In this document: one piece after another, positions 1 through 64,000 of the stretch
Layout: each line of letters opens with the position of its first letter
How positions within the stretch are numbered: the first letter of the stretch is position 1
DNA from: Lewinella sp. 4G2
Lineage (GTDB): Bacteria > Bacteroidota > Bacteroidia > Chitinophagales > Saprospiraceae
Direction of reading: 5' to 3'
DNA: 64,000 nt
Assembly: GCF_001625015.1 (NCBI RefSeq)
Contig: NZ_LVWJ02000014.1
Span: 2,604,001 to 2,668,000 of the forward strand
Made by a program: the position numbers and the translations under genes
Notes under the pieces: model-generated
Told to the model about the DNA's origin: nothing
Seen by the model: the letters and a program-made list of their open reading frames with translations, nothing else
Databases searched by the model: none

Positions 1-591
1 ATCGGCCGAGCGCGAGTAACCACAGAGGACTGCGAAGGAACCAAGGGCCGTCCCGGGGATGTAGGCCACCCGACCGGAGACGGAATTTGGCAGCGTTTCG
101 TGGGCCAGCAAAAAGCCGGCGATGGCAAAAATAAAGGGGATGTTGAGCAGGTTCATGGCACTCATCATGACGCCGCGCCAGAAGGGGCCGCCAGTGTACT
201 TCTTGTCCTCTTTCCTTTTACGGGCGTTGCGGGCGAAGTAGCCCTTGATCCCGAAACCCAGAGCAAGCACGAGGAGAATGTGCATCGCGTACTCGCGAAT
301 GGTGGTTACGATGTGGAGGTCACCCGTCAAAAAATCAGCAAAGAGTACGGCTAAGGTTGCCTGCACGGCGATGATGAGCACCATACCCAGCGCAAAGACG
401 TACCCGCCGTTCCGGCCCAGCCGCAAAGACGTAGATACAACCTGCATGTTAAGCATCCCGGGCAGCAGGGAGATGAAAATACCGGTAGCAATACCGGCTA
501 AAAAACCGTTAACGGGGTCCACGGCCGCAAAGGTACTGGGAATTGGGCTACTTTGGAGGACGCGGTGACTATTGAAAGGGTCTGCCAACAT
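1..591 (-). CDS. LysE-family amino-acid/small-molecule exporter, 3' end outside window
   Basis: An open frame runs from an ATG at 591 on the minus strand to the window edge without a stop (197 codons visible). Four hydrophobic stretches are clear, near residues 27-50, 64-86, 101-118 and 143-164. The first contains a LLPGMLN turn like the PPG/SPGP signature of the first helix in LysE/RhtB translocators, followed by a polar SLRLGRNGG loop. A basic cytoplasmic loop (about residues 119-135, ARNARKRKEDKK) is also typical. The family exports amino acids or related small molecules through the inner membrane; the substrate here cannot be told. The C-terminal helices are missing because the window ends, not because the gene is broken. 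It is divergent from the mutase gene at 748, and the 156-bp gap should hold both promoters. Confidence 0.7.
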   Translation of the reverse strand, partial: MLADPFNSHRVLQSSPIPSTFAAVDPVNGFLAGIATGIFISLLPGMLNMQVVSTSLRLGRNGGYVFALGMVLIIAVQATLAVLFADFLTGDLHIVTTIREYAMHILLVLALGFGIKGYFARNARKRKEDKKYTGGPFWRGVMMSAMNLLNIPFIFAIAGFLLAHETLPNSVSGRVAYIPGTALGSFAVLCGYSRSAD

Positions 592-705
592 TATGCTTGG
601 TAAAGGCGGTTCCGATTGGTGCTGGATTTGTCCGGATTCTGGTTCGTAGGGTAAGAGAATTGGTAGCTGCCGTATGAGTTGAGTTCACTTTAAACAAATA
701 GCGAG

Positions 706-713
706 TACCTTGC
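706..713 (+). promoter_or_regulatory. Possible Bacteroidota -7 element upstream of the mutase gene
   Basis: TACCTTGC resembles the Bacteroidota -7 consensus TAnnTTTG and sits 34 bases before the ATG at 748. A TTG lies at 679-681, about 24 bases upstream, slightly longer than the usual spacing. The match is imperfect. Confidence 0.3.
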
Positions 714-747
714 TATCGTATAGTTAACCAAAACCACAAACACGCAC

Positions 748-2157
748 ATGACACCAGTAAAGATCAAATTTGGTACGGACGGATGGCGCGCCATCATCGC
801 CCAAGAGTATACCGTTGACAACGTAAAACGCGTCGCCGAAGGCACGGCCCTTTGGCTTAAGGAACAGGGCGGTAGCCGGGTAGTGATCGGTTACGACTGC
901 CGGTTCGCCGGAGAACTGTTCACTGAAACGACCGCCCGGGTATTCGGGAAGCACGGCATCACCAGCCTCGTGGCCCCCGGCTACATCTCGACCCCGATGG
1001 TGAGCCTGGGCGTCGTCAAAACCGGCGCGGACCTCGGCGTGGTGATTACCGCCAGCCACAACCCGCCCAGCTACAATGGCTATAAACTCAAATCCAAACT
1101 CGGTGGCCCTTCCGTACCAGCGGACGTTACCGCCGTGGAAAACCTCATCCCCGACGCTGTACCCGAGGATCTGCCGACCTACTCGGAGCTCAAAGAAAAG
1201 GGGCTGGTGGAAGAGCACGACTTCGAGCAGATCTACCTGGACCACGTTTACCAGGGTTTTGACGTGGAACTAATCCGTAATTCCGGAATCGGTATCGCCT
1301 ACGACGCCATGTACGGTGCCGGGCAGAGTGCCATGAAAAAACTGCTCCCCAATGCCACTCACCTTCACTGCGAGGTGAACCCCGGCTTTGACGGGCAGGC
1401 TCCGGAACCCATCGGCCGCAACCTAACGGAACTGGCGGAAACGATCAAAAACGATGACTCCATCGACCTCGGCATTGCCAACGACGGCGACGCCGACCGG
1501 ATCGGACTATTCGATGCGGACGGGGAATTCGTGGACAGCCACCACATCCTCCTGTTGCTGCTGATGTACCAATACGAGTACAAAGGGATCAAGAACGGAG
1601 AGGTAATCCTGACCTTCTCGGTGACCGACAAGCTGAAGCAACTCGCCGAAGAGTACGGTCTGGACTACGAAGTGACCAAGATCGGATTCAAGTACATCGC
1701 CGAAATCATGGCCGAGCGCGACGTCATCGTAGGTGGCGAAGAATCTGGTGGCCTCGCCGTCTCCGGCCACATCCCCGAACGGGATGGCATCTGGATCGGA
1801 TTAATGATTGCTGAATACATGGCGAAAACGGGCAAATCCCTGAAAGAACTCATCCAGGAACTCTACGCGAAAGTCGGTTCCTTCAACTGTAACCGGGATG
1901 ACGTCCACGTCGAAAACGACCGCAAGTGGGAGATCGTCAAGCAGGCTAAGGAAGCTCCTTTCAAGACGGTAGGCCCCTACCAAGTGACGAACGTCGCCCA
2001 CGTGGATGGTTCCAAATTCTACCTCGACGGTGATGACAAATGGTTCATGGTTCGGCCTTCCGGCACGGAACCCGTCCTGCGCGTCTACGCCCAGGGTGCC
2101 GACGAGGCGGAGGTTCGGAAGATCCTCGATGCCGCCCGCGCGGAGATGGGTATTTGA
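748..2157 (+). CDS. Phosphoglucomutase/phosphomannomutase-family phosphohexomutase
   Basis: This 469-residue cytoplasmic enzyme belongs to the alpha-D-phosphohexomutase superfamily, which moves a phosphate between C1 and C6 of hexose phosphates through a phosphoserine. All four signatures are present: FGTDGWR at residues 8-14, the catalytic serine in TASHNP (S103), the magnesium loop NDGDADR (245-251), the sugar-binding GEESG (330-334), and the phosphate-binding RPSGTEP (436-442). Full length is about right for the family, so the gene is intact. The FGTDGWR front and the 469-residue length fit the phosphoglucomutase/phosphomannomutase branch better than GlmM, but the sugar cannot be settled from motifs. 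The ATG at 748 has no Shine-Dalgarno, only an A-rich leader, as is normal in Bacteroidota. It probably feeds sugar nucleotides for polysaccharide or cell-wall synthesis. Confidence 0.9.
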   Translation: MTPVKIKFGTDGWRAIIAQEYTVDNVKRVAEGTALWLKEQGGSRVVIGYDCRFAGELFTETTARVFGKHGITSLVAPGYISTPMVSLGVVKTGADLGVVITASHNPPSYNGYKLKSKLGGPSVPADVTAVENLIPDAVPEDLPTYSELKEKGLVEEHDFEQIYLDHVYQGFDVELIRNSGIGIAYDAMYGAGQSAMKKLLPNATHLHCEVNPGFDGQAPEPIGRNLTELAETIKNDDSIDLGIANDGDADRIGLFDADGEFVDSHHILLLLLMYQYEYKGIKNGEVILTFSVTDKLKQLAEEYGLDYEVTKIGFKYIAEIMAERDVIVGGEESGGLAVSGHIPERDGIWIGLMIAEYMAKTGKSLKELIQELYAKVGSFNCNRDDVHVENDRKWEIVKQAKEAPFKTVGPYQVTNVAHVDGSKFYLDGDDKWFMVRPSGTEPVLRVYAQGADEAEVRKILDAARAEMGI

Positions 2158-2176
2158 GTGACCTTTTCGCCATCAG

Positions 2177-2240
2177 GGTGCGTGAATTGTTGAGTGGACC
2201 AAAAGAAAGGTGATCCCAACATTCACGCACCTTCTTTATT
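2177..2240 (+). terminator. Terminator-like long-loop hairpin after the mutase gene
   Basis: The arms GGTGCGTGAATTGTTG (2177-2192) and CAACATTCACGCACC (2217-2231) pair with one bulged base around a 24-base loop. A T-rich run (TTCTTTATT) follows. It starts 19 bases after the mutase stop and ends just before the lipoprotein start at 2263, so it could end transcription or act as a leader structure for the next gene. Confidence 0.5.
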
Positions 2241-2262
2241 AAAGAGACAAGTAATTTTTTTG

Positions 2263-3117
2263 ATGACTTCCCTTCGTGCCATCCTATCCATCATCGCGGT
2301 AAGTCTATTAATCGTTTCCTGTGGGGGGGGCGAAACGGGAAGTGAGGCAACGGAAGCCATACCCGCCGGCCCCATAACCCTTACGGGTGGCCCGGTCAGT
2401 ATTACGGTAGACCCAGCTAATGGTGCACGTATTACGTCCTATAAGTACCAGGACAAGGAAGTACTGAATCAGGACCAGGGAAACAACGGGCTAATGTTTG
2501 GTAGCACGGTATGGACCGGTCCTCAGGAGGATTGGGGATGGCCGCCTCCCGCTGCCTTTGATACCAAACCTTATAATGTAGTCAAGGTGCGGGATAATGT
2601 TTACCTCTTTACCAGCGAGGTGGACCCCGAGTCAGAATTACGCCTGGAGAAGCGAGTGCAGATGACGGAGGCGGGTGAGGTTGGGCTGCGTTACGCAGTC
2701 ATCAACGAGTCCAACAAGAACGTAAGGGTAGGGGCCTGGGAAAATACCCGCCTGCCCTACGGTGGCCGCTTTGAGTTCCCGATTGGTGATACGGCTTGGT
2801 CCAAGGTGGATCCACTTCCGCTCGTCATTAAGGACAGCACGGCCGTAATCTTTTTGGACGAGCAGAATACGGAGCCGGCCAAAGTGTACGCCTCGTTGCG
2901 GGATACGGCAGTGCGTTACGTGCACGAAGGCTTGATCTTCACGAAGCAGACAATGATCACCGGAAAGAATCAGGTGGCCGAAGGTCAGGCGCCTTTGGAA
3001 ATTTACTTTGACCCCGAGAATGGATTTTCCGAATATGAGCTGCACGGGGGCGTCTATACTCTCCAACCCGCCCAGCGAGCCGTCATGCGGGTAAAGTGGA
3101 CCTTACGCAAAGAATGA
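2263..3117 (+). CDS. DUF4380-like lipoprotein
   Basis: I start this at the ATG at 2263 because the protein then opens with a proper lipoprotein signal: MTSLRAILS, a hydrophobic core, then the lipobox LLIVSC followed by glycines. The frame is open further upstream to 2194, but that extension lacks signal-peptide character. The mature part (about 265 residues) begins with a beta-rich stretch (TGGPVSITVDPANGARITSYKYQDKEVL) that resembles the opening of DUF4380 proteins, a fold related to sugar-binding or mutarotase-like beta-sandwiches. A WTGPQEDWGWPPP segment follows, and the C-terminus is YTLQPAQRAVMRVKWTLRKE. The family function is unknown to me. It is exported and should be anchored in a membrane. 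The next gene starts inside its stop codon. Confidence 0.6.
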   Translation: MTSLRAILSIIAVSLLIVSCGGGETGSEATEAIPAGPITLTGGPVSITVDPANGARITSYKYQDKEVLNQDQGNNGLMFGSTVWTGPQEDWGWPPPAAFDTKPYNVVKVRDNVYLFTSEVDPESELRLEKRVQMTEAGEVGLRYAVINESNKNVRVGAWENTRLPYGGRFEFPIGDTAWSKVDPLPLVIKDSTAVIFLDEQNTEPAKVYASLRDTAVRYVHEGLIFTKQTMITGKNQVAEGQAPLEIYFDPENGFSEYELHGGVYTLQPAQRAVMRVKWTLRKE

Positions 3118-3758
3118 GGTACTGGCTGGCCATATTGATCGGATCTGCCTCGTGGGCAAGTGACCTGCCCGCTCAGTCATCCCTGGCGGATACACTCAGC
3201 CAGGAAATTTGTGCCTGTATTACCGAGCGAGCCTACGACCGGCCCGCCAACGTAGCCCCCCAGTGCTTGTACAACGTTGGGCTAGCCTATGAGGAGCGGA
3301 CCCAGGCGGTCTACGGTATGTCCGCTCGGCAGTACGACCAACGGCAGGCGCTTTTGGATACGATTGCCAGCACCTTAGCCATGAATTGCCCGGGCCTCCG
3401 GGATTTTCCCTCCCCGGTATTCAGGGAACGCAACTGGTCGGACATTCCCGCCAGACCCTCTTACAAATACGTGGCACCAAGACTTGGTGACGACCCCGTT
3501 AGCATTCCGCCACCTGAAGAGACAGCGTCCATTTTTGGTGAGGCAACCCAGTACGCCACTTTTGAACTAACCCTAATAGAGTTACGACCCGACGGAACCA
3601 TGCGCGGTAAGGATGATACAGGGGAGAGCGTACTATGGCTACCTCCCCACCTACAGTTCGGAAGAACCTGGGTGGCGGGTACCACCCATACCTTCAAGTG
3701 CGAACGCCGGTTGGTAGCTGGAATTGGTTTGCGCTGGGAAGTGACCAGCGTGGACTGA
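3114..3758 (+). CDS. Secreted hypothetical protein, coupled to the DUF4380-like lipoprotein
   Basis: The ATG at 3114 overlaps the upstream stop as ATGA, so the two genes are probably translated together. The product has 214 residues. It begins with a short signal peptide (MRYWLAILIGSASWASDLPAQ) and then a segment with paired cysteines (EICACITERAYD... QCLYNVGLAYEERTQ) that looks helical. The C-terminal half is beta-rich and ends WVAGTTHTFKCERRLVAGIGLRWEVTSVD. I do not recognise a family. The tight coupling suggests a shared envelope role with the lipoprotein. An in-frame start at 3096 exists but would put polar residues ahead of the signal peptide. Confidence 0.6.
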   Translation: MRYWLAILIGSASWASDLPAQSSLADTLSQEICACITERAYDRPANVAPQCLYNVGLAYEERTQAVYGMSARQYDQRQALLDTIASTLAMNCPGLRDFPSPVFRERNWSDIPARPSYKYVAPRLGDDPVSIPPPEETASIFGEATQYATFELTLIELRPDGTMRGKDDTGESVLWLPPHLQFGRTWVAGTTHTFKCERRLVAGIGLRWEVTSVD

Positions 3759-3809
3759 AAGCGCATTACGCCCCTAATAGGTAGAAGGGAAGATTTCCAA
3801 AAATATCTT

Positions 3810-3833
3810 CTTTCAGAAAAAACTGAAAGTTTG
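3810..3833 (+). terminator. Small terminator-like hairpin
   Basis: CTTTCAG (3810-3816) and CTGAAAG (3823-3829) pair perfectly around an AAAAAA loop and are followed by TTTG. The stem is short and low in G+C, and it sits between the secreted-protein stop (3758) and mqnE (3865). It is a weak candidate terminator. Confidence 0.35.
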
Positions 3834-3864
3834 TTGGGCTGTTTAATGTTGACAATACCACCGA

Positions 3865-5052
3865 ATGAACGCCGCCTCACTTCCTACCGTACTTCGTGAC
3901 CCGACCCTTGCCCCCGCCCTTCGTGCCATTGCCGAGAAGGTGCACCGGGGTAAGCGCATCTCCTCCGCCGAGGGGCTGACGCTTTACGAGCAGGCGCCTT
4001 TGGGTTATTTGGGCGCACTGGCAAACCACATTCGCGAAACCAAGCACGGAGATAAGACTTACTTCAATCGTAACTTCCACGTAGAGCCGACCAACGTTTG
4101 CCTTTACACCTGCACCTTCTGCAGTTACAGCCGCCGCATCAAAAAGCGGGAAGATGGTTGGGAATACAGTCTGGACGATATTATGGACATCGTCAAATCC
4201 TACGACGATAAGCCCGTTACGGAAGTCCACATCGTCGGCGGCGTATTGCCGCAGTACGACGTGCCATTTTACGCCGAACTGTTCTCGCGTATCCGTAAGC
4301 ACCGGCCCGATTTGCACGTAAAGGCGCTGACGCCGGTGGAGTACCACTACATCTTCAAGAAAGCGAAGATCAGCTACGAGGAAGGGATGCAATTGATGAA
4401 GGAGGCCGGGCTACAATCCATGCCTGGCGGCGGCGCGGAAATCTTTCACCCCGAAATTCGGGATCAGATAGCCGGCGGCAAGTGTAGCGGCGAAGAGTGG
4501 CTGCGCATCCACGAGATCTGGCACGGATTGGGAATGCGTTCCAACGCGACCATGCTGTACGGCCACATCGAGAAGTTCCACCACCGCATCGATCACCTCG
4601 AAAAACTGCGTGATCTGCAGGATAAAACAAGTGGCTTCCAAACCTTCATCCCGCTGAAGTTTCGGAACCAGAACAATGAACTGTCCCATCTGCCGGAGTC
4701 AACCGTAGTGGAAGACCTCCGGAACTACGCGATTAGCCGGATCTTCCTCGACAACTTCGACCACGTCAAAGCCTACTGGCCCATGATTGGACGGACCACC
4801 GCCCAACTAAGTCTAGCTTTTGGGGTGGATGATATCGATGGCACGATCGACGATACTACCCGCATCTATTCCATGGCCGGGGGTGAACAAAATCCGGCGT
4901 TGAGTACCGAGCAGTTGGTCAAAATGATTCGTTCCGTCGGCCGCCACCCCATCGAGCGGGGTACGCTGTACGAAGTGATCAAAGACTGGAAAGACGTAGA
5001 GTTTGCGGACGACAAACAGTTCCGGGGGTACACGGCTTTACCCGTCGTCTAG
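3865..5052 (+). CDS. mqnE: Aminodeoxyfutalosine synthase, radical SAM
   Basis: MqnE joins the enolpyruvyl compound made by MqnA (3-[(1-carboxyvinyl)oxy]benzoate) to the adenosyl radical from S-adenosylmethionine, giving aminodeoxyfutalosine in the futalosine route to menaquinone. The 395-residue protein has the radical SAM cluster motif CxxxCxxC at C79, C83 and C86 within HVEPTNVCLYTCTFCSYSR, the characteristic family core. HIVGGVLPQYD and MPGGGAEIF further on fit the MqnE/MqnC/CofH superfamily. MqnE rather than MqnC is favoured by length, by the FNRNFHVEPTN opening and by the nearby mqnA. A histidine phosphatase and mqnA follow on the same strand, so the three are probably co-transcribed. 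The start is the ATG at 3865, with no Shine-Dalgarno. Confidence 0.9.
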   Translation: MNAASLPTVLRDPTLAPALRAIAEKVHRGKRISSAEGLTLYEQAPLGYLGALANHIRETKHGDKTYFNRNFHVEPTNVCLYTCTFCSYSRRIKKREDGWEYSLDDIMDIVKSYDDKPVTEVHIVGGVLPQYDVPFYAELFSRIRKHRPDLHVKALTPVEYHYIFKKAKISYEEGMQLMKEAGLQSMPGGGAEIFHPEIRDQIAGGKCSGEEWLRIHEIWHGLGMRSNATMLYGHIEKFHHRIDHLEKLRDLQDKTSGFQTFIPLKFRNQNNELSHLPESTVVEDLRNYAISRIFLDNFDHVKAYWPMIGRTTAQLSLAFGVDDIDGTIDDTTRIYSMAGGEQNPALSTEQLVKMIRSVGRHPIERGTLYEVIKDWKDVEFADDKQFRGYTALPVV

Positions 5053-5110
5053 ATAGAGTGGGTTTAACTAAGTCCATCTTCTTCCATTCTACTATATCAA
5101 GACCAACCAA

Positions 5111-5752
5111 ATGGGTGCTATGAAAACTGTCTACATCGTCCGCCACGGCCAGACCGATTATAACCTGAAGGGAATCGTCCAGGGAAGCGGAGTGGATGCT
5201 TCTCTCAACGACACCGGGCGCCGACAGGGACAATTACTGTACGAGAAGTACCGCGACGTGCCCCTTGAAGTTGTTCTTACCAGTGCACTCAAGCGTACCT
5301 GGGAAACTGTAGCGCCCTTCATTGAGTCGGGTATTCCCCACGAGAAGCACGCCGAGATCAATGAAATGAGTTGGGGTAGCCACGAAGGCAAGAAGGGAAC
5401 TCCCGAAAGTATCCAAGAGTACCGGGAAATAAAGGACGGCTGGGGTTATGGTCGCATTGACGGCCGAATCGGCGGCGGTGAGAGCGCCAGAGAGATGGGG
5501 GAGCGTCTGCAAACATTCATTGACCATCTACCCAACCGGGACGAAGACCTGCTCCTCATTTGCAGCCACGGCCGTGCGATGTGCGGTTTGGTAACGCTAA
5601 TGATGGGCCGCAAAATTGACCGGATGAACGAACTGGTACATAGCAACACTGGCGTTTGGCGGGGTACCTTGCAAACGGATGGTACCTGGCTTTTCGATCT
5701 GCAGAATGATCGATCTCACCTACCCGTTGAAGAAATTACCGGTAAATGGTAA
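5111..5752 (+). CDS. Histidine phosphatase (phosphoglycerate mutase-like)
   Basis: The product has 213 residues from the ATG at 5111; an equally plausible ATG at 5120 gives MKTVYIVRHGQT directly. The RHG catalytic triad (residues 11-13) starts the protein, and a second histidine lies in CSHGRAMCG, so the phosphohistidine active site is complete. The EMSWGSHEG segment supplies the usual acid. Members remove phosphate from small metabolites or sugars; the substrate cannot be told. Its position is the interesting part: 58 bases after mqnE and overlapping mqnA by 7 bases, so it is embedded in a menaquinone operon. It may be a housekeeping passenger or may act on a pathway intermediate. Confidence 0.85.
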   Translation: MGAMKTVYIVRHGQTDYNLKGIVQGSGVDASLNDTGRRQGQLLYEKYRDVPLEVVLTSALKRTWETVAPFIESGIPHEKHAEINEMSWGSHEGKKGTPESIQEYREIKDGWGYGRIDGRIGGGESAREMGERLQTFIDHLPNRDEDLLLICSHGRAMCGLVTLMMGRKIDRMNELVHSNTGVWRGTLQTDGTWLFDLQNDRSHLPVEEITGKW

Positions 5753-6540
5753 GCACCACTCAACCAGTACTCATCCCTGACGTGTCCGCGCAGAATCCTC
5801 ACCGGCTGGTGGCCGTGTCGTATCTCAATACTAAGCCACTGTTATACGGTTTGCTACGCTCCTCCGTGCAGGATCAACTTGAAATGGACCTGGCAATTCC
5901 AAGCGAGTGTGCCCGCCGTTTGGTAGCCGGCGAAGCCGATATTGGATTGGTTCCCGTTGCCATCATCCCCGAGTTACCCTCCGCGCACATCATCAGCGAT
6001 TATTGTATCGGTACCAACGGCCCGGTCGCCACGGTCTGTATCTACGGCGACGTACCTATCCATGAAATGACGGCGATTTACCTCGATCACCACAGTCGCA
6101 CTTCAGCCATGCTCACCAGACTGCTGCTCGAGGAGTACTGGAGTCGCGCGCCCACAATTTTAGCCGCCAAACCGGGTTACATCGATTCCATTGGCGGAAC
6201 TGTTGGCGGTTTGGTCATCGGTGATCGGGCGATCGGGCTTAACCGCCGCTTCGCCTACACTTACGACCTTGGGGAAGCCTGGCTTCAGCATACTGGGTTA
6301 CCCTTCGTTTTCGCTGCATGGGTGGCTACTAAACCGCTACCCCCAAACTTTACGGAAGCATTTAACCGGGCGTTGGCAAGTGGTCTTGAGCACCTGCCAG
6401 AACTCCAACTGTTACTTTCCTCACCGGACCCTGAATTCAGTCTGGTCGACTACTTCAACCGCCACATCGATTACCGTTTTGACGAGCCCAAACAGCGGGC
6501 CTTGGATCGATTTTTGACCTACGTACGCTCGGTGAAGTAA
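5746..6540 (+). CDS. mqnA: Chorismate dehydratase
   Basis: MqnA dehydrates chorismate to 3-[(1-carboxyvinyl)oxy]benzoate, the first committed step of the futalosine menaquinone pathway. The 264-residue protein has the periplasmic-binding-protein-like fold of the DUF178/MqnA family: an N-terminal VAVSYLNTKPLLYGL, a LVAGEADIGLVPVAIIPE segment and a DLGEAWLQHTGLPFVFAAWV stretch, all typical. The start ATG lies inside the end of the phosphatase gene (7-base overlap), which implies translational coupling. The first 25 residues (VSTTQPVLIPDVSAQNPHR) are slightly longer than in many homologues, so translation could begin later. mqnB, mqnC and mqnD are not in the window. Confidence 0.9.
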   Translation: MVSTTQPVLIPDVSAQNPHRLVAVSYLNTKPLLYGLLRSSVQDQLEMDLAIPSECARRLVAGEADIGLVPVAIIPELPSAHIISDYCIGTNGPVATVCIYGDVPIHEMTAIYLDHHSRTSAMLTRLLLEEYWSRAPTILAAKPGYIDSIGGTVGGLVIGDRAIGLNRRFAYTYDLGEAWLQHTGLPFVFAAWVATKPLPPNFTEAFNRALASGLEHLPELQLLLSSPDPEFSLVDYFNRHIDYRFDEPKQRALDRFLTYVRSVK

Positions 6541-6757
6541 TTCGAGCATTCATCATTACTTTCAATTGGGCGCTGCCGCGGGTGCAGTGAAATGGGACAA
6601 GTATCCCACTCTTGTCCGTAGGGAAATTATCTCAACTGCTTAATTCCTAACTCTCAGTACATTACCTGCCAGACTGTCGGGGAACAGCGGCGAGCCATGA
6701 TGGAAATATTGGTACCTTGCGGGCTAGTCTCATGAAATCGGCTTTGTAGTCCCGCGT
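6541..6757. other. Intergenic region upstream of the giant adhesin gene
   Basis: These 217 bases hold one copy of the dispersed 18-bp motif (6568-6585) near their start. A promoter-like TACCTTGC lies at 6713-6720, 38 bases before the giant gene's ATG and identical to the octamer upstream of the mutase gene. I see no convincing -33 element, no terminator after mqnA and no small gene. Confidence 0.4.
6568..6585 (-). repeat. Dispersed 18-bp motif, copy 1 (intergenic)
   Basis: GGGCGCTGCCGCGGGTGC, the reverse orientation of the motif GCACCYGCGGCAGCGCCC. It lies 28 bases after the mqnA stop. Confidence 0.7.
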
Positions 6758-9700
6758 ATGTTTTCAGGTAAATTCAAATTTTTGATAGGTCTTCTTTTGC
6801 TTTTGTGCTCCACTTTTTTGGGTGCGCAGGGGCTTGAAGTATCTATCTCTACTCCGTCGTCGGCATCCATCTGTGGGCCGCTGTTGGAGTATGAGGTGAC
6901 GGTCACCAATAACACTGGCCTGGATAGCGCGGGCATCGTTGGCGAATTAACGCTCCCCGAGAATGTCAATGTGATCAGCGTCGATCCGGATACCATTGAG
7001 TCCAATGGCGTGTACAGTTTTCCCGAAATACCCGCTGGCCAGAGTGTAACCTTCACCATCTTTGCCCAGGTCAGCTGTGCCTTTGAAGAGACTACGTTTG
7101 AGGCGATTTTTAGTGTTCAGGACGAGGCAGCCATTGGCGAGAGCGGAACCGTAGAGGTCATTTTCGCGGACCTCTCTATTCCCCGCAGTACCCCCGCAAC
7201 AATTGGAGCATATCGTGGGCTGGAGACGTCCGTCGACGTTCAGGTGGTGAACGCTAGTTTCGGTACGGTAGAGACCTTTACTTACTGTGTAGTTAATGAT
7301 TTGACTAATCTTGACCTACAGCGGATCACCGTTGGCGGAGTGGACCTGGGGCCCCCCGCATTTACCCAGGGTAATCAAGATTGTTACACCGTCACCTCCG
7401 CAGCGTTAGATGCCGGGGGCATTGGCATGACCTTCGATGGAGGAGAAGCGCTCATCGTAACGGAGACATTTTTGGTCACGGAATGTGTCGAGAACTCCAT
7501 GGACATCACGCGCCGCGTTCAATACGGTTGCCAGGGAGATGTGGACTGCCAGGAAAAATCACCTTCGGATTTTACCGCGACTGGTGTCAACTACGATTTG
7601 CTGGCGCCCCGTTTGCGCCCCCGTACGGTGTCAAGAACCCGTCCTGCTTGTTACATCGATGAGCCACAAGTGACGGTAGTTGCTCTTGATAACTCCGGTA
7701 CCGCACCCGCAGATGATGTCTTCTTCCGCTTATTCACCATCAACGGGGGGATGTCGATTGACCTCAGCTCCATCTTCGCAACCCGAGCCGATGGTTCCGT
7801 CATTCCGAATGAGGATCTAGTAATAACCGGAGCCATTAATTCTACGAGTTGCCAGGGTGGGGGAGCCCGCCGGGTGGATGTCCGGGTGAATGGGGCAAAT
7901 ATTGACCTCGGGGAATCTCTGGAAGTGACCTACACGACCTTTGCCAATTGCGACTGCAATAACTGTCAAATCAGAAATAAATATTACAGCCGCTTTGAAC
8001 AGCGTGGTTACACCGATCCCTGTGGCGAGCAGCTGAACGACTTCAGAAGTGTGACACCATCGGGGCAGTTCGATGCCTTCATCCGGGGGATTGGGGAAAC
8101 ACCGGCTACCTTGGCAGAAGGGGAGTCCGGTTGCTTTACCTACTTCGTTACGAACATGCAGCTGGACTGGATGACCACCGCGTACCAAGATGCCTACCTC
8201 GAAGGGCTTTTTGATATTCCCTGTGGTCTGGACTACGTCCCCGGCTCAATGGAATGGCGCGACCGCAATGGTAGACTGTTTCCATTTGACAATGATGCCG
8301 AGTCCTTCTCCTACGTTGACAACGGAACGAGTGGTGATGGCGTGGACCGCCTGCGTGTACGGTACAAGGGTCCGGATCGTCCCAGTGGTTTCCAGTACGC
8401 CGGCGGTGCCAGCTTCACCTTTTGTACGACGGTAGATTGCACCGAAAAGCCACCTCCAACCTGTGGCTCTGCCTTCTTTGACGAAAATGTGGTGGCTCAA
8501 TTCGACTTTACGACCGACGAAAGCTGTGCGGCTGAATGTGCCGTGGAAAAAATTTGGAAGCCTGCCGATCTACCCATTCGTATTGTCTGTACGAATGATG
8601 ATCCCAACTGTGAGTGTGATGGCATCACCTTCACCGAATTCACCGTAAACCGCACCAACTTCGGTTTGGGTGATACGAACAATGATCAGATTCCCGACGG
8701 GGAGATCGATCTTGAAACCGTTCAGCTCGATCGCTTTTTGCAAGGTGACTCCCTACGCGCCCATTTCGAAGGCCGCGTTCGGGACGTTAACAATAGTGAG
8801 ACCTTTTCGAATGGATTTGTCGTCCTTCCCATTGGACACTCCGATTTCACCCCACTTGGCGCCAACATCACCGTCGTACGCAATGGGGTGACTACAACCT
8901 GTGGAGCCGTCCCCCTTACCCCTGATCTGGCGGGTGAGCGGATCATTGCCGACATCAGCATCAGCACGCTAAATAGTTTGGGCTGCGGCATACCTGGTAG
9001 TAGCAACTACGAAGAAGGGGATAGTATTTCCGTCGATATTGACTTCAAGGAAAGTCTTCCACTAATTAATACCCAATTCCGCTTAGCTACTTACCGTCCG
9101 GACTTCTACGTATCGAACGCCGGCTTCGAAATGGGCACCCGCTACCAGTGTAATCCGCGTCTAGACCAAATGAACCAAATTGGCTTCTTTACCCAGTTTG
9201 ATAATGACGGTGACGATTTTGGTGCGTGTGAGCAGCCGTCCTGGTCAATTCGCTACGACCGTTACGCCGGAGGTATCTCTTTGGATGAATTTCCGAATGA
9301 AATCCGCACCATTGGTTTACCAGAACGTCTGGTCTTTACAAAGCCACCTGAATTCCAGTACCGATTGGATAGTTGGGACGTAAGGCTCCAGCAAACGATT
9401 ACCCCCGCCAATGACATTCTGGACACCCGCCGATCCTCTAATCCAGGAATCCCAGCTGAATTCTTCATCGTTAACGGAGATGAAGTAACCTTCCTCGTTG
9501 GCGATTTCCTTCGGTCGCAAAACAACTTGGAAATTCCACCGGACGAGGGGTACCGTATATACTTCTACCCCAGAATTCAAGGTAACTGTGAATCGGTGAT
9601 TGGAGAGTATCCCTACAGTTACCAGTTCACGGAAGCAGTAGATGAGAACATCTTTAGTATGTCCGAGATCACCAACCCGGTGGTCAATACATCCTTTACT

Positions 9701-12700
9701 TATCAGGGTGCGGCTCAAATCACCGTGCTTACTGACCAGGAGGTTATACGTCTCTGTAGTGGTAACGACCAAGCGGTAGTGCGAATTAGAAACACTCAGG
9801 TCCCGGCCGCTTCCAACTCTTTCATCTTCCCTTCACCGACAGGGGATGTGTTGGTGACGAGAGTAGAAGACGCTAACTCTGGTGCTGAGATCCTTCCTAA
9901 TGAATTCGGGATCTATCCACTTGGTACTATTGGAGGAACCAGCGAGCGAGTCCTCAATGTTTTCTTTACCAAGAATACCTGTGCGGATGCCAGCCTTGAT
10001 TTTGTAGGTGGTTGGGATTGTAACGGCATCCCCACCACGATCAACGATGCTATCTGTTCTGATCCTAGCCAGATCAGACTTACCAGCGCTCGCTCATCGG
10101 TTGATATGCTAGTGACTCAACCCCCCGCCAATTCAACTGATGTAATTAGCCTATGTGACCCCGTACCTTTTGAGGCAGATATCATCAGTTCGGATCTGGG
10201 CTTTGTTCGTGGGATCGTACTTAACTTTCAACTACCTCCCGGGGTAAGATACGAGCCGGGAACATTTGAACTCGCCGTTCCAAGCGTTCGCCAGGGGGGC
10301 ACTTTCGTTCCGGTTCGGGACCCAAGAAGATTCGGTAGAACCTACCAGCAAATTGTTTCTCAATTAGATGAGACACTGAATACAGAAGGTTTGGTTGGCT
10401 CTAAGGATGTAATGAATAACACGGTATCCGTGCGATTTAATACTACCACTACCTGTGGTTTCACTTCCGGCCAACGCGCTAAATTCGTAATTAAAAGTAG
10501 GAATAGTTGTGGGGCTAGATTGCGCACGGTAATTAGAAAGTCTGGACGCATCCGAACGGCGGATGTAGAGCAGGATATTTCCATTGAGGTAGCTCCTCTA
10601 CAAGCCAATTTCAATGCCTGTTCGGGTACGGAAGAGACGGTAGACGTAAAGGTGACTGTCGCTGGTGGTCTTTCTGCGGCTGACTCAGTACGCGTTTTGC
10701 TTCCCGTCGGTCTCGAATACGTTATGGATTCTTACGTCCCGGGAGATAACGCGACGCCGGGTAATAACCCTACGGAGGTACGCCAAATCGATAACCAGCA
10801 GGCGCTCATCTTCCCACTTAGTTTACCGGATGATGCTCCGGGAAATATGATCCTTTTCTCGGTTGATGTCCGAGCTTTTGATGATGGACAAGATTGTGGG
10901 CCGTCAGATATTGAAGTGGATGCCTTCGCGGCCTTCGAAGATGTCTGTAACGGAGAAGTCTGTAATTCTGCCGCTATTCGGGGTGGTGCTATTGCCACGG
11001 CGAACTTCCAGAAACCTAATTTTCAATTTGACAATTTCGGAGGCTCCATCGCGCTGAACCCGGATGATGGAACGGCAACAGCTGATTTTAACGTTGGAGT
11101 GACCAACCTCGGTTTCCCCCTCGTAGCTGGCAATACCCTCCAAATAAATATCTACGACGATACGAACGGGAACGGAACCTATGATGCTGGAATCGATATG
11201 TTCCTATTCCCCATTGACTCTTTGCTTGCCGCCCCATTAAATACGGGTGCCTCAGCTGTCATCGAAGGCATGGCGACTTTCCCCGCCACCAATGTCTGTA
11301 CGGTCCTGGCCGTGATTGAACCCGATTCAACTTGTGCCTGTGACGAAGTATCGTCGCCCACCTTCCGTCCGGACATCACTTTTGATTATGACGACCGCTT
11401 CGAAGTGTGTTCTGGTGAAACGGTTATGATCGGCCCAAACCCAATTGCTGGCTACTCCTACGAATTCCTATCTCGTAATGGATCACCGTTGTCTTCACTC
11501 AGCGCAACTTCTGGATCTCCGGTAACCTTTACGGCCCCGTTAAATAGAACGGGCGCTCCGCAAGAGATTGAGTACACTTTGAGGGTAAGTAACGCCCCGT
11601 GTTTTACCGACGAGGTAGTGACTGTAGTGGTTGCTCCGCTGGTTGACGAGCAATTCAACGTACAGGCGTGTATTGGTAGCAGTTACGAATTACCGACAAC
11701 TAATGATCCCGAGGCCTCAAACTTCGTGTGGTCACCAATGGCTGGGTTGACGCTCAGCGATGGTGGTAGAAGAGCCACGGTTGATGACGTGCAGAGTAGT
11801 CAAGTATATACCTTGATGTATGATGTTGGGGAAGGTTGTTCCGCGGCGGTTACGGTAAATCTAACCGCGACCGACTGTGGTAATACCAATACTCAACTAG
11901 GCGATTTTGTATGGTTTGACTTCAACATGGACGGTATTCAAGATCCAAATGAACCCGGCGTAGAAGGCGTTGCCGTTAACCTGATCAACGGAGCTAACGG
12001 ACAACTACTTAGTTCAACCGTCACGGATGCTAACGGTGCGTACCTGTTTGACATGTTACCCCAGGGTACTTACGCCGTACAGGTAATTGCTCCCGATGGT
12101 TTTGTCTTCACCATTCCAGGTGTTGGAGGTATGTCAGGGGATAACAGTGATGTTGACCCTGAAACTGGTATTACCCCCGGAGGCTTTGTACCGTTAGACG
12201 GGAACAACCGCGACTTCGATGCGGGTTTAATTCCAGACTGTACGTTAGAACTAGACGTAATGATCGGAGGCTGTGCTCCGTCAGGTGATACCCTCGCCAG
12301 AGAATTAATTGTAACCGCCACTTGGTCTGGCAACCCTTACACCTACGATCAATTCGACGACGGTAACGACACTCTGGACCTGATGATCGGTGGCAACTCC
12401 TATGAATTTGTAGTAAGCGAATTAATGGGTTCAGCGGTCATTGTAGACTCCCTGGTGAACCCACAAGAGTTGACTACCTACACCGTGGATGCGCAGTTCC
12501 GCGAGGCCACCGGTTGTGCGGCAACCTTTACGGCTCAGCCCGTCCTTCCTTGTGTATATGACCTGGCGTTAATTAAAGTCCCAAGCACCATTAAGCCCAC
12601 GCTAGGCCCTTACGAATATGGGGACCTGATTTGTATGGACATTACCGTAGTCAACCAGGGTATCCAGGCCGTTGAGCGGGTTCAAGTGATTGACTCCTTA

Positions 12701-15700
12701 CCGGCTGGTCTGACGTTCAATCAAGATGAAAGTGATTTAGGTTGGGCGGATCTTGACCCCGTTTACCTTTTCCCCTTCCCCGGCCGGTTGGAACCGAACG
12801 GAACGGTCACTACTACTATCTGTGCGGACCTTACCCAGTCTAGTGGTGGTGAAGGCAACTACACCAACATCGCTGAGATCAATAGTTTCTCAGATACGCT
12901 GGGCACGGCACTGTCGAACTTCGATATTGATAGCCGTCCTGATCAAATCTTCAGCAATGACCCCGGTGGTGTGCCAGACAGCCCAACCGATGACATCATT
13001 AATGGAGATCCGGATGACCCTGCTCAGCCGAATGATGAAGATGATCAGGATCCGTACCGCATCTCTGTGTACGATCTTGCTCTTACAAAATCGCTGGACA
13101 CACCTCAACCTACCTTGATTGGTGACGTGCTCACTTATACGATCACGGTCTTCAACCAGGGTAATGAGGTCGCGAATGATATTGAAGTTACCGACTACAT
13201 CCCCGCCGGGCTGGTGTACTCACCAACGAACGTGGGGACTTGGTCCGCGCCAACACCGGGACCCAATAATACCCTGCTATCAACTACGACAATACCCGGG
13301 CCGCTTGCTCCTGGTGCTTCTACCACAGTTACAATTGACCTAGTATTTACAGGTGTATTTGGCCAGCCAACCTACGTAAACCGAGCTGAGATAAGCGATG
13401 ATGATGGCGACGATATTGATAGTAACGCAGATCAAAACCCAGGTAACGATCCTGGTGGTGCCCCCGGAGGTGCTAGTGACGACGCCGTAAATGGCGATGG
13501 TACCGGTTCACCCGGTAGCGTCAATGCGGACCGTGACGAAGATGATAGCGACCCCGATCTACTGCAGCCAGCTTTAGTCTCAGTGGGTAGCACCGTATTC
13601 TTGGATGAAGACGGTGATCGGATTCTAAACGGAAATAATACTGGAATTGGAGGAGTAGAGCTGGAACTCTTTATCGACGTAAACAATGATGGTGTACTGA
13701 CGGGTGACGAACTCAATTCCGTCGCTACCACTACGACAGCGTCAGATGGTAGCTATTTATTCCAGGATCTTGTTCCCGGCAACTATCAAATTCAAATTCC
13801 CGCTTCGAACTTCACTGGAAATGGAGGGCTGGTCGACGCCGGTACCTCTAGCCCAGACGTAGCCGCAACTGCTCTGGACAACCAGATCGATGACGACGAT
13901 AATGGCGTTCAGGCCGGGTTCGGAGAGGTTGTTGTTGGTCCATTCTTTGAGTTAAGACCGGATGGTGAACCGGAAAATGAACCCGGTGCCAACGGTAATC
14001 AGGAGGTTGATGAAGGATTGGTCGATGCTAATGGTGATATGACCATTGACTTTGGCTTCCTGCCAGATTTAACCTTGGGATCAACCGTATTCATCGACCC
14101 AAATGATAATGGAGAGCAGGATTCCGGCGAGGTGGGTCTACCCAATGTTGACATCCAACTATTGTTCGACGCCAACGCAGACGGCGTTATAAGTGGAGCC
14201 GAGACTACGCCAATCCTGACAACGCAGACGGACGCGATGGGTAACTACCTATTCGAAAGCCTCGCTCCAGGAAATTACCAGGTTCAGATTCCCACATCGA
14301 ACTTCGGAAGTGGTGAAGGGCTAAACGAGGCATTCACTTCGTCTACAAACATATCAACCTCCCTCGCCGATAATCAGACGGACGGAGATGATAATGGCGA
14401 CCAACCCGGTGGATCCGGAACGGTCGTCACCTCTCCTATCATCAACCTGGCACTTATGGCCGAACCAACTGGTGCCGCTGAAGCGGATCAAGGTGGTGAC
14501 CAGGATGATGCATTCGATGATTATGGCGACATGACTATTGATTTCGGCTTCCTCCCCAACGTCAGCATCGGTTCCACGGTCTTCTTCGATATTGACAACG
14601 ACGCCGAGCAGGATGGCGGCGAAAATGGCATCGCCGGCGTTACGGTCGAACTCTACTTCGACGCAAACGGCGACGGTATGATCGACGCCGCTGAGCAGGG
14701 TACAACTCCACTCACGACTACGACAGATGCCGACGGTAACTACTTCTTCGGGAACCTCACGCCGGGTAACTACCAGGTACAAATCCCCGCCAGCAACTTC
14801 ACCGGTGGTGCATTGGATACGGTACTTCTCTCCTCTAACGATATGCTCGACAGCGATGCTGACGATCAGATGGATGGCGACGACAACGGTACTCAGGTTG
14901 CCGGCCCAGGCACGACGGTGGTCTCTCCCGTCATTACCCTCACGCCCGCCGGCGAACCTACGGGCGCAGCGGAAGCGGACCAGGGTGGTGACCAAGACGA
15001 GGAGCCCGGACAGTTCGACGCCAGTGGCGACATGACGGTCGACTTTGGCTTTGCGCCCAACGTGAGCATTGGCTCAACGGTCTTCATCGACGCCAACGAC
15101 GATGGTGAGCAGAGCGCGGGTGAGATGGGCCTCGATATGGTTACCGTCGAGCTCTACTTCGACGCAGACTCCAGTGGTACCCTTGACGCTGCGGAGCTCG
15201 CTGCCGTCATGACGACCACGACGGACGCCGATGGCAACTACTACTTCGATAACCTCACGCCCGGCTTCTACCAGGTGCAGATCCCCGCCACCAACTTCGA
15301 CACGGGTAACGGATTGGATAGCTTCTTTGTCTCCAGTACGGACGTTGCTACCACGGCAGCTGACAACCAGACGGACGGTGACGACAACGGCATCCAGGCT
15401 ATGGATGGTGGGTTAGTGACCTCCCCCTTTATCGACCTTACCCCCGGAGGTGAACCCACCGGCGCTGCTGAAGCGGACCAGGGCGGCGATCAGGACGAAG
15501 CTCCTGGAGAGTATGACGCCAGCGGCGACATGACGATCGACTTCGGCTTCCTCCCCAACGTCAGCATCGGCTCCACGGTTTTCTTTGATATCGACAACGA
15601 CGCCGAGCAGGATGGCGGCGAAAATGGCATCGCCGGCGTTACGGTCGAACTCTACTTTGACGCGAATGGTGACGGCATGATCGACGCCGCTGAGCAAGGC

Positions 15701-18700
15701 ACGACTCCACTCACGACCACGACGGATGCCGATGGTAACTACTTCTTCGGCAACCTGACACCAGGTAACTACCAGGTACAGATTCCCGCCAGCAACTTCA
15801 CTGGTGGTGCATTGGACACAGTCCTTCTCTCCTCCAACGATATGCTCGACAGCGACGCTGACGACCAAATGGACGGCGATGACAACGGTACGCAGGCCGC
15901 CGGACCCGGAACAACGGTGGTTTCTCCCGTCATCACCCTAACGCCCGCCGGCGAACCCACGGGCGCAGCGGAAGCGGATCAGGGCGGTGACCAGGATGAG
16001 GAGCCCGGACAGTTTGACGCCAGTGGCGACATGACAGTTGATTTCGGCTTCGCGCCAAACGTGAGCATCGGATCCACAGTCTTCATCGACGCCAATAACG
16101 ATGGTGAGCAGAGCGCGGGTGAAATGGGCCTTGATATAGTCACCGTAGAACTCTACTTTGACGCTGACTCCAGTGGTACCCTCGACGCTGCGGAACTCGC
16201 TGCTGTCATGACGACCACGACGGACGCCGACGGAAACTACTACTTCGATAACCTCACCCCCGGCTTCTACCAAGTGCAAATCCCTACCACCAACTTCGAC
16301 GCGGGTAACGGCTTGGACAGCTTCTTCGTCTCCAGTACCGACGTAGCCACCACGGCTGCCGACAATCAGACGGACGGCGACGACAACGGCATCCAGGCTA
16401 TGGATGGTGGGGTAGTGACCTCACCATTTATCGACCTCACCCCAGGGGGAGAACCAACCGGCGCAGCGGAAGCCGACCAGGGCGGTGATCAGGACGAAGC
16501 TCCCGGTGAGTACGACGCCAGTGGCGACATGACCATTGACTTCGGCTTCCTCCCCAACGTCAGCATTGGCTCCACGGTCTTCTTCGATATCGACAACGAC
16601 GCGGAGCAAGACGGTGGCGAAAACGGCATTGCCGGCGTTACGGTCGAACTCTACTTCGACGCGAACGGCGACGGCATGATCGACGCCGCCGAGCAGGGCA
16701 TGACCCCACTCACGACCACGACGGACGCCGACGGTAACTACTTTTTCGGCAACCTCACGCCAGGTAACTACCAGGTACAAATCCCCGCCAGCAACTTCAC
16801 CGGTGGTGCATTGGATACGGTACTTCTCTCCTCTAACGATATGCTCGACAGCGATGCTGACGATCAGATGGATGGCGACGACAACGGTACTCAGGTTGCC
16901 GGCCCAGGCACGACGGTGGTCTCTCCCGTCATTACCCTCACGCCCGCCGGCGAACCTACGGGCGCAGCGGAAGCGGACCAGGGTGGTGACCAAGACGAGG
17001 AGCCCGGACAGTTCGACGCCAGTGGCGACATGACGGTCGACTTTGGCTTTGCGCCCAACGTGAGCATTGGCTCAACGGTCTTCATCGACGCCAACGACGA
17101 TGGTGAGCAGAGCGCGGGTGAGATGGGCCTCGATATGGTTACCGTCGAGCTCTACTTCGACGCAGACTCCAGTGGTACCCTTGACGCTGCGGAACTCGCT
17201 GCCGTCATGACGACCACGACGGACGCCGATGGCAACTACTACTTCGATAACCTCACGCCCGGCTTCTACCAGGTGCAGATCCCCGCCACCAACTTCGACA
17301 CGGGTAACGGATTGGATAGCTTCTTTGTCTCCAGTACGGACGTTGCTACCACGGCAGCTGACAACCAGACGGACGGTGACGATAATGGTATCCAAGCCAT
17401 GGACGGTGGGGTGGTGACCTCTCCCTTTATCGACCTCACCCCGGGAGGCGAACCTACGGGTGCAGCCGAACCGGACCAGGGAGGCGACCAGGACGAGGCT
17501 CCCGGTGAGTACGACGCCAGTGGCGACATGACCATCGACTTCGGCTTCCTCCCCAACGTCAGCATCGGCTCCACGGTTTTCTTTGATATCGACAACGACG
17601 CCGAGCAGGATGGCGGCGAAAATGGCATCGCCGGCGTTACGGTCGAACTCTACTTCGACGCGAACGGCGACGGCATGATCGACGCCGCTGAGCAAGGCAC
17701 GACTCCACTCACGACTACGACGGATGCCGACGGTAACTACTTCTTCGGGAACCTCACACCGGGTAACTACCAGGTACAAATCCCCGCCAGCAACTTCACC
17801 GGTGGTGCATTGGACACGGTCCTGCTCTCCTCCAACGATATGCTCGACAGCGATGCCGACGATCAGATGGATGGCGACGATAACGGTACTCAGTCCGCCG
17901 GACCTGGAACGACAGTGGTTTCTCCCGTCATCACCCTAACGCCCGCCGGCGAACCTACGGGCGCTGCGGAAGCGGATCAGGGTGGTGATCAGGACGAGGA
18001 GGCCGGACAGTTCGATGCGAGTGGCGATATGACAGTTGACTTCGGCTTCGCGCCAAACGTGAGCATCGGTTCGACAGTATTCATCGACGCCAATGACGAC
18101 GGCGAACAAGGCGCGGGTGAAATGGGCCTCGACATGGTCACGGTCGAGCTCTACTTCGACGCTGACTCTAGCGGCACGCTCGACGCTGCGGAACTCGCGG
18201 CGGTCATGACGACCACGACGGACGCCGACGGTAATTACTACTTCGATAATCTCACCCCCGGCTTCTACCAAGTACAGATCCCCGCTACCAACTTCGACAC
18301 AGGTAACGGACTCGACAGCTTCTTCGTCTCCAGTACGGACGTTGCCACGACGGCGGCGGACAACCAGACGGATGGCGACGATAATGGTATCCAAGCCATG
18401 GACGGTGGGGTAGTGACCTCTCCCTTCATCGATCTTACCCCCGGAGGTGAACCCACCGGCGCTGCTGAAGCGGATCAGGGCGGTGACCAGGACGAGGCTC
18501 CCGGCGAATACGACGCCAGCGGCGACATGACCATCGACTTCGGCTTCCTCCCCAACGTCAGCATCGGCTCCACGGTCTTCTTTGATATCGACAACGACGC
18601 CGAGCAGGATGGCGGCGAGAATGGCATCGCCGGCGTAACGGTAGAACTCTACTTCGACGCGAACGGCGACGGTATGATCGACGCCGCTGAGCAAGGCACG

Positions 18701-21700
18701 ACTCCACTCACGACCACGACGGACGCTGACGGTAATTACTTCTTCGGTAACCTCACGCCGGGTAACTACCAGGTGCAAATCCCCGCTAGCAATTTCACTG
18801 GTGGTGCACTGGACACGGTCCTGCTCTCCTCCAACGATATGCTCGACAGCGATGCCGATGATCAGATGGATGGCGACGATAACGGTACTCAGGCAGCCGG
18901 CCCCGGAACAACGGTGGTTTCTCCCGTCATTACCCTCACGCCCGCCGGCGAACCTACAGGTGCGGCGGAAGCGGACCAGGGTGGTAATCAGGACGAGGAG
19001 CCCGGACAGTTTGACGCTAGTGGCGACATGACGGTTGACTTCGGCTTTGCGCCCAACGTCAGCATCGGATCCACAGTCTTCATCGACGCCAATAACGATG
19101 GTGAGCAGAGCGCGGGTGAAATGGGCCTCGATATGGTCACCGTAGAACTCTACTTCGACGCTGACTCCAGTGGTACCCTCGACGCTGCGGAACTCGCTGC
19201 CGTCATGACGACCACGACGGACGCCGACGGTAATTACTACTTCGATAACCTCACCCCCGGCTTCTACCAAGTGCAAATCCCTGCTACCAACTTTGACACA
19301 GGTAACGGCTTGGACAGCTTCTTCGTTTCCAGCACCGACGTAGCCACCACGGCAGCCGACAACCAGACGGACGGTGACGACAACGGCATCCAGGCTATGG
19401 ACGGTGGGGTAGTGACCTCCCCCTTTATCGACCTTACCCCCGGAGGTGAACCCACCGGCGCTGCTGAAGCGGACCAGGGCGGCGATCAGGACGAGGCTCC
19501 CGGTGAGTACGACGCCAGCGGCGACATGACGATCGACTTCGGCTTCCTCCCCAACGTCAGCATCGGCTCCACGGTTTTCTTTGATATCGACAACGACGCC
19601 GAGCAGGATGGCGGCGAAAATGGCATCGCCGGCGTGACGGTCGAACTCTACTTTGACGCGAACGGCGACGGCGTGATCGATGCCGCCGAGCAGGGCATGA
19701 CTCCGCTCACGACGACGACGGATGCCGACGGTAATTACTTCTTCGGTAACCTCACGCCGGGTAACTACCAGGTGCAAATCCCCGCCAGCAACTTTACTGG
19801 TGGTGCATTGGATACAGTCCTGCTCTCGTCCAATGACATGCTCGACAGCGATGCCGACGATCAGATGGATGGTGACGACAACGGTACTCAAGCTGCCGGC
19901 CCCGGCACGACGGTGGTTTCTCCCGTCATCACCCTAACGCCCGCCGGTGAGCCTACGGGTGCGGCAGAAGCAGATCAGGGCGGTGACCAGGATGAGGAGC
20001 CCGGACAGTTTGACGCCAGTGGCGACATGACGGTTGATTTCGGTTTCGTGCCCAACGTCAGCATCGGCTCTACAGTGTTCATCGACGCCAATGACGATGG
20101 TGAGCAGAGTGCGGGTGAGATGGGCCTCGATATGGTTACCGTCGAGCTCTACTTCGACGCAGACTCTAGCGGTACGCTCGACGCTGCGGAACTCGCTGCA
20201 GTCATGACGACCACGACGGACGCCGATGGCAACTACTACTTCGATAACCTCACGCCCGGCTTCTACCAAGTGCAGATTCCCGTTACGAACTTTGACGCGG
20301 GTAACGGACTCGACAGCTTCTTCGTCTCCAGCACGGACGTAGCCACGACGGCGGCGGACAACCAAACGGACGGCGACGACAACGGTATCCAAGCCACGGA
20401 CGGTGGGGTAGTGACTTCTCCCTTTATCGACCTGACCCCCGGTGGCGAACCAACCGGCGCTGCCGAACCCGATCAGGGGGGTGACCAGGACGAAGCTCCT
20501 GGTGAGTACGACGCCAGCGGCGACATGACCATCGACTTCGGCTTCCTCCCCAACGTCAGCATCGGCTCCACGGTCTTCTTTGATATCGACAACGACGCCG
20601 AGCAGGATGGCGGCGAAAATGGTATCGCCGGCGTATCGGTAGAACTCTACTTCGACGCAAACGGCGACGGCATGATTGACGCCGCTGAGCAAGGCACGAC
20701 TCCACTCACGACTACGACGGATGCTGACGGTAACTATTTCTTTGGCAACCTAACTCCAGGTAACTACCAGGTACAAATCCCCGCCAGCAACTTCGCTGGT
20801 GGTGCATTGGACACGGTCTTGCTCTCCTCCAACGATATGCTCGACAGCGACGCCGACGATCAGATGGACGGAGATGACAATGGTACTCAGGCAGCCGGTC
20901 CTGGAACGACAGTGGTCTCCCCCGTCATTACCCTGACGCCCGCCGGCGAACCCACGGGCGCAGCGGAAGCGGATCAGGGTGGCGATCAGGACATGGTTGC
21001 TGGTCAATTCGACGCCAGTGGCGACATGACGGTTGATTTCGGCTTTGCGCCCAATGTCAGCATCGGCTCAACCGTATTCCTGGACCAGGACGATAGCAGT
21101 ACCCAAAACGGTATGGAGATGGGACTTCCTGACGTTGAAGTTCAACTCTTCTTCGATGCGGATAGCAACGGCGTGCTGGAAGGGCCGGAATTGACACCCG
21201 TCGCAACCCAAATGACGGATGCGGACGGAAACTACTATTTCGATAATCTAGTTCCCGGATTTTATCAGGTTCAACTCCCCGCCAGTAATTTTAATCCGGG
21301 TGGACCACTTGCAATGTCTTTGACATCCTCCACTGACGTAGCGGGTGTCTCCGATGTTGACAATGACATCGATTCGGATGACAATGGGCAGCAACCAGCC
21401 GGTCCGTCGACTCTGGTTCTATCGCCCTTTGTCGACCTAACACCTGGCGGAGAACCCGTTGGCGCCGCAGAAAATGGCCCGGGCGGTGATCAGGATGATC
21501 TCTACGATGCTAGTGGTAACATGACCATTGACTTCGGTTTCCTACCAAACGTTGCTATCGGCTCAACGGTCTTCTTCGACGAGCAGAACGATGGTTTACT
21601 CAATGATAACGACAGCGGTATCGCAGATGTCACCGTTCAGCTACTTTTCGATGCCAACGGAAACGGTGTCATTGACATGGCTGAGACTACGCCAGTTGCT

Positions 21701-24700
21701 ACCGAAGTCACGGATGCCGACGGTAATTACCTCTTCAGCGATCTGACTCCAGGCAACTATCAAGTATTGATTCCCGCCACGAACTTCATGGGAGGTGCAC
21801 TCGATACCGCGTTACTCTCATCCGACGCAACGCTTGACGTTGATATCGATAACCAAACGGATGATGATGACAACGGTCAGCAGCCCGGCGGAGTCGGAAC
21901 TGCAGTGACCTCTCCCATTATCTCTCTGCTCTCCGGTCAGGAACCCGTAGGAGCAGAGACGGGTACTGGTGGCGATCAGGATGATGCATTTGACGTAAGT
22001 GGTGATATGACCGTTGACTTCGGCTTCGCGCCAAACGTCAGCATTGGTAGCTTGGTATTCATTGACCCGAACGATAATGGCATGCAAGAGCCTACAGAGC
22101 CAGGCGCTGCAGGTGTAGTTGTCGAACTGTACTTCGACGCCGACAGCAACATGGTGCTGGAAGGCGCTGAATTAATGCCCGTTGCGCTCGATACTACCGG
22201 AGCGGATGGTCTCTATTTCTTCGATAACCTTACCCCCGGTTTCTACCAGGTGCAGATACCTGAAGATAACTTCCCCATGGGCAGCGATCTTTCCGAAGCA
22301 TTTACTTCCTCTACGGACGATCCGGTAACCAGTGGTATCGATTCTGAGGTCGATAACGACGATAACGGTCTACAGCCCGGCGGCTCCGGTACACGTGTAT
22401 TCTCACCCTTCGTTGACCTTACTCCTGGCCGGGAACCACTGGATGCAGTGGAAACCGAGGCAGGCGGTATGCAGGATGATACCTACGATTCTAGCGGCAA
22501 CATGACCGTTGACTTTGGCTTCCTCCCCAACGTTGCCATTGGTTCGACGGTGTTCCGGGACATCAATAACAACGGTCTTCAAGACCCCGGTGAATTTGGT
22601 ATCGCCGGAGTTACGCTGGAGATCTACTTTGATGCCGACGAAGATGGAGTGCTCACCGGTGCGGAGCTCATCCCCGTTCGGTCGGTGATGACGGATGCCA
22701 ACGGTGATTACCTTTTCGCTATTCTGGTTCCTGGCTTCTACCAGGTCCAGATTCCAGAGAGCAACTACGATAACAACGGTGCGCTGGATACTTTCCCGAA
22801 TTCATCCATCGACATTGCGACCACCAACGGAGATAACCAGACGGACGGTGACGATAACGGTATCCAGGTGAGAAGCGGTGAACGGGTATTCTCTCCCTTC
22901 ATTGAACTCCGTGCCGGTCAGGAGCCGACCAGCGCCGGATCGGGTGTCGGTAGCATGCAGGAGACTCAGCAGGGCAACCAACAGGATATCGACTTTGACT
23001 TAAGTGGTGACATGACAGTGGACTTCGGTTTCACACCTAATGTCAGTATCGGTAGCCTGGTGTTTATCGACCCGAACGACAACGGAATGCAAGACCCGAC
23101 CGAACCTGGCGCCGCCGGGGTAATCGTAGAGGTTTATTTTGACGCCGATAGCAACATGGTACTGGAGGGAGCAGAATTGATCCCCGTCGCTATGGACACA
23201 ACCGGAGCTGACGGATTCTACTTCATCGATGATCTGGCACCGGGCTTCTACCAGGTTCAGATTCCTGAGGACAACTTCCCGCAGGGTAGTGACCTCACCG
23301 AAGCCTTCACTTCTTCAACGGATAACCCCGTTACTACAAACGCCGATTCTCAGGTTGATAATGACGATAATGGTCTTCAGCCCGGTGGCTCTGGTACCCG
23401 AGTATTCTCACCCTTCGTCGATCTGACGCCAGGTCGTGAACCTCTCGACGGTACGGAATTCGAAGGCGGCTTTGCGCAGGATAATATGTTCGATGCTAGC
23501 GGTGATATGACCCTCGACTTCGGCTTCCTGCCCAATGTCGCCATTGGATCTACCGTATTCCGTGATTTAAATAACAATGGAATTCAGGATCCAGGAGAGT
23601 TTGGCATCGCGGACGTTACGATGGAAATCTACTTCGATGCTGATGGGGACAACGTCCTGACGGGTAGCGAACAGACGCCCATCCGTACCATCATGACGGA
23701 CGCTAATGGAGATTACCTCTTTGCCATTCTCGTCCCCGGTTTCTACCAGATTCAGATCCCCGAAAGCAACTACGATATGAGTGGAGCGTTGGATACCTTC
23801 CCCAACTCCTCTACAGATATCGCTACCACCGACGGTGATAACCAGACGGACGGTGACGATAACGGCCTGCAAACGACCAGCGGTGGCCGCGTGCTCTCTC
23901 CGTTCATCGAATTACGGGCCGGCCAGGAGCCTACCAGTGCCGGATCAGGTATGGGCAACGACGTGGAAACCGCACAGGGAAGTGATCAAGACATCGACTT
24001 CGACCTCAGTGGTGATATGACCGTCGACTTCGGCTTCATCCCGAACGTTTCGATCGGTAGTACCGTATTTGTGGACCTCAACGACAACAACTTTGAGGAT
24101 CCGGAAGACCCGGGCGTCCCTGGCGTGACGGTATTGCTATTCTACGATGCCAACGGAGACGGCCGCATCAACGGAACGGAAGGCGATACACCTTTCGACA
24201 TGACCGTAACCGACAGCGAAGGAGATTACTTCTTCGATGACCTACCTCCGGGCAACTACGTCGTTGAGATCTCTACCACCGAGTTTGCGTCCGGTGAAGA
24301 CCTGGAGTTCCTCCAGATGCCTTCAATGACGGTACCCATCCTAACCGACCGCGACAACCAAATCGATAAGGATAATAACGGTATCCAGATGGGTGGCCCC
24401 GGCTCGGTAGTTCGCAGCCCGGTCATCACGCTTCTACCGGGCACGGAACCCGTTGCCGGCGAGGAAGACCCACTTAGCGGTGGAAGCCAGGACGACGAAT
24501 TCGATAACGCCGGTGATATGACCATTGACTTCGGCTTTGTCTGTAACGTCGAAATCGAAGGCACCCAGTCCAAGACCATCTGTTCCGTCAAATTGGCGGA
24601 CCTCCGTACCTCTCCGAGCATCTTCCCCGGCAACGTCGAGGGTACTTACACCACCAGCGGTGACGGCCGCTTCTTCGACGCTAACGAGCAGCCACTCACG

Positions 24701-24886
24701 GCACCCTTCCGCACAGAAACGGTTGCCTTCTACGATCCGGGGCCGCAGGATATTGCCGCTGGTACGGTAACCCTTACTCTAGTGACGGATCAAGCGGGGC
24801 TTTGCCCACCGGTTACGGACTCCATTACGGTAGAGATTCTGAAAGTTGATTGTGGAGGCTTCTTCTGGGACGGTAATCGCCCGTAA
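6758..24886 (+). CDS. Giant exported adhesin-like protein with about 23 SdrD-B-like domains
   Basis: The 6042-residue product (over 600 kDa) opens with a signal peptide (FLIGLLLLLCSTFLGAQG). Residues 25-1700 form a long cysteine-containing region of beta-sandwich, DUF11-like character. A first SdrD-B domain (LGDFVWFDFNMDGIQDPNEPG) begins near 1711. Two DUF11 domains (YDLALIKV near 1934 and YDLALTKS near 2108) follow. From 2275 to 5925 come about 22 SdrD-B-like units of 162-168 residues, each with a GSTVFxDxNxDGxQ opening, an ELYFDANGDG loop, TTTDADGNYxF, LTPGNYQVQIP and a closing GDMTIDFGFLPN. The repeated aspartates suggest calcium-stabilised rods. The tail (about 115 residues) is an Ig/PKD-like domain ending VDCGGFFWDGNRP. 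I see no type IX secretion tail. The gene stands alone, with its own gap upstream and a strong terminator downstream. A surface adhesion or fibre role is inferred. Confidence 0.85.
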   Translation: MFSGKFKFLIGLLLLLCSTFLGAQGLEVSISTPSSASICGPLLEYEVTVTNNTGLDSAGIVGELTLPENVNVISVDPDTIESNGVYSFPEIPAGQSVTFTIFAQVSCAFEETTFEAIFSVQDEAAIGESGTVEVIFADLSIPRSTPATIGAYRGLETSVDVQVVNASFGTVETFTYCVVNDLTNLDLQRITVGGVDLGPPAFTQGNQDCYTVTSAALDAGGIGMTFDGGEALIVTETFLVTECVENSMDITRRVQYGCQGDVDCQEKSPSDFTATGVNYDLLAPRLRPRTVSRTRPACYIDEPQVTVVALDNSGTAPADDVFFRLFTINGGMSIDLSSIFATRADGSVIPNEDLVITGAINSTSCQGGGARRVDVRVNGANIDLGESLEVTYTTFANCDCNNCQIRNKYYSRFEQRGYTDPCGEQLNDFRSVTPSGQFDAFIRGIGETPATLAEGESGCFTYFVTNMQLDWMTTAYQDAYLEGLFDIPCGLDYVPGSMEWRDRNGRLFPFDNDAESFSYVDNGTSGDGVDRLRVRYKGPDRPSGFQYAGGASFTFCTTVDCTEKPPPTCGSAFFDENVVAQFDFTTDESCAAECAVEKIWKPADLPIRIVCTNDDPNCECDGITFTEFTVNRTNFGLGDTNNDQIPDGEIDLETVQLDRFLQGDSLRAHFEGRVRDVNNSETFSNGFVVLPIGHSDFTPLGANITVVRNGVTTTCGAVPLTPDLAGERIIADISISTLNSLGCGIPGSSNYEEGDSISVDIDFKESLPLINTQFRLATYRPDFYVSNAGFEMGTRYQCNPRLDQMNQIGFFTQFDNDGDDFGACEQPSWSIRYDRYAGGISLDEFPNEIRTIGLPERLVFTKPPEFQYRLDSWDVRLQQTITPANDILDTRRSSNPGIPAEFFIVNGDEVTFLVGDFLRSQNNLEIPPDEGYRIYFYPRIQGNCESVIGEYPYSYQFTEAVDENIFSMSEITNPVVNTSFTYQGAAQITVLTDQEVIRLCSGNDQAVVRIRNTQVPAASNSFIFPSPTGDVLVTRVEDANSGAEILPNEFGIYPLGTIGGTSERVLNVFFTKNTCADASLDFVGGWDCNGIPTTINDAICSDPSQIRLTSARSSVDMLVTQPPANSTDVISLCDPVPFEADIISSDLGFVRGIVLNFQLPPGVRYEPGTFELAVPSVRQGGTFVPVRDPRRFGRTYQQIVSQLDETLNTEGLVGSKDVMNNTVSVRFNTTTTCGFTSGQRAKFVIKSRNSCGARLRTVIRKSGRIRTADVEQDISIEVAPLQANFNACSGTEETVDVKVTVAGGLSAADSVRVLLPVGLEYVMDSYVPGDNATPGNNPTEVRQIDNQQALIFPLSLPDDAPGNMILFSVDVRAFDDGQDCGPSDIEVDAFAAFEDVCNGEVCNSAAIRGGAIATANFQKPNFQFDNFGGSIALNPDDGTATADFNVGVTNLGFPLVAGNTLQINIYDDTNGNGTYDAGIDMFLFPIDSLLAAPLNTGASAVIEGMATFPATNVCTVLAVIEPDSTCACDEVSSPTFRPDITFDYDDRFEVCSGETVMIGPNPIAGYSYEFLSRNGSPLSSLSATSGSPVTFTAPLNRTGAPQEIEYTLRVSNAPCFTDEVVTVVVAPLVDEQFNVQACIGSSYELPTTNDPEASNFVWSPMAGLTLSDGGRRATVDDVQSSQVYTLMYDVGEGCSAAVTVNLTATDCGNTNTQLGDFVWFDFNMDGIQDPNEPGVEGVAVNLINGANGQLLSSTVTDANGAYLFDMLPQGTYAVQVIAPDGFVFTIPGVGGMSGDNSDVDPETGITPGGFVPLDGNNRDFDAGLIPDCTLELDVMIGGCAPSGDTLARELIVTATWSGNPYTYDQFDDGNDTLDLMIGGNSYEFVVSELMGSAVIVDSLVNPQELTTYTVDAQFREATGCAATFTAQPVLPCVYDLALIKVPSTIKPTLGPYEYGDLICMDITVVNQGIQAVERVQVIDSLPAGLTFNQDESDLGWADLDPVYLFPFPGRLEPNGTVTTTICADLTQSSGGEGNYTNIAEINSFSDTLGTALSNFDIDSRPDQIFSNDPGGVPDSPTDDIINGDPDDPAQPNDEDDQDPYRISVYDLALTKSLDTPQPTLIGDVLTYTITVFNQGNEVANDIEVTDYIPAGLVYSPTNVGTWSAPTPGPNNTLLSTTTIPGPLAPGASTTVTIDLVFTGVFGQPTYVNRAEISDDDGDDIDSNADQNPGNDPGGAPGGASDDAVNGDGTGSPGSVNADRDEDDSDPDLLQPALVSVGSTVFLDEDGDRILNGNNTGIGGVELELFIDVNNDGVLTGDELNSVATTTTASDGSYLFQDLVPGNYQIQIPASNFTGNGGLVDAGTSSPDVAATALDNQIDDDDNGVQAGFGEVVVGPFFELRPDGEPENEPGANGNQEVDEGLVDANGDMTIDFGFLPDLTLGSTVFIDPNDNGEQDSGEVGLPNVDIQLLFDANADGVISGAETTPILTTQTDAMGNYLFESLAPGNYQVQIPTSNFGSGEGLNEAFTSSTNISTSLADNQTDGDDNGDQPGGSGTVVTSPIINLALMAEPTGAAEADQGGDQDDAFDDYGDMTIDFGFLPNVSIGSTVFFDIDNDAEQDGGENGIAGVTVELYFDANGDGMIDAAEQGTTPLTTTTDADGNYFFGNLTPGNYQVQIPASNFTGGALDTVLLSSNDMLDSDADDQMDGDDNGTQVAGPGTTVVSPVITLTPAGEPTGAAEADQGGDQDEEPGQFDASGDMTVDFGFAPNVSIGSTVFIDANDDGEQSAGEMGLDMVTVELYFDADSSGTLDAAELAAVMTTTTDADGNYYFDNLTPGFYQVQIPATNFDTGNGLDSFFVSSTDVATTAADNQTDGDDNGIQAMDGGLVTSPFIDLTPGGEPTGAAEADQGGDQDEAPGEYDASGDMTIDFGFLPNVSIGSTVFFDIDNDAEQDGGENGIAGVTVELYFDANGDGMIDAAEQGTTPLTTTTDADGNYFFGNLTPGNYQVQIPASNFTGGALDTVLLSSNDMLDSDADDQMDGDDNGTQAAGPGTTVVSPVITLTPAGEPTGAAEADQGGDQDEEPGQFDASGDMTVDFGFAPNVSIGSTVFIDANNDGEQSAGEMGLDIVTVELYFDADSSGTLDAAELAAVMTTTTDADGNYYFDNLTPGFYQVQIPTTNFDAGNGLDSFFVSSTDVATTAADNQTDGDDNGIQAMDGGVVTSPFIDLTPGGEPTGAAEADQGGDQDEAPGEYDASGDMTIDFGFLPNVSIGSTVFFDIDNDAEQDGGENGIAGVTVELYFDANGDGMIDAAEQGMTPLTTTTDADGNYFFGNLTPGNYQVQIPASNFTGGALDTVLLSSNDMLDSDADDQMDGDDNGTQVAGPGTTVVSPVITLTPAGEPTGAAEADQGGDQDEEPGQFDASGDMTVDFGFAPNVSIGSTVFIDANDDGEQSAGEMGLDMVTVELYFDADSSGTLDAAELAAVMTTTTDADGNYYFDNLTPGFYQVQIPATNFDTGNGLDSFFVSSTDVATTAADNQTDGDDNGIQAMDGGVVTSPFIDLTPGGEPTGAAEPDQGGDQDEAPGEYDASGDMTIDFGFLPNVSIGSTVFFDIDNDAEQDGGENGIAGVTVELYFDANGDGMIDAAEQGTTPLTTTTDADGNYFFGNLTPGNYQVQIPASNFTGGALDTVLLSSNDMLDSDADDQMDGDDNGTQSAGPGTTVVSPVITLTPAGEPTGAAEADQGGDQDEEAGQFDASGDMTVDFGFAPNVSIGSTVFIDANDDGEQGAGEMGLDMVTVELYFDADSSGTLDAAELAAVMTTTTDADGNYYFDNLTPGFYQVQIPATNFDTGNGLDSFFVSSTDVATTAADNQTDGDDNGIQAMDGGVVTSPFIDLTPGGEPTGAAEADQGGDQDEAPGEYDASGDMTIDFGFLPNVSIGSTVFFDIDNDAEQDGGENGIAGVTVELYFDANGDGMIDAAEQGTTPLTTTTDADGNYFFGNLTPGNYQVQIPASNFTGGALDTVLLSSNDMLDSDADDQMDGDDNGTQAAGPGTTVVSPVITLTPAGEPTGAAEADQGGNQDEEPGQFDASGDMTVDFGFAPNVSIGSTVFIDANNDGEQSAGEMGLDMVTVELYFDADSSGTLDAAELAAVMTTTTDADGNYYFDNLTPGFYQVQIPATNFDTGNGLDSFFVSSTDVATTAADNQTDGDDNGIQAMDGGVVTSPFIDLTPGGEPTGAAEADQGGDQDEAPGEYDASGDMTIDFGFLPNVSIGSTVFFDIDNDAEQDGGENGIAGVTVELYFDANGDGVIDAAEQGMTPLTTTTDADGNYFFGNLTPGNYQVQIPASNFTGGALDTVLLSSNDMLDSDADDQMDGDDNGTQAAGPGTTVVSPVITLTPAGEPTGAAEADQGGDQDEEPGQFDASGDMTVDFGFVPNVSIGSTVFIDANDDGEQSAGEMGLDMVTVELYFDADSSGTLDAAELAAVMTTTTDADGNYYFDNLTPGFYQVQIPVTNFDAGNGLDSFFVSSTDVATTAADNQTDGDDNGIQATDGGVVTSPFIDLTPGGEPTGAAEPDQGGDQDEAPGEYDASGDMTIDFGFLPNVSIGSTVFFDIDNDAEQDGGENGIAGVSVELYFDANGDGMIDAAEQGTTPLTTTTDADGNYFFGNLTPGNYQVQIPASNFAGGALDTVLLSSNDMLDSDADDQMDGDDNGTQAAGPGTTVVSPVITLTPAGEPTGAAEADQGGDQDMVAGQFDASGDMTVDFGFAPNVSIGSTVFLDQDDSSTQNGMEMGLPDVEVQLFFDADSNGVLEGPELTPVATQMTDADGNYYFDNLVPGFYQVQLPASNFNPGGPLAMSLTSSTDVAGVSDVDNDIDSDDNGQQPAGPSTLVLSPFVDLTPGGEPVGAAENGPGGDQDDLYDASGNMTIDFGFLPNVAIGSTVFFDEQNDGLLNDNDSGIADVTVQLLFDANGNGVIDMAETTPVATEVTDADGNYLFSDLTPGNYQVLIPATNFMGGALDTALLSSDATLDVDIDNQTDDDDNGQQPGGVGTAVTSPIISLLSGQEPVGAETGTGGDQDDAFDVSGDMTVDFGFAPNVSIGSLVFIDPNDNGMQEPTEPGAAGVVVELYFDADSNMVLEGAELMPVALDTTGADGLYFFDNLTPGFYQVQIPEDNFPMGSDLSEAFTSSTDDPVTSGIDSEVDNDDNGLQPGGSGTRVFSPFVDLTPGREPLDAVETEAGGMQDDTYDSSGNMTVDFGFLPNVAIGSTVFRDINNNGLQDPGEFGIAGVTLEIYFDADEDGVLTGAELIPVRSVMTDANGDYLFAILVPGFYQVQIPESNYDNNGALDTFPNSSIDIATTNGDNQTDGDDNGIQVRSGERVFSPFIELRAGQEPTSAGSGVGSMQETQQGNQQDIDFDLSGDMTVDFGFTPNVSIGSLVFIDPNDNGMQDPTEPGAAGVIVEVYFDADSNMVLEGAELIPVAMDTTGADGFYFIDDLAPGFYQVQIPEDNFPQGSDLTEAFTSSTDNPVTTNADSQVDNDDNGLQPGGSGTRVFSPFVDLTPGREPLDGTEFEGGFAQDNMFDASGDMTLDFGFLPNVAIGSTVFRDLNNNGIQDPGEFGIADVTMEIYFDADGDNVLTGSEQTPIRTIMTDANGDYLFAILVPGFYQIQIPESNYDMSGALDTFPNSSTDIATTDGDNQTDGDDNGLQTTSGGRVLSPFIELRAGQEPTSAGSGMGNDVETAQGSDQDIDFDLSGDMTVDFGFIPNVSIGSTVFVDLNDNNFEDPEDPGVPGVTVLLFYDANGDGRINGTEGDTPFDMTVTDSEGDYFFDDLPPGNYVVEISTTEFASGEDLEFLQMPSMTVPILTDRDNQIDKDNNGIQMGGPGSVVRSPVITLLPGTEPVAGEEDPLSGGSQDDEFDNAGDMTIDFGFVCNVEIEGTQSKTICSVKLADLRTSPSIFPGNVEGTYTTSGDGRFFDANEQPLTAPFRTETVAFYDPGPQDIAAGTVTLTLVTDQAGLCPPVTDSITVEILKVDCGGFFWDGNRP
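14561..21054 (+). repeat. 999-bp tandem array (6.5 copies) inside the giant gene
   Basis: Unit A (about 501 bp, protein VFFDIDNDAEQDGGENG) alternates with unit B (about 498 bp, VFIDAN[DN]DGEQSAGEMG). The A units begin at 14561, 15560, 16559, 17558, 18557, 19556 and 20555, exactly 999 bp apart each time, so no indel has occurred in seven A and six B units. The DNA copies are nearly identical, differing mainly at third codon positions. The flanking units at 13582, 14068 and from 21054 on are clearly divergent, so the array is a recent amplification within an older domain series. Confidence 0.95.
22037..24046 (+). repeat. 1005-bp two-domain direct duplication in the giant gene
   Basis: The pair of domains at 22037-23041 (VFIDPNDNGMQEPTEPG, then VFRDINNNGLQDPGEFG) is repeated at 23042-24046 with the same order and length. 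Protein similarity is high but the DNA has many synonymous differences, so this duplication is older than the 999-bp array. Confidence 0.85.
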
Positions 24887-24923
24887 TTGAGGAGGCAATC
24901 ACCTCATCCGGAAAGGGAATAGT

Positions 24924-24980
24924 AAGGCCGGCAATGTATCAGTTCAAGATAAACTGATACGTTGCCGGCCTTTCGTTTTA
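24924..24980 (+). terminator. Strong Rho-independent terminator after the giant gene
   Basis: The arms at 24924-24944 (AAGGCCGGCAATGTATCAGTT) and 24952-24972 pair over 21 bases with a single G.U, around a 7-base loop, and are followed by TTCGTTTT. It begins 37 bases after the stop codon. Confidence 0.9.
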
Positions 24981-25086
24981 GAATAACGTTCATCTCAAAT
25001 TAGCGACCGCCTTATCCGTAGTGTGAGGTGGCGTTCGCAGGTTAGATTTATTCCTTCTCCCCCTAGGTTACCATCCCAATTACCTT

Positions 25087-25104
25087 GCACCTGCGGCAGC
25101 GCCC
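25087..25104 (+). repeat. Dispersed 18-bp motif, copy 2 (intergenic)
   Basis: GCACCTGCGGCAGCGCCC, an exact consensus copy. It lies 6 bases before the GATTTTA heptamer island. Confidence 0.75.
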
Positions 25105-25110
25105 ATTACC

Positions 25111-25145
25111 GATTTTAGATTTTAGAAGCTAGATTTTAGATGATC
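25111..25145 (+). repeat. Degenerate heptamer repeat island
   Basis: Read in steps of seven: GATTTTA, GATTTTA, GAAGCTA, GATTTTA, GATGATC. It belongs with the other heptamer islands at 40122, 41041 and 42129, though the heptamer sequence differs. Confidence 0.6.
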
Positions 25146-25181
25146 CCGCTCTACATTTCAAAGTCTAAAGTTGGATATCTC

Positions 25182-25199
25182 GCGCCTGCGTCAGCGCCC
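25182..25199 (+). repeat. Dispersed 18-bp motif, copy 3 (intergenic, T variant)
   Basis: GCGCCTGCGTCAGCGCCC. It differs from the consensus at two positions (A to G, G to T) and is 95 bases from copy 2 in the same orientation. Confidence 0.65.
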
Positions 25200-25256
25200 A
25201 AAACCAGGACAGATTAAAAAGGAAGCACTGACCTACGATTTGCTTCTTAAGGTTAT

Positions 25257-25299
25257 AAAACTAAAAAATCCGCCAACCGGACTAAGCTGGTGGCGGATT
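25257..25299 (-). terminator. Rho-independent terminator for the minus-strand gene at 25324
   Basis: Read on the minus strand, AATCCGCCA (25299-25291) pairs with TGGCGGATT (25275-25267). An inner CC/GG extends the stem, and the sequence continues as TTTTTTAGTTTTAT. It is 25 bases past the stop at 25324. Confidence 0.85.
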
Positions 25300-25323
25300 C
25301 ATTCTAGACAGGTGTTTTCGCTT

Positions 25324-26250
25324 TTACCAGGTCAGATCATTCATGCTGATGGTGATCTTGCTATTGGAATTGACTTTGGCGTTGTAGGCGTTCTTAAGTG
25401 CTTCGTGCGCTTTGGTGGATGCTTTGCGACCGTTGATGCGCAGTTCTTTTTGGGAGAAAGTGAAAGAACGAATCACGCCCGGATCGATGAGCCCGGCGGA
25501 ACGAAGTTTGTTTAGGTTGTTTTCAAAGCTGAAACCGTTGATGAGACCACCATTGGACTCATTCTCTTCCAACCGTCTTTCGGCGGCATCTCGGCGGCGC
25601 TCCATGCGTTCAATCATGGTTTCCAGCTCGTCAATTTCTTCCTGGGCGGACTTCATGTCGGACTCCCGCTCCTCCATGAGTTCTTCCAGATCGTACTCGC
25701 GCAGGCCATCGTGTGCTCGTTCTATGGAATCCAGATCGAATTCCATGCTCATGCCTTCCGGCCCGTCGAAGTAGAAGCGGAAGGTGGAGCCGTCCTGCTC
25801 AAAATCAAACATGCGTTCTACGCGCTCGGCTATTTCTTCGCCAAACTTTTCCCATTTCTCTCCGTGGGCTTCGAAGTATTCTTCCAGCCGGTCGGCGTCC
25901 TGTTCCATTTCGAGCAGGTCACGGAAGACGTTGTGCTCGCCACCAAAGTCAGTGCTGCCGGTGCTTTTGCCACCGAGCATTTCTTCTACTTGTGCTTCGT
26001 ACTGCGGGTACTCACTGGCCGGGATGGTTTTTCCGTCAATCTTTAGCGAAGTGATGGCGCCATCCACAACAGTAAATTCGGTAGAAGACCCGTTCCGGTA
26101 GGAGCTCACCTGGTGGCGGCCCATCGGCAAGCTGTCCGTAGCCATGGGCGCTGCCGCGGGTGCGGAGAAAAGGGTAGGGGCAGCGGTCAGTGAAGTGCCG
26201 ATACCCATGAATAATAGGTAGAGGAAAAGTAAGGGTAGGTAACGTTTCAT
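25324..26250 (-). CDS. Secreted coiled-coil protein of unknown function
   Basis: The 308-residue product has an N-terminal signal peptide (MKRYLPLLFLYLLFMGIGTSLTAAP). A small beta part follows (HQVSSYRNGSSTEFTVVDGAITSLKIDGKTIPASEYPQY). It ends with a long charged helix, about residues 175-235, rich in E, R and M (DMKSAQEEIDELETMIERMERRRDAAERRLEE), which should form a coiled coil. I do not recognise the family. The part right after the signal peptide, APAAAP, is encoded by a copy of the dispersed 18-bp motif. The gene follows the kelch lipoprotein gene by 87 bases on the same strand and ends at a good terminator, so the two may form an operon. Location in the periplasm is inferred. Confidence 0.65.
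   Translation of the reverse strand: MKRYLPLLFLYLLFMGIGTSLTAAPTLFSAPAAAPMATDSLPMGRHQVSSYRNGSSTEFTVVDGAITSLKIDGKTIPASEYPQYEAQVEEMLGGKSTGSTDFGGEHNVFRDLLEMEQDADRLEEYFEAHGEKWEKFGEEIAERVERMFDFEQDGSTFRFYFDGPEGMSMEFDLDSIERAHDGLREYDLEELMEERESDMKSAQEEIDELETMIERMERRRDAAERRLEENESNGGLINGFSFENNLNKLRSAGLIDPGVIRSFTFSQKELRINGRKASTKAHEALKNAYNAKVNSNSKITISMNDLTW
26146..26163 (-). repeat. Dispersed 18-bp motif, copy 4 (coding, APAAAP frame)
   Basis: GGGCGCTGCCGCGGGTGC on the plus strand. In the sense of the minus-strand gene it reads GCACCCGCGGCAGCGCCC and encodes APAAAP just after the signal peptide. Confidence 0.7.
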
Positions 26251-26337
26251 CGTTGAATATGTGGTGTTAGGCCGCAGTCAATTCTAACGGCCACTAAAAG
26301 AGACGAAAGCGAAAAACGCAGGTTGCATCTCCATCAA

Positions 26338-27357
26338 TTATTTTTTCAGCGCTACAGCGATGATGTCCGCTAGCTCCGGAGAACCACCCCGGTTACCGCA
26401 CCCACTGGCCATGATGAGTTGGCCGCCGTGGTGTACCACGCCCGTTCCGTGGCGCCCGCGACTGAGGGAATCCAACGCCCGCCAAGTTCCGTCGGGTAAG
26501 CCGCGAACTTCCACTTCACTGTGGGCCACCTCGTGCGCGGTGGACTCCCCACCCAGCACATACAGATCGTCATTAAGCACCAGCGCTGCATTGCCCGCCC
26601 GGTGTGTCGGCAGCGTATCGGTGAGCGTAGACCAAGTCTGGCTTGGAACATCGTACACGTCCACTTGTCCAATAGTATTAGCGAAAGGATTGGTGGCTGC
26701 CACCGTCGTCCGCCCCGCAACGGCGTATAACTTGTTCTCGTGGGATACGGCCTGGAAGTGATCGCGCGGCCGCGGAGCGTCCGGTAGCTGCGTCCAAGTG
26801 TCCGTTCGGGGATCGTAAGCATCCAGCCAGGTGACGTGGCCACCTCGGTGGCCGTCTACAATACCACAAACGAGGTAGATCTTTTCGTCGTGCAGGACGG
26901 CTCCGGCACCGCCCCGGCGGCGGCCTTCCGGGATGGTGGCACCCGTACGCCAGGCATCCTTGGCCGGACTGTAGATATGGATCTCGGGAAGGGGCGTTTC
27001 ACCGGGGTAACCGCCGGTCATGGCGCCCATCAGGTAGATCTCATCGCGGTAAACGACGGGTTGGAAGTGGTGGATTTCCACCGGGCTTTCCGCCCCGGCC
27101 GTCCAAGTCATGGTCTCCAGGTCAAGGATGTCGACGGGTTTGATGCCCCGGCCGCCGAGTAAGTAGGCTTTATCACCCACCCGAATGAAGGCCGCCTCGT
27201 GGCGAGCCGTGGGCGCCGAACCATCAGCTGGAGTAACTTCCCGCCAACCACTTTCTATCTCTTTTTCGACTTGCGGCAAGTCATCTTCGGAAGGTGCCGT
27301 CGCGTCTTGGCAAGCGACCAGCAAAAGGAAGGGCAGGAGGTAAAGGATTGTCTTCAT
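26338..27357 (-). CDS. Kelch-repeat lipoprotein
   Basis: The start chosen is the ATG at 27357, which gives MKTILYLLPFLLLVACQD, a signal peptide ending in a lipobox cysteine; a GTG two codons earlier is also possible. The 339-residue protein then shows successive kelch blades with paired glycines and spaced Y/W residues: KAYLLGGRGIKPVDILDLETMTWTAG, EIYLMGAMTGG, KIYLVCGIVDGHRGG, KLYAVAGRTTV, DLYVLGGES and QLIMASGCGNRGG, consistent with a six-blade beta-propeller. Kelch propellers bind proteins or sugars, and some are sialate-epimerase or galactose-oxidase-like; no catalytic signature lets me choose. It should be lipid-anchored in the envelope. The coiled-coil gene lies downstream on the same strand. 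Confidence 0.8.
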   Translation of the reverse strand: MKTILYLLPFLLLVACQDATAPSEDDLPQVEKEIESGWREVTPADGSAPTARHEAAFIRVGDKAYLLGGRGIKPVDILDLETMTWTAGAESPVEIHHFQPVVYRDEIYLMGAMTGGYPGETPLPEIHIYSPAKDAWRTGATIPEGRRRGGAGAVLHDEKIYLVCGIVDGHRGGHVTWLDAYDPRTDTWTQLPDAPRPRDHFQAVSHENKLYAVAGRTTVAATNPFANTIGQVDVYDVPSQTWSTLTDTLPTHRAGNAALVLNDDLYVLGGESTAHEVAHSEVEVRGLPDGTWRALDSLSRGRHGTGVVHHGGQLIMASGCGNRGGSPELADIIAVALKK

Positions 27358-27464
27358 ACCCACAAAGTTAAAAACACGGCGCTCGGTCTACACGCAGCTG
27401 ATTGTGGCTAGCTTGGGATAGCGAAATCACGACTCACCGGCTGCTCTACCGACTTCGAATAGGC

Positions 27465-27472
27465 TACTTTTG
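27465..27472 (+). promoter_or_regulatory. Bacteroidota -7 promoter element
   Basis: TACTTTTG matches TAnnTTTG exactly and ends 17 bases before the ATG at 27490. I see no clear TTG at the -33 position. Confidence 0.45.
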
Positions 27473-27489
27473 TAGTAGAAATAATAGCC

Positions 27490-27843
27490 ATGAAGTTTAA
27501 GATCATCCTAGCCCTACTCTTCATCATTGCCGGAATCCTGACCGCAACGAACCCGGGTAGAGAGCAGTTCCAAGCCTTTGCTGAAGAGCAATTAGCGGAG
27601 AGCGTCAGCCGTGAAACCGGCCTTGGTGGTGGGCTGGTTGATCTGGGTATTAAATACCTGGGAGGTAAGGATGGCAAGAACTTCGACCGTTTCTACGAGC
27701 GTGATAACTACCTGGTCTGTAGCATTCATCGCCTCGACGCACAGTACATCAACCTGGAACTATTCGGGGCTGAAGACCGGGAGGAAGTCAAGTTTTTGGG
27801 GATCGCCGGTCAGATCATTCCCCTCAATCTGCGGGAAAAGTAA
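27490..27843 (+). CDS. Small exported DUF4359-like protein
   Basis: The product has 117 residues with a single N-terminal hydrophobic segment (FKIILALLFIIAGILTAT) followed directly by NPGREQFQAFAEEQLAE. That resembles the TNPxxxxYxxF opening of DUF4359 proteins, small membrane-anchored or secreted proteins of unknown function known to me mainly from cyanobacteria and some Bacteroidota. The C-terminal part (NYLVCSIHRLDAQYINLELFGAEDREEVKFLGIAGQIIPL) is predicted beta. It stands alone with its own promoter-like element and converges on the next gene with a 37-bp gap and no visible terminator. Confidence 0.6.
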   Translation: MKFKIILALLFIIAGILTATNPGREQFQAFAEEQLAESVSRETGLGGGLVDLGIKYLGGKDGKNFDRFYERDNYLVCSIHRLDAQYINLELFGAEDREEVKFLGIAGQIIPLNLREK

Positions 27844-27880
27844 GCAGGAGAATTAACCAGTCTGCAAAATCAATAGGGAA

Positions 27881-28528
27881 TTATTTGCGCTCTGCCAATT
27901 CCGTAAGCGCCTTCTCCAATTGCCAAATCAGTCGTTCGTAGAAGTGGCCGGACAGTAATTCCACCCGGTACTCATACTTGCCGTAATCTTCTTCACCTTC
28001 CACCAATAAACGAGGTTCGTAGAGTAGGTGGAGATCATCCTCCAGGTAGTCCTCTAGCGTCATGGGGTTGATCTGGGTGCCATCGCGCCAGATACCGTAG
28101 CGGTCCAGGTCTTCGTAAGCGTAGATCTCTTCAATCTCAAGGGCGGGGCTGGCTTTGAGGTAGGCTAATTGCCCTTGGTACCGTTGCTGGTAGAAGTCCT
28201 TCAAACGCATTTCCAGTTCTGCGGGAGTAAGTTCTCGGTCGGCCGCCAGCCGGTCCTGACGAATGTCCACGACCGGGCCGGATTCGAGGTACTTACTCAC
28301 CTTTACGTTGAGTCGCACGGTTGAGGGGGGAAGCGGCAGTGGGGTTTGCGGCCCCCGCACTTCGTAGAGGCTTTGTAGCTGGGCGAGCTTCTCCGCAGTC
28401 TCCGTATCCTCGGATTCGGCTGTCGCACCAGTTGGAGCGCGTTGGGCGACGATCCCAACGGATAGAATCATCGCGAATGCCAATAGGCTGCCACGGAGCA
28501 GGGAAGAACCAATAGTGAAGTTTAGCAT
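27881..28528 (-). CDS. Exported hypothetical protein
   Basis: The product has 215 residues. It begins MLNFTIGSSLLRGSLLAFAMILSVGIVAQ, a signal peptide, followed by an acidic linker (TAESEDTETAEKLAQL). The body is a mixed alpha/beta domain rich in charged and aromatic residues (IEEIYAYEDLDRYGIWRDGTQINPMTLEDYLEDDLHLLYEPRL), ending in an amphipathic helix. I do not recognise a family. It lies 36 bases downstream of the large type IX cargo gene on the same strand, so the two are probably co-transcribed, and it may be an accessory of that protein. Confidence 0.55.
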   Translation of the reverse strand: MLNFTIGSSLLRGSLLAFAMILSVGIVAQRAPTGATAESEDTETAEKLAQLQSLYEVRGPQTPLPLPPSTVRLNVKVSKYLESGPVVDIRQDRLAADRELTPAELEMRLKDFYQQRYQGQLAYLKASPALEIEEIYAYEDLDRYGIWRDGTQINPMTLEDYLEDDLHLLYEPRLLVEGEEDYGKYEYRVELLSGHFYERLIWQLEKALTELAERK

Positions 28529-28564
28529 AAGCAGGGAAGAATTGAAGCGCTAAAGACAAAACGT

Positions 28565-31522
28565 TTATTTTCGAATTATCGCGTTCAGACTGGTTTTGCC
28601 GGAAGCGTAAGTCGTCCGCAACCAGTACTGGCCGCCGGGGAGCTTATTCGCACCGTTCAACTGAAGGGTAGGGCTGGACTGACCGGACACGGCTAACACC
28701 TCTCGGCCGGTGGCGTCAAAACAGACGATGCGGGTGATTTGCTCTCCGAATGGTGCCTCCAGAGTGACGGGTTCGTCGCCGTAGGGGTTAGGGTAAACCT
28801 TGGCGGGAGCACTTGCCAGGGGGCCGTCGGTGCTGACGAGGCTGAAGGGTAAATTGTACAGTTCGTGGTAACCATCACTGCCCACGGCCATAAAGTAAAG
28901 GCGATCACCGTCGGTCGTAAGGTCGAAGGGGAAGCTGCTTGCGGTGCCGGGGGCAAGGTCCAGCAGCAGGCTCGGGGACGATGCCCCTTCCGGCAATTGG
29001 TAGAGTTCGTAGCCTGACGGCCCGTTCGCGGCGAAGTAAAGAATACCATTATGGACCAGAAAATCAGCTGGATTCGCTGAAGCAGCACCGGGATTGAGAT
29101 TCATTACCATCGTGGTGCCGGCGGCCGTCCCGTCGGTGACGTAGAGTTCGTTCCCCTGGGTACCGTCGTTGGCCGCGAAGTAGAGTCGATCGCCCAAGCG
29201 GACGATTTCCGTGGTGGCTATTCCCTGACCGGCGCCGGGGCGGATGTCTTTGAACACTTGTACGGCGTCGTTGGCGGCGTCCACTACGAAGAGTTCGCGG
29301 CCGTGCTCCGCCGTTAGCCCGACGAAGATCAGGCGGTCTCCCAATACGTAGGTTTCCCGGTACTGCGGGCTCACTTCGGTGCCGGGGAAGGGCATTGTTT
29401 TGAGCGCCGCTCCCGTATTCTTGTTGAGCACGATCATTTGCCGGGGGGCGAGTACGTTGGCTGAGGATTCGAGGAAAACGTGGTTGGTGCCGATCCCCCT
29501 TACCCGGCATCCTGCGTCAGCGCCGTAATTGCCGAGTACCGTTCCGGCGGCGTCAAATACGCGGTAAATGGCGCTGCCGCCGGTGCGTAGTTCCGTCGCA
29601 AAATAGCCCGGGCTGACGTAGGTAGGAACCGGAATATCGTAAGCATCCGCCGCCGAAAAAATGGGATCGATGGGCGAAAGCAAAAGGCCTTCGCTACCGC
29701 CTTCCCCGACGAGACCGAACCGGAAACCAGCCTTGGTGGAAGCCTCGTCGTCGAGCGTAACCACCGCGTGGCCGCCCTCCAGACCAAAATTGATGCGCGT
29801 GTTGCGACCCTGAATAAGTTTACCATCCGCCAGGCGATAGGTGGGTTCTTTCAGCCCTTTTTTGGTGAGGACGAAGTCAACGTAAGTATTTGGTCCGCGC
29901 TGGCCGGAAACGAAGGTGGTGTTTGCGATCGACCGGGCGCTCGTAAGCAAACCGGTCACGCCAGCGGGTAATTGCAGCGCTTCGGTGGAGGCTTCCCGGC
30001 CGTAATGGATTAGGTCGTCGCCGCCCTGGCGCAGCAGCAATTCGCCGGTGGCTTGATTGGCGCCGTAGATAAAGGGACGCTCCGGGCCCCGCCCCAAACT
30101 GAATTGCCCAACCGGAGTGACGGTCGCTTGCCCCGGCGCCCACCGCTGCAGATCGTAAAGGCCCACCTCCTCCGCCGGGTCGAGGAGGAAAAGTTGTCCA
30201 CCGGATGCGACGGTGCGCAGTGCAGCGACGTCCATCTCCGGTAAGGAAAAGGTTTCGACGGCACCGGTGCGTACGTTGAGGCAGGCGATCTTGGTGTTGC
30301 CGTCCTGCTCCACATTGAAGTAGATGACGCTTCCGGAGACGTGGGCGTTAGGGGCATAATTCCCCAACGGCAGACCCGCAAATGGGCGCAGCCCTTCACC
30401 GGTAAATTGTTGCGCCGTTACCTGCCCTCCCTTTCGCAAAAGGAAGAGCGTTTTGCCCGCAGTCGTGAGGGGCGCTTGGAGTAATTGGTGATCAGTTAGC
30501 TCAAGCACCGGCAGCGTCTGGCCGGCGGCGGAAACTTGGTGAATAGTGATTCCCGCACGATTTCGCCCAGCTACCGACAGCGTGTGCAGCGTGCCATCGT
30601 GGACAAATAGGTGACCGAACTTGCCGTCATTACCGAGGTCCGTAGGTACGGCCTGGGTACCACCCGCAGGGATTTGGAAGAGTGAAACGCTAGCACCATC
30701 GGGCAAGAAACCATAAAAGCTTCCCTGCTCCGCCTGAAACACCGGTGCTTGATTGGAGAACTGATGAGCCAGGACGCCACGCAGGCGCAACTCTTCACCG
30801 TTCGCCTGAGTAACCGATTTGAGTGCTGAGGTGGCGACATCGTTTAGGTACAGTAAGGTCTCCGTTTCGTTGCCAACCGTGAGGAGTAGACGATCCGCGG
30901 AGGCGCTGATTTCCAGCAGGGTGGGGAATTGGTTGGTGGGAATGGATGTTACCACCGCCGTCCCGGCAGCCGTGCCGTCCGTCCGTAACAGCAGCGTCAG
31001 AAAGTCATTCGTGCCGGTGGTGAGGTCCAACCCTGAGCCCGTGGAGGTAGCTAAAAAGTAGTGGTTCCCGCCGGCGGCCACCACTTTGCTAAAGCGGGCA
31101 CCGGGGGCGGCGTAGACCAACTCGGCCCGGTCACCATCGATGCGGTAGAGACCGCCACCGGTCGCAGCGTCGGACAGTGCGGCAAAGATCAGTTCGCCGA
31201 CGCCGTAAACACCGGGCGCCGTACCGCCGTGGCCAGCGCTGAAAAGGCTGCTTTGCTGAGGATCGAGCAAGGCCCGGACGTTGCCGGTCGTTGGGTCGAT
31301 CTCCGAAATCAGCCCCGCGCCACCCTGTCCATTTACACTGCGGTAGGTAGCAAACAAGCGATCGCCAACAGCGTATACTTGGTCTACCTGGCTGCGGTGT
31401 ACGTTACCGTAATTGAAGTTACTCAGTTGTTGGGCATCCTGTGCGCTTAAGGCTGGCCCGAATAATCCACCGAGTAGTGTAGTCAGCAGTAGAAAATGGT
31501 GTAGAAAGGGCTTGTTCGTCAA
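28565..31522 (-). CDS. ELWxxDGT-type repeat protein with type IX secretion tail
   Basis: I place the start at a TTG at 31522 because it gives MTNKPFLHHFLLLTTLLGGLFGPALSAQ, a textbook signal peptide. The frame is open to a GTG at 31621, but that adds 33 polar residues. The mature protein (about 960 residues) is a run of beta-propeller-like segments with the motif family ELYVTDGTAAGTT, GDRLYFAANDGTQGNEL and YFAANGPSGYELYQL, which are ELWxxDGT repeats. The last 80 residues (KVYPNPYGDEPVTLEAPFGEQITRIVCFDATGREVL ... GGQYWLRTTYASGKTSLNAIIRK) are a type A Por secretion tail. The protein should cross the outer membrane by the type IX system and stay at the surface or be released. Function is unknown; such repeats occur in large surface proteins of gliding Bacteroidota. 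Confidence 0.85.
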   Translation of the reverse strand: MTNKPFLHHFLLLTTLLGGLFGPALSAQDAQQLSNFNYGNVHRSQVDQVYAVGDRLFATYRSVNGQGGAGLISEIDPTTGNVRALLDPQQSSLFSAGHGGTAPGVYGVGELIFAALSDAATGGGLYRIDGDRAELVYAAPGARFSKVVAAGGNHYFLATSTGSGLDLTTGTNDFLTLLLRTDGTAAGTAVVTSIPTNQFPTLLEISASADRLLLTVGNETETLLYLNDVATSALKSVTQANGEELRLRGVLAHQFSNQAPVFQAEQGSFYGFLPDGASVSLFQIPAGGTQAVPTDLGNDGKFGHLFVHDGTLHTLSVAGRNRAGITIHQVSAAGQTLPVLELTDHQLLQAPLTTAGKTLFLLRKGGQVTAQQFTGEGLRPFAGLPLGNYAPNAHVSGSVIYFNVEQDGNTKIACLNVRTGAVETFSLPEMDVAALRTVASGGQLFLLDPAEEVGLYDLQRWAPGQATVTPVGQFSLGRGPERPFIYGANQATGELLLRQGGDDLIHYGREASTEALQLPAGVTGLLTSARSIANTTFVSGQRGPNTYVDFVLTKKGLKEPTYRLADGKLIQGRNTRINFGLEGGHAVVTLDDEASTKAGFRFGLVGEGGSEGLLLSPIDPIFSAADAYDIPVPTYVSPGYFATELRTGGSAIYRVFDAAGTVLGNYGADAGCRVRGIGTNHVFLESSANVLAPRQMIVLNKNTGAALKTMPFPGTEVSPQYRETYVLGDRLIFVGLTAEHGRELFVVDAANDAVQVFKDIRPGAGQGIATTEIVRLGDRLYFAANDGTQGNELYVTDGTAAGTTMVMNLNPGAASANPADFLVHNGILYFAANGPSGYELYQLPEGASSPSLLLDLAPGTASSFPFDLTTDGDRLYFMAVGSDGYHELYNLPFSLVSTDGPLASAPAKVYPNPYGDEPVTLEAPFGEQITRIVCFDATGREVLAVSGQSSPTLQLNGANKLPGGQYWLRTTYASGKTSLNAIIRK

Positions 31523-31712
31523 GGTCAGAGTTGTGTTGATAGCGAGGGTGAAGATACGGAACCTCCGCTCCCTCGATGGTTGGATCCAAGGTCTGGACGA
31601 ATAGGGTCTTGCTACCGTCACATTTGTCTGATGACTTATTCGGTGCCGTATACCGACGAACGATAAAAACGTCCGCTACTACCCATCATTAAATGCGCAT
31701 ATTTGTGCGCTC

Positions 31713-32384
31713 TTGAATACCACCGCTCACCATACTACCGCAATCCTGCTATTCAGCCGCTCGGCTGAGGCTGAGGTCTGCACCAAAGATTTTGGGGTTG
31801 GGGGAATGAGTGCCCAGCGTTTGGCGGCAGCCTTGATTCGCCGTACCGATAAGACCTTGGCTGCCACTAATTATCCCGTTCATCGCTTTGATGAAACCCG
31901 GCAACGCGGACATTCCTTCGGAGAGCGGCTGGCCAACGCCATGGCGGATGTATTTGCCCTTGGTTACCAAAATCTGCTCGTAGTCGGTAACGATGCGCCG
32001 GACCTGCACGCCGGGTTACTACGCCGGGCCGCCAGTGAATTAGCGCGCGGAAGATCCACGCTGGTTCCCGATCACCGGGGTGGGGTGGCGCTGTTGGGTA
32101 TCACGGCGCAACAATTTCTTAGTCTAGAACTGGAGCAACTGAGCTGGGAGACGGAATTTATTTTTCAAGAACTGGCCATCGCATTACCCACCGCGTGGAT
32201 TGGAAGCCGAGTACGTGACATTAATTTCAACCGTGATCTGCGGGCTATTTGGTTCCGGGTGCGCTCAGTGTTTGGTCACTTAGCCGCAGCGATTTTCGGT
32301 CTTTCGGCCATCGCCATTTCTCCCGTTTTTGTCTCCGCCACCTCATTCCGAACGGCGACGCTTCGCGGCCCACCGGCACGCTGA
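31713..32384 (+). CDS. DUF2064 (TIGR04282-type) glycosyltransferase, possible arsenosugar link
   Basis: This 223-residue protein has the nucleotide-sugar-like fold of DUF2064. After ILLFSRSAEAE, which replaces the KTRL stretch of other members, come the conserved GHSFGERLANAMADVFALGYQNLLVVGNDAPDL block with its D-x-P-x-L and the PDHRGGVALLGI segment. Members are often annotated as arsenosugar-biosynthesis glycosyltransferases because they cluster with arsS; here arsS is about 9 kb away. The start is a TTG at 31713. An ATG at 31693 is out of frame and stops at once. A hairpin (CTCCTTCA/TGAAGGAG, 32393-32415) follows without a T-tract. The last 40 residues (FGHLAAAIFGLSAIAISPVFVSATSFRTATLRGPPAR) look unlike the family and may be a drifted tail. 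Confidence 0.65.
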   Translation: MNTTAHHTTAILLFSRSAEAEVCTKDFGVGGMSAQRLAAALIRRTDKTLAATNYPVHRFDETRQRGHSFGERLANAMADVFALGYQNLLVVGNDAPDLHAGLLRRAASELARGRSTLVPDHRGGVALLGITAQQFLSLELEQLSWETEFIFQELAIALPTAWIGSRVRDINFNRDLRAIWFRVRSVFGHLAAAIFGLSAIAISPVFVSATSFRTATLRGPPAR

Positions 32385-32476
32385 TCAAGGTTCTCCTTCA
32401 CTTGCGTTGAAGGAGCCAGTTCACCCGTCCGCACGCTCGCCGCGATGGGTATTTCCTTCTTTCTTACCATACTTTT

Positions 32477-35400
32477 ATGCTACGCATTCGCTTGTGGGCC
32501 ACCATCTGTGGCTTGCTGTTTACGCTTTGTTTGTCCGCTCAGACCCAGCTTTCCGGAGTTGTTGTGGACGCCATCAGTGGCGATCCTCTAATTGGCGCGA
32601 CCGTCCAGGGCCCCGATGGTTCAGACAACGGAACCGTTGCTGATTTCGACGGTAGGTTCGTCATTAAACTGCGCCAAGGTGATGATTACCTACGCATCAG
32701 TTACATCGGCTACGAAAGCAAGAAGTATAAATTGGGCGCTGACGCAGGTGGAGAGGAAGTTCGCATTGCCCTTCAGCCGGGAGCTACTTACGACGGGGAG
32801 GTCGTCGTCACCGCACTAGGATTGAAGCGCGAAAACCGGGAGTTAGGCTACGCCGTCCAGCAGGTAGGTGGGGATAAGTTGACCGACGTGCAAGCCGTCA
32901 ACTTCCTGGACAACCTTTCCGGCCAGATCGCCGGCCTCCAGGTTACGGCGGGCGCGACGGGCGTAGGATCCTCTAGTCAAGTCGTGATCCGCGGGCAAAC
33001 CTCCTTCACCAATAACAACCCGCTCTTCATTGTGGACGGGACGCCCATCAACAACAACACCATCATCAACCAGACCAACGAAGCGGCAGCGGGCTTTCAG
33101 GAGGTCGACTTTGGTAATGGCGCCATGGAGGTCAATCCCGCTGATATTGAGTCCGTCTCCGTGCTGAAGGGTGCCTCCGCGGCGGCCCTGTACGGGACCC
33201 GGGCGGCTAATGGAGTAGTGGTGATCACTACCAAATCCGGCGGTAAGCAGCAAGGGCTGGGGATTACGTTTAACTCCAGTTTTACCGTGGATAATCCATT
33301 CCAGCTGCCCCGCTTCCAGGACGAATTCGGCCAGGGGCAGGGCGGCGAGTTCGAGTTCGTCGATGGCCTCGGGGCGGGAATTTCGGATAACATTACTTAT
33401 AGCTACGGGCCGAGACTTGATCAAGGGCTAAACGTCTCACAGTTCGGTAGTCCCGTGACTTTGCCCGACGGCAGGGTAGTGCGCGGCGGCGACGTCGCCA
33501 TCCACGGTGGGCAGACCATCCCCGCCTCTCCGTGGGTTAGCCGGCCTGACAACGTCAAGGATTTCTACGAGACCGGAACCACGGCCATCAATAGCCTCGC
33601 CATCAGCGGCGGTGGGGAGTTTGGCGATTTCCGCCTCTCCGCTACCGACCTGCGGAGCGACAGCTACATCCCTGGCGTCGACCTTAATCGTAAGAACATC
33701 TCCGGCAAATTCGGCTTCCGGCCGACGGAGAAACTGACCGTCAACGCCAATGTCAACTATGTCAACTCTAACTCCAGCAACCGCCCCGGCGCGGGCTACG
33801 GCTCGGAGAACATTGGCTACAGCCTCGTCGCCTGGTACCCCCGCCAAGCGGACACCGAGGCCCTGCGCGAATACTGGCAGCCCGGTCTCGAAGGAACCCA
33901 GCAGTACAGCTTCAACTACACTTTTTTCGATAACCCATTTTTCACACTCTTCGAGAACCGCAACAGCTTCAACCGCGACCGCGTCTTCGGCAACCTCTCC
34001 GCCAGCTACGAACTCGCGCCGACGCTGACGGCGACTGTCCGCACGGGCATGGACTACAGCAACGAGCTGCGGCAGTTCCGTCGGGCGTTTAGCACCAACC
34101 GGTTCGCGCAGGGCGGGTATGCGGAGAACGATGTTTCCTACCGGGAGGTGAATACCGATGTTCTGCTCGACTACAAACCGAACTTGGCCGGTGATTTCTC
34201 CATCAACCTTCTCGGCGGTGCCAACCGGCTAGACCAGACGGCCAGCAATAAACAGTCCCAAGCCCTCACCCTCGCCCAACCCGGTATCTACCGCCTCAGC
34301 AACGCCGCCAGCCCGGTCGAGATCTTCGACCAGACGGCCGATAAGCGGATTAACTCCGTCTACGGCCTCGCCAAGTTCGGCTACCGGAACTACCTGTTCC
34401 TGGACGTGACGGCCCGCAACGACTGGTCCTCCGCCCTCGCCACGTCGGACAACGCGGATAACACCAGCTTTTTCTACCCGTCCGCGAGCCTGAGTTTCCT
34501 CGCCGACCGGGCGCTGACCCTGCCTTCCGCCGTGAGCTTCCTCCAGCTCCGCGCCGGCTGGGCCCAGGTAGGCAACGATACCGACCCTTACCGGACCTCG
34601 TCCATCTTCGTCGCCCAGACGCCCTTCAATGGCCAGCCGACCTTTAGCGAGCAGGCCGTCCTCGCCGCCCCCGACCTCGTCCCCGAGCGGACGACGAGCG
34701 CCGAAGTAGGCTTCGATCTCCGGCTGTGGGACGACCGCGTCGGCATCGACGTGACCTATTATAACCAGACAACGCAAGACCAGATCCTGAGCCTGCCCGT
34801 GCCGCAATCCTCCGGTTACCGGCAGCAGATCGTGAACGGCGGGCGGGTGAGCGCGGCCGGATTGGAGGCGGTGCTGTCCCTCAGCCCAGTGTGGAGCAAC
34901 AACGTCAAGTGGTCCAGCCAGCTAAACTTCAGCACCAACCGGGCGACGGTGGACGAGCTGCCGGACGGAACGGAACGGTTTACCCTAGCCTACAGTCGGG
35001 TGTACAACTCGGTGAACCAGACGGTGTTTTTCATCGTCGAGGAAGGCGGCGAGATCGGTGATATCTGGGGCACGGGTTACCTCCGCAACGCAGACGGTGA
35101 TCTCGTCCTTAACGACGCCGGCGGCTTCATCGCGGATAACAACCTTAAGAAACTCGGTAACGCCAACCCGGACTTCATCCTCGGCTGGCAGAACAACGTC
35201 CGCTTGGGCAACTTCGACTTCGGTTTGCTGATGGACTGGCGGCAGGGCGGCGACATCGTTTCCCGGACGCTGGCGCTGGCGGGCGTGGCCGGCCAGCTGG
35301 AGGAGACGGCTAACCGGCCGGCGGAGGGCTTCGTCATCGAAGGCGTCCAGAACACCGGCACGGCCGAGGCACCGGTCTACACGCCCAACACAACCCCCAT

Positions 35401-35719
35401 CTCCGCCGAGAGCTTCTACCGTAGCTTCTACAACCGTAATCATGAGGAGAACAACGTCTACGACGCCAGCTTCCTGAAGATCCGCGAAGCCTCGCTGACC
35501 TACCGCTTCGGCGACGCGCAGTTGGAAAACAGCTTCTTGAGGGGGCTGGAGAGCCTGAGCATTAGCCTGGTGGGCCGGAATCTATATGCCTTCACGGCCA
35601 TTCCGCACTTCGACCCGGAGCAATTCGCCATTCAGGGGCAGAACCTTATCGGTGGGGTAGAGGATATTTCTTACCCGACGGCGCGGTCGTTCGGGGTGAA
35701 ATTAAACGTGGGGTTCTAA
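32477..35719 (+). CDS. SusC/RagA-family TonB-linked outer-membrane receptor
   Basis: SusC proteins are TonB-dependent beta-barrels that import nutrients captured by their SusD lid. The 1080-residue protein begins with a signal peptide (MLRIRLWATICGLLFTLCLSAQ), then the carboxypeptidase-D-like regulatory domain (LSGVVVDAISGDPLIGATVQGPDGSDNGTVADFDGRF, residues 25-62). The plug follows (VVVTALGLKRENRELGYAVQQVGGDKL ... GQIAGLQVT ... LFIVDGTPINN ... VLKGASAAALYGTRAANGVVVITTKSG), and the barrel ends in an aromatic C-terminus (SFGVKLNVGF). A copy of the 18-bp motif encodes LGADAGG in the linker before the plug. susD follows after a large hairpin, then a symporter gene. The substrate is not evident, and no glycoside hydrolase lies nearby. 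Confidence 0.93.
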   Translation: MLRIRLWATICGLLFTLCLSAQTQLSGVVVDAISGDPLIGATVQGPDGSDNGTVADFDGRFVIKLRQGDDYLRISYIGYESKKYKLGADAGGEEVRIALQPGATYDGEVVVTALGLKRENRELGYAVQQVGGDKLTDVQAVNFLDNLSGQIAGLQVTAGATGVGSSSQVVIRGQTSFTNNNPLFIVDGTPINNNTIINQTNEAAAGFQEVDFGNGAMEVNPADIESVSVLKGASAAALYGTRAANGVVVITTKSGGKQQGLGITFNSSFTVDNPFQLPRFQDEFGQGQGGEFEFVDGLGAGISDNITYSYGPRLDQGLNVSQFGSPVTLPDGRVVRGGDVAIHGGQTIPASPWVSRPDNVKDFYETGTTAINSLAISGGGEFGDFRLSATDLRSDSYIPGVDLNRKNISGKFGFRPTEKLTVNANVNYVNSNSSNRPGAGYGSENIGYSLVAWYPRQADTEALREYWQPGLEGTQQYSFNYTFFDNPFFTLFENRNSFNRDRVFGNLSASYELAPTLTATVRTGMDYSNELRQFRRAFSTNRFAQGGYAENDVSYREVNTDVLLDYKPNLAGDFSINLLGGANRLDQTASNKQSQALTLAQPGIYRLSNAASPVEIFDQTADKRINSVYGLAKFGYRNYLFLDVTARNDWSSALATSDNADNTSFFYPSASLSFLADRALTLPSAVSFLQLRAGWAQVGNDTDPYRTSSIFVAQTPFNGQPTFSEQAVLAAPDLVPERTTSAEVGFDLRLWDDRVGIDVTYYNQTTQDQILSLPVPQSSGYRQQIVNGGRVSAAGLEAVLSLSPVWSNNVKWSSQLNFSTNRATVDELPDGTERFTLAYSRVYNSVNQTVFFIVEEGGEIGDIWGTGYLRNADGDLVLNDAGGFIADNNLKKLGNANPDFILGWQNNVRLGNFDFGLLMDWRQGGDIVSRTLALAGVAGQLEETANRPAEGFVIEGVQNTGTAEAPVYTPNTTPISAESFYRSFYNRNHEENNVYDASFLKIREASLTYRFGDAQLENSFLRGLESLSISLVGRNLYAFTAIPHFDPEQFAIQGQNLIGGVEDISYPTARSFGVKLNVGF
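32734..32751 (-). repeat. Dispersed 18-bp motif, copy 5 (coding, GADAG frame, T variant)
   Basis: GGGCGCTGACGCAGGTGG inside the first susC, encoding GADAGG. Orientation is reversed relative to the consensus, and the last base differs. Confidence 0.55.
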
Positions 35720-35726
35720 GCCTGCT

Positions 35727-35783
35727 GCGGGTGAGGGGTTGTACCCCGACTACCTGAGTGTCGGGGTGCAACCCCTCACCCGC
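35727..35783 (+). promoter_or_regulatory. Large hairpin between susC and susD
   Basis: The arms at 35727-35750 (GCGGGTGAGGGG then TTGTACCCCGAC) and 35760-35783 pair along all 24 bases with one G.U, around a 9-base loop. It starts 8 bases after the susC stop and ends 54 bases before the susD ATG. No T-tract follows, so it is more likely an mRNA-processing, stability or attenuation element that sets the susC:susD ratio than a simple terminator. Confidence 0.7.
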
Positions 35784-35837
35784 GTCCCTGCTCCTCCAAC
35801 TTCCCCCCGCACCCGCGTTCGCGCAAAAAAGAAAACC

Positions 35838-37265
35838 ATGATACGCACCATAGGATTACTATTCATTCTCTTCCTCCCTTTTAGCTGTACCAGCGATTTT
35901 GAGGACATCAACACCAACCAAAACGCCCCCGCCGAGGTCCAGCCCGAGCTCCTCTTCCGCCAGGTCATCTACGGCTACGGCGACGCCATGGCTTACGAAG
36001 GCTTCGTCGCCGGCAACCTGCTCAGCCAGCACTTCGCGATGATCGATTTTAACCTCTTCGACCGCCACGCGCTGGCCTCGCCGCAGGAAGGCGGTAATCC
36101 CTGGCCGATCCTGTATACCGCGCTACGGGACAACGAAACCATCCTGGAAATCGCCCGCGAAAACCCGGCGCAATCCGTCTACGAAGGCCCCGCGCTGGTG
36201 ATGAAGGCCTACTTGTCGATGACGCTGACGGATATGTTTGGGGACGTGCCTTATTTCGAGGCGTTTCAGGGGCGCTCCGCGGGCGTAACCACCCCAAGCT
36301 ACGACCGCCAAGAGGACATTTACCTCGCCGACGGCGGCATCCTAGACAACTTGCTCACCGCCTTTGATCTTCTGGATAACTACCCCGGCACCCAACCCTT
36401 GCGCGGCGATATTCTCTACGACGGCGACCTCTCCGGCTGGGTCCAGTTCGCCCGTCTGCTCTACCTCAAAGCCCTGGTTCGGATCGGGGACCGCGAACCC
36501 ATCGCCGCCCGGGTTTCGGCTAACCTTACCAGCGTTCCCATCCTCTCCAACAACGGCGAAAACGCCACCTTCCGCTTCACCGCCGGCCCGCCTAACAACT
36601 ACCCGCTGACGACGGCTCGCGTCGGCATCTTCAACGTCTTCCTGATGTCCCAAACCGCCGCCAGCATCTTCGCGGAACTCAATGACCCCCGCGTGGAACG
36701 GCTCTACCGTCCCGCGGCTAATTCCGGCACTTTCACCGGGATTGCCAACGGTATTGACGCCGCCAGCGCAATCGTTCCCGATGACTTCGCCCGTCCCGGC
36801 ACCATATTTCGGGAAGACGGGGCACAGTTCCAGTTTCACTACGCTACGTCCTGGGAACGATTCTTCCTCATGGCGGAAGCCGCACAGCGCGGATGGATCA
36901 ATATGGACCCACAGGGTCAGTACGAAATCGGCGTAAAGCAAGCCTTCGAATATTGGGGCGTAGCCATGCCCGCCGACTACCTGACCACCGGCCCCGCCGC
37001 CTGGGACCCCGCGCGTGGCCTGGAACAAATCATGACCCAGAAATGGATCGCCAACGCCGGCAACGCCTACGAAGCCTGGACGGACTGGCGGCGCACGGGC
37101 TTCCCCCGTCTAGCGCCCGTCGAAGCCAGCCTGAACGACAATCTCATCCCCATCCGGATGCCCTATCCGAGTGAGGAGCAGGCGCTAAACTTCGAGAACT
37201 ACTCGACCGCGGCCGCCGCGACGGATGGTAACTCCATCAACGTCCCCGTTTGGTGGGACCGATAA
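35838..37265 (+). CDS. SusD/RagB-family nutrient-binding lipoprotein
   Basis: The start is the ATG at 35838, which gives MIRTIGLLFILFLPFSCTSDF, a lipoprotein signal with its cysteine at residue 17. The frame is open back to 35739, but that part spans the intercistronic hairpin and is not signal-like. The 475-residue protein has the SusD features: FEDINTNQNAPAEVQPELLF near the start, the ALVMKAYLSMTLTDMFGDVPYFEAF helix-turn typical of the SusD-like_2 branch, and TQKWIANAGNAYEAWTDWRRTGFPRL near the end. It should sit on the outer face of the outer membrane as the lid of the SusC barrel. A sodium:solute symporter gene follows after 48 bases, probably taking the same substrate over the inner membrane. 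Confidence 0.92.
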   Translation: MIRTIGLLFILFLPFSCTSDFEDINTNQNAPAEVQPELLFRQVIYGYGDAMAYEGFVAGNLLSQHFAMIDFNLFDRHALASPQEGGNPWPILYTALRDNETILEIARENPAQSVYEGPALVMKAYLSMTLTDMFGDVPYFEAFQGRSAGVTTPSYDRQEDIYLADGGILDNLLTAFDLLDNYPGTQPLRGDILYDGDLSGWVQFARLLYLKALVRIGDREPIAARVSANLTSVPILSNNGENATFRFTAGPPNNYPLTTARVGIFNVFLMSQTAASIFAELNDPRVERLYRPAANSGTFTGIANGIDAASAIVPDDFARPGTIFREDGAQFQFHYATSWERFFLMAEAAQRGWINMDPQGQYEIGVKQAFEYWGVAMPADYLTTGPAAWDPARGLEQIMTQKWIANAGNAYEAWTDWRRTGFPRLAPVEASLNDNLIPIRMPYPSEEQALNFENYSTAAAATDGNSINVPVWWDR

Positions 37266-37313
37266 TGCAGCCCTCCCCTAAATATTAACTTTCCTCACCC
37301 GCCTAAAGGCAAT

Positions 37314-38741
37314 ATGCAAACCGATCACATCACTATTCTGCAGTGGGTCTTGGTCATTGGCAGTAGCCTGGCCCTGTTCGGTGTGGCTCCCTTAGCCCGG
37401 ACGGCGGCGGAGTTCTTCGGTGGGCGCACGAAGGATCGGGCTCCGACGGTGGTGGCGTTGACGAGCAGCCTCGTTATCAGTTGGTTGTTTGCCAAATCCA
37501 TCACCAACGCGGCGAATCTCGGCTTGGCCTTTGGCTTGATCGGCGGGGTAGCCTACGCGGCCTACTACCTCAGCTTCGCCGTGGCTGGCTGGGTCATCTA
37601 CCGGATGCGGACGGTGGGGGGGTACACCTCCATCCACCATTTTCTGCGGAGCAACTTTGGCCGGGGGGCAGTGCTGGTTTTTTCGTTGCTCATTTGCTTT
37701 CGCTTGTTCAATGAGGTGTGGTCCAACACCATGGTCATCGGCAGTTACTTTGGCGGGGTGGGGGATACGGCTTACTACCTGGCCATCCTGGTCTTTACGG
37801 CGCTGACGCTGGCCTACAGCCTGAAGGGCGGAATGTCCTCCAGCATCCTCACGGACGTGATCCAGATGGCACTATTCGGGGTGTTACTGGTGGTCATTCT
37901 CGGAGCGATCATTCCCCGAATCAATTACTCCGCCGCGCCCTTACTGAGTAGTGGGGAGTGGACGATGGCGGCCGGTGGGAATCTGCTCCTTGTCGCCATT
38001 CTGCAGAGCTTCAGTTACCCCTTTCACGATCCGGTTCTGACGGATCGGGCTTTTTTGAGTAGTCCGCAAGCTACCCTCAAAGCCTTCCTGTACGCCACAC
38101 CAATTGGTTTTGGGTGCATTCTATTGTTCAGTTTCGTGGGCATTTACGGTCAGGTTGCCGGCGTGGAAGGGCAGGCTCCGGTGGAGGTCGCCAAGCTGCT
38201 CGGTGGCCCGATTTTGCTGGTTATGAATTTCATTATGATCACCTCCGCGGCGAGTACGCTGGATTCCACTTTCACCAGTTTTTCCAAGTTAGCCGTAGTG
38301 GATATTGCGGGCGCTGCCGCAGGTGCCAAGCAAAGGGGAGGTGGGACCAGTCTCGATGCGGAGTACCTTACTCCAACACAACCCACCCCAAGCGTGAAGC
38401 GCGGTCGGATAGCCATGGTCGCCATCGTAGTGCTGGGGACGATCCCCGTCTTCCTGAACCCAACCATTCTTTCGGCGACGACCGTATCCGGAGCAATGGT
38501 ATTCGGCCTGGCGCCGGTTTTTTGCCTGTGGAATACGCAGGCGGGCCCCCTCAGCTTTCACCTTTCCGTCGGGTTCGGTTTGCTATGCGGTCTGGCTTAC
38601 GCTCTGGGTGTCTGGCCGGATAGTTGGATATTAACCTCCGGCAAGTACAATGGTCTGCTGAGCGTCAGCCTGGTAGAAACCATTGGGTGTACGCTGTTGT
38701 ACCTCTTGCCGATCCCCTTCACCAAAAACGCAAGCAGATGA
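37314..38741 (+). CDS. Sodium:solute symporter family protein
   Basis: The 475-residue product is almost entirely hydrophobic, with about 13 membrane segments. Features of the SSS/solute-sodium symporter family are visible: LGLAFGLIGGVAYAAYYLSFAVAGWVIYRMR early, GGYTSIHHFLRSNFG, LKGGMSSSILTDVIQMALFGVLLVV in the middle and MIITSAASTLDSTFTSFSKLAVVDI after it. The family couples sodium entry to uptake of sugars, amino acids, nucleosides or vitamins; which one is not clear. Downstream of susC-susD it would complete transport from the periplasm to the cytoplasm. The loop AGAAAGAKQRGG carries a copy of the 18-bp motif. Its stop overlaps the csaA start as ATGA. A TAACTTTC at 37286-37293 could be its own weak promoter. 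Confidence 0.88.
   Translation: MQTDHITILQWVLVIGSSLALFGVAPLARTAAEFFGGRTKDRAPTVVALTSSLVISWLFAKSITNAANLGLAFGLIGGVAYAAYYLSFAVAGWVIYRMRTVGGYTSIHHFLRSNFGRGAVLVFSLLICFRLFNEVWSNTMVIGSYFGGVGDTAYYLAILVFTALTLAYSLKGGMSSSILTDVIQMALFGVLLVVILGAIIPRINYSAAPLLSSGEWTMAAGGNLLLVAILQSFSYPFHDPVLTDRAFLSSPQATLKAFLYATPIGFGCILLFSFVGIYGQVAGVEGQAPVEVAKLLGGPILLVMNFIMITSAASTLDSTFTSFSKLAVVDIAGAAAGAKQRGGGTSLDAEYLTPTQPTPSVKRGRIAMVAIVVLGTIPVFLNPTILSATTVSGAMVFGLAPVFCLWNTQAGPLSFHLSVGFGLLCGLAYALGVWPDSWILTSGKYNGLLSVSLVETIGCTLLYLLPIPFTKNASR
38309..38326 (-). repeat. Dispersed 18-bp motif, copy 6 (coding, GAAAG frame)
   Basis: GGGCGCTGCCGCAGGTGC inside the symporter gene, encoding AGAAAGA in a hydrophilic loop. Exact consensus in reverse orientation. 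Confidence 0.75.
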
Positions 38742-39079
38742 ATGGCCAACCCCTAAGCTGGGCCGAGTTCGAACGGGTAGAGATGCGGGTAGGGACCGTC
38801 CTCTCCGCCAAGCCCTTCCCCGAAGCGCGCAACCCCAGCTACCAGCTCCGGATCGACTTCGGTTCAGAGATCGGTGAACGAAAAACCTCCGCCCAGATCA
38901 CGGACCGTTACCTTCCCGAAGACCTGGTGGGGCGGCAGGTAGTGGCAGTCGTCAACTTCCCCCCGAAGCAGATCGCCAATATGATGAGCGAGTGCCTCGT
39001 CCTGGGTGGGATGGAAGGAAAGGTGGTCACGTTACTGAAGCCGGATTTCCCGGTGGTGAATGGAACTCGGATTGGGTGA
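38738..39079 (+). CDS. csaA: CsaA-type tRNA-binding protein
   Basis: The 113-residue protein from the ATG at 38738 is a lone tRNA-binding OB-fold domain of the kind found in CsaA, EMAP-II and the C-terminus of MetRS. The markers are FERVEMRVGTVLSAKPFPEARNPSYQLRIDFG, then the conserved KTSAQITDRYLPEDLVGRQVVAVVNFPPKQIANMMSECLVLGG. Length and motifs match CsaA, described as a secretion-related chaperone and tRNA binder. The start overlaps the symporter stop (ATGA), so it is probably translated by coupling, although a role in transport is unlikely. A longer reading from 38624 runs inside the symporter gene and can be discarded. Confidence 0.88.
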   Translation: MNGQPLSWAEFERVEMRVGTVLSAKPFPEARNPSYQLRIDFGSEIGERKTSAQITDRYLPEDLVGRQVVAVVNFPPKQIANMMSECLVLGGMEGKVVTLLKPDFPVVNGTRIG

Positions 39080-39107
39080 TGGGAGGAATTAAATATCATA
39101 AAGGAAC

Positions 39108-39251
39108 GGGCGCTTGGAGAACCCCAGCAAGCCCGCTTCGCTCGGCTTCCTGGGGCCGCTCCAAGACCCTGAAGCCTACCTTTAGTAGGGTCTCGGAGCG
39201 GCCTGGGCATTCGCCGCGAAGCAAGCGAATGCTCAGGTTCTCCGAGCGCCC
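39108..39251. repeat. REPIN-like inverted pair of structured hairpins
   Basis: Two inverted copies of a 62-64-base hairpin flank an 18-base spacer (39170-39187). Ends GGGCGCTTGGAGAACC (39108-39123) and GGTTCTCCGAGCGCCC (39236-39251) match as an inverted repeat, as do GGCCGCTCCAAGACCC (39154-39169) and GGGTCTCGGAGCGGCC (39188-39203). Within each half, CTTGGAG pairs with CTCCAAG on the left and CTCGGAG with CTCCGAG on the right. The inner stems (AAGCC/GGCTT and GCATTCGC/GCGAATGC) differ completely but both pair, around loops sharing GCGAAGC (in opposite orientation). The element lies between two convergent genes, a usual place for REPs. No transposase is nearby. Confidence 0.7.
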
Positions 39252-39262
39252 GGGCATAAGAG

Positions 39263-39484
39263 CTATGAGGACATTCTATAATGACCATTCTTCCACTCTT
39301 GCACCTTCTCTTCACCCCAATCATTGCGCTCAAAGAGTTCATCCATTTGCGCATCTACTTCTTCTGAAAGGTGGCGAATCAGGACTCTCCGCATTTCGAG
39401 AATCACGCTTTCCGGTACTTCATGCTGGAACATTTTCAGTAGTTCTAGCTGAGCGTTGGTTAAGGGAGGCGATTGCGTTGACAT
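39263..39484 (-). CDS. Small antitoxin-like protein, no partner seen
   Basis: The product has 73 residues from the ATG at 39484. The pattern LTNAQLELLKMFQHEVPESVILEMRRVLIRHLSEEVDAQMDELFERNDWGEEKVQEWKNGHYR resembles a common small helical family of Bacteroidota (LTNxQxELLKLF..., two helices, a W near the end, final HxR). I have seen members of it beside PIN or other toxin genes, but the family link is from memory and the function is an inference. Downstream on the minus strand, where a toxin would be expected, lie only the REPIN-like element and the end of csaA. The upstream neighbour is divergent. It could be an orphan antitoxin or an unrelated regulator. Confidence 0.55.
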   Translation of the reverse strand: MSTQSPPLTNAQLELLKMFQHEVPESVILEMRRVLIRHLSEEVDAQMDELFERNDWGEEKVQEWKNGHYRMSS

Positions 39485-39560
39485 GGGCTACTTCTTTTAC
39501 GAATAACGAGAAGCAACATGTTTCCGTTGCGCTACTTCTTCCAATAAATATACAGGTAGC

Positions 39561-40994
39561 ATGACCAAACCCACAACGGAAAAGCAACTCGGCACCCTCA
39601 CCGGCCCCGTCCTCCTTTTTGGAGGTGCCTACTCCAACTTCCACGCCCTGGAAGCACTGAAGGCGGAGGCGGATCGGCTGGGAATACCACCTTGCAATAT
39701 CATCTGTACCGGTGATACGCCGGGCTATTGCGCGGACCCGGAAGCGTGCCTCGACCTCATCGAGAAGTGGGGCATCCACAGCATCGCTGGCAACGTCGAG
39801 ACCAATCTCGTTAACGGTACCGACGATTGCGGCTGCGGCTTCGGGGATGGCTCCCGCTGCGACATGTTCGCCAAGCTGTGGTACACCTACGCCGCCAAAA
39901 ACGTATCCCCCAAAAACCTGGCCTTCATGGCGGGCCTACCGGACTTCCTTCGATTCCAGTACGCCGGAAAAGAAGTCGTTGTTCTCCACGGCTCCCCCCG
40001 CCACCAATCCGAATTCGTGTGGGCAAGTACGGAGGCAGCCTTGAAAGCTCAATTTTGTAAGGACGTCCACGCGGACGTAGTCGTTGCTGGGCATTGTGGA
40101 CTTCCGTTCCTTGATGAGTTGCAAGTATCGAGTGGCGAGGGTCGAGTTGCAAGTGGCGAGTTGCGAGTAGCGAGCGAAGCGAGAGTAGCAGCGGAGCAAA
40201 TCGAGAATCGAGAATCGCTTATCGAGAATCGAGAATCACGCAGTGCCGCGAGAGTAGCAGCGGAGCAAATCGAAAATCAAATATCACATATCGCATATCG
40301 CATATCCCATTGGGTCAACCCCGGAGTAATCGGCATGCCCGCCAACGACGGCACCCCCCGCACCTGGTACGCCATCCTCAACGATACGGACGGTCTTGAA
40401 GTCACCTTCCACGCCCTCAACTACGACCACGAAGCCGCCAAATCCAGCATGCTGGACGACCGCCGTCTCCCCGTTTCCTACGCGGCTACCCTCACCACGG
40501 GGATTTGGGACAATACGGAGATCATGCCCCCCACCGAAGAGGCGCTGGAAGGCATTCCGCTCAACGCCACCTTACTTGCCACTCAACTGCGCACCCGCGG
40601 CAGCGCCCAAAAAACGAACGTGAAAACGGACCGGACCAACCGGAATAAACCTCAAGAAATGAATACGTACTCCAACCCCAAAGACCTCCGCACCTTCGGT
40701 AAGATCGCCGAATGGCAGGAAGAAATGGGCAATAAATTTTTCGACTGGTACGCTGGCGTGACGGAAGGCGATACGGCCCTCACCGAACGGGAGAAAGCCC
40801 TGATTGCCCTGGCCGTTAGCCATGCCATCCAGTGTAGCTACTGTATCGATGCTTACACCACTAACTCCCTCCAGGCCGGTGCCGACGAGGAACAGATGAT
40901 GGAAGCCGTCCACGTCGCCGCCGCGGTAAAGGCCGGCACCACCCTCATTTACGCCCGGCAGATGCAGCGCCAGGTAGAAAAAATCACGATGTAG
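39561..40994 (+). CDS. Metallophosphoesterase fused to arsenosugar-associated peroxidase-like (CMD/AhpD) domain
   Basis: This is one 477-residue frame. Residues 10-350 are a calcineurin-like phosphoesterase: TGDTPGYCADP, AGNVE, DDCGCGFGDGS, VLHGSPRHQ, AGHCGLPF and NPGVIGMPANDGTPRTWY. Its first motif is GGAYSN where classical members have GDxHGN, as in the PYSN subgroup. Residues 189-250 (62 residues, ARVAAEQIEN twice) interrupt this domain and are made of heptamer-repeat DNA. Residues 367-477, from an internal ATG at 40659, form a complete 111-residue carboxymuconolactone decarboxylase/AhpD-like domain with CxxC at C425 and C428 (CSYCIDAYT), as in the peroxidase-like proteins found beside arsS. 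A copy of the 18-bp motif encodes part of the linker. arsS follows. The two parts may also be made separately from 40659. Confidence 0.8.
   Translation: MTKPTTEKQLGTLTGPVLLFGGAYSNFHALEALKAEADRLGIPPCNIICTGDTPGYCADPEACLDLIEKWGIHSIAGNVETNLVNGTDDCGCGFGDGSRCDMFAKLWYTYAAKNVSPKNLAFMAGLPDFLRFQYAGKEVVVLHGSPRHQSEFVWASTEAALKAQFCKDVHADVVVAGHCGLPFLDELQVSSGEGRVASGELRVASEARVAAEQIENRESLIENRESRSAARVAAEQIENQISHIAYRISHWVNPGVIGMPANDGTPRTWYAILNDTDGLEVTFHALNYDHEAAKSSMLDDRRLPVSYAATLTTGIWDNTEIMPPTEEALEGIPLNATLLATQLRTRGSAQKTNVKTDRTNRNKPQEMNTYSNPKDLRTFGKIAEWQEEMGNKFFDWYAGVTEGDTALTEREKALIALAVSHAIQCSYCIDAYTTNSLQAGADEEQMMEAVHVAAAVKAGTTLIYARQMQRQVEKITM
40122..40310 (+). repeat. Heptamer-repeat island absorbed into the metallophosphoesterase gene
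   Basis: Steps of seven are visible: GTATCGA, GTGGCGA, GGGTCGA, GTTGCAA, GTGGCGA, GTTGCGA, GTAGCGA; then TCGAGAA several times; then ATATCAC, ATATCGC, ATATCGC, ATATCCC. A longer unit GCGAGAGTAGCAGCGGAGCA occurs at about 40179 and 40248. The insert is about 186 bp, a multiple of three, and keeps the frame. Confidence 0.8.
40591..40608 (+). repeat. Dispersed 18-bp motif, copy 7 (coding, TRGSA frame, at the domain junction)
   Basis: GCACCCGCGGCAGCGCCC encoding RTRGSAQ in the linker between the phosphoesterase and the peroxidase-like domain, 51 bases before the internal ATG at 40659. Confidence 0.7.
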
Positions 40995-41058
40995 TAACGT
41001 AGTACGGTAGTCGGGTAGTAGCGTAGTACGCCGCCCGACTACAGACTAAAGACTAAAA
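40993..41058 (+). repeat. Octamer/heptamer island before arsS
   Basis: Octamers GTAGTAAC, GTAGTACG, GTAGTCGG, GTAGTAGC, GTAGTACG are followed by heptamers ACTACAG, ACTAAAG, ACTAAAA up to the arsS ATG. GTAGTCGGG (41007-41015) pairs with CCCGACTAC (41034-41042). The island fills the whole gap between the fused gene and arsS, so the arsS leader is made of repeat. Confidence 0.75.
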
Positions 41059-42129
41059 ATGGCTATCAAGCAAAAAACCAAATCCCTAAGCGCCACCGGC
41101 AACGCGCTGAGTTCCTCCTTCGTGCAACTGAACGTGCTGAACGGGAAGGACATCTCCGACGCAAAATTCCCCGTCTTCGCTAGCAAGCTGGCCGAGCAGG
41201 GGCACGCGCCCTTCAAGCCAACCCAGATTGAGATCTTTCAGCTGAATATCGGGAAGCTCTGTAACCAAACCTGTGCCCACTGCCACGTCGACGCCGGGCC
41301 GGACAAACGGGTGGAGAACATGAGCCGAGAAACGCTGCAGCAGTGCCTCGACATGATCGCCGCCATCCCGACGGTCACGACCGTGGACATCACCGGCGGG
41401 GCGCCCGAGATGAACCCTCACTTCCGCTGGTTCGTCGAGGAATGCACGAAGATGGGCAAGGAGGTGATCGACCGGTGCAACCTCACCATTATCATGGCCA
41501 ACCCGAAGTACCGGGATTTGCCCGAGTTTCTGGCCAAGCATAAGGTTCACGTTGTCAGCAGTTTGCCCTATTTCTCCAAGGCACGCACGGACGGGCAGCG
41601 GGGCGACGGTGTCTTCGAAGACTCCATCAAAGCCCTCCAACACCTTAACGAAGTCGGCTACGGCAAAGAAGGAACGGACCTGAAACTCGACCTCGTCTTC
41701 AACCCCTCGGGCGCTTATCTGCCAGGAAAACAGGAGACTTTGCAAGCGGAATTCAAGCGCCAATTGGATCGGAAGTTCGGCATCGTCTTCAACGAACTTT
41801 TCGCCATCACCAACCTACCGGTGAGTCGTTTCCTGGACTACCTCCTTGAAACGGGCAACTACGAAGAGTACATGGAAAAGCTTGTGGAAGCCTACAACCC
41901 CATGACCGTCGATAGCCTGATGTGCCGCAACACCATCTCCGTCAGTTGGCAAGGCTATCTCTACGACTGTGATTTCAACCAGATGCTCGAACTCAAAGTC
42001 GCCGCCAAAGGCCAGCACATTACTGATTTCGATGTCGCCGAACTCACGAACCGGAACATCGTCCTGAACCAGCACTGCTACGGGTGCACGGCGGGGGCGG
42101 GGAGTTCGTGTTCGGGAGTGATTAATTAG
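41059..42129 (+). CDS. arsS: Arsenosugar biosynthesis radical SAM enzyme ArsS
   Basis: ArsS transfers a 5'-deoxyadenosyl group to dimethylated arsenic on the way to arsenosugars. The 356-residue protein has the radical SAM cysteines C68, C72 and C75 in KLCNQTCAHCHVDAG, then VDITGGAPEMN. The family's C-terminal extension carries MCRNTISVSWQGYLYDCDFNQML and the ending CYGCTAGAGSSCSG (C340, C343, C351). In many relatives one of these cysteines is selenocysteine; here ordinary codons are used throughout. The upstream gene carries the peroxidase-like partner domain. ArsM, the methyltransferase that supplies the substrate, is not in the window. The gene ends directly in a heptamer-repeat hairpin. 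Confidence 0.9.
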   Translation: MAIKQKTKSLSATGNALSSSFVQLNVLNGKDISDAKFPVFASKLAEQGHAPFKPTQIEIFQLNIGKLCNQTCAHCHVDAGPDKRVENMSRETLQQCLDMIAAIPTVTTVDITGGAPEMNPHFRWFVEECTKMGKEVIDRCNLTIIMANPKYRDLPEFLAKHKVHVVSSLPYFSKARTDGQRGDGVFEDSIKALQHLNEVGYGKEGTDLKLDLVFNPSGAYLPGKQETLQAEFKRQLDRKFGIVFNELFAITNLPVSRFLDYLLETGNYEEYMEKLVEAYNPMTVDSLMCRNTISVSWQGYLYDCDFNQMLELKVAAKGQHITDFDVAELTNRNIVLNQHCYGCTAGAGSSCSGVIN

Positions 42130-42194
42130 TCTGTAGTCTGTAGTCTACAGTCTGTAGTCGAGCCACTACAGACTACAGACTACAGACTATAGAC
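42129..42194. repeat. Heptamer-repeat hairpin filling the arsS-hemJ gap
   Basis: Left arm 42129-42158 is built from AGTCTGT heptamers and right arm 42165-42194 from ACTACAG heptamers. They pair over 30 bases with about three mismatches around a CGAGCC loop. It spans exactly from the arsS stop to the hemJ stop, so it may end transcription from both sides. Confidence 0.75.
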
Positions 42195-42796
42195 TATAAA
42201 CTTTCACCCCTCTTAGCCTTATAGGCCACCGCCCCCCGATACACCAGACCACAAAAGATCGCCACCCCAATACCGAGGTAGACGTAATTCAACTCCCCCA
42301 CCTTGCCGAATACCGCGATGAAGGGAATGGCCACGAGGAAGAGGGTAGGGAACTCGTTCCACAAACGCAGTTGCCAGGGGCTGAAGGGGAGCTCGCCATT
42401 TTGCATGGGGAACATGAGTTTGGCCTTGGTGTAGACCTGGTAAACGACGAGGCCGAGCACGAGTGCAATTTTGACGATCAACCAGCCCGGCGTTCCGCTC
42501 TGGAGATAACCGGGGTTGAGGGCCACCATCGTCAGGCCGGCCGTCCAGGTGATCATCATGGCGGGGTTGACGATGATGCGGTAGACGCGGTCTTCCGTCC
42601 CGGAATATTCTTCGTGGAGAACTTCTTTGCGGATACGGCTGCGCGTGGCGGCTTCACTATCGCCAATTTCCGGAGCTATAATCTGGGATTCGGCGTGGTT
42701 CACCAGCACCCGGCCGAGGTAAAGCAGGCCGGCGAACCAGCTGGCGAATCCAATGACGTGCAGGGCTTTAGCGATGAGAATGATGGTAGCGCTCAT
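42194..42796 (-). CDS. hemJ: Protoporphyrinogen IX oxidase HemJ-type membrane protein
   Basis: HemJ oxidises protoporphyrinogen IX to protoporphyrin IX in haem synthesis. The 200-residue product has a first helix ATIILIAKALHVIGFASWFAGLLYLGRV with the conserved histidine (H13), then DRVYRIIVNPAMMITWTAGLTM, GWLIVKIALVLGLVVYQVY, LRLWNEFPTLFLVAIPFIAVFG and a last helix YVYLGIGVAIFCGLVYRG. This is the UPF0093/CopD-like arrangement. An insert of about 35 residues (NHAESQIIAPEIGDSEAATRSRIRKEVLHEEYSG) after the first helix makes it longer than proteobacterial HemJ, as in other Bacteroidota. It converges on arsS and is divergent from tamB, with 218 bases between their starts. Confidence 0.85.
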   Translation of the reverse strand: MSATIILIAKALHVIGFASWFAGLLYLGRVLVNHAESQIIAPEIGDSEAATRSRIRKEVLHEEYSGTEDRVYRIIVNPAMMITWTAGLTMVALNPGYLQSGTPGWLIVKIALVLGLVVYQVYTKAKLMFPMQNGELPFSPWQLRLWNEFPTLFLVAIPFIAVFGKVGELNYVYLGIGVAIFCGLVYRGAVAYKAKRGESL

Positions 42797-43014
42797 GGCC
42801 CAAAGGTAGCCCGGTAATCAACCATGGCATTGCTGCGTGACTAATCTTGACAGAACAAATACGGAGGCTTGATCAACTCCCTTTTCATAAGGAATTTGTT
42901 AAAGGTAGTAAGGGCCAAACATCACCTGATTAACTGGGTTATAGCTGCAATTCCCAGCTACGTTGACCACCCTCCGGGGAAAGGCTGGATCACGTTTTTT
43001 GTAGTCTTTGTGTA

Positions 43015-46000
43015 GTGAGTAAAAACCAACCAGCAACTAATTCGGAGCCCAAAGCAAAATCCAGTATCGGGTGGCGCATTCTTAAAGTATTCCTGTGGAT
43101 ATTTGGCGTCCTTTTCGGGTTGCTAATCCTCGTGTTCCTGCTGCTGCAAGTGCCCGCAGTCCAGAATCGAGTCGCGGGAATCGTGGAAAGCATTGCAGAA
43201 AAGAGCCTCGGCACTGACGTCGGCATCGGCGGTTTGGATATCGATTTTCCTAGCCGAATTGAGATCGACGACGTCTTCATTAACAACCCCGCCGGCGATT
43301 CAATCGCGCGCCTCGGCCACGTCGGCGTCGGCATCAACATGATGGCGCTCTTCAAGAAGCGCATCCAAATTACCGACGTGGTGCTGCGCGACGTGTACGC
43401 CAACGTCATCACAACGGACTCGTCCAGCAACATCCAATTTCTCCTTGACCTCGGTGCCGTTGATAGTACGGCGACCGCCATGTCCGTAGATACCGCGCTC
43501 ACCGAAGACACATCTGGCGCGGGGTTTGAGGTCGCTGCCGCAGGTGCCAAAGTTTTGTTGGAACGGGCCGATATCTATTACCAGGACGACCCCACCGGCA
43601 TTTTAGCTGATCTGGAAGCCAAAAGGCTAGCCGTAGAGATGGAAGATGTGGATCTGGAAAACCAGACCTACACCATCAACTACCTGGAACTGGACAATAC
43701 CAACGCTTTGATTGGTCTGGGCGAATCCTCTACGCCAGCGGATACAACCACCACCGAGGCTGCCGCTATGGCACTGGGGGCGGGGCGCGTCACCATTAAG
43801 GAATCCAACCTCCAGCTCGAAATGCCCGGGCAGATAATAACGACGGCCCTTCCCTATGTGAACCTGGAGGGCGCCGACCTCAACCTCGGTGAAGCCATCG
43901 CTTTCCGCGGGGAAACCTTTCAGGTAAGGGATCTCGGCTTTACGCTGGACGCCGAAGGCACTCCCGCACTGGAAGGACCGGGAATCGACTACAACCACCT
44001 CGCATTGACGGACGTCCAGGCCGAAGCGACGGACATCGCCTACGTAGTTGATTCGCTCCACCTCAGCCTCCGGCAACTGAGTGGTAAAGAAAAGAGTGGC
44101 CTCCACCTCACCCGCACCGAGGGTACGGTAATCTATGATCCAGACTACCTGAGCCTCCAAAACTTTACGCTCCGGACGGCGAATACGGAGATCAACAGTG
44201 ATAATACCGAGATCAATTACAATTTCGCCGGGGGAGATTTGGAAGACCTTATCGCGCGTCTTCAGCTGAATGGCCACATCGGCTTACGTGATGTAGCCTA
44301 TCTCGCCCCCGATCTACTTTCGGAACCCATCATTGGTAATAACCTAGGCCAGCGGGTAACCTTCTCGGCCCGGGCCAACGGGACGATGGCGAACCTGGAC
44401 CTCAACCGCATTCGGTTAGATGGACCAGGCATCAAAATCCGGGCAACCGGAAAGGTGAAGAATGCACTTGATGCTACCAACATCGGTGGTACACTCAATC
44501 TGCTGGAGTTCAGCGTAGTCCCCGGCCCATTGCTGCCCCTCGTGCCGGAAGGTATGCTGCCGCCGGACATCAGTTGGCCCGAAAGAGTCGTAGCTGAAGG
44601 TAGAGCCACTTACCAAAACGACCGCTTACAACTCAACCTCTACGCCGTCGAAGAGCGCAGGGCCGGCAACGGACTGCTGAGCCGGGTGAAAACGAATGGC
44701 GTCATCGATGGCGTGCAGTCCTTTCCCAGCACTCGCCTCAACGTTTCGTTGGATACGCTGCTGGCGACGAAGGCTACCATTTTGGCTTACGTACCGCCGG
44801 GGACAATTCCGGAAGATTACACACTTCCCAACTTCGTCCGTAGCAGCGGTACGGTATCCGGGCCGATGGATGATTTAAACGTCAACTTGCGACTCTCCCT
44901 ACCCAGTGACAGTATTTACGCCAGCATCAGTGGCCGCATCGAAAACGCGCTCGACCCCGACAACTTGAACCTGGATCTAGAGGTCGAAGACCTGGGAATC
45001 AGTATTGCTGAGGTAGAACGCATCTTGCCTGATTCCACGCTGCCGGCCAATATTAATATTCCCGACCTCCGCATTCAAAGCGCAAAAATATCGGGTAGCC
45101 CGACTAACCTCACCTTTGACGTCCCAATGGAGACCGACAATGGGACGTGGAAGATTAAGGGGAAGTACAATCCACAGGACCTTAACATCGACGTTAACGT
45201 AAGCGGTGTTCGGGTAGCCGAACTCTTCAACGGGCCGCTCGGCGATACCCTGGCTACCTTGGAACTCGGTCCGCTGGACATCAAAGCAACTGCCACAGGC
45301 GCCCTGGAGCCCGCTATGGATCTGGACGTCACTGCCGTAATCGGCGAAACGGATGGCCGCCAATTCCTCGATTTCGTTGCGGACGTGCAGCAGGACCGCT
45401 ACGCCGCCAAGTTCAACATCACCCACCCCGAACTGCAAATGACGGGTGATGGCCTGTACGCTATCGGAGCCGACAGCGTAGCCTCCGTTGAGGCCGTGGT
45501 GGACATCAACAAGGCCGACCTTATGTACTGGGAAATCACCCAGGTCCCGATGGACGTGACCGGCCACATCGTCGCACGCTCCGAAGGGTTGGACCCCTAT
45601 AACATGGACGCGTACTTACGGCTGGATACCATTCAACTCCGGGGAGCGGAAGGAAGCAGCTACGTAGATAGCCTGGTGGTGGATGCCAGCCTGCAGAATT
45701 TGAACAATGAGATTTACGTCCGCTCCGACGTGTTGACGGCAGAACTGCTAGGCAAATTCGACCCACTTAAGACACCGGAGAAGATGATCAATTTCATCAT
45801 GGCTTACTGGGATGAAGACCTGCGCCAGCCCAACCCGGTGGAAAACGGTGAGGAGCTTGATTTCGCCATGAAACTTATCCGTCCCCAACCATTAACGGGA
45901 GGACTGATCACCGGGCTCACTAAACTATCCCCTTTCAACGCCTCCCTGTTGTACCGCGATGGTTCCCCCGAACTACTCATCAACCTTGATCTTCCGGAGA

Positions 46001-48342
46001 TCGAATACGCCGGGCTGTCCGCCCACGATTTGGAGTTCCGCGCCATTGGTGACCAGGAAAGTATCGGCTTCGAGAGCAATTGGTCGGACATCGAGCTAAA
46101 TGACCAGTTTGCACTGGGTCGCACGGTCCTCAGTGGCGAGTCCGTTGACGACGAACTACTCGTAGAACTGAAGTTGTATTCTGAAGACGATAGCCTGCGC
46201 CATTACCTTGGTCTAGTCACCGATCCTGAGTCCGAAGTACTCACCGTCCAGCTTGAACCCGAGCAGATCCTCAACTTTGAGACCTGGACGGTACCGGTAG
46301 ATAACCTGATCACCCTGGAGGGTAGTGACCTGACGATCGAGAACCTGGTACTGCAAAATGGCCGGCAACTTCTGGCGGCTGAAACCACCGAGCCGAATGA
46401 TGTCATCGTCCGACTGGAAAACTTCGATCTCCGAACCGCTAGCCGCCTGATTCAGTCCGAAAGCGAATTCGTGGGCGGTATCGTTAATGGAGAAGCGCAG
46501 TTGGACAACGTCATGACCAATCTCGGTATCCAGTCCGATCTTAAAGTTGACAACTTTGCGTTCGAAGGCACTAAGGTGGGGGACATTGCTGCCAACGTCA
46601 CCAGCTCCGACGAGCAGACCTACAACGTGGACGTCAAGATTACGGATGAGGGCAACGATGCTACGGTGAAGGGCACAGTCGAGCTCAACGGCCCGCTCAA
46701 TTTAACGGCCAACTTGAATAAGTTCATGCTTTCTTCCGTAGAACCCTTCAGCTTAGGCTATCTGGAAAATACGGAGGGTTACCTGGCGGGGCAATTCGCA
46801 ATCGGTGGCACCCTGGATGCGCCAACTCTTGACGGGCAACTGGCTTTTCAGGACGCTTCCATTGTCATCAGTTTGCTGGGGAGCCGCTTCAAACTTTCGG
46901 ACCAACCCGTTCGCCTATCGGGTGAAAACATCACCTTTGGTAGCGATTGGCGCATCTACGACAGCAACGGAGGCTACGCCAGCGTCCGGGGCGGGGTAGA
47001 GCTCAATACCTTGACTGACATTGAACTCGACATGAACATTGTCGCCAATGATTTTATGGCGATTAATTCGACACGGAAGCAGAACCCTGACTGGTTCGGC
47101 CAAATGTTCGTTGACGCTGAAGTGGCCATTTCTGGAACGGCAATCCGACCGGTCGTAGACGTGGAGGCAACGACGTCCAAAGAAAGTGAGGTCACTTACA
47201 TTTACCGACTTGCCCAGCAGGGGCTCGTGGAAAGCGAAGGGGTGGTCATTTTTGAAGAGCAGTACCGGTGGCGCGATATTATACGCCGCGATACGACCGG
47301 TAAGGATACCATGGGTACGCAAACTGCCGGCCTCGACCTAACCCTGGCATTAGAGGTGCAGCCAAATCTCGAGGTAACCGTAGTGGTAGACCCCGTAACC
47401 GGGCAAACCTTTGTCGGGAAAGCTGAGGGTGACCTGGTACTTCAAATCTTTCCCGACGGCCGCATGGAAGCCAACGGGCGGGTGGAATTAACGGAAGGCA
47501 AATACGATTTTGTTTACCAGAATATCATCAATAAGGAGTTCATCGCAATCCCTGGAAGTAGTGTTTCCTTTCAGGGGGACCTGGAAAACCCAACCCTCGA
47601 TCTACAGATCAGGCACGTGGTGAAGGCTACTCCACTACCACTGGTACAAGGCGTGGAAGGGAGTAGCGCGGACCTCGCCGGGTTACGCCGCGAACAGACC
47701 TTTTACGTAGAAATTGGGTTGGAAGGCGATTTACTACTCAGTAACATCACCACCAACGTGGTTTACCCGGAAGATGCCTACGGAAACCTTGGGCTGGGGC
47801 CGGTTGAAAACTCCTTAGCCACCCTCCGTCAGGACCAAAGTAGAATGACTACCACGGCCTTTCAATTGCTAGCCTTCGGGGCCTTTAGCGTGCCCTTGGT
47901 CGATAACGGTACCGGCGGCGGGCCGGGTCTGGCGGCCAATACCCTAACGGGTTTGATGGATAATTACCTCAACAGCTTTGCGGATAATCTCGTCGGCTTT
48001 GTCGATCTCGATCTTGGCTTAAATAATTATACGGATGAGGGGGGGAACACCCAGACCAACCTCCGTGTAAGCGTCCGTAAAACCTTGTTTGATAATCGGG
48101 TTATCGTTAGTGTGGACGGCGTTGCGGGCACTTCCGATGATGAACTGGCAGGTACGCAATCTACCTATCTGGACAACATCACCGCAGAGTACCTGATCAA
48201 TGAAGATGGGACTTTCCGCTTAAAGTTCTTCCAGGACCGGGACCGTACCAGTTTGATTGGTGGTAATGGTAACGTCATTCGCTTTGGCGGGCGCTTAACG
48301 TTCGGTAAGGATTTTGAGAATTTGGGCTGGTCCAAAAAATAA
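43015..48342 (+). CDS. tamB: TamB-type translocation and assembly protein
   Basis: TamB spans the periplasm and works with an Omp85 partner in outer-membrane assembly or lipid transport. The 1775-residue protein has a single N-terminal membrane anchor (ILKVFLWIFGVLFGLLILVFLLL, about residues 23-45). A long series of beta-strands with the AsmA-like look follows (VGIGGLDIDFPSRIEIDDVFINNPAGDSIARLG). The C-terminal DUF490/TamB domain covers about the last 400 residues (GRVELTEGKYDFVYQNIINKEFIAIPGSSVSFQGDLENPTLDLQIRHVV) and ends RFGGRLTFGKDF. The start is a GTG at 43015. tamL follows after 23 bases, so the two form the classical pair. A copy of the 18-bp motif encodes VAAAGA near residue 175. Confidence 0.92.
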   Translation: MSKNQPATNSEPKAKSSIGWRILKVFLWIFGVLFGLLILVFLLLQVPAVQNRVAGIVESIAEKSLGTDVGIGGLDIDFPSRIEIDDVFINNPAGDSIARLGHVGVGINMMALFKKRIQITDVVLRDVYANVITTDSSSNIQFLLDLGAVDSTATAMSVDTALTEDTSGAGFEVAAAGAKVLLERADIYYQDDPTGILADLEAKRLAVEMEDVDLENQTYTINYLELDNTNALIGLGESSTPADTTTTEAAAMALGAGRVTIKESNLQLEMPGQIITTALPYVNLEGADLNLGEAIAFRGETFQVRDLGFTLDAEGTPALEGPGIDYNHLALTDVQAEATDIAYVVDSLHLSLRQLSGKEKSGLHLTRTEGTVIYDPDYLSLQNFTLRTANTEINSDNTEINYNFAGGDLEDLIARLQLNGHIGLRDVAYLAPDLLSEPIIGNNLGQRVTFSARANGTMANLDLNRIRLDGPGIKIRATGKVKNALDATNIGGTLNLLEFSVVPGPLLPLVPEGMLPPDISWPERVVAEGRATYQNDRLQLNLYAVEERRAGNGLLSRVKTNGVIDGVQSFPSTRLNVSLDTLLATKATILAYVPPGTIPEDYTLPNFVRSSGTVSGPMDDLNVNLRLSLPSDSIYASISGRIENALDPDNLNLDLEVEDLGISIAEVERILPDSTLPANINIPDLRIQSAKISGSPTNLTFDVPMETDNGTWKIKGKYNPQDLNIDVNVSGVRVAELFNGPLGDTLATLELGPLDIKATATGALEPAMDLDVTAVIGETDGRQFLDFVADVQQDRYAAKFNITHPELQMTGDGLYAIGADSVASVEAVVDINKADLMYWEITQVPMDVTGHIVARSEGLDPYNMDAYLRLDTIQLRGAEGSSYVDSLVVDASLQNLNNEIYVRSDVLTAELLGKFDPLKTPEKMINFIMAYWDEDLRQPNPVENGEELDFAMKLIRPQPLTGGLITGLTKLSPFNASLLYRDGSPELLINLDLPEIEYAGLSAHDLEFRAIGDQESIGFESNWSDIELNDQFALGRTVLSGESVDDELLVELKLYSEDDSLRHYLGLVTDPESEVLTVQLEPEQILNFETWTVPVDNLITLEGSDLTIENLVLQNGRQLLAAETTEPNDVIVRLENFDLRTASRLIQSESEFVGGIVNGEAQLDNVMTNLGIQSDLKVDNFAFEGTKVGDIAANVTSSDEQTYNVDVKITDEGNDATVKGTVELNGPLNLTANLNKFMLSSVEPFSLGYLENTEGYLAGQFAIGGTLDAPTLDGQLAFQDASIVISLLGSRFKLSDQPVRLSGENITFGSDWRIYDSNGGYASVRGGVELNTLTDIELDMNIVANDFMAINSTRKQNPDWFGQMFVDAEVAISGTAIRPVVDVEATTSKESEVTYIYRLAQQGLVESEGVVIFEEQYRWRDIIRRDTTGKDTMGTQTAGLDLTLALEVQPNLEVTVVVDPVTGQTFVGKAEGDLVLQIFPDGRMEANGRVELTEGKYDFVYQNIINKEFIAIPGSSVSFQGDLENPTLDLQIRHVVKATPLPLVQGVEGSSADLAGLRREQTFYVEIGLEGDLLLSNITTNVVYPEDAYGNLGLGPVENSLATLRQDQSRMTTTAFQLLAFGAFSVPLVDNGTGGGPGLAANTLTGLMDNYLNSFADNLVGFVDLDLGLNNYTDEGGNTQTNLRVSVRKTLFDNRVIVSVDGVAGTSDDELAGTQSTYLDNITAEYLINEDGTFRLKFFQDRDRTSLIGGNGNVIRFGGRLTFGKDFENLGWSKK
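43531..43548 (-). repeat. Dispersed 18-bp motif, copy 8 (coding, AAAGA frame)
   Basis: GTCGCTGCCGCAGGTGCC in tamB, encoding VAAAGA between two beta-rich segments. The core TCGCTGCCGCAGGTGC differs from the consensus by one base. Confidence 0.65.
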
Positions 48343-48365
48343 TTGTTCTCGCAGCAGCTACCCGT

Positions 48366-50804
48366 ATGAAGATAAAATATAGTATGCTCGATTCGTTGGA
48401 GATGAGGCTTCCCTACCTATTGCTTTGCACCTGCGGCAGCGCCCTCCTGTTCATGTTTAGTTCGTGCAGCGTGACTAAATACCTCCCGGAAGGTGAGTAC
48501 CTCTACGATGGGGCGGAGGTCAAGGTAGTAACTGCTGATACCGTAGCAAATGCGGAATTAATCGCCGAGGTAAATGCGGTGACGAATAAAAATACCAATA
48601 GTAAAACGCCGATCCTGGGTTACTACGGGATTTACCGCTGGTATAAATTTGAAGAGAAGCTAAAAGAAAAGCCAGAAAAATTTGCGGATAAAGACCACTG
48701 GGGGGAGCAACCTATTTTTTACGATGAGAGTATTGTAGAAACGGTAAACACTCTAATTGAGAACCGCTGCAGCAATGAAGGCTATTTTGTCAACGAAAGT
48801 ACGTGGCACCTGGATACCAACCAGTCCAGTAGGACGGTTACCGTCGATTACGAATTAACTGCGGGTTACCCGTACCGAATTGATTCCATTGGGCAGTTTT
48901 GGAAGGACGCTTCAATTGGTAGGGAAATCGATAAACTGAGCCCGGAAACTCGACTCAATAAGGGTGAGCGCTATCAATTGGATAACGTCAAAGCAGAGCG
49001 CGACCGCTGGCAAAATAAATTACGAGAAGAAGGCTATTACTTTTTACGTGCTTCTGATTTTGTGTTTTTAGCGGATACCGTTGCCGGCACCCACGAGGTC
49101 GATATGTTGGTAAAATTGAAGGACGACGTGCCGCCAGAACACTTGGTTCGCCAAAGGATAAGCCAAATAAATGTATTTCCAAACGCAGAAAGCCAGGATA
49201 GTGCCTCGGTGTATGGGCCCGGTGATACTACGCGCACCGGAGGTTTACACATCATCTGCGAAAAGTGCCCGCTCCGACCGGAAATTATGGACGAAGCCTT
49301 CCAGCAAAAGGAAGGCGATTATTACAGCCCCATTGCGCATTCAGTAACGTTACAAAGGCTCGCTGCCTATAAGACGTTTCGGTACATTGCCATGGAATAT
49401 AATAAAGTGCCCGGCTCGGATAGTTTGCTCGTGCTGAATGCCTACATGGAACCTCGTCTACGGCGGAGATTTGAAGGTGAAGTTGGCTTAAGCTATAACA
49501 GCGCCGATTATTTCGGGCCTAGTCTGAAAGCAGCCTACGTAAATCGGAATCTACTTCGGGGGGCGGAGTTATTTAGGTTGGAAGGCGACTATACCCTGGC
49601 GCAATTCCTCGGCAATGCCACGGAAACGAGAGTCCCGCGATCGAGCATATTCGGTCTCTCGGCGAGCTTAAACGTACCCCGACTATGGCTTCCCAAACGG
49701 CGAAAATTAATTCCGCGCGTCACTACGAGTAGCTCAGTGATTGAAATTGGTGGTAAAGTAGAAAGTCTCAATATGACGCTGGCTCGCTTCAGCGATGAAA
49801 TTATAGCGAACGACCTCAGCGAACTTTCCGAAATTCTTGAGGATGATGAGGACGCCACCGAACGGCTATCTCTGGCTCAAATCCGTCTACAGTTCGGTTA
49901 TACGTGGAGTCGGCGGACGAATAAAAGCCACGCATTAAATCCTTTGAGTGTCCGCTTCCAAAATCCAGTGGTAAGTACTGAGCAAGTGCTGGACCTCGCT
50001 CGCCTAAGTAACCTTTCCCCGGATTTATCCGGAACAAATGGTAACAGCCGCTTTGACCGGATGCTGGTATATTCACCGAATTATACGTTGACGCTAGATA
50101 CCCGCAAGGATGGGAGCGGTATGCACGAAATATATCTGAATCAATTCGTGTCTATGAACGTGAATAATGTCTTCCCCGTCGGGGCGGGAGCGAATTTGCG
50201 CGAGCGGGAAACGAGTTATTATCCGCTTTTACAGAGCGACTTCAGGTATTACTTGACCTTAACCGAGCAATTACAAATAGCCACGCGGCTCCATGGCGGT
50301 ATTGCTTTTCCTTTATTTAGCGAACGGGTAATTGTGCCTTATTTCGATTTATTCAGCATCGGTGGGCCCAATAGTCTGCGGGGCTTTGCGCCGCGGCAAA
50401 TAGGGCCTGGAAATACAATTCCACAGCGAAATAATTTACTCACATTTGGTGGCTTCGGTAATCTCTTAGCGGAGGCTAGCCTTGAATTTCGTTATAAAGT
50501 CAATAATGTCGTAGAACTCGCATTATTCACCGACGTCGGTAATGTTTGGACCTACAAGTCAGAATTAGAACCACTACCTACTGACTTCGATCCTCGCGCA
50601 TTTTCTGGCCAATTGGCGGCGGATGCAGGAATCGGTTTTCGATTTGACCTTCAGTTCCTGATCATGCGGATCGATCTCGCTCAGCCCTTCCAGACACCTT
50701 ACGGTGAGGAAGAATTGAAATTACTGGATATTCCAAACGAGACGGCGCGGCCCGCGCCCGAAAACAATCTGCGGTTGGTAATTGCCTTTGGCTACCCTTT
50801 TTAG
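48366..50804 (+). CDS. tamL: Lipoprotein BamA/TamA-family outer-membrane protein (TamL)
   Basis: TamL is the Bacteroidota form of TamA, an Omp85 barrel with a lipidated N-terminus, and partners TamB. The 812-residue protein from the ATG at 48366 has a signal with the lipobox LLFMFSSC. POTRA-like repeats follow (SVTKYLPEGEYLYDGAEVKV ... GYFVNESTWHLDTNQSSRTVTVDYELTAGYPYRIDSIG). The barrel carries the surface-antigen motif FSIGGPNSLRGFAPRQIGPG (the (V/I)RG-type L6 loop) and ends RLVIAFGYPF with an aromatic last residue. Codon use shifts here: runs of AT-rich third positions (for example around 48590-48700 and 50220-50290) contrast with tamB. The N-terminus has another ATG at 48384 or 48405. A motif copy lies in the signal peptide. 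Confidence 0.9.
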   Translation: MKIKYSMLDSLEMRLPYLLLCTCGSALLFMFSSCSVTKYLPEGEYLYDGAEVKVVTADTVANAELIAEVNAVTNKNTNSKTPILGYYGIYRWYKFEEKLKEKPEKFADKDHWGEQPIFYDESIVETVNTLIENRCSNEGYFVNESTWHLDTNQSSRTVTVDYELTAGYPYRIDSIGQFWKDASIGREIDKLSPETRLNKGERYQLDNVKAERDRWQNKLREEGYYFLRASDFVFLADTVAGTHEVDMLVKLKDDVPPEHLVRQRISQINVFPNAESQDSASVYGPGDTTRTGGLHIICEKCPLRPEIMDEAFQQKEGDYYSPIAHSVTLQRLAAYKTFRYIAMEYNKVPGSDSLLVLNAYMEPRLRRRFEGEVGLSYNSADYFGPSLKAAYVNRNLLRGAELFRLEGDYTLAQFLGNATETRVPRSSIFGLSASLNVPRLWLPKRRKLIPRVTTSSSVIEIGGKVESLNMTLARFSDEIIANDLSELSEILEDDEDATERLSLAQIRLQFGYTWSRRTNKSHALNPLSVRFQNPVVSTEQVLDLARLSNLSPDLSGTNGNSRFDRMLVYSPNYTLTLDTRKDGSGMHEIYLNQFVSMNVNNVFPVGAGANLRERETSYYPLLQSDFRYYLTLTEQLQIATRLHGGIAFPLFSERVIVPYFDLFSIGGPNSLRGFAPRQIGPGNTIPQRNNLLTFGGFGNLLAEASLEFRYKVNNVVELALFTDVGNVWTYKSELEPLPTDFDPRAFSGQLAADAGIGFRFDLQFLIMRIDLAQPFQTPYGEEELKLLDIPNETARPAPENNLRLVIAFGYPF
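48427..48444 (+). repeat. Dispersed 18-bp motif, copy 9 (coding, TCGSA frame)
   Basis: GCACCTGCGGCAGCGCCC in the tamL signal peptide, encoding CTCGSA just before the lipobox. Exact consensus. Confidence 0.75.
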
Positions 50805-50805
50805 C

Positions 50806-51717
50806 CTACCCCAACAGCCGTTCCTTCTGCAACTGATACTCTCTCGGCGTCAGAATCCCCGCATCGTGCAATTCGCGCAACCGGCTGATCTGATCCAGTA
50901 GGTCGCCATTTACGTCAATCCCATTCCTATCCTTTTTCGGCGCTGCCGCAGGTGCCGGGGGGATGGGATTTGAATTAGCCTCATGGGGTGGGGGAGGCGT
51001 CGGCGCCGTAGTGCTACTTTGTACGGAAGGGCCAGTCGCAGAGGATGCGGATGGGTTTGCGCTCACGCCACGCGCAGCAGTACTGGTGGTGTTCCCGGTG
51101 ACGAGCCGTTGCTGCCGGTAGTTGTTCTGCCGGAATTCCTGGAATGCCGGTAAGCGCCGCATCGCACCTAGTGCAGGGTGTTTCTCGATTCGTTCCGGTT
51201 TGGGCAACCCAAGCGTCACGCTGATCTCCAGGTGGCGCATCGCATCCGGGTAGCGACCAAGCTGAGCGTAGGAACAAGCCAGGTTGAAGTGACTGCCCGG
51301 ATCAGCGTAGTCGGCACCAATGGCTTCCGCAAATGCTTCTAGCGCCAGATCGTAATCCGCGCTCTTGTAGTAGCGGATCCCTTCTGCTTTGAGTTCCGTT
51401 CCGCTGGCTCGGCCGGTATAACCGCCACCGGATTTCGAAGAATAGTCGTCACCGACGTATTCCTTGTTGAATTTAGCGTCCCACTTAGCCTGGGGCATGG
51501 CCATCCAGACTACGCCCGTGATTACGGGAATGATGGCTGCGACTGGCCATACGAAACCTAGCAACTCTTCAGGGGCGCCACTGACAGAAGCGAACAGGGC
51601 AAAGAAGAATAAGGCACACTGCAACACCCCTAGCTTTTTGTTACCCACGTAGAAGTGGTGGGTCCCAAAAATGCCTAGTAAAATGGCTAGAATGCCCGCA
51701 ACGTGTTTTTTAAGCAT
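50806..51717 (-). CDS. TM2-TPR-SHOCT domain membrane protein
   Basis: The 303-residue product combines three recognisable parts. Residues 1-75 are a TM2 domain: GILAILLGIFGTHHFYVGNKKLGVLQ, then two more hydrophobic stretches. Residues 105-175 are a tetratricopeptide region (LKAEGIRYYKSADYDLALEAFAEAIGADYADPGSHFNLACSYAQLGRYPDAMRHLEISVTLG). A Ser/Thr/Pro-rich linker (about 195-265) leads to a C-terminal SHOCT-type helix pair (DLLDQISRLRELHDAGILTPREYQLQKERLLG). TM2 and SHOCT proteins are usually envelope or stress related, with no fixed function. The stop lies one base past the tamL stop, so the two converge with no room for a terminator. The APAAAP in the linker is encoded by an 18-bp motif copy. 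Confidence 0.8.
   Translation of the reverse strand: MLKKHVAGILAILLGIFGTHHFYVGNKKLGVLQCALFFFALFASVSGAPEELLGFVWPVAAIIPVITGVVWMAMPQAKWDAKFNKEYVGDDYSSKSGGGYTGRASGTELKAEGIRYYKSADYDLALEAFAEAIGADYADPGSHFNLACSYAQLGRYPDAMRHLEISVTLGLPKPERIEKHPALGAMRRLPAFQEFRQNNYRQQRLVTGNTTSTAARGVSANPSASSATGPSVQSSTTAPTPPPPHEANSNPIPPAPAAAPKKDRNGIDVNGDLLDQISRLRELHDAGILTPREYQLQKERLLG
50939..50956 (-). repeat. Dispersed 18-bp motif, copy 10 (coding, APAAAP frame)
   Basis: GGCGCTGCCGCAGGTGCC on the plus strand. In the sense of the minus gene it encodes PAPAAAP in the proline-rich linker of the TM2-TPR-SHOCT protein. Confidence 0.7.
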
Positions 51718-52012
51718 GGAAGAACGTGTGGAAGGGTAACGGATGAAGCACCTAAAGTAATGCTAACGCGCCACGAAAATAGTCGTTCAACCACTGTATC
51801 CATGATTGATTAACTAAAGATTGAGGAGTCCTCGCCCTGGGTAGGCAATCCGGCAGAGGGCACTACTGAGGCCAGACTTCACTCACCCAATGAGTTAACC
51901 GGAAGTAAGGTCAGCAGCACTAAATTCAGTAGGCCGGAATCCGGACAGTGTAGGATGGGATTCGGACTGCCACTGGCGAAATTGGGTTCTTTATCGAGTA
52001 AGCCAAAACATC
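51718..52012. other. Divergent intergenic region before the second susC
   Basis: These 295 bases lie between the divergent starts of the TM2 protein and the second susC. I see a short inverted repeat CCGGAATCCGG near 51934-51944 but no clear TAnnTTTG element, anti-sigma operator or small gene. Confidence 0.35.
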
Positions 52013-55000
52013 ATGCAAACACTTTTACCCAGTAGCAGGCAAGCGGGTACCCCGAACCTTGCTTTCCTGTTTTTATTGGTCTTCTCCCTGCTGTCAGTAG
52101 GTCTGCAAGCCCAAACACTAGTGACGGGCTCAGTAGCTGATGAGGACGGGTTTTCCCTCATTGGCGTGAGTGTATATCCCGAAGGTACCGTCTCCAGTGG
52201 CACCGTGACTGACCTCGACGGCAAGTTTAGCCTCACAGTCCCAGCCGGGGAAGAATACCTGATCTTCAGCTATACGGGCTACTCCAAGCAACGGGTAGCC
52301 ATTAACAACCGGACGAAGCTCAAGATCCTCATGAAGGAGAACGCCGCCCAGCTCCAGGAGGTAGTCGTTATTGCCTACGGAGAAGCCAAAGCCGAAGACG
52401 TGATCGGTGCCGTTGACCAAGTCACGGCTAAAGAAATTGAAAATCTCCAGGTCAACAGCTTCGACCAGGCACTGGCCGGGCAGACCGCTGGACTGCAAGT
52501 GCGGACTGGCTCCGGACGGCCTGACGGCGGTGCCGAGATCCTGCTGCGTGGCGTCAGTTCTACGGGAGATAACGCTCCACTCCTGGTACTCGATGGCGTC
52601 CCCTTCGGCAATTACAACGTGCAGCAGAACAACCTGCTCAGCCTCATCAATCCCAACGACATTGAAAGTATCTCGGTCATTCGCGATGCTTCGGGTAAGG
52701 CTCTCTACGGAAGCCGGGCGGCGAACGGACTCATCCTCATCACCACCAAGCGTGGCCGGACTGGTAAGCCGACGATCAACTTCAACCTGACGAGCGCTTA
52801 CCAGACCATCCCCGAATACGAAAAGCCGAACAACCTCAACGCTACCGAACTCGCCCAATTCCTGGGTGATCGCCAGCGCGATATCGGCGTCGCTGAAGAG
52901 GACATCGACGAGCGCTTTCTCAACCCCGAGCGCTACGGGGAGGGCACCGATTGGTACGATCTGCTCACTAGGACTGGCCAACGGCAGAATGCGGACATCT
53001 CCATCCGTGGGGGCACCGATAAGGCGCGCTATTCCCTCGCCTTTGGCTACGTAAGGAACCAGGGCGTCATTAAGGAAACGGACTTCAACCGCTATACCAT
53101 GCGAGCCACCATTGATGCGGACATCACTGATTGGCTAAGCATCGGCGGCATTTTCGCCCCGAGCCAGACCATCAGTAACGTGGCGGGGACGGACCCCGGC
53201 ACCGGGCAGTTTCAGGCCTACCACGCCATGCAAATCGCGCGTTGGGCGGACCCGACGGCGCCGGCATACGACGACAACGGAGAGTTGACCCGGAGTACGC
53301 TCGGTAGTCTGCTGCCCTTCTACCAATCTAATCCACTTTTCCTGCTGGAAAACCAGCAGCGGACAGAAAACAACCGCCGGGTACAGACCCAGTTTACGGT
53401 GAAGGCCGACATTATTCCTGGGCTCAGCATCAAGAATACGACCGCGGCAAACGTAATCATGCAGCGCGGCCGCCGCTTCCGTTCCAGCGATATCCTGCAG
53501 GGAGCTACTTTGACGCCCAACCTAACACCTAACGATCCGCAAGCGCTGTCCTCCGCTTCGGTTGGCCGCAGTGAGAACTTGCGATTGTACAACGAAACGA
53601 TGCTGAACTTCAATAAGAAGTTTGGCGACCACAGCGTGGATGCCCTCGCCGGTTACATTACGGAATACACCCAGGAGATCTTCCTGAACGCTGGCGGTAG
53701 CCGGGTGGTCAATGAGGATTTTGACATCTTTAATAGTGGTAACATCGCCCGCTTTAATCCGAATGATCCAACTGAAACGCGGATATTCTTCAGTGCTGGC
53801 GAGAGTGAGTCGGAACAAGCACTGATCAGCCACGTAAGCCGCGTCCAGTACAACTATAAATCCAAGTATTACGCTACGGCCAACTTACGCCGTGATGCGA
53901 GTAGCCGTTTTGGCCCGGGCCTTAGGGCAGCATACTTTCCCGCCGGTGCCCTTGCCTGGCGGGCATCCAACGAGCCCTGGTTCCCTAAGGGTATCTTCTC
54001 CAACCTGCGCTTTGAGCTATCCGTTGGTGAAACGGGGAATAACCGGATTGGTAACTACCAGTTCCAAGGTAACGTCGGCCGCGCCAACTACGTGCTAGGC
54101 AACGTGCAAGCGGATGGCTTCACCATCACCTCACTACCTAACCCCCTGCTGAAATGGGAAACCCAACGGCAAATTGACTTAGGTGTAGAAATGGGTTTTT
54201 TGCAGGACCGGTACAAGCTGGAAGTCACTTTCTACGAGGGTAACACCATCGATCTGCTGTTCTCCCAACGCCTGCCGATCTACTCCGGCTTTGGGAATAT
54301 CATCTCCAACAACGGCGACATCCTTAATCGGGGTGTTGAGTTTCAGCTGAGTGCAAAACCGGTGGTGAAGGACGACTTCGTTTGGACGGTCAACGCTAAT
54401 TTGAGTGTTAACCGCACTACCGTTGGTCGCCTCGGGGAGGACAATACTCCCATCATTCTGACAACGGCAGGTAACGGTACGCAAGTAAGCCGCACCTTCG
54501 GCAATGGCCCGGTGGGTAATTACTACGGTCTCAATCTGCTTGGCCTGTATACCCAGGAGATGCTGGACGATCCCAGCGTACCCCGCTACAACAACGCAGT
54601 GGTCGGTTCACCATTTTATGAAGACGGTGATGGGGACGGGCGCTTAGAAATTGCCGAAGATTACGTTGACCTCGGTAATCCCTTTCCCGACTTCAACTAC
54701 GGCTTCAACTCTTTCATCACCTACAAAGACCTGGGCGTTCGCATCGTCGGTTACGGCGAGCAGGGTAGTTTGATCTACGATCTCAGCCGCGAGATTGAAC
54801 TGAATACGGACGGGGTATTCAACGTTCGCGACGAGGTGTTCGACCGCTTCCGCCCGGGCGATACGGACTTCAGCGTGCGTGCACCCATCATCACCCAGAA
54901 CGGGGAACCTTCCCGTCGTTACCGGACGCCAACGAGTGCCGGGGTGTACAATGGCTCCTTCTTCCGGATCAGCAACATCACGCTTTCCTACAAGCTCAAT

Positions 55001-55192
55001 CGCCTGTTCAATAACATCGATGCTATTCGAGGCGCCACGGCGAGTTTTGCCATTCAAAACGTATTCGTGATCAGCCCCTTCTACGGTAACCCTGAGGCGG
55101 GCCGTAACTCCGGTGCTTTCGAGCGCAACATCAATTACAATACCTACCCATCCGTACGGTCCTTCACCTTCGGCCTAAACGTCAACCTCTAA
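52013..55192 (+). CDS. SusC/RagA-family TonB-linked outer-membrane receptor (second locus)
   Basis: The product has 1059 residues. A signal peptide (PNLAFLFLLVFSLLSVGLQAQ) is followed by a carboxypeptidase-D-like domain (LVTGSVADEDGFSLIGVSVYPEGTVSSGTVTDLDGKF). The TonB-box/plug region follows (LQEVVVIAYGEAKAEDVIGAVDQVTAKEIENLQVNSFDQALAGQTAGLQVRTGSG ... LLVLDGVPFGN ... SVIRDASGKALYGSRAANGLILITTKRG). The long barrel ends RSFTFGLNVNL. The VIAYGEAKAED plug variant marks a different subfamily from the first SusC. The start is the first ATG at 52013. The stop overlaps the susD start by one base (TAATG), so the two proteins should be made in fixed proportion, unlike the first locus where a hairpin separates them. 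Confidence 0.93.
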   Translation: MQTLLPSSRQAGTPNLAFLFLLVFSLLSVGLQAQTLVTGSVADEDGFSLIGVSVYPEGTVSSGTVTDLDGKFSLTVPAGEEYLIFSYTGYSKQRVAINNRTKLKILMKENAAQLQEVVVIAYGEAKAEDVIGAVDQVTAKEIENLQVNSFDQALAGQTAGLQVRTGSGRPDGGAEILLRGVSSTGDNAPLLVLDGVPFGNYNVQQNNLLSLINPNDIESISVIRDASGKALYGSRAANGLILITTKRGRTGKPTINFNLTSAYQTIPEYEKPNNLNATELAQFLGDRQRDIGVAEEDIDERFLNPERYGEGTDWYDLLTRTGQRQNADISIRGGTDKARYSLAFGYVRNQGVIKETDFNRYTMRATIDADITDWLSIGGIFAPSQTISNVAGTDPGTGQFQAYHAMQIARWADPTAPAYDDNGELTRSTLGSLLPFYQSNPLFLLENQQRTENNRRVQTQFTVKADIIPGLSIKNTTAANVIMQRGRRFRSSDILQGATLTPNLTPNDPQALSSASVGRSENLRLYNETMLNFNKKFGDHSVDALAGYITEYTQEIFLNAGGSRVVNEDFDIFNSGNIARFNPNDPTETRIFFSAGESESEQALISHVSRVQYNYKSKYYATANLRRDASSRFGPGLRAAYFPAGALAWRASNEPWFPKGIFSNLRFELSVGETGNNRIGNYQFQGNVGRANYVLGNVQADGFTITSLPNPLLKWETQRQIDLGVEMGFLQDRYKLEVTFYEGNTIDLLFSQRLPIYSGFGNIISNNGDILNRGVEFQLSAKPVVKDDFVWTVNANLSVNRTTVGRLGEDNTPIILTTAGNGTQVSRTFGNGPVGNYYGLNLLGLYTQEMLDDPSVPRYNNAVVGSPFYEDGDGDGRLEIAEDYVDLGNPFPDFNYGFNSFITYKDLGVRIVGYGEQGSLIYDLSREIELNTDGVFNVRDEVFDRFRPGDTDFSVRAPIITQNGEPSRRYRTPTSAGVYNGSFFRISNITLSYKLNRLFNNIDAIRGATASFAIQNVFVISPFYGNPEAGRNSGAFERNINYNTYPSVRSFTFGLNVNL

Positions 55193-56715
55193 TGAGTAAG
55201 CAACCTATCCTACGTATCGGTGCCGTACTCTTACTGGCACTCTCCCTTTTTACTTGTAACGAAGAGGAGTTCCTGGACCGCGTCCCCAATGGCCGTTTTA
55301 CTCCGGAAAGCTTCTACCTGAACGGGGAGCAGATCAATGACGCTACTACTACGCTCTATCCGTTGATGCGAAGCATGGCGAGTGGAGCTTTGAATGACTA
55401 CGGTGACTATCGCTCAGATAACACCACCTTCGAGTTTAATTCTAATGACCGAGGCCGCGAGGGTTTTGAGCGAGTGGACTACTTCTTATTGCAGTCCGGC
55501 GACGGTTACCACAATCAATTTTACAATCCTCCCTACACCGGTATTGGCCGAGCCAACTACATCCTGGAAGCCGTTGATGACGTACCGTTTATTGACGAGA
55601 GCCGCCGGGCAACGGCAAAAGCCGAAGCCCTCTTCTTCCGGGGTTACTTTCACTTCTTGTTGATCCAGCATTTTGGCGACGTGATCTCTAGCACCGAGGT
55701 TGTGGACGGAGACGGTAGCGGCCTCGCCGCAGCGCGCCGGGAACCACTCGAGGACGTTTACCAGAATGTAGTATTGCCCGACCTACGGGCAGCCATCGAA
55801 GGCCTCCCGGAGAGGTGGGATAATAACAACCTCGGCCGGGTCGATAAGGCCACCGCGCAAATGGCGCTGGCTACTACCCACTTTCACTTCCGGGATTACG
55901 CCTCCGCCCTTCCCCTGCTGGATAGCATTGTGGAGAGTGGCAATTACCAGTTGATGGATAATTTCCGGGATGTGTTCTTTACCGAGCAGATCGAGAACAC
56001 GGAAGTGATCTGGGCCGCGCAACACAGCGCCGCGGTAGATCAGGGCTCCACCTGGATGTTTGACTGGGTCGCTCAGTCCGGTACCGACATCTCAATGGGC
56101 CGGCAGCGCGCCGGAGCTGGCTTCAATATTCCCACTTGCTCCTTACTGGATGCTTTCGAGGAAGGTGACCTGCGCCGTGATGCCACCCTGGGGATTTACG
56201 ATTCAGACCCGGACGACCCCGAAAACGAAACCGTACCCTACAGCACCAAATTTCTCACGATCCCCTTCCCCGAGCAGGGGGGTACGGACGTTGATTACCC
56301 CATCTTCCGTTACGCCGACGTACTGCTCATGCAGGCCGAAGCACTGGTGGAAACCCAGGGCGGTTTACCCAATCAGGCATTGACCAACGTTAACCTGATT
56401 CGCGCCCGCGCTGGTCTGGATCTATTCTTCCCGGGCAATCCCAATCCGGATCTGGACATCAGGACGCCCGAACAACTGCGCGCCGCCATCCGGCAGGAAC
56501 GCCGGGTAGAGTTGGCCTACGAAGGAAAACGATCCTACGACCTGCGCCGCTACGGCACCTTCGTGGAAACGATGCGGGCCCACGGGGAAATCCAAAAAAT
56601 GAAGCAACCCTTCGTGGCTGACGTGAACGGCGCCTACGAAAATATTCGGGAGCTGCTCGCCATTCCCAACGGACAAATTCTCCTTTACGGTTACCGCCAG
56701 AACGAAGGCTGGTAA
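55192..56715 (+). CDS. SusD/RagB-family nutrient-binding lipoprotein (second locus)
   Basis: The 507-residue lipoprotein begins MSKQPILRIGAVLLLALSLFTCNEEEFLDRVPNGRFTPESFY. The cysteine (C22) follows a good hydrophobic core, and the FLDRxPxxxxTPESF start is classical RagB/SusD. AEALFFRGYFHFLLIQHFGDV is the family's conserved TPR helix, and RQERRVELAYEGKRSYDLRRYGTF the conserved C-terminal block. It belongs to the main RagB branch, whereas the SusD at 35838 is of the SusD-like_2 kind. It partners the upstream SusC. The five-repeat secreted protein downstream (69 bases) may be a further surface component of the same system. Confidence 0.93.
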   Translation: MSKQPILRIGAVLLLALSLFTCNEEEFLDRVPNGRFTPESFYLNGEQINDATTTLYPLMRSMASGALNDYGDYRSDNTTFEFNSNDRGREGFERVDYFLLQSGDGYHNQFYNPPYTGIGRANYILEAVDDVPFIDESRRATAKAEALFFRGYFHFLLIQHFGDVISSTEVVDGDGSGLAAARREPLEDVYQNVVLPDLRAAIEGLPERWDNNNLGRVDKATAQMALATTHFHFRDYASALPLLDSIVESGNYQLMDNFRDVFFTEQIENTEVIWAAQHSAAVDQGSTWMFDWVAQSGTDISMGRQRAGAGFNIPTCSLLDAFEEGDLRRDATLGIYDSDPDDPENETVPYSTKFLTIPFPEQGGTDVDYPIFRYADVLLMQAEALVETQGGLPNQALTNVNLIRARAGLDLFFPGNPNPDLDIRTPEQLRAAIRQERRVELAYEGKRSYDLRRYGTFVETMRAHGEIQKMKQPFVADVNGAYENIRELLAIPNGQILLYGYRQNEGW

Positions 56716-56784
56716 TTTCCGTTAGGCTCAACGACACAAACCCTTTAGCACATTCGCTCAATAACTCAATTACAAGTTTATATC

Positions 56785-59700
56785 ATGCAAAGACTATTAC
56801 CAGTATTATTACTCGCCCTCTGCTCCTGGCAATACGCAGGTGCGCAGTCGATCGAAAACTTTGATTACCCCGCGGGCAGTATGCTCGAGAACCTTGATGG
56901 AGGTACCAACTGGTCCAGTGATTGGCTGGTCCGCAAGGGAAACGATCAATCGGCTACCTCGGCGGACCCCATCGCGGTAGGTAGTTTAACTACCTCCTCC
57001 GCCGGGCGCCTGGACATCACTCACGCCGGTGCCGGCGGTATTCGCGCCGTCCGCCAACTACCCAACGCCATCACCGACGATGGCAGCACCTACTACATGT
57101 CCTGGTACATGAATACCAGCTACGAGGATCCCGAAATGAATGGCTCCGTAGCGCAGGTGATGATCACCAATACCGTTGCGCTGGGCGCCGGAGGACCAGC
57201 CGGCCAACGCGTCCGGATGGGTAAGATCTTCGGTACGGAGCGATTTGGCATTGACGGCATCAACGCCGGTGGGAACACTTTCATTGATGGCACCGACACT
57301 CGCGAACCCATGTTCGTGGTCGCTAAGATCTCTTTCTCCGGAGACGCGGAGGTGGACCCCGTCCGCATCTACATCAACCCCAGCCCCGACGCAGTAGCGC
57401 TGGACGACGATGATGCCAACGCCGTTATTAACGCTAACCTGAATGCTGGCTTTGACGGGTTCGGGTTTAAGGTAGAAGGTGGCGCCGCTCTCGAGGCTAG
57501 CTTCGACGACTTCCGTTTCGGCCGCTTCCTCAATGGTGACGATCCCTCCATGGCAGTATTTCCGCTGGAAACTTTCAACGACTACGACAACGGTGCTTCC
57601 CTTGATGGCGGCACTGGCGGTGAGGGCTGGGATGGCCCGTGGCAAGTGTTCGGCGAGCAGGGTAACACCATCATTCGTGATGCCGGCCTCCTAAACAATG
57701 AGCTCGCCGCTGGTACATCCGGGAACAGCGCCCGCACCGTCGGTACGGGAATGACGCAGCAGGTGATTCGTTACCTCGAGTCTCCGCTGGATACGACGGA
57801 TAACGCCAGCTTCTGGTTCTCCACCCACCTTTCTCTTTCCGGTAACATTGCCGGAAGTGTTGGCAACATCATCTTGATCGACTCGACCTTCGGCGATAAT
57901 CAGAACCGAGTGATCCTCGGTAAGCAGTTCGGTAGCCGTAACTTCTTCGCTACCGGCGTCGGTGCGGGTAATACCCAGACCGGCGTTCAGTTTGAAGACG
58001 GCTCCGCCCGCTTTGCCGTCGGCCACATGACCCGTGAAAATGGGCAGTGGCTACTCGACCTCTTCGTCGATCCCAACCCCGCTGACGGAGAACCCGCCGA
58101 GGAAACGGCCAACATTCAGAACAAAGCGTACAACGCAGGTAACTTCAATGCCGTATCCATCCGCGTTGCTGGTGGTGGCAGTGACCTCAACTGGGACGTA
58201 GACGATATCTACTTCGGAGAAACCTTCGAGGACGTCATTCCCGGTGATTTGGTACCCATTACCGAAGCGCCTCCCGGAGCAACGGAATCCTTTGATTACA
58301 CCATCGGTGGCAGCCTCGAAGGTGGCGCTGGCGGTGAAGGCTTCACCGGCCCCTGGGTCACGGTAACTGCCGATGGCGACGCAACAGAAATCGTAGCGGA
58401 AGGCATCCAGAGCCTGCCCCGCCTCAAAGAAACGGTCGGCCCATCCGTTAAGATGAATGCCTACCAACGCCTCATGCGCCCACTTGAAGGCACCTACGGC
58501 GATACCGGCCGAGAATTTTGGCTTGGCTGGTGGATGGACGTCGACATGCCTGGCGCCAACGTCGTGCAGTTTGTCCTTGCGGACACCACCGTATTTGCTA
58601 CGGGCACTGGTGGCGAGGTCGTACAGATCGGTAACAAGTTTGGTGGCGGCACCCTCGGTATCGTACCCGGTGGCAACATCGCCGACGCTACGGCTGAGGA
58701 CGGTCACTTCTTCGTCGCCCACGTCATCACCAACGGTACGGCGGATCCCGATCAGGTGATCGTTTGGGTAGACCCCGACCTTGAAACGATCCCTAGCGCC
58801 GACACGGCTGACGTCATGACCATGACTGACCTGAGCAATTGGAACGGCATTGGCCTCAAGTTTGGCGGTAACCCAGATCAGCCGACGACGGCTCGCTTTG
58901 ACGAGATCCGCGTTGCATCCTCCTTCGCTGAGGTGGTACCTACTACTACCGACATTGCTCCCCCGAGCCGGGTACTAGCCGCAGTAGACGTATTCGACTA
59001 CGACGCTGGCATCGAACTCAACGGCGCTGAAGGCGGTGACGGCTGGGGAGGTCCCTGGATGGCTCAATCCGGCGTAACGCTCGTCGCCGCTGGAAATACC
59101 CTCAGTGACCGGACTTGCCCCGAAGGCAACCAAGCCAGCATCACCCAGATGGGAGCTGGTGCGGAAAATCCAACCGTCATCACCCGCGAGCTCTTCAACC
59201 CTTACGGTGTGACCGGCGAAGGCAGCACATTCTACGCCAGCGCGGTTATTGATATTACGCAGAAGGACATCGGTAACAACGCTCTCTTCAACGTGATCAA
59301 CACTTCCGGAACGCCAATCATTAGCGTTGGTGGAACGCGCGGCCTCGATGCCCTCGCTGCCATCCGCAACAATGATGCAGCCAACGGCCGCCAGACTACT
59401 AACAGTATCGATGCTGCTGGTGCGAAGTGGATCGTAATTCGCATGGACGTGGACGTACCCGCTGGTACTTCCGACATTTTGGTCTGGGTGGATCCCCCGG
59501 CGGATGCCCTGCCGAACGATGACAATGCAGTCTTTTCATTCGATGCAGTGGATATCGGCGGCGGCATTGACGGTATCTCCCTCAGCGCCCTTGGTTTTCA
59601 GAACAGCACCTTCACGGCGGATGACATCCGCGTAGGTAGCAGCTACCGCGACGTTAGCTGTCAGTTCGGCTCTGACGATCCGAATCTCATCGCCTACGAA

Positions 59701-60699
59701 CCCTTCAATTACGATGTTGGCACCGCACTGGAAGGTGCGGGCGGTATCAACGCATTCTGGGACGGTACCTGGGAGCCCATCATGGCTCAGCCCAATAACA
59801 CCGCCAACATTATCGCTGGTAGCGTAGCTTACGAAGGCATCGAAACCAACGGTAATCAGGTTCAGTTTGACTTCAATACTGACCTTGAGCAACTCGACTA
59901 CCGCCGTGAACTCGCCTTCCCGCTGGAAAGCGATTCGAGAACTTACTGGTTGACGTGGTTCCAGAACACCGTCGTACCCGACGCTACGGACAACATCGGT
60001 AACATCGCCCTCGTCAACACCGAAGAAGCTGCCCGCAACGGCCGCCGCCTGGCCTTCGGCCGGATGTTCGGTGAAGGCACGTTGGGCTCAGTCGCTATCC
60101 CAAACAACAACGTTCGCAGAACAGAGACACCTGATGCTGGCCTGAACTGGATCGTCGTCAAGATCGTCACCACCGGTGATGAGTCTCCCGTCGATACCGT
60201 AACGATGTGGATCAACCCACCGGTAGGCCCCGAGCCCGATACCTTCTCCACCGGCTTCGCCCAGTTCTACGGCACGCCGTTGCTGAAGACTGGCATTGAC
60301 GTGATTGAGTTACGGGCTAATGGTTCCGGTGCGAATCAGTCTCCTTACATCACTGGCTTCGATGAGTTCCGCATCGCTACCGCTTGGGGTAGTGCCCGCC
60401 TGACGAATACCGTCAACGTAGCTGCGAACGATCCCTTCCAGCTATCGGCTTACCCTAATCCGACCTCGAGCGAAATCACGATCGAGTACGAATTGGAGCG
60501 CCCCGGCCGCGTGGCCGTCGAACTGTACAGCATGACTGGCCAGCTCGTCAGCAAATTGGCGGAGGGTAATCGCTCCGGCGGCGAGCAGCGTACGACGCTC
60601 AACCTGGCGGCGAATTCCTCCATCACCAACGGTATTTATCTCCTCCGGGTCACCCACGAAGGGAAGAGTACCACCCGCAAGATCATGATTCAACGGTAA
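56785..60699 (+). CDS. Five-repeat surface protein with type IX secretion tail
   Basis: The 1304-residue product has a signal peptide (MQRLLPVLLLALCSWQYAGAQ) and then five copies of a domain of about 240 residues, starting near residues 23, 259, 501, 734 and 972. Each opens like ESFDYTIGGSLEGGAGGEGFTGPW, contains a WLGWWMDVD-type strand, an IGNKFGGG or MGKIFG strand and a VIVWVDPD... strand, and closes with FDEIRVASSF or similar. The layout resembles a concanavalin/LamG-like jelly roll that binds carbohydrate, but I cannot name the family. The last 88 residues (YPNPTSSEITIEYELERPGRVAVELYSMTGQL ... GIYLLRVTHEGKSTTRKIMIQR) are a type A Por tail. It follows susD on the same strand and ends at a strong terminator, closing the susC-susD unit. 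Confidence 0.82.
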   Translation: MQRLLPVLLLALCSWQYAGAQSIENFDYPAGSMLENLDGGTNWSSDWLVRKGNDQSATSADPIAVGSLTTSSAGRLDITHAGAGGIRAVRQLPNAITDDGSTYYMSWYMNTSYEDPEMNGSVAQVMITNTVALGAGGPAGQRVRMGKIFGTERFGIDGINAGGNTFIDGTDTREPMFVVAKISFSGDAEVDPVRIYINPSPDAVALDDDDANAVINANLNAGFDGFGFKVEGGAALEASFDDFRFGRFLNGDDPSMAVFPLETFNDYDNGASLDGGTGGEGWDGPWQVFGEQGNTIIRDAGLLNNELAAGTSGNSARTVGTGMTQQVIRYLESPLDTTDNASFWFSTHLSLSGNIAGSVGNIILIDSTFGDNQNRVILGKQFGSRNFFATGVGAGNTQTGVQFEDGSARFAVGHMTRENGQWLLDLFVDPNPADGEPAEETANIQNKAYNAGNFNAVSIRVAGGGSDLNWDVDDIYFGETFEDVIPGDLVPITEAPPGATESFDYTIGGSLEGGAGGEGFTGPWVTVTADGDATEIVAEGIQSLPRLKETVGPSVKMNAYQRLMRPLEGTYGDTGREFWLGWWMDVDMPGANVVQFVLADTTVFATGTGGEVVQIGNKFGGGTLGIVPGGNIADATAEDGHFFVAHVITNGTADPDQVIVWVDPDLETIPSADTADVMTMTDLSNWNGIGLKFGGNPDQPTTARFDEIRVASSFAEVVPTTTDIAPPSRVLAAVDVFDYDAGIELNGAEGGDGWGGPWMAQSGVTLVAAGNTLSDRTCPEGNQASITQMGAGAENPTVITRELFNPYGVTGEGSTFYASAVIDITQKDIGNNALFNVINTSGTPIISVGGTRGLDALAAIRNNDAANGRQTTNSIDAAGAKWIVIRMDVDVPAGTSDILVWVDPPADALPNDDNAVFSFDAVDIGGGIDGISLSALGFQNSTFTADDIRVGSSYRDVSCQFGSDDPNLIAYEPFNYDVGTALEGAGGINAFWDGTWEPIMAQPNNTANIIAGSVAYEGIETNGNQVQFDFNTDLEQLDYRRELAFPLESDSRTYWLTWFQNTVVPDATDNIGNIALVNTEEAARNGRRLAFGRMFGEGTLGSVAIPNNNVRRTETPDAGLNWIVVKIVTTGDESPVDTVTMWINPPVGPEPDTFSTGFAQFYGTPLLKTGIDVIELRANGSGANQSPYITGFDEFRIATAWGSARLTNTVNVAANDPFQLSAYPNPTSSEITIEYELERPGRVAVELYSMTGQLVSKLAEGNRSGGEQRTTLNLAANSSITNGIYLLRVTHEGKSTTRKIMIQR

Positions 60700-60725
60700 C
60701 CAATCCGTCCCATCCTCTTTTGCCG

Positions 60726-60762
60726 TGCCGGCCGTAGCGTAATGCTGCGGCCGGCATTTTTT
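60726..60762 (+). terminator. Strong Rho-independent terminator
   Basis: TGCCGGCCGTAGC (60726-60738) pairs with GCTGCGGCCGGCA (60744-60756), with one G.U and a GTAAT loop, followed by TTTTTT. It ends the second susC-susD-surface-protein unit. Confidence 0.92.
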
Positions 60763-60866
60763 GTGGGTGAGCGTCAGCGAATCCTTTCTAGTTCTTTGAA
60801 CTTACTCTTCGTTTTTAATGACCGTCCCAGACGTGTCCGAAATCCAATACGCTTTAACTTGCCCCC

Positions 60867-62066
60867 ATGTCCGAACTAATTACCTGCGGCAGCGCCCGCG
60901 AGATCCTGAACGCACAACGATTTGATTACGGCGACGAAATTTTGGCGCTGACGCAGGTGCTGGGTAAAGTGTTGGCCGAGCCCATCGTTGCGGATAGGGA
61001 CCAACCCCCGTTTGATCGGGTGGCGATGGACGGAATTGCCATCCACTACCCGGCTTACGCCGCCGGCCAGCGATTCTTCGGACGGGAAGGCGTACAGGCA
61101 GCCGGGCAACCCGCGAAGCCACTCTTTGGTGTGAACCGTTGCATTGAGGTCATGACCGGGGCGGCCCTGCCCGGTGGCTGTACTACGGTGATTCGTTACG
61201 AAGACCTCGAGGAAGAAGGTGGTGGGTTCCACGCGCCGGAAGGCATTAAGGATAACCAGAACATTCACCCTCGGGGTAAGGATGCTCAGGCCGGCGAAGA
61301 ACTGGCCCCCGCGGGTAGATTGATTGGCGTGCCTGAGATCGGGATGCTCGCCAGTTGTGGTTACGCCAAAGTGCGCGTGCGTACCATCCCCCGAATAGCC
61401 GTGATCACGACCGGCGACGAATTGGTCCCACCCGGCGAAAAGCCCGCTGAGCACCAGATCCGGATGTCGAACCTCTACCAGCTGAATGAATTGCTGGGTA
61501 AAAATGGTTTCACTGTGGCCTCGGGCATGCACGTCATTGACGATCCTTCCGCCCTCCATGAAATCTTAGGTCAATGTATTGAAGAACATGACGTCATAAT
61601 TCTGACGGGTGGCGTTAGTAAGGGCAAGTTCGACTACGTGCCGGATGTACTGAGTGAACTTGGAATTGAGCGGCTTTTCCACGGTGTGGCCCAACGACCG
61701 GGAAAACCGCTTTGGATTGGAAGAAATGCCGATACAATGGTGTTTGGACTGCCCGGGAACCCTCAGTCTAGTCTCTCCTGTTGCCTGGCTTACGTGCTGC
61801 CGTTCCTACATCGTCAGATCGGCCTTGAAGCCAATAAACAGTTCGCTAAGCTAGCCAGAGACGTTGCCTTCAAGCCTGACTTGACGCTGTTCGCTTACGT
61901 TGCGGTAAGCTCCGACGCGCAAACCGGCGAGCTACTGGCTACTCCAGTTAAGCACGCTGGTTCGGGTGATGCCAGTAGTCTGCTGCGAGGAAATGCTTTT
62001 ATGGAATTGCCGCAGGGACAGTCGGTATACCGAGCCGGAGAGGTGTACGAAGTCCGCTACCTTTAA
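60867..62066 (+). CDS. moeA: Molybdopterin molybdotransferase MoeA
   Basis: MoeA inserts molybdate into adenylylated molybdopterin, the last step of molybdenum cofactor synthesis. The 399-residue protein shows the family blocks: PIVADRDQPPFDRVAMDGIAI, RCIEVMTGAALPGGCTTVIRYED, then the MoCF-binding MPT domain IPRIAVITTGDELVPPGE ... ILTGGVSKGKFDYV, and VFGLPGNPQSSLSCCLAYVLPFL. The DRVAMDG variant (usually FDRSAMDGYA) is minor. The gene follows the terminator at 60762, so it has its own promoter; mobA starts 3 bases after its stop. Two copies of the 18-bp motif lie in its first 100 bases (60882 and 60944). Confidence 0.92.
   Translation: MSELITCGSAREILNAQRFDYGDEILALTQVLGKVLAEPIVADRDQPPFDRVAMDGIAIHYPAYAAGQRFFGREGVQAAGQPAKPLFGVNRCIEVMTGAALPGGCTTVIRYEDLEEEGGGFHAPEGIKDNQNIHPRGKDAQAGEELAPAGRLIGVPEIGMLASCGYAKVRVRTIPRIAVITTGDELVPPGEKPAEHQIRMSNLYQLNELLGKNGFTVASGMHVIDDPSALHEILGQCIEEHDVIILTGGVSKGKFDYVPDVLSELGIERLFHGVAQRPGKPLWIGRNADTMVFGLPGNPQSSLSCCLAYVLPFLHRQIGLEANKQFAKLARDVAFKPDLTLFAYVAVSSDAQTGELLATPVKHAGSGDASSLLRGNAFMELPQGQSVYRAGEVYEVRYL
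60882..60897 (+). repeat. Dispersed 18-bp motif, copy 11 (coding, TCGSA frame)
   Basis: ACCTGCGGCAGCGCCC near the start of moeA, encoding TCGSA (residues 6-10). It lacks the first two consensus bases. Confidence 0.65.
60944..60960 (-). repeat. Dispersed 18-bp motif, copy 12 (coding, LTQV frame, T variant)
   Basis: GGCGCTGACGCAGGTGC in moeA, in opposite orientation to copy 11 and 46 bases from it. The encoded LALTQVL is normal for MoeA, so this copy may be chance. Confidence 0.4.
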
Positions 62067-62069
62067 ACT

Positions 62070-63161
62070 ATGAAACACCACAAACACCCACCCATCAAGC
62101 GCCCCGTTTTGGGTAAGTACGGAAGAGTAGAATTTTCCTTAGTTGGTACTAATTGCGCTACCATTGATGGCCTAATGGAAAGGTGGCAACGGGAATACGG
62201 ATCGACCATCAATACGCTGGTAGTGACCGGCGACCACGGCCAGCAGCCGGAGTACTTCACCGTACAGCCCGGCGCGAAGAAAATGATGAACGGGGTAGGG
62301 TGGAATGAGTACGATGATAAGTTGTACGGTAGCCTCCACGATCTGGTACTCGTTAATGGCAATCACTACCCGGCTGATCGGCAGATCGTCTTCATTGATC
62401 CGAAAAAAGCCGGCACATTAGCGCGGCGACGGGAACAATTGACGAACGTCGCCGCGGTAATCCTTTGTCAGGAGGCAACGGATCTCCCCCAGTGGTTGAG
62501 CGATGTCATTGTTGCCGAGACTCCCGTCTGGAATCTGGCAGACGCGGAAGGACACTTATTTAAGCTATTTGAAAGTAGCGCGCAAGCCGCTCAAGCTCCG
62601 CTAAAAGCCTTGATATTAACCGGAGGCAAGAGTACCAGAATGGGCGAGGACAAGGCTGGGCTGATCTACCGCAACGGACAATCAGAGGCGGACAGGTTAG
62701 CGCAGTTGTGTGAAGAGCGCGGTCTTGAGACTTACTTCAGCGTAAGCGAACCGAGTGGACTGGATAACGAACTGCCGGATCGCTTCGTCGGGCTGGGCCC
62801 ACTTGGCGCCATTGCAACGGCCTTTCTTTATAACCCGGATGCCGCCTGGCTGGTCCTGGCCTGTGATCTTCCTTTGGTTGATGGACCGGTAATTGATCAA
62901 TTGATGAATACCCGTGACTCGAGCCAATTAGCTACAGCAATCAGAGGAGGTTCAAAACCATTCCCTGAACCGCTGATCGCCATTTACGAACCACGGGCCT
63001 ACGCCCGACTGCTGCAATTTCTGAGCATCGGCTACGCCTGCCCCCGCAAGGTGCTCATCAATAGTGATGTCGCCGAAGTAGTGCTGGAGGACGAGACTCC
63101 GCTTACGAACGCTAATACGCCCAATGAGCGCCGAGCGGTGCTGGAACGACTAAGTAAGTAG
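62070..63161 (+). CDS. mobA: MobA-type molybdenum cofactor guanylyltransferase with a MobB-like front half
   Basis: The 363-residue protein has two halves. Residues 179-363 are a nucleotidyltransferase with the MobA signature LILTGGKSTRMGEDKAG (182-197) and LACDLPLVDGPVI, expected to add GMP to the molybdenum cofactor. Residues 15-170 resemble MobB in order (FSLVGTNCATIDGLMERWQREYG ... NTLVVTGDHGQQ ... VLVNGNHYPADRQIVFIDPKKAG). The P-loop position reads GTNCATID and lacks the Walker A lysine, so this half probably does not bind GTP in the usual way. The start lies 3 bases after moeA, so the genes are co-translated. It converges with recR with only 4 bases between. Confidence 0.82.
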   Translation: MKHHKHPPIKRPVLGKYGRVEFSLVGTNCATIDGLMERWQREYGSTINTLVVTGDHGQQPEYFTVQPGAKKMMNGVGWNEYDDKLYGSLHDLVLVNGNHYPADRQIVFIDPKKAGTLARRREQLTNVAAVILCQEATDLPQWLSDVIVAETPVWNLADAEGHLFKLFESSAQAAQAPLKALILTGGKSTRMGEDKAGLIYRNGQSEADRLAQLCEERGLETYFSVSEPSGLDNELPDRFVGLGPLGAIATAFLYNPDAAWLVLACDLPLVDGPVIDQLMNTRDSSQLATAIRGGSKPFPEPLIAIYEPRAYARLLQFLSIGYACPRKVLINSDVAEVVLEDETPLTNANTPNERRAVLERLSK

Positions 63162-63165
63162 TGCT

Positions 63166-63765
63166 CTAGAGTTGTGTCCGCGAAACGATGGATCTACCCA
63201 ACGTCACCTCATCAGCATACTCCAACTCCCCACCAAAGGAAACTCCACGGGCAATGCTACTCACTGCGATGTCAACCGATTCTAATTGTCGGTTGATGTA
63301 AAAGATGGTCGTATCCCCTTCAATCGTAGGGCTGATGGCCATAATGATCTCTTTAGCGTCTGGCTCCCGGGCCCGCTGAATTAACGTATCGATGTTGAGA
63401 TCACTGGGCCCAACCCCTTCGATGGGCGCAATTACCCCACCGAGCACATGGTAAAGCCCCCGATACTGCTGCGTTTCTTCGATGGCCATTACGTCACGGA
63501 TACTCTCCACCACGCAGATCATGGACCGGTCGCGTCGCTGATCCCGACAGATGGAGCAAACGTGCTGGTCCGAGAGGTTACCACACACCGTACAGTGCTG
63601 AATGTTGACCCGCATGGTCGCAATCGCCCGGGAGAAGTCAGTACTATCTTCCGGTGGGCGCTGCACCAGATGAAGGACCAACCGCAACGCCGTTTTCTTA
63701 CCAATGCCGGGCAGGGATGCGAAAGCATTGACGGCATCTTCGATGAGTTTGGAAGAGAATTGCAT
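63166..63765 (-). CDS. recR: Recombination mediator protein RecR
   Basis: RecR works with RecF and RecO to load RecA at gaps in DNA. The 199-residue product is full length and has every expected part: the helix-hairpin-helix LPGIGKKTALRL (residues 18-29), the C4 zinc finger (C58, C61, C70, C73 in HCTVCGNLSDQHVCSICRD), the Toprim domain starting ICVVESIRDVMAIE, and the Walker-like C-terminus. YHVLGGVIAPIEGVGPSDLNI is highly typical. The start is the ATG at 63765. The gene converges with mobA and is the last recognisable gene in the window. Confidence 0.95.
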   Translation of the reverse strand: MQFSSKLIEDAVNAFASLPGIGKKTALRLVLHLVQRPPEDSTDFSRAIATMRVNIQHCTVCGNLSDQHVCSICRDQRRDRSMICVVESIRDVMAIEETQQYRGLYHVLGGVIAPIEGVGPSDLNIDTLIQRAREPDAKEIIMAISPTIEGDTTIFYINRQLESVDIAVSSIARGVSFGGELEYADEVTLGRSIVSRTQL

Positions 63766-64000
63766 GGTGGTAAGTTGGATCGTAAGAACAGGAGAAAAGT
63801 AAACAACTCAAGACTAAAAAAGTCGAGTAAATTCAAGGGTATTCTCAAATTAAATGCTGCTTTAATCTGCCGGATTTTAGTGCGTGTGGACGGGTATTTA
63901 CGCCAATCATTCCACATTTCTGCCTTATCCGGGAACCACGGGCGGCAAGTTTGTTTATTACCTAAATAAAGGGCAAATTTGCCCCCCGAAACCACGAAGC
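63766..64000. other. Region upstream of recR, no gene supported
   Basis: The 235 bases to the window end hold the recR leader and AT-rich sequence. A perfect 14-bp palindrome GGGCAAATTTGCCC lies at 63971-63984 and could be an operator for whatever gene begins past the edge. Open frames here on either strand look random. Confidence 0.35.

Follow-up and report, generated by a model that had tools for sequence, protein, structure and literature searches.

The origin of new protein segments from non-coding DNA has mostly been deduced from ancient events. A 64,000-nucleotide stretch of the Lewinella sp. 4G2 genome (hereafter the window) raises the question within a single gene, in which degenerate 7-base repeats were originally predicted, from the letters alone, to have been absorbed in frame into a metallophosphoesterase. 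Is this segment repeat DNA, how did it come to lie in the gene, and is it a solitary case? The reading that we favor, with a probability of roughly three in four, is that a dispersed composite heptamer element was copied into a tolerant hairpin turn, was kept in frame and is likely translated, and that the turn is a hotspot for such changes.

A composite heptamer insert in a metallophosphoesterase/AhpD-like gene

Domain and family profile matches identify the host gene (39,561 to 40,994, forward strand) as a metallophosphoesterase/AhpD-like fusion of 477 aa. Its N-terminal part is a calcineurin-like metallophosphoesterase by both family match and fold: Metallophos_2 (PF12850) matches at 3.3e-6 with 27.6 bits against a cut-off of 27, PF00149 scores 19.1 bits, below its own cut-off of 21.5, and the nearest PDB folds are 3rqz and 3qfm (E 6e-12 to 2e-11), the latter being the Ap4A hydrolase SapH. 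The C-terminal part is an arsenosugar-associated peroxidase-like (AhpD) domain (CMD, 1.4e-13; TIGR04169, 145 bits against a cut-off of 120). The next gene on the same strand, arsS (41,059 to 42,129), encodes the ArsS radical SAM protein of arsenosugar biosynthesis (TIGR04167, 445 bits). Across the 21 aligned relatives, GGxYSN stands at the first phosphoesterase motif (residues 21 to 26), where a D-x-H metal site would be expected; this replacement may mark an enzyme with a different metal set or substrate.

Tandem-repeat detection (TRF), a lag-7 test, and blastn against the own genome delimit an in-frame insert at 40,116 to 40,310 (forward strand), in the turn between GHCGLPF and WVNPG. It starts at GAGTTGC (40,116, residue 186) and ends at residue 250 (40,310), within a few bases of the limits given in the original prediction. 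TRF reports period-7 arrays at 40,129 to 40,174 (with periods of 14 and 28 from 40,116), 40,199 to 40,237, and 40,281 to 40,310. At lag 7, 108 of 194 positions match over 40,110 to 40,310. Dinucleotide shuffles average 50.6 matches (SD 6.3; z 9.0), and not one of 2000 reached the observed score; lag 7 was the best among lags 2 to 24. The proposed degenerate heptamer array is thus real, but it is not a simple one. Three modules, all on the forward strand, alternate with two linkers: GAGTNGC-type heptamers (module 1, 40,116 to 40,174; TRF periods 7, 14, and 28), linker 1 (40,175 to 40,198), which ends in GCGGAGCAAATC together with the first bases of module 2, just as in an intergenic copy, L034, AATCGAG-type heptamers (module 2, 40,199 to 40,237; TRF and genome pattern matches), linker 2 (40,238 to 40,280), in which sequence comparison finds a second GCGGAGCAAATC as well as the degenerate units that open module 3, and ATATCGC heptamers (module 3, 40,281 to 40,310; TRF).

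The encoded peptide also repeats at lag 7 (21 matches, z 6.8), since triplet reading of a 7-base unit returns to its starting point after 21 bases; this is what the earlier idea, that the odd ARVAAEQIEN/ENRES peptide comes from reading each heptamer in all three frames, would lead one to expect. Whatever the frame, a tandem 7-base repeat yields a peptide with a 7-residue period, and about half of the possible heptamer cycles (0.504) are stop-free on both strands. In the window gene, the host reading frame is open across the insert; one of the other two forward frames contains stops and the other does not. No inverted repeat of at least 10 bases (seed 8) was found in 40,090 to 40,330, and the TAACTGA pair TAACTGATAACTGA was absent from the window at up to one mismatch.

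The insert has many kin in its own genome. blastn (E 0.01) placed it in at least 66 positions including itself, a lower bound since 40 of the 97 candidates were scored, and these group into at least 39 clusters, at least nine of which contain both orientations. The pattern AATCGMRAATCGMRAATCG, with up to two mismatches, gave 132 matches, many of them overlapping, versus none for the reversed control. The insert is therefore genomic repeat DNA read in frame, as had been proposed, and as a period-7 direct array with dispersed copies it belongs with the dispersed heptamer arrays. One intergenic copy, L035, aligns to query positions 1 to 191 at 69% identity and has the order of the insert (GAGTNGC-type array, GCGGAGC linker, AATCGAG-type array, GCGGAGC linker, ATATC-type array). 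The intergenic copy L034 has module 1 and much of linker 1 in common with the insert, but a different second array. A near-identical donor was not found in the genome, the best other match among those scored being 88% identical over 72 query bases.

These common modules, linkers, and order make a copied composite element likelier than local slippage. Growth in place from the host codons GAG TTG (E-L), which match the GAGTTGC unit, would account for the array beginning exactly at GAGTTGC, on codons that N. antarctica has too (FLEEL). However, three different modules with like linkers, in the order of an intergenic copy, are unexpected from slippage of one unit; we consider local growth improbable and, given that the module order is common to intergenic copies, reject slippage as the sole origin. 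The overlap of the first unit with GAG TTG makes microhomology at insertion possible.

An open frame over such repeats says little by itself. Among 60 insert-like loci (30 of the 66 blastn places and 30 of the 132 pattern matches, which overlap), only two were followed and preceded by an open frame of at least 240 nt, and both were the window gene itself. Across 29 overlapping loci, 112 of 174 frames of the own-genome heptamer copies were open, compared with 85.4 in shuffles; the longest copies have few or no open frames (zero of six for both L035 and L050). Of 20 repeat loci in N. persica, 9 (one of them the host gene) are flanked on both sides by open frames of at least 240 nt, in several cases plainly as a consequence of stop-free repeats. 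As open frames over repeats prove little in general, we relied on homologous flanks rather than on openness.

Predicted structure and probable translation of the insert

A structure model of the window protein built from a 21-sequence alignment had a mean pLDDT of 70.7 and a pTM of 0.63. It places the insert between strands at residues 183 to 188 and 248 to 253, with helices at 198 to 218 and 224 to 244, at moderate confidence (block pLDDT 67 to 74, falling to 51 at residues 191 to 200). The model supports a position in the turn of a predicted beta-hairpin, and its order of elements suggests that the insert projects from the protein surface, where it may perhaps form a helical hairpin. For the N. 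antarctica protein, pLDDT was under 50 over the insert and the position of its nuclease domain was not interpretable.

In our reading, the insert is very probably translated and retained as part of the enzyme. The opposite view, that it is an intron, an intein, or a translational-bypass element that remains untranslated, has a precedent of sorts: the authors who described the in-frame ShiLan insert of a phage methylase weighed whether some unknown process removes it, but conclude that it is retained (PMC11855218). In the window we found no Rfam match at gathering scores, and the RNA folding of the insert was no stronger than that of shuffles (z 0.28), on which grounds an RNA element was rejected as its identity. 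An intein was likewise rejected, as neither Pfam nor NCBIfam (E 0.01) reports an intein family in the window protein, although the same Pfam library finds one in another gene of the genus (L217). All 12 fillings of this turn in the clade described below are, moreover, in frame and stop-free. An untranslated insert is accordingly very hard to credit.

Just as improbable is an artefact of assembly or gene decay. Repeats are common misassembly sites, and several of the relatives compared below are MAGs; the window gene, however, lies inside a 4.17 Mb contig and retains family-conserved residues on both sides of the insert, and long fillings occur in isolate genomes too (N. antarctica, N. persica, and N. 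agarilytica).

Turn length and fillings in the relatives

The two flanks, AGHCGLPF and WVNPGVIGMPAND, had been expected to lie close together in homologues, and they do: the turn from LPF to W is eight residues long in all 18 homologues outside the clade of the window (seven sister-clade species, strain SD302, one Saprospiraceae MAG, and nine sequences of other genera), a set that stops short of more distant matches (~30% identity). None of the 18 carries a similar segment at this place; the presence of one in distant species had been named beforehand as what would count against the prediction. Within the clade, which comprises 12 members (the window and L092 to L102, including Phaeodactylibacter luteus; 4 of the 12 are MAGs), the turn measures 9, 9, 13, 16, 23, 23, 23, 41, 61, 66, 67, and 214 residues. 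The 9-residue turns belong to Lewinella sp. W8 and P. luteus and the 13-residue turn to N. aurantiaca, all three nested among long-loop members. The P. luteus (L097) fusion protein falls within the Neolewinella clade, beside Lewinella sp. W8 (99/94), a placement that, on sequence, hints at gene transfer or at taxonomy.

The fillings differ in kind. That of N. antarctica has 214 residues with a DUF559 domain inside (PF04480, 1.3e-25) and carries at its two ends inverted copies (92%) of a repeat that is scattered through the same genome. With at most 40 candidates scored per genome, matches in the own genome numbered at least 32 for N. antarctica (including the cassette itself and its two ends), at least 136 for N. 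persica (itself included, with the right part of the filling accounting for almost every match), and at least 97, itself included, for the MAG L2bin2, whose filling consists of CAACCTG heptamers (z 5.2). AAACCTC heptamers (z 3.7) fill the turn of a further MAG, ANT-68, behind the same 12-base linker GCGGAGCAAATC as in the window element; here the only match in the own genome is the filling itself. Period 7 is local in two other fillings, the heptamer-like tail of N. agarilytica (2 of 2000 shuffles; 161 of 2000 for the whole filling) and N. persica (4 of 2000; whole filling 170 of 2000), and no period 7 was detected in R3bin139, N. lacunae, Co246, or N. aurantiaca. The original picture of a snapshot therefore holds as far as repeat DNA in frame is concerned, but the case is not a one-off, as clade relatives hold other repeats or a nuclease cassette at the same place.

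One insertion or several? On a tree of 363 columns from which loop and linker columns were left out, the window and N. antarctica proteins are sisters (100/98) with 85% identity, the two 9-residue members pair (99/94), and the 13-residue member groups with two heptamer-bearing ones (100/99). We compared ten fillings pairwise, setting aside the two of nine residues. At E 0.1, no similarity was found within any of the four sister pairs (window/N. antarctica, N. agarilytica/R3bin139, N. persica/Co246, and ANT-68/L2bin2), a comparison that has little power for the fillings of 48 and 69 bases. Non-sisters, by contrast, have pieces in common. The N. persica and L2bin2 fillings are 72% identical over 86 columns (E 1e-7), and their units CTGCAAC and CAACCTG are rotations of one heptamer cycle; the window filling has 25 bases (84%), close to the right end, in common with N. 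agarilytica, it shares 22 bases (86%) that include the linker GCGGAGCAAATC with ANT-68, and it has a related unit in opposite orientation to that of L2bin2 (81% over 26 bases). Such pieces suggest that the fillings draw partly on a shared pool of genus repeats, and one inherited array does not explain the opposite orientation.

Both several insertions and one old insertion with heavy turnover can explain the fillings as sequenced. Under the second scheme, a single ancestral insertion at the base of the 12-member clade would later have decayed, lost length, or been overwritten through local gene conversion. It would fit with every clade member being at least one residue longer than the 8-residue turn, with the pieces common to window and N. 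agarilytica, to window and ANT-68, and to N. persica and L2bin2, and with some period-7 signal in 5 of the 12 fillings. The lack of similarity between sisters (tempered by the little power of short fillings), the opposite orientation in L2bin2, and the nested short turns of W8, P. luteus, and N. aurantiaca speak against it. We hold the single insertion to be a possible but weaker account, the sister differences and the opposite orientation favoring several insertions; the turn thus seems, from these comparisons, to be a recurrent in-frame hotspot in the clade, beyond a single snapshot.

The favored reading, then, would run as follows. A composite heptamer repeat, dispersed in the genome of this Neolewinella relative, would have been copied into the turn of a predicted beta-hairpin in the fusion gene. 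It would have persisted there because neither its length nor its sequence closes the frame and because additional residues are tolerated in the turn; only in-frame, stop-free products would survive such copying. The turn would have gained, lost, or exchanged repeat DNA several times in the clade, including the DUF559 cassette of the sister species. Both copying as the mechanism and the structural tolerance of the turn are what we infer from these data.

At this one turn, 18 homologues show the short state and close relatives show ten longer states, of 13 to 214 residues; repeats kindred to the fillings can still be recognized in several genomes. The fate of absorbed repeat DNA, in terms of folding, cost, and loss, thereby becomes testable in marine bacteria, several of which are isolates. 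As a side observation, the N. lacunae fusion protein (L096) has APPFGGVGG-type residues in its interdomain linker that resemble another repeat absorbed in frame.

DUF559 cassettes and comparison with known systems

The N. antarctica cassette has counterparts across the genus. In 21 genus genomes, PF04480 (E 1e-5) gave 14 matches in 10 genomes, 12 of them in open frames longer than 600 aa; the own genome of the window had none at this threshold. By NCBIfam, the hosts are IleRS (L212 and L213), MetH (L214), DnaE (L217), MurC (L218), and MurE (L225); by sequence, L215, L216, L220, L222, and L224 are also MetH, and L219 is the N. antarctica metallophosphoesterase (MPE) enzyme. All six MetH cassettes are read between MetH anchors, the DnaE copy lies inside an intein (PF14890), and L223 lies in a frame of 301 aa. 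Most of the cassettes in L212 to L220, L222, L224, and L225 are flanked by LSPGPSPGERGE or SPLSPGEGPGERE-like repeat peptides.

In 80 family genomes (two of the genus included, both without matches), 47 PF04480 matches were found in 28 genomes at E 1e-8, and only three lay in frames longer than 400 aa, in host genes that Pfam identifies as MnmE, MetH (here at a different site), and an N6 DNA methylase (L274, L276, and L277). A Fisher test of 12 of 14 in the genus versus 3 of 47 in the family gave p 2e-8; it treats as independent matches of which some are related, and the genus threshold (E 1e-5) was laxer than that for the family (E 1e-8). In a DUF559 tree that is weakly resolved (of nine inner branches, two are starred and six open; L225 and L221 were left out), the MPE cassette and the MetH cassette of N. 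lacunae fall together (90/90), which suggests jumps between hosts.

The idea that DUF559 cutting may open the turn site is attractive. A homing scheme would have the nuclease cut the turn and the cassette home into it, the heptamer and palindromic fillings being scars or plugs that destroy the cut site. The cassette does occupy the same turn in the sister species, housekeeping genes of the genus carry DUF559 in frame, as does a DnaE intein, the kind of place in which one expects a homing nuclease, and the suggested host jumps would agree with it. At other cassette sites, however, the plugs are missing. Of 20 genomes, 18 have a 41-residue stretch at the IleRS site and 2 have the cassette there, and the MetH linker has the cassette in 6 of 19; lag-7 and local tests detected no period 7 in any of the cassette-free sites (13 of 19 MetH linkers and 18 of 20 IleRS sites; the lowest result was 77 of 500 shuffles). 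A general rule by which DUF559 sites get plugged by heptamers was rejected on these counts, and the enzyme of the window is so far the only one in which heptamer filling has been observed; the genome that contains the window, moreover, has no DUF559 match at E 1e-5. We therefore judge the homing scheme unlikely.

A broader proposal that we put forward as tentative is that the genus has protein-embedded mobile DNA. Repeat-bounded DUF559 cassettes would enter enzymes (MetH, IleRS, MurC, MurE, and MPE/AhpD) in frame, apparently without inteins, and be retained in the mature protein, and lone palindromic or heptamer repeats (in HsdR, a CusA-like gene, and the MPE turn) would be non-autonomous forms, scars, or plugs. 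If true, the window insert would represent a single phase in a cycle of homing nucleases and repeats succeeding each other at the same protein loop.

Repeats in frame within genes are known from Rickettsia and heptamers in ORFs from Beggiatoaceae; in the literature searched, we found no earlier report of one loop filled differently in sister species. Rickettsia palindromic elements (RPEs), as one review describes them, are dispersed palindromic repeats of about 150 bp with a conserved peptide, inserted in frame in unrelated genes and predicted to be compatible with the fold (PMC10969869). The window insert is likewise dispersed repeat DNA in frame inside a gene; unlike an RPE, it is a direct heptamer array without an inverted repeat of at least 10 bases, hence not palindromic, and relatives carry other fillings in the turn of its host.

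The closest parallel for the unit is the TAACTGA heptamer, described by MacGregor (2015) as direct repeats in Beggiatoaceae, Cyanobacteria, and Bacteroidetes, mostly intergenic with a few in ORFs (PMC4679880). There too, heptamer repeats encode peptides with a 7-residue period, five Bacteroidetes are reported, some with other heptamers alongside, and repeats within ORFs lie mainly at protein ends, an RNA polymerase beta'-like protein being the exception (PMC4679880). The window insert is also a heptamer array that encodes a 7-residue-periodic peptide, but its units differ from TAACTGA, it lies in the middle of a domain, and both the short turn and its changing content are documented in relatives.

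The phage ShiLan domain is an in-frame methylase insert that hides an HNH nuclease out of frame; by prediction, it stays in the enzyme and protrudes from it as a loop (PMC11855218). The N. antarctica filling resembles it as an in-frame insert with a nuclease; in contrast, DUF559 shares the reading frame of its bacterial host enzyme, and the filling of the window itself has no recognized nuclease. In the literature searched, largely without subscription papers, we found no report of one protein turn with different repeats in sister species and, in the portions of the sources available, none of DUF559 cassettes in bacterial housekeeping enzymes; a search on Lewinella with intergenic tandem repeats returned nothing.

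On the sequences at hand, repeat DNA inside genes is apparently a recurrent feature of these bacteria, and at one loop it seems to have been repeatedly taken into protein. In N. antarctica, the dispersed palindromic repeat also occurs alone, without a nuclease, in frame in a type I restriction HsdR (L193) and in the gene of a CusA/CzcA-like transporter (L194).

Other heptamer families are present in the window. GACTAAA heptamers lie at 41,037 to 41,057, just ahead of the arsS start codon, and a GATTTTA period-7 array is found at 25,111 to 25,141. A GC-rich intergenic stretch at 39,100 to 39,260, upstream of the enzyme gene, looks hairpin-capable by eye. At the end of arsS, TRF reports an array of TAGTCTG heptamers followed by its own inverse (42,127 to 42,196, no strand assigned), a family distinct from that of the insert and almost wholly intergenic, which could form a hairpin or a terminator.
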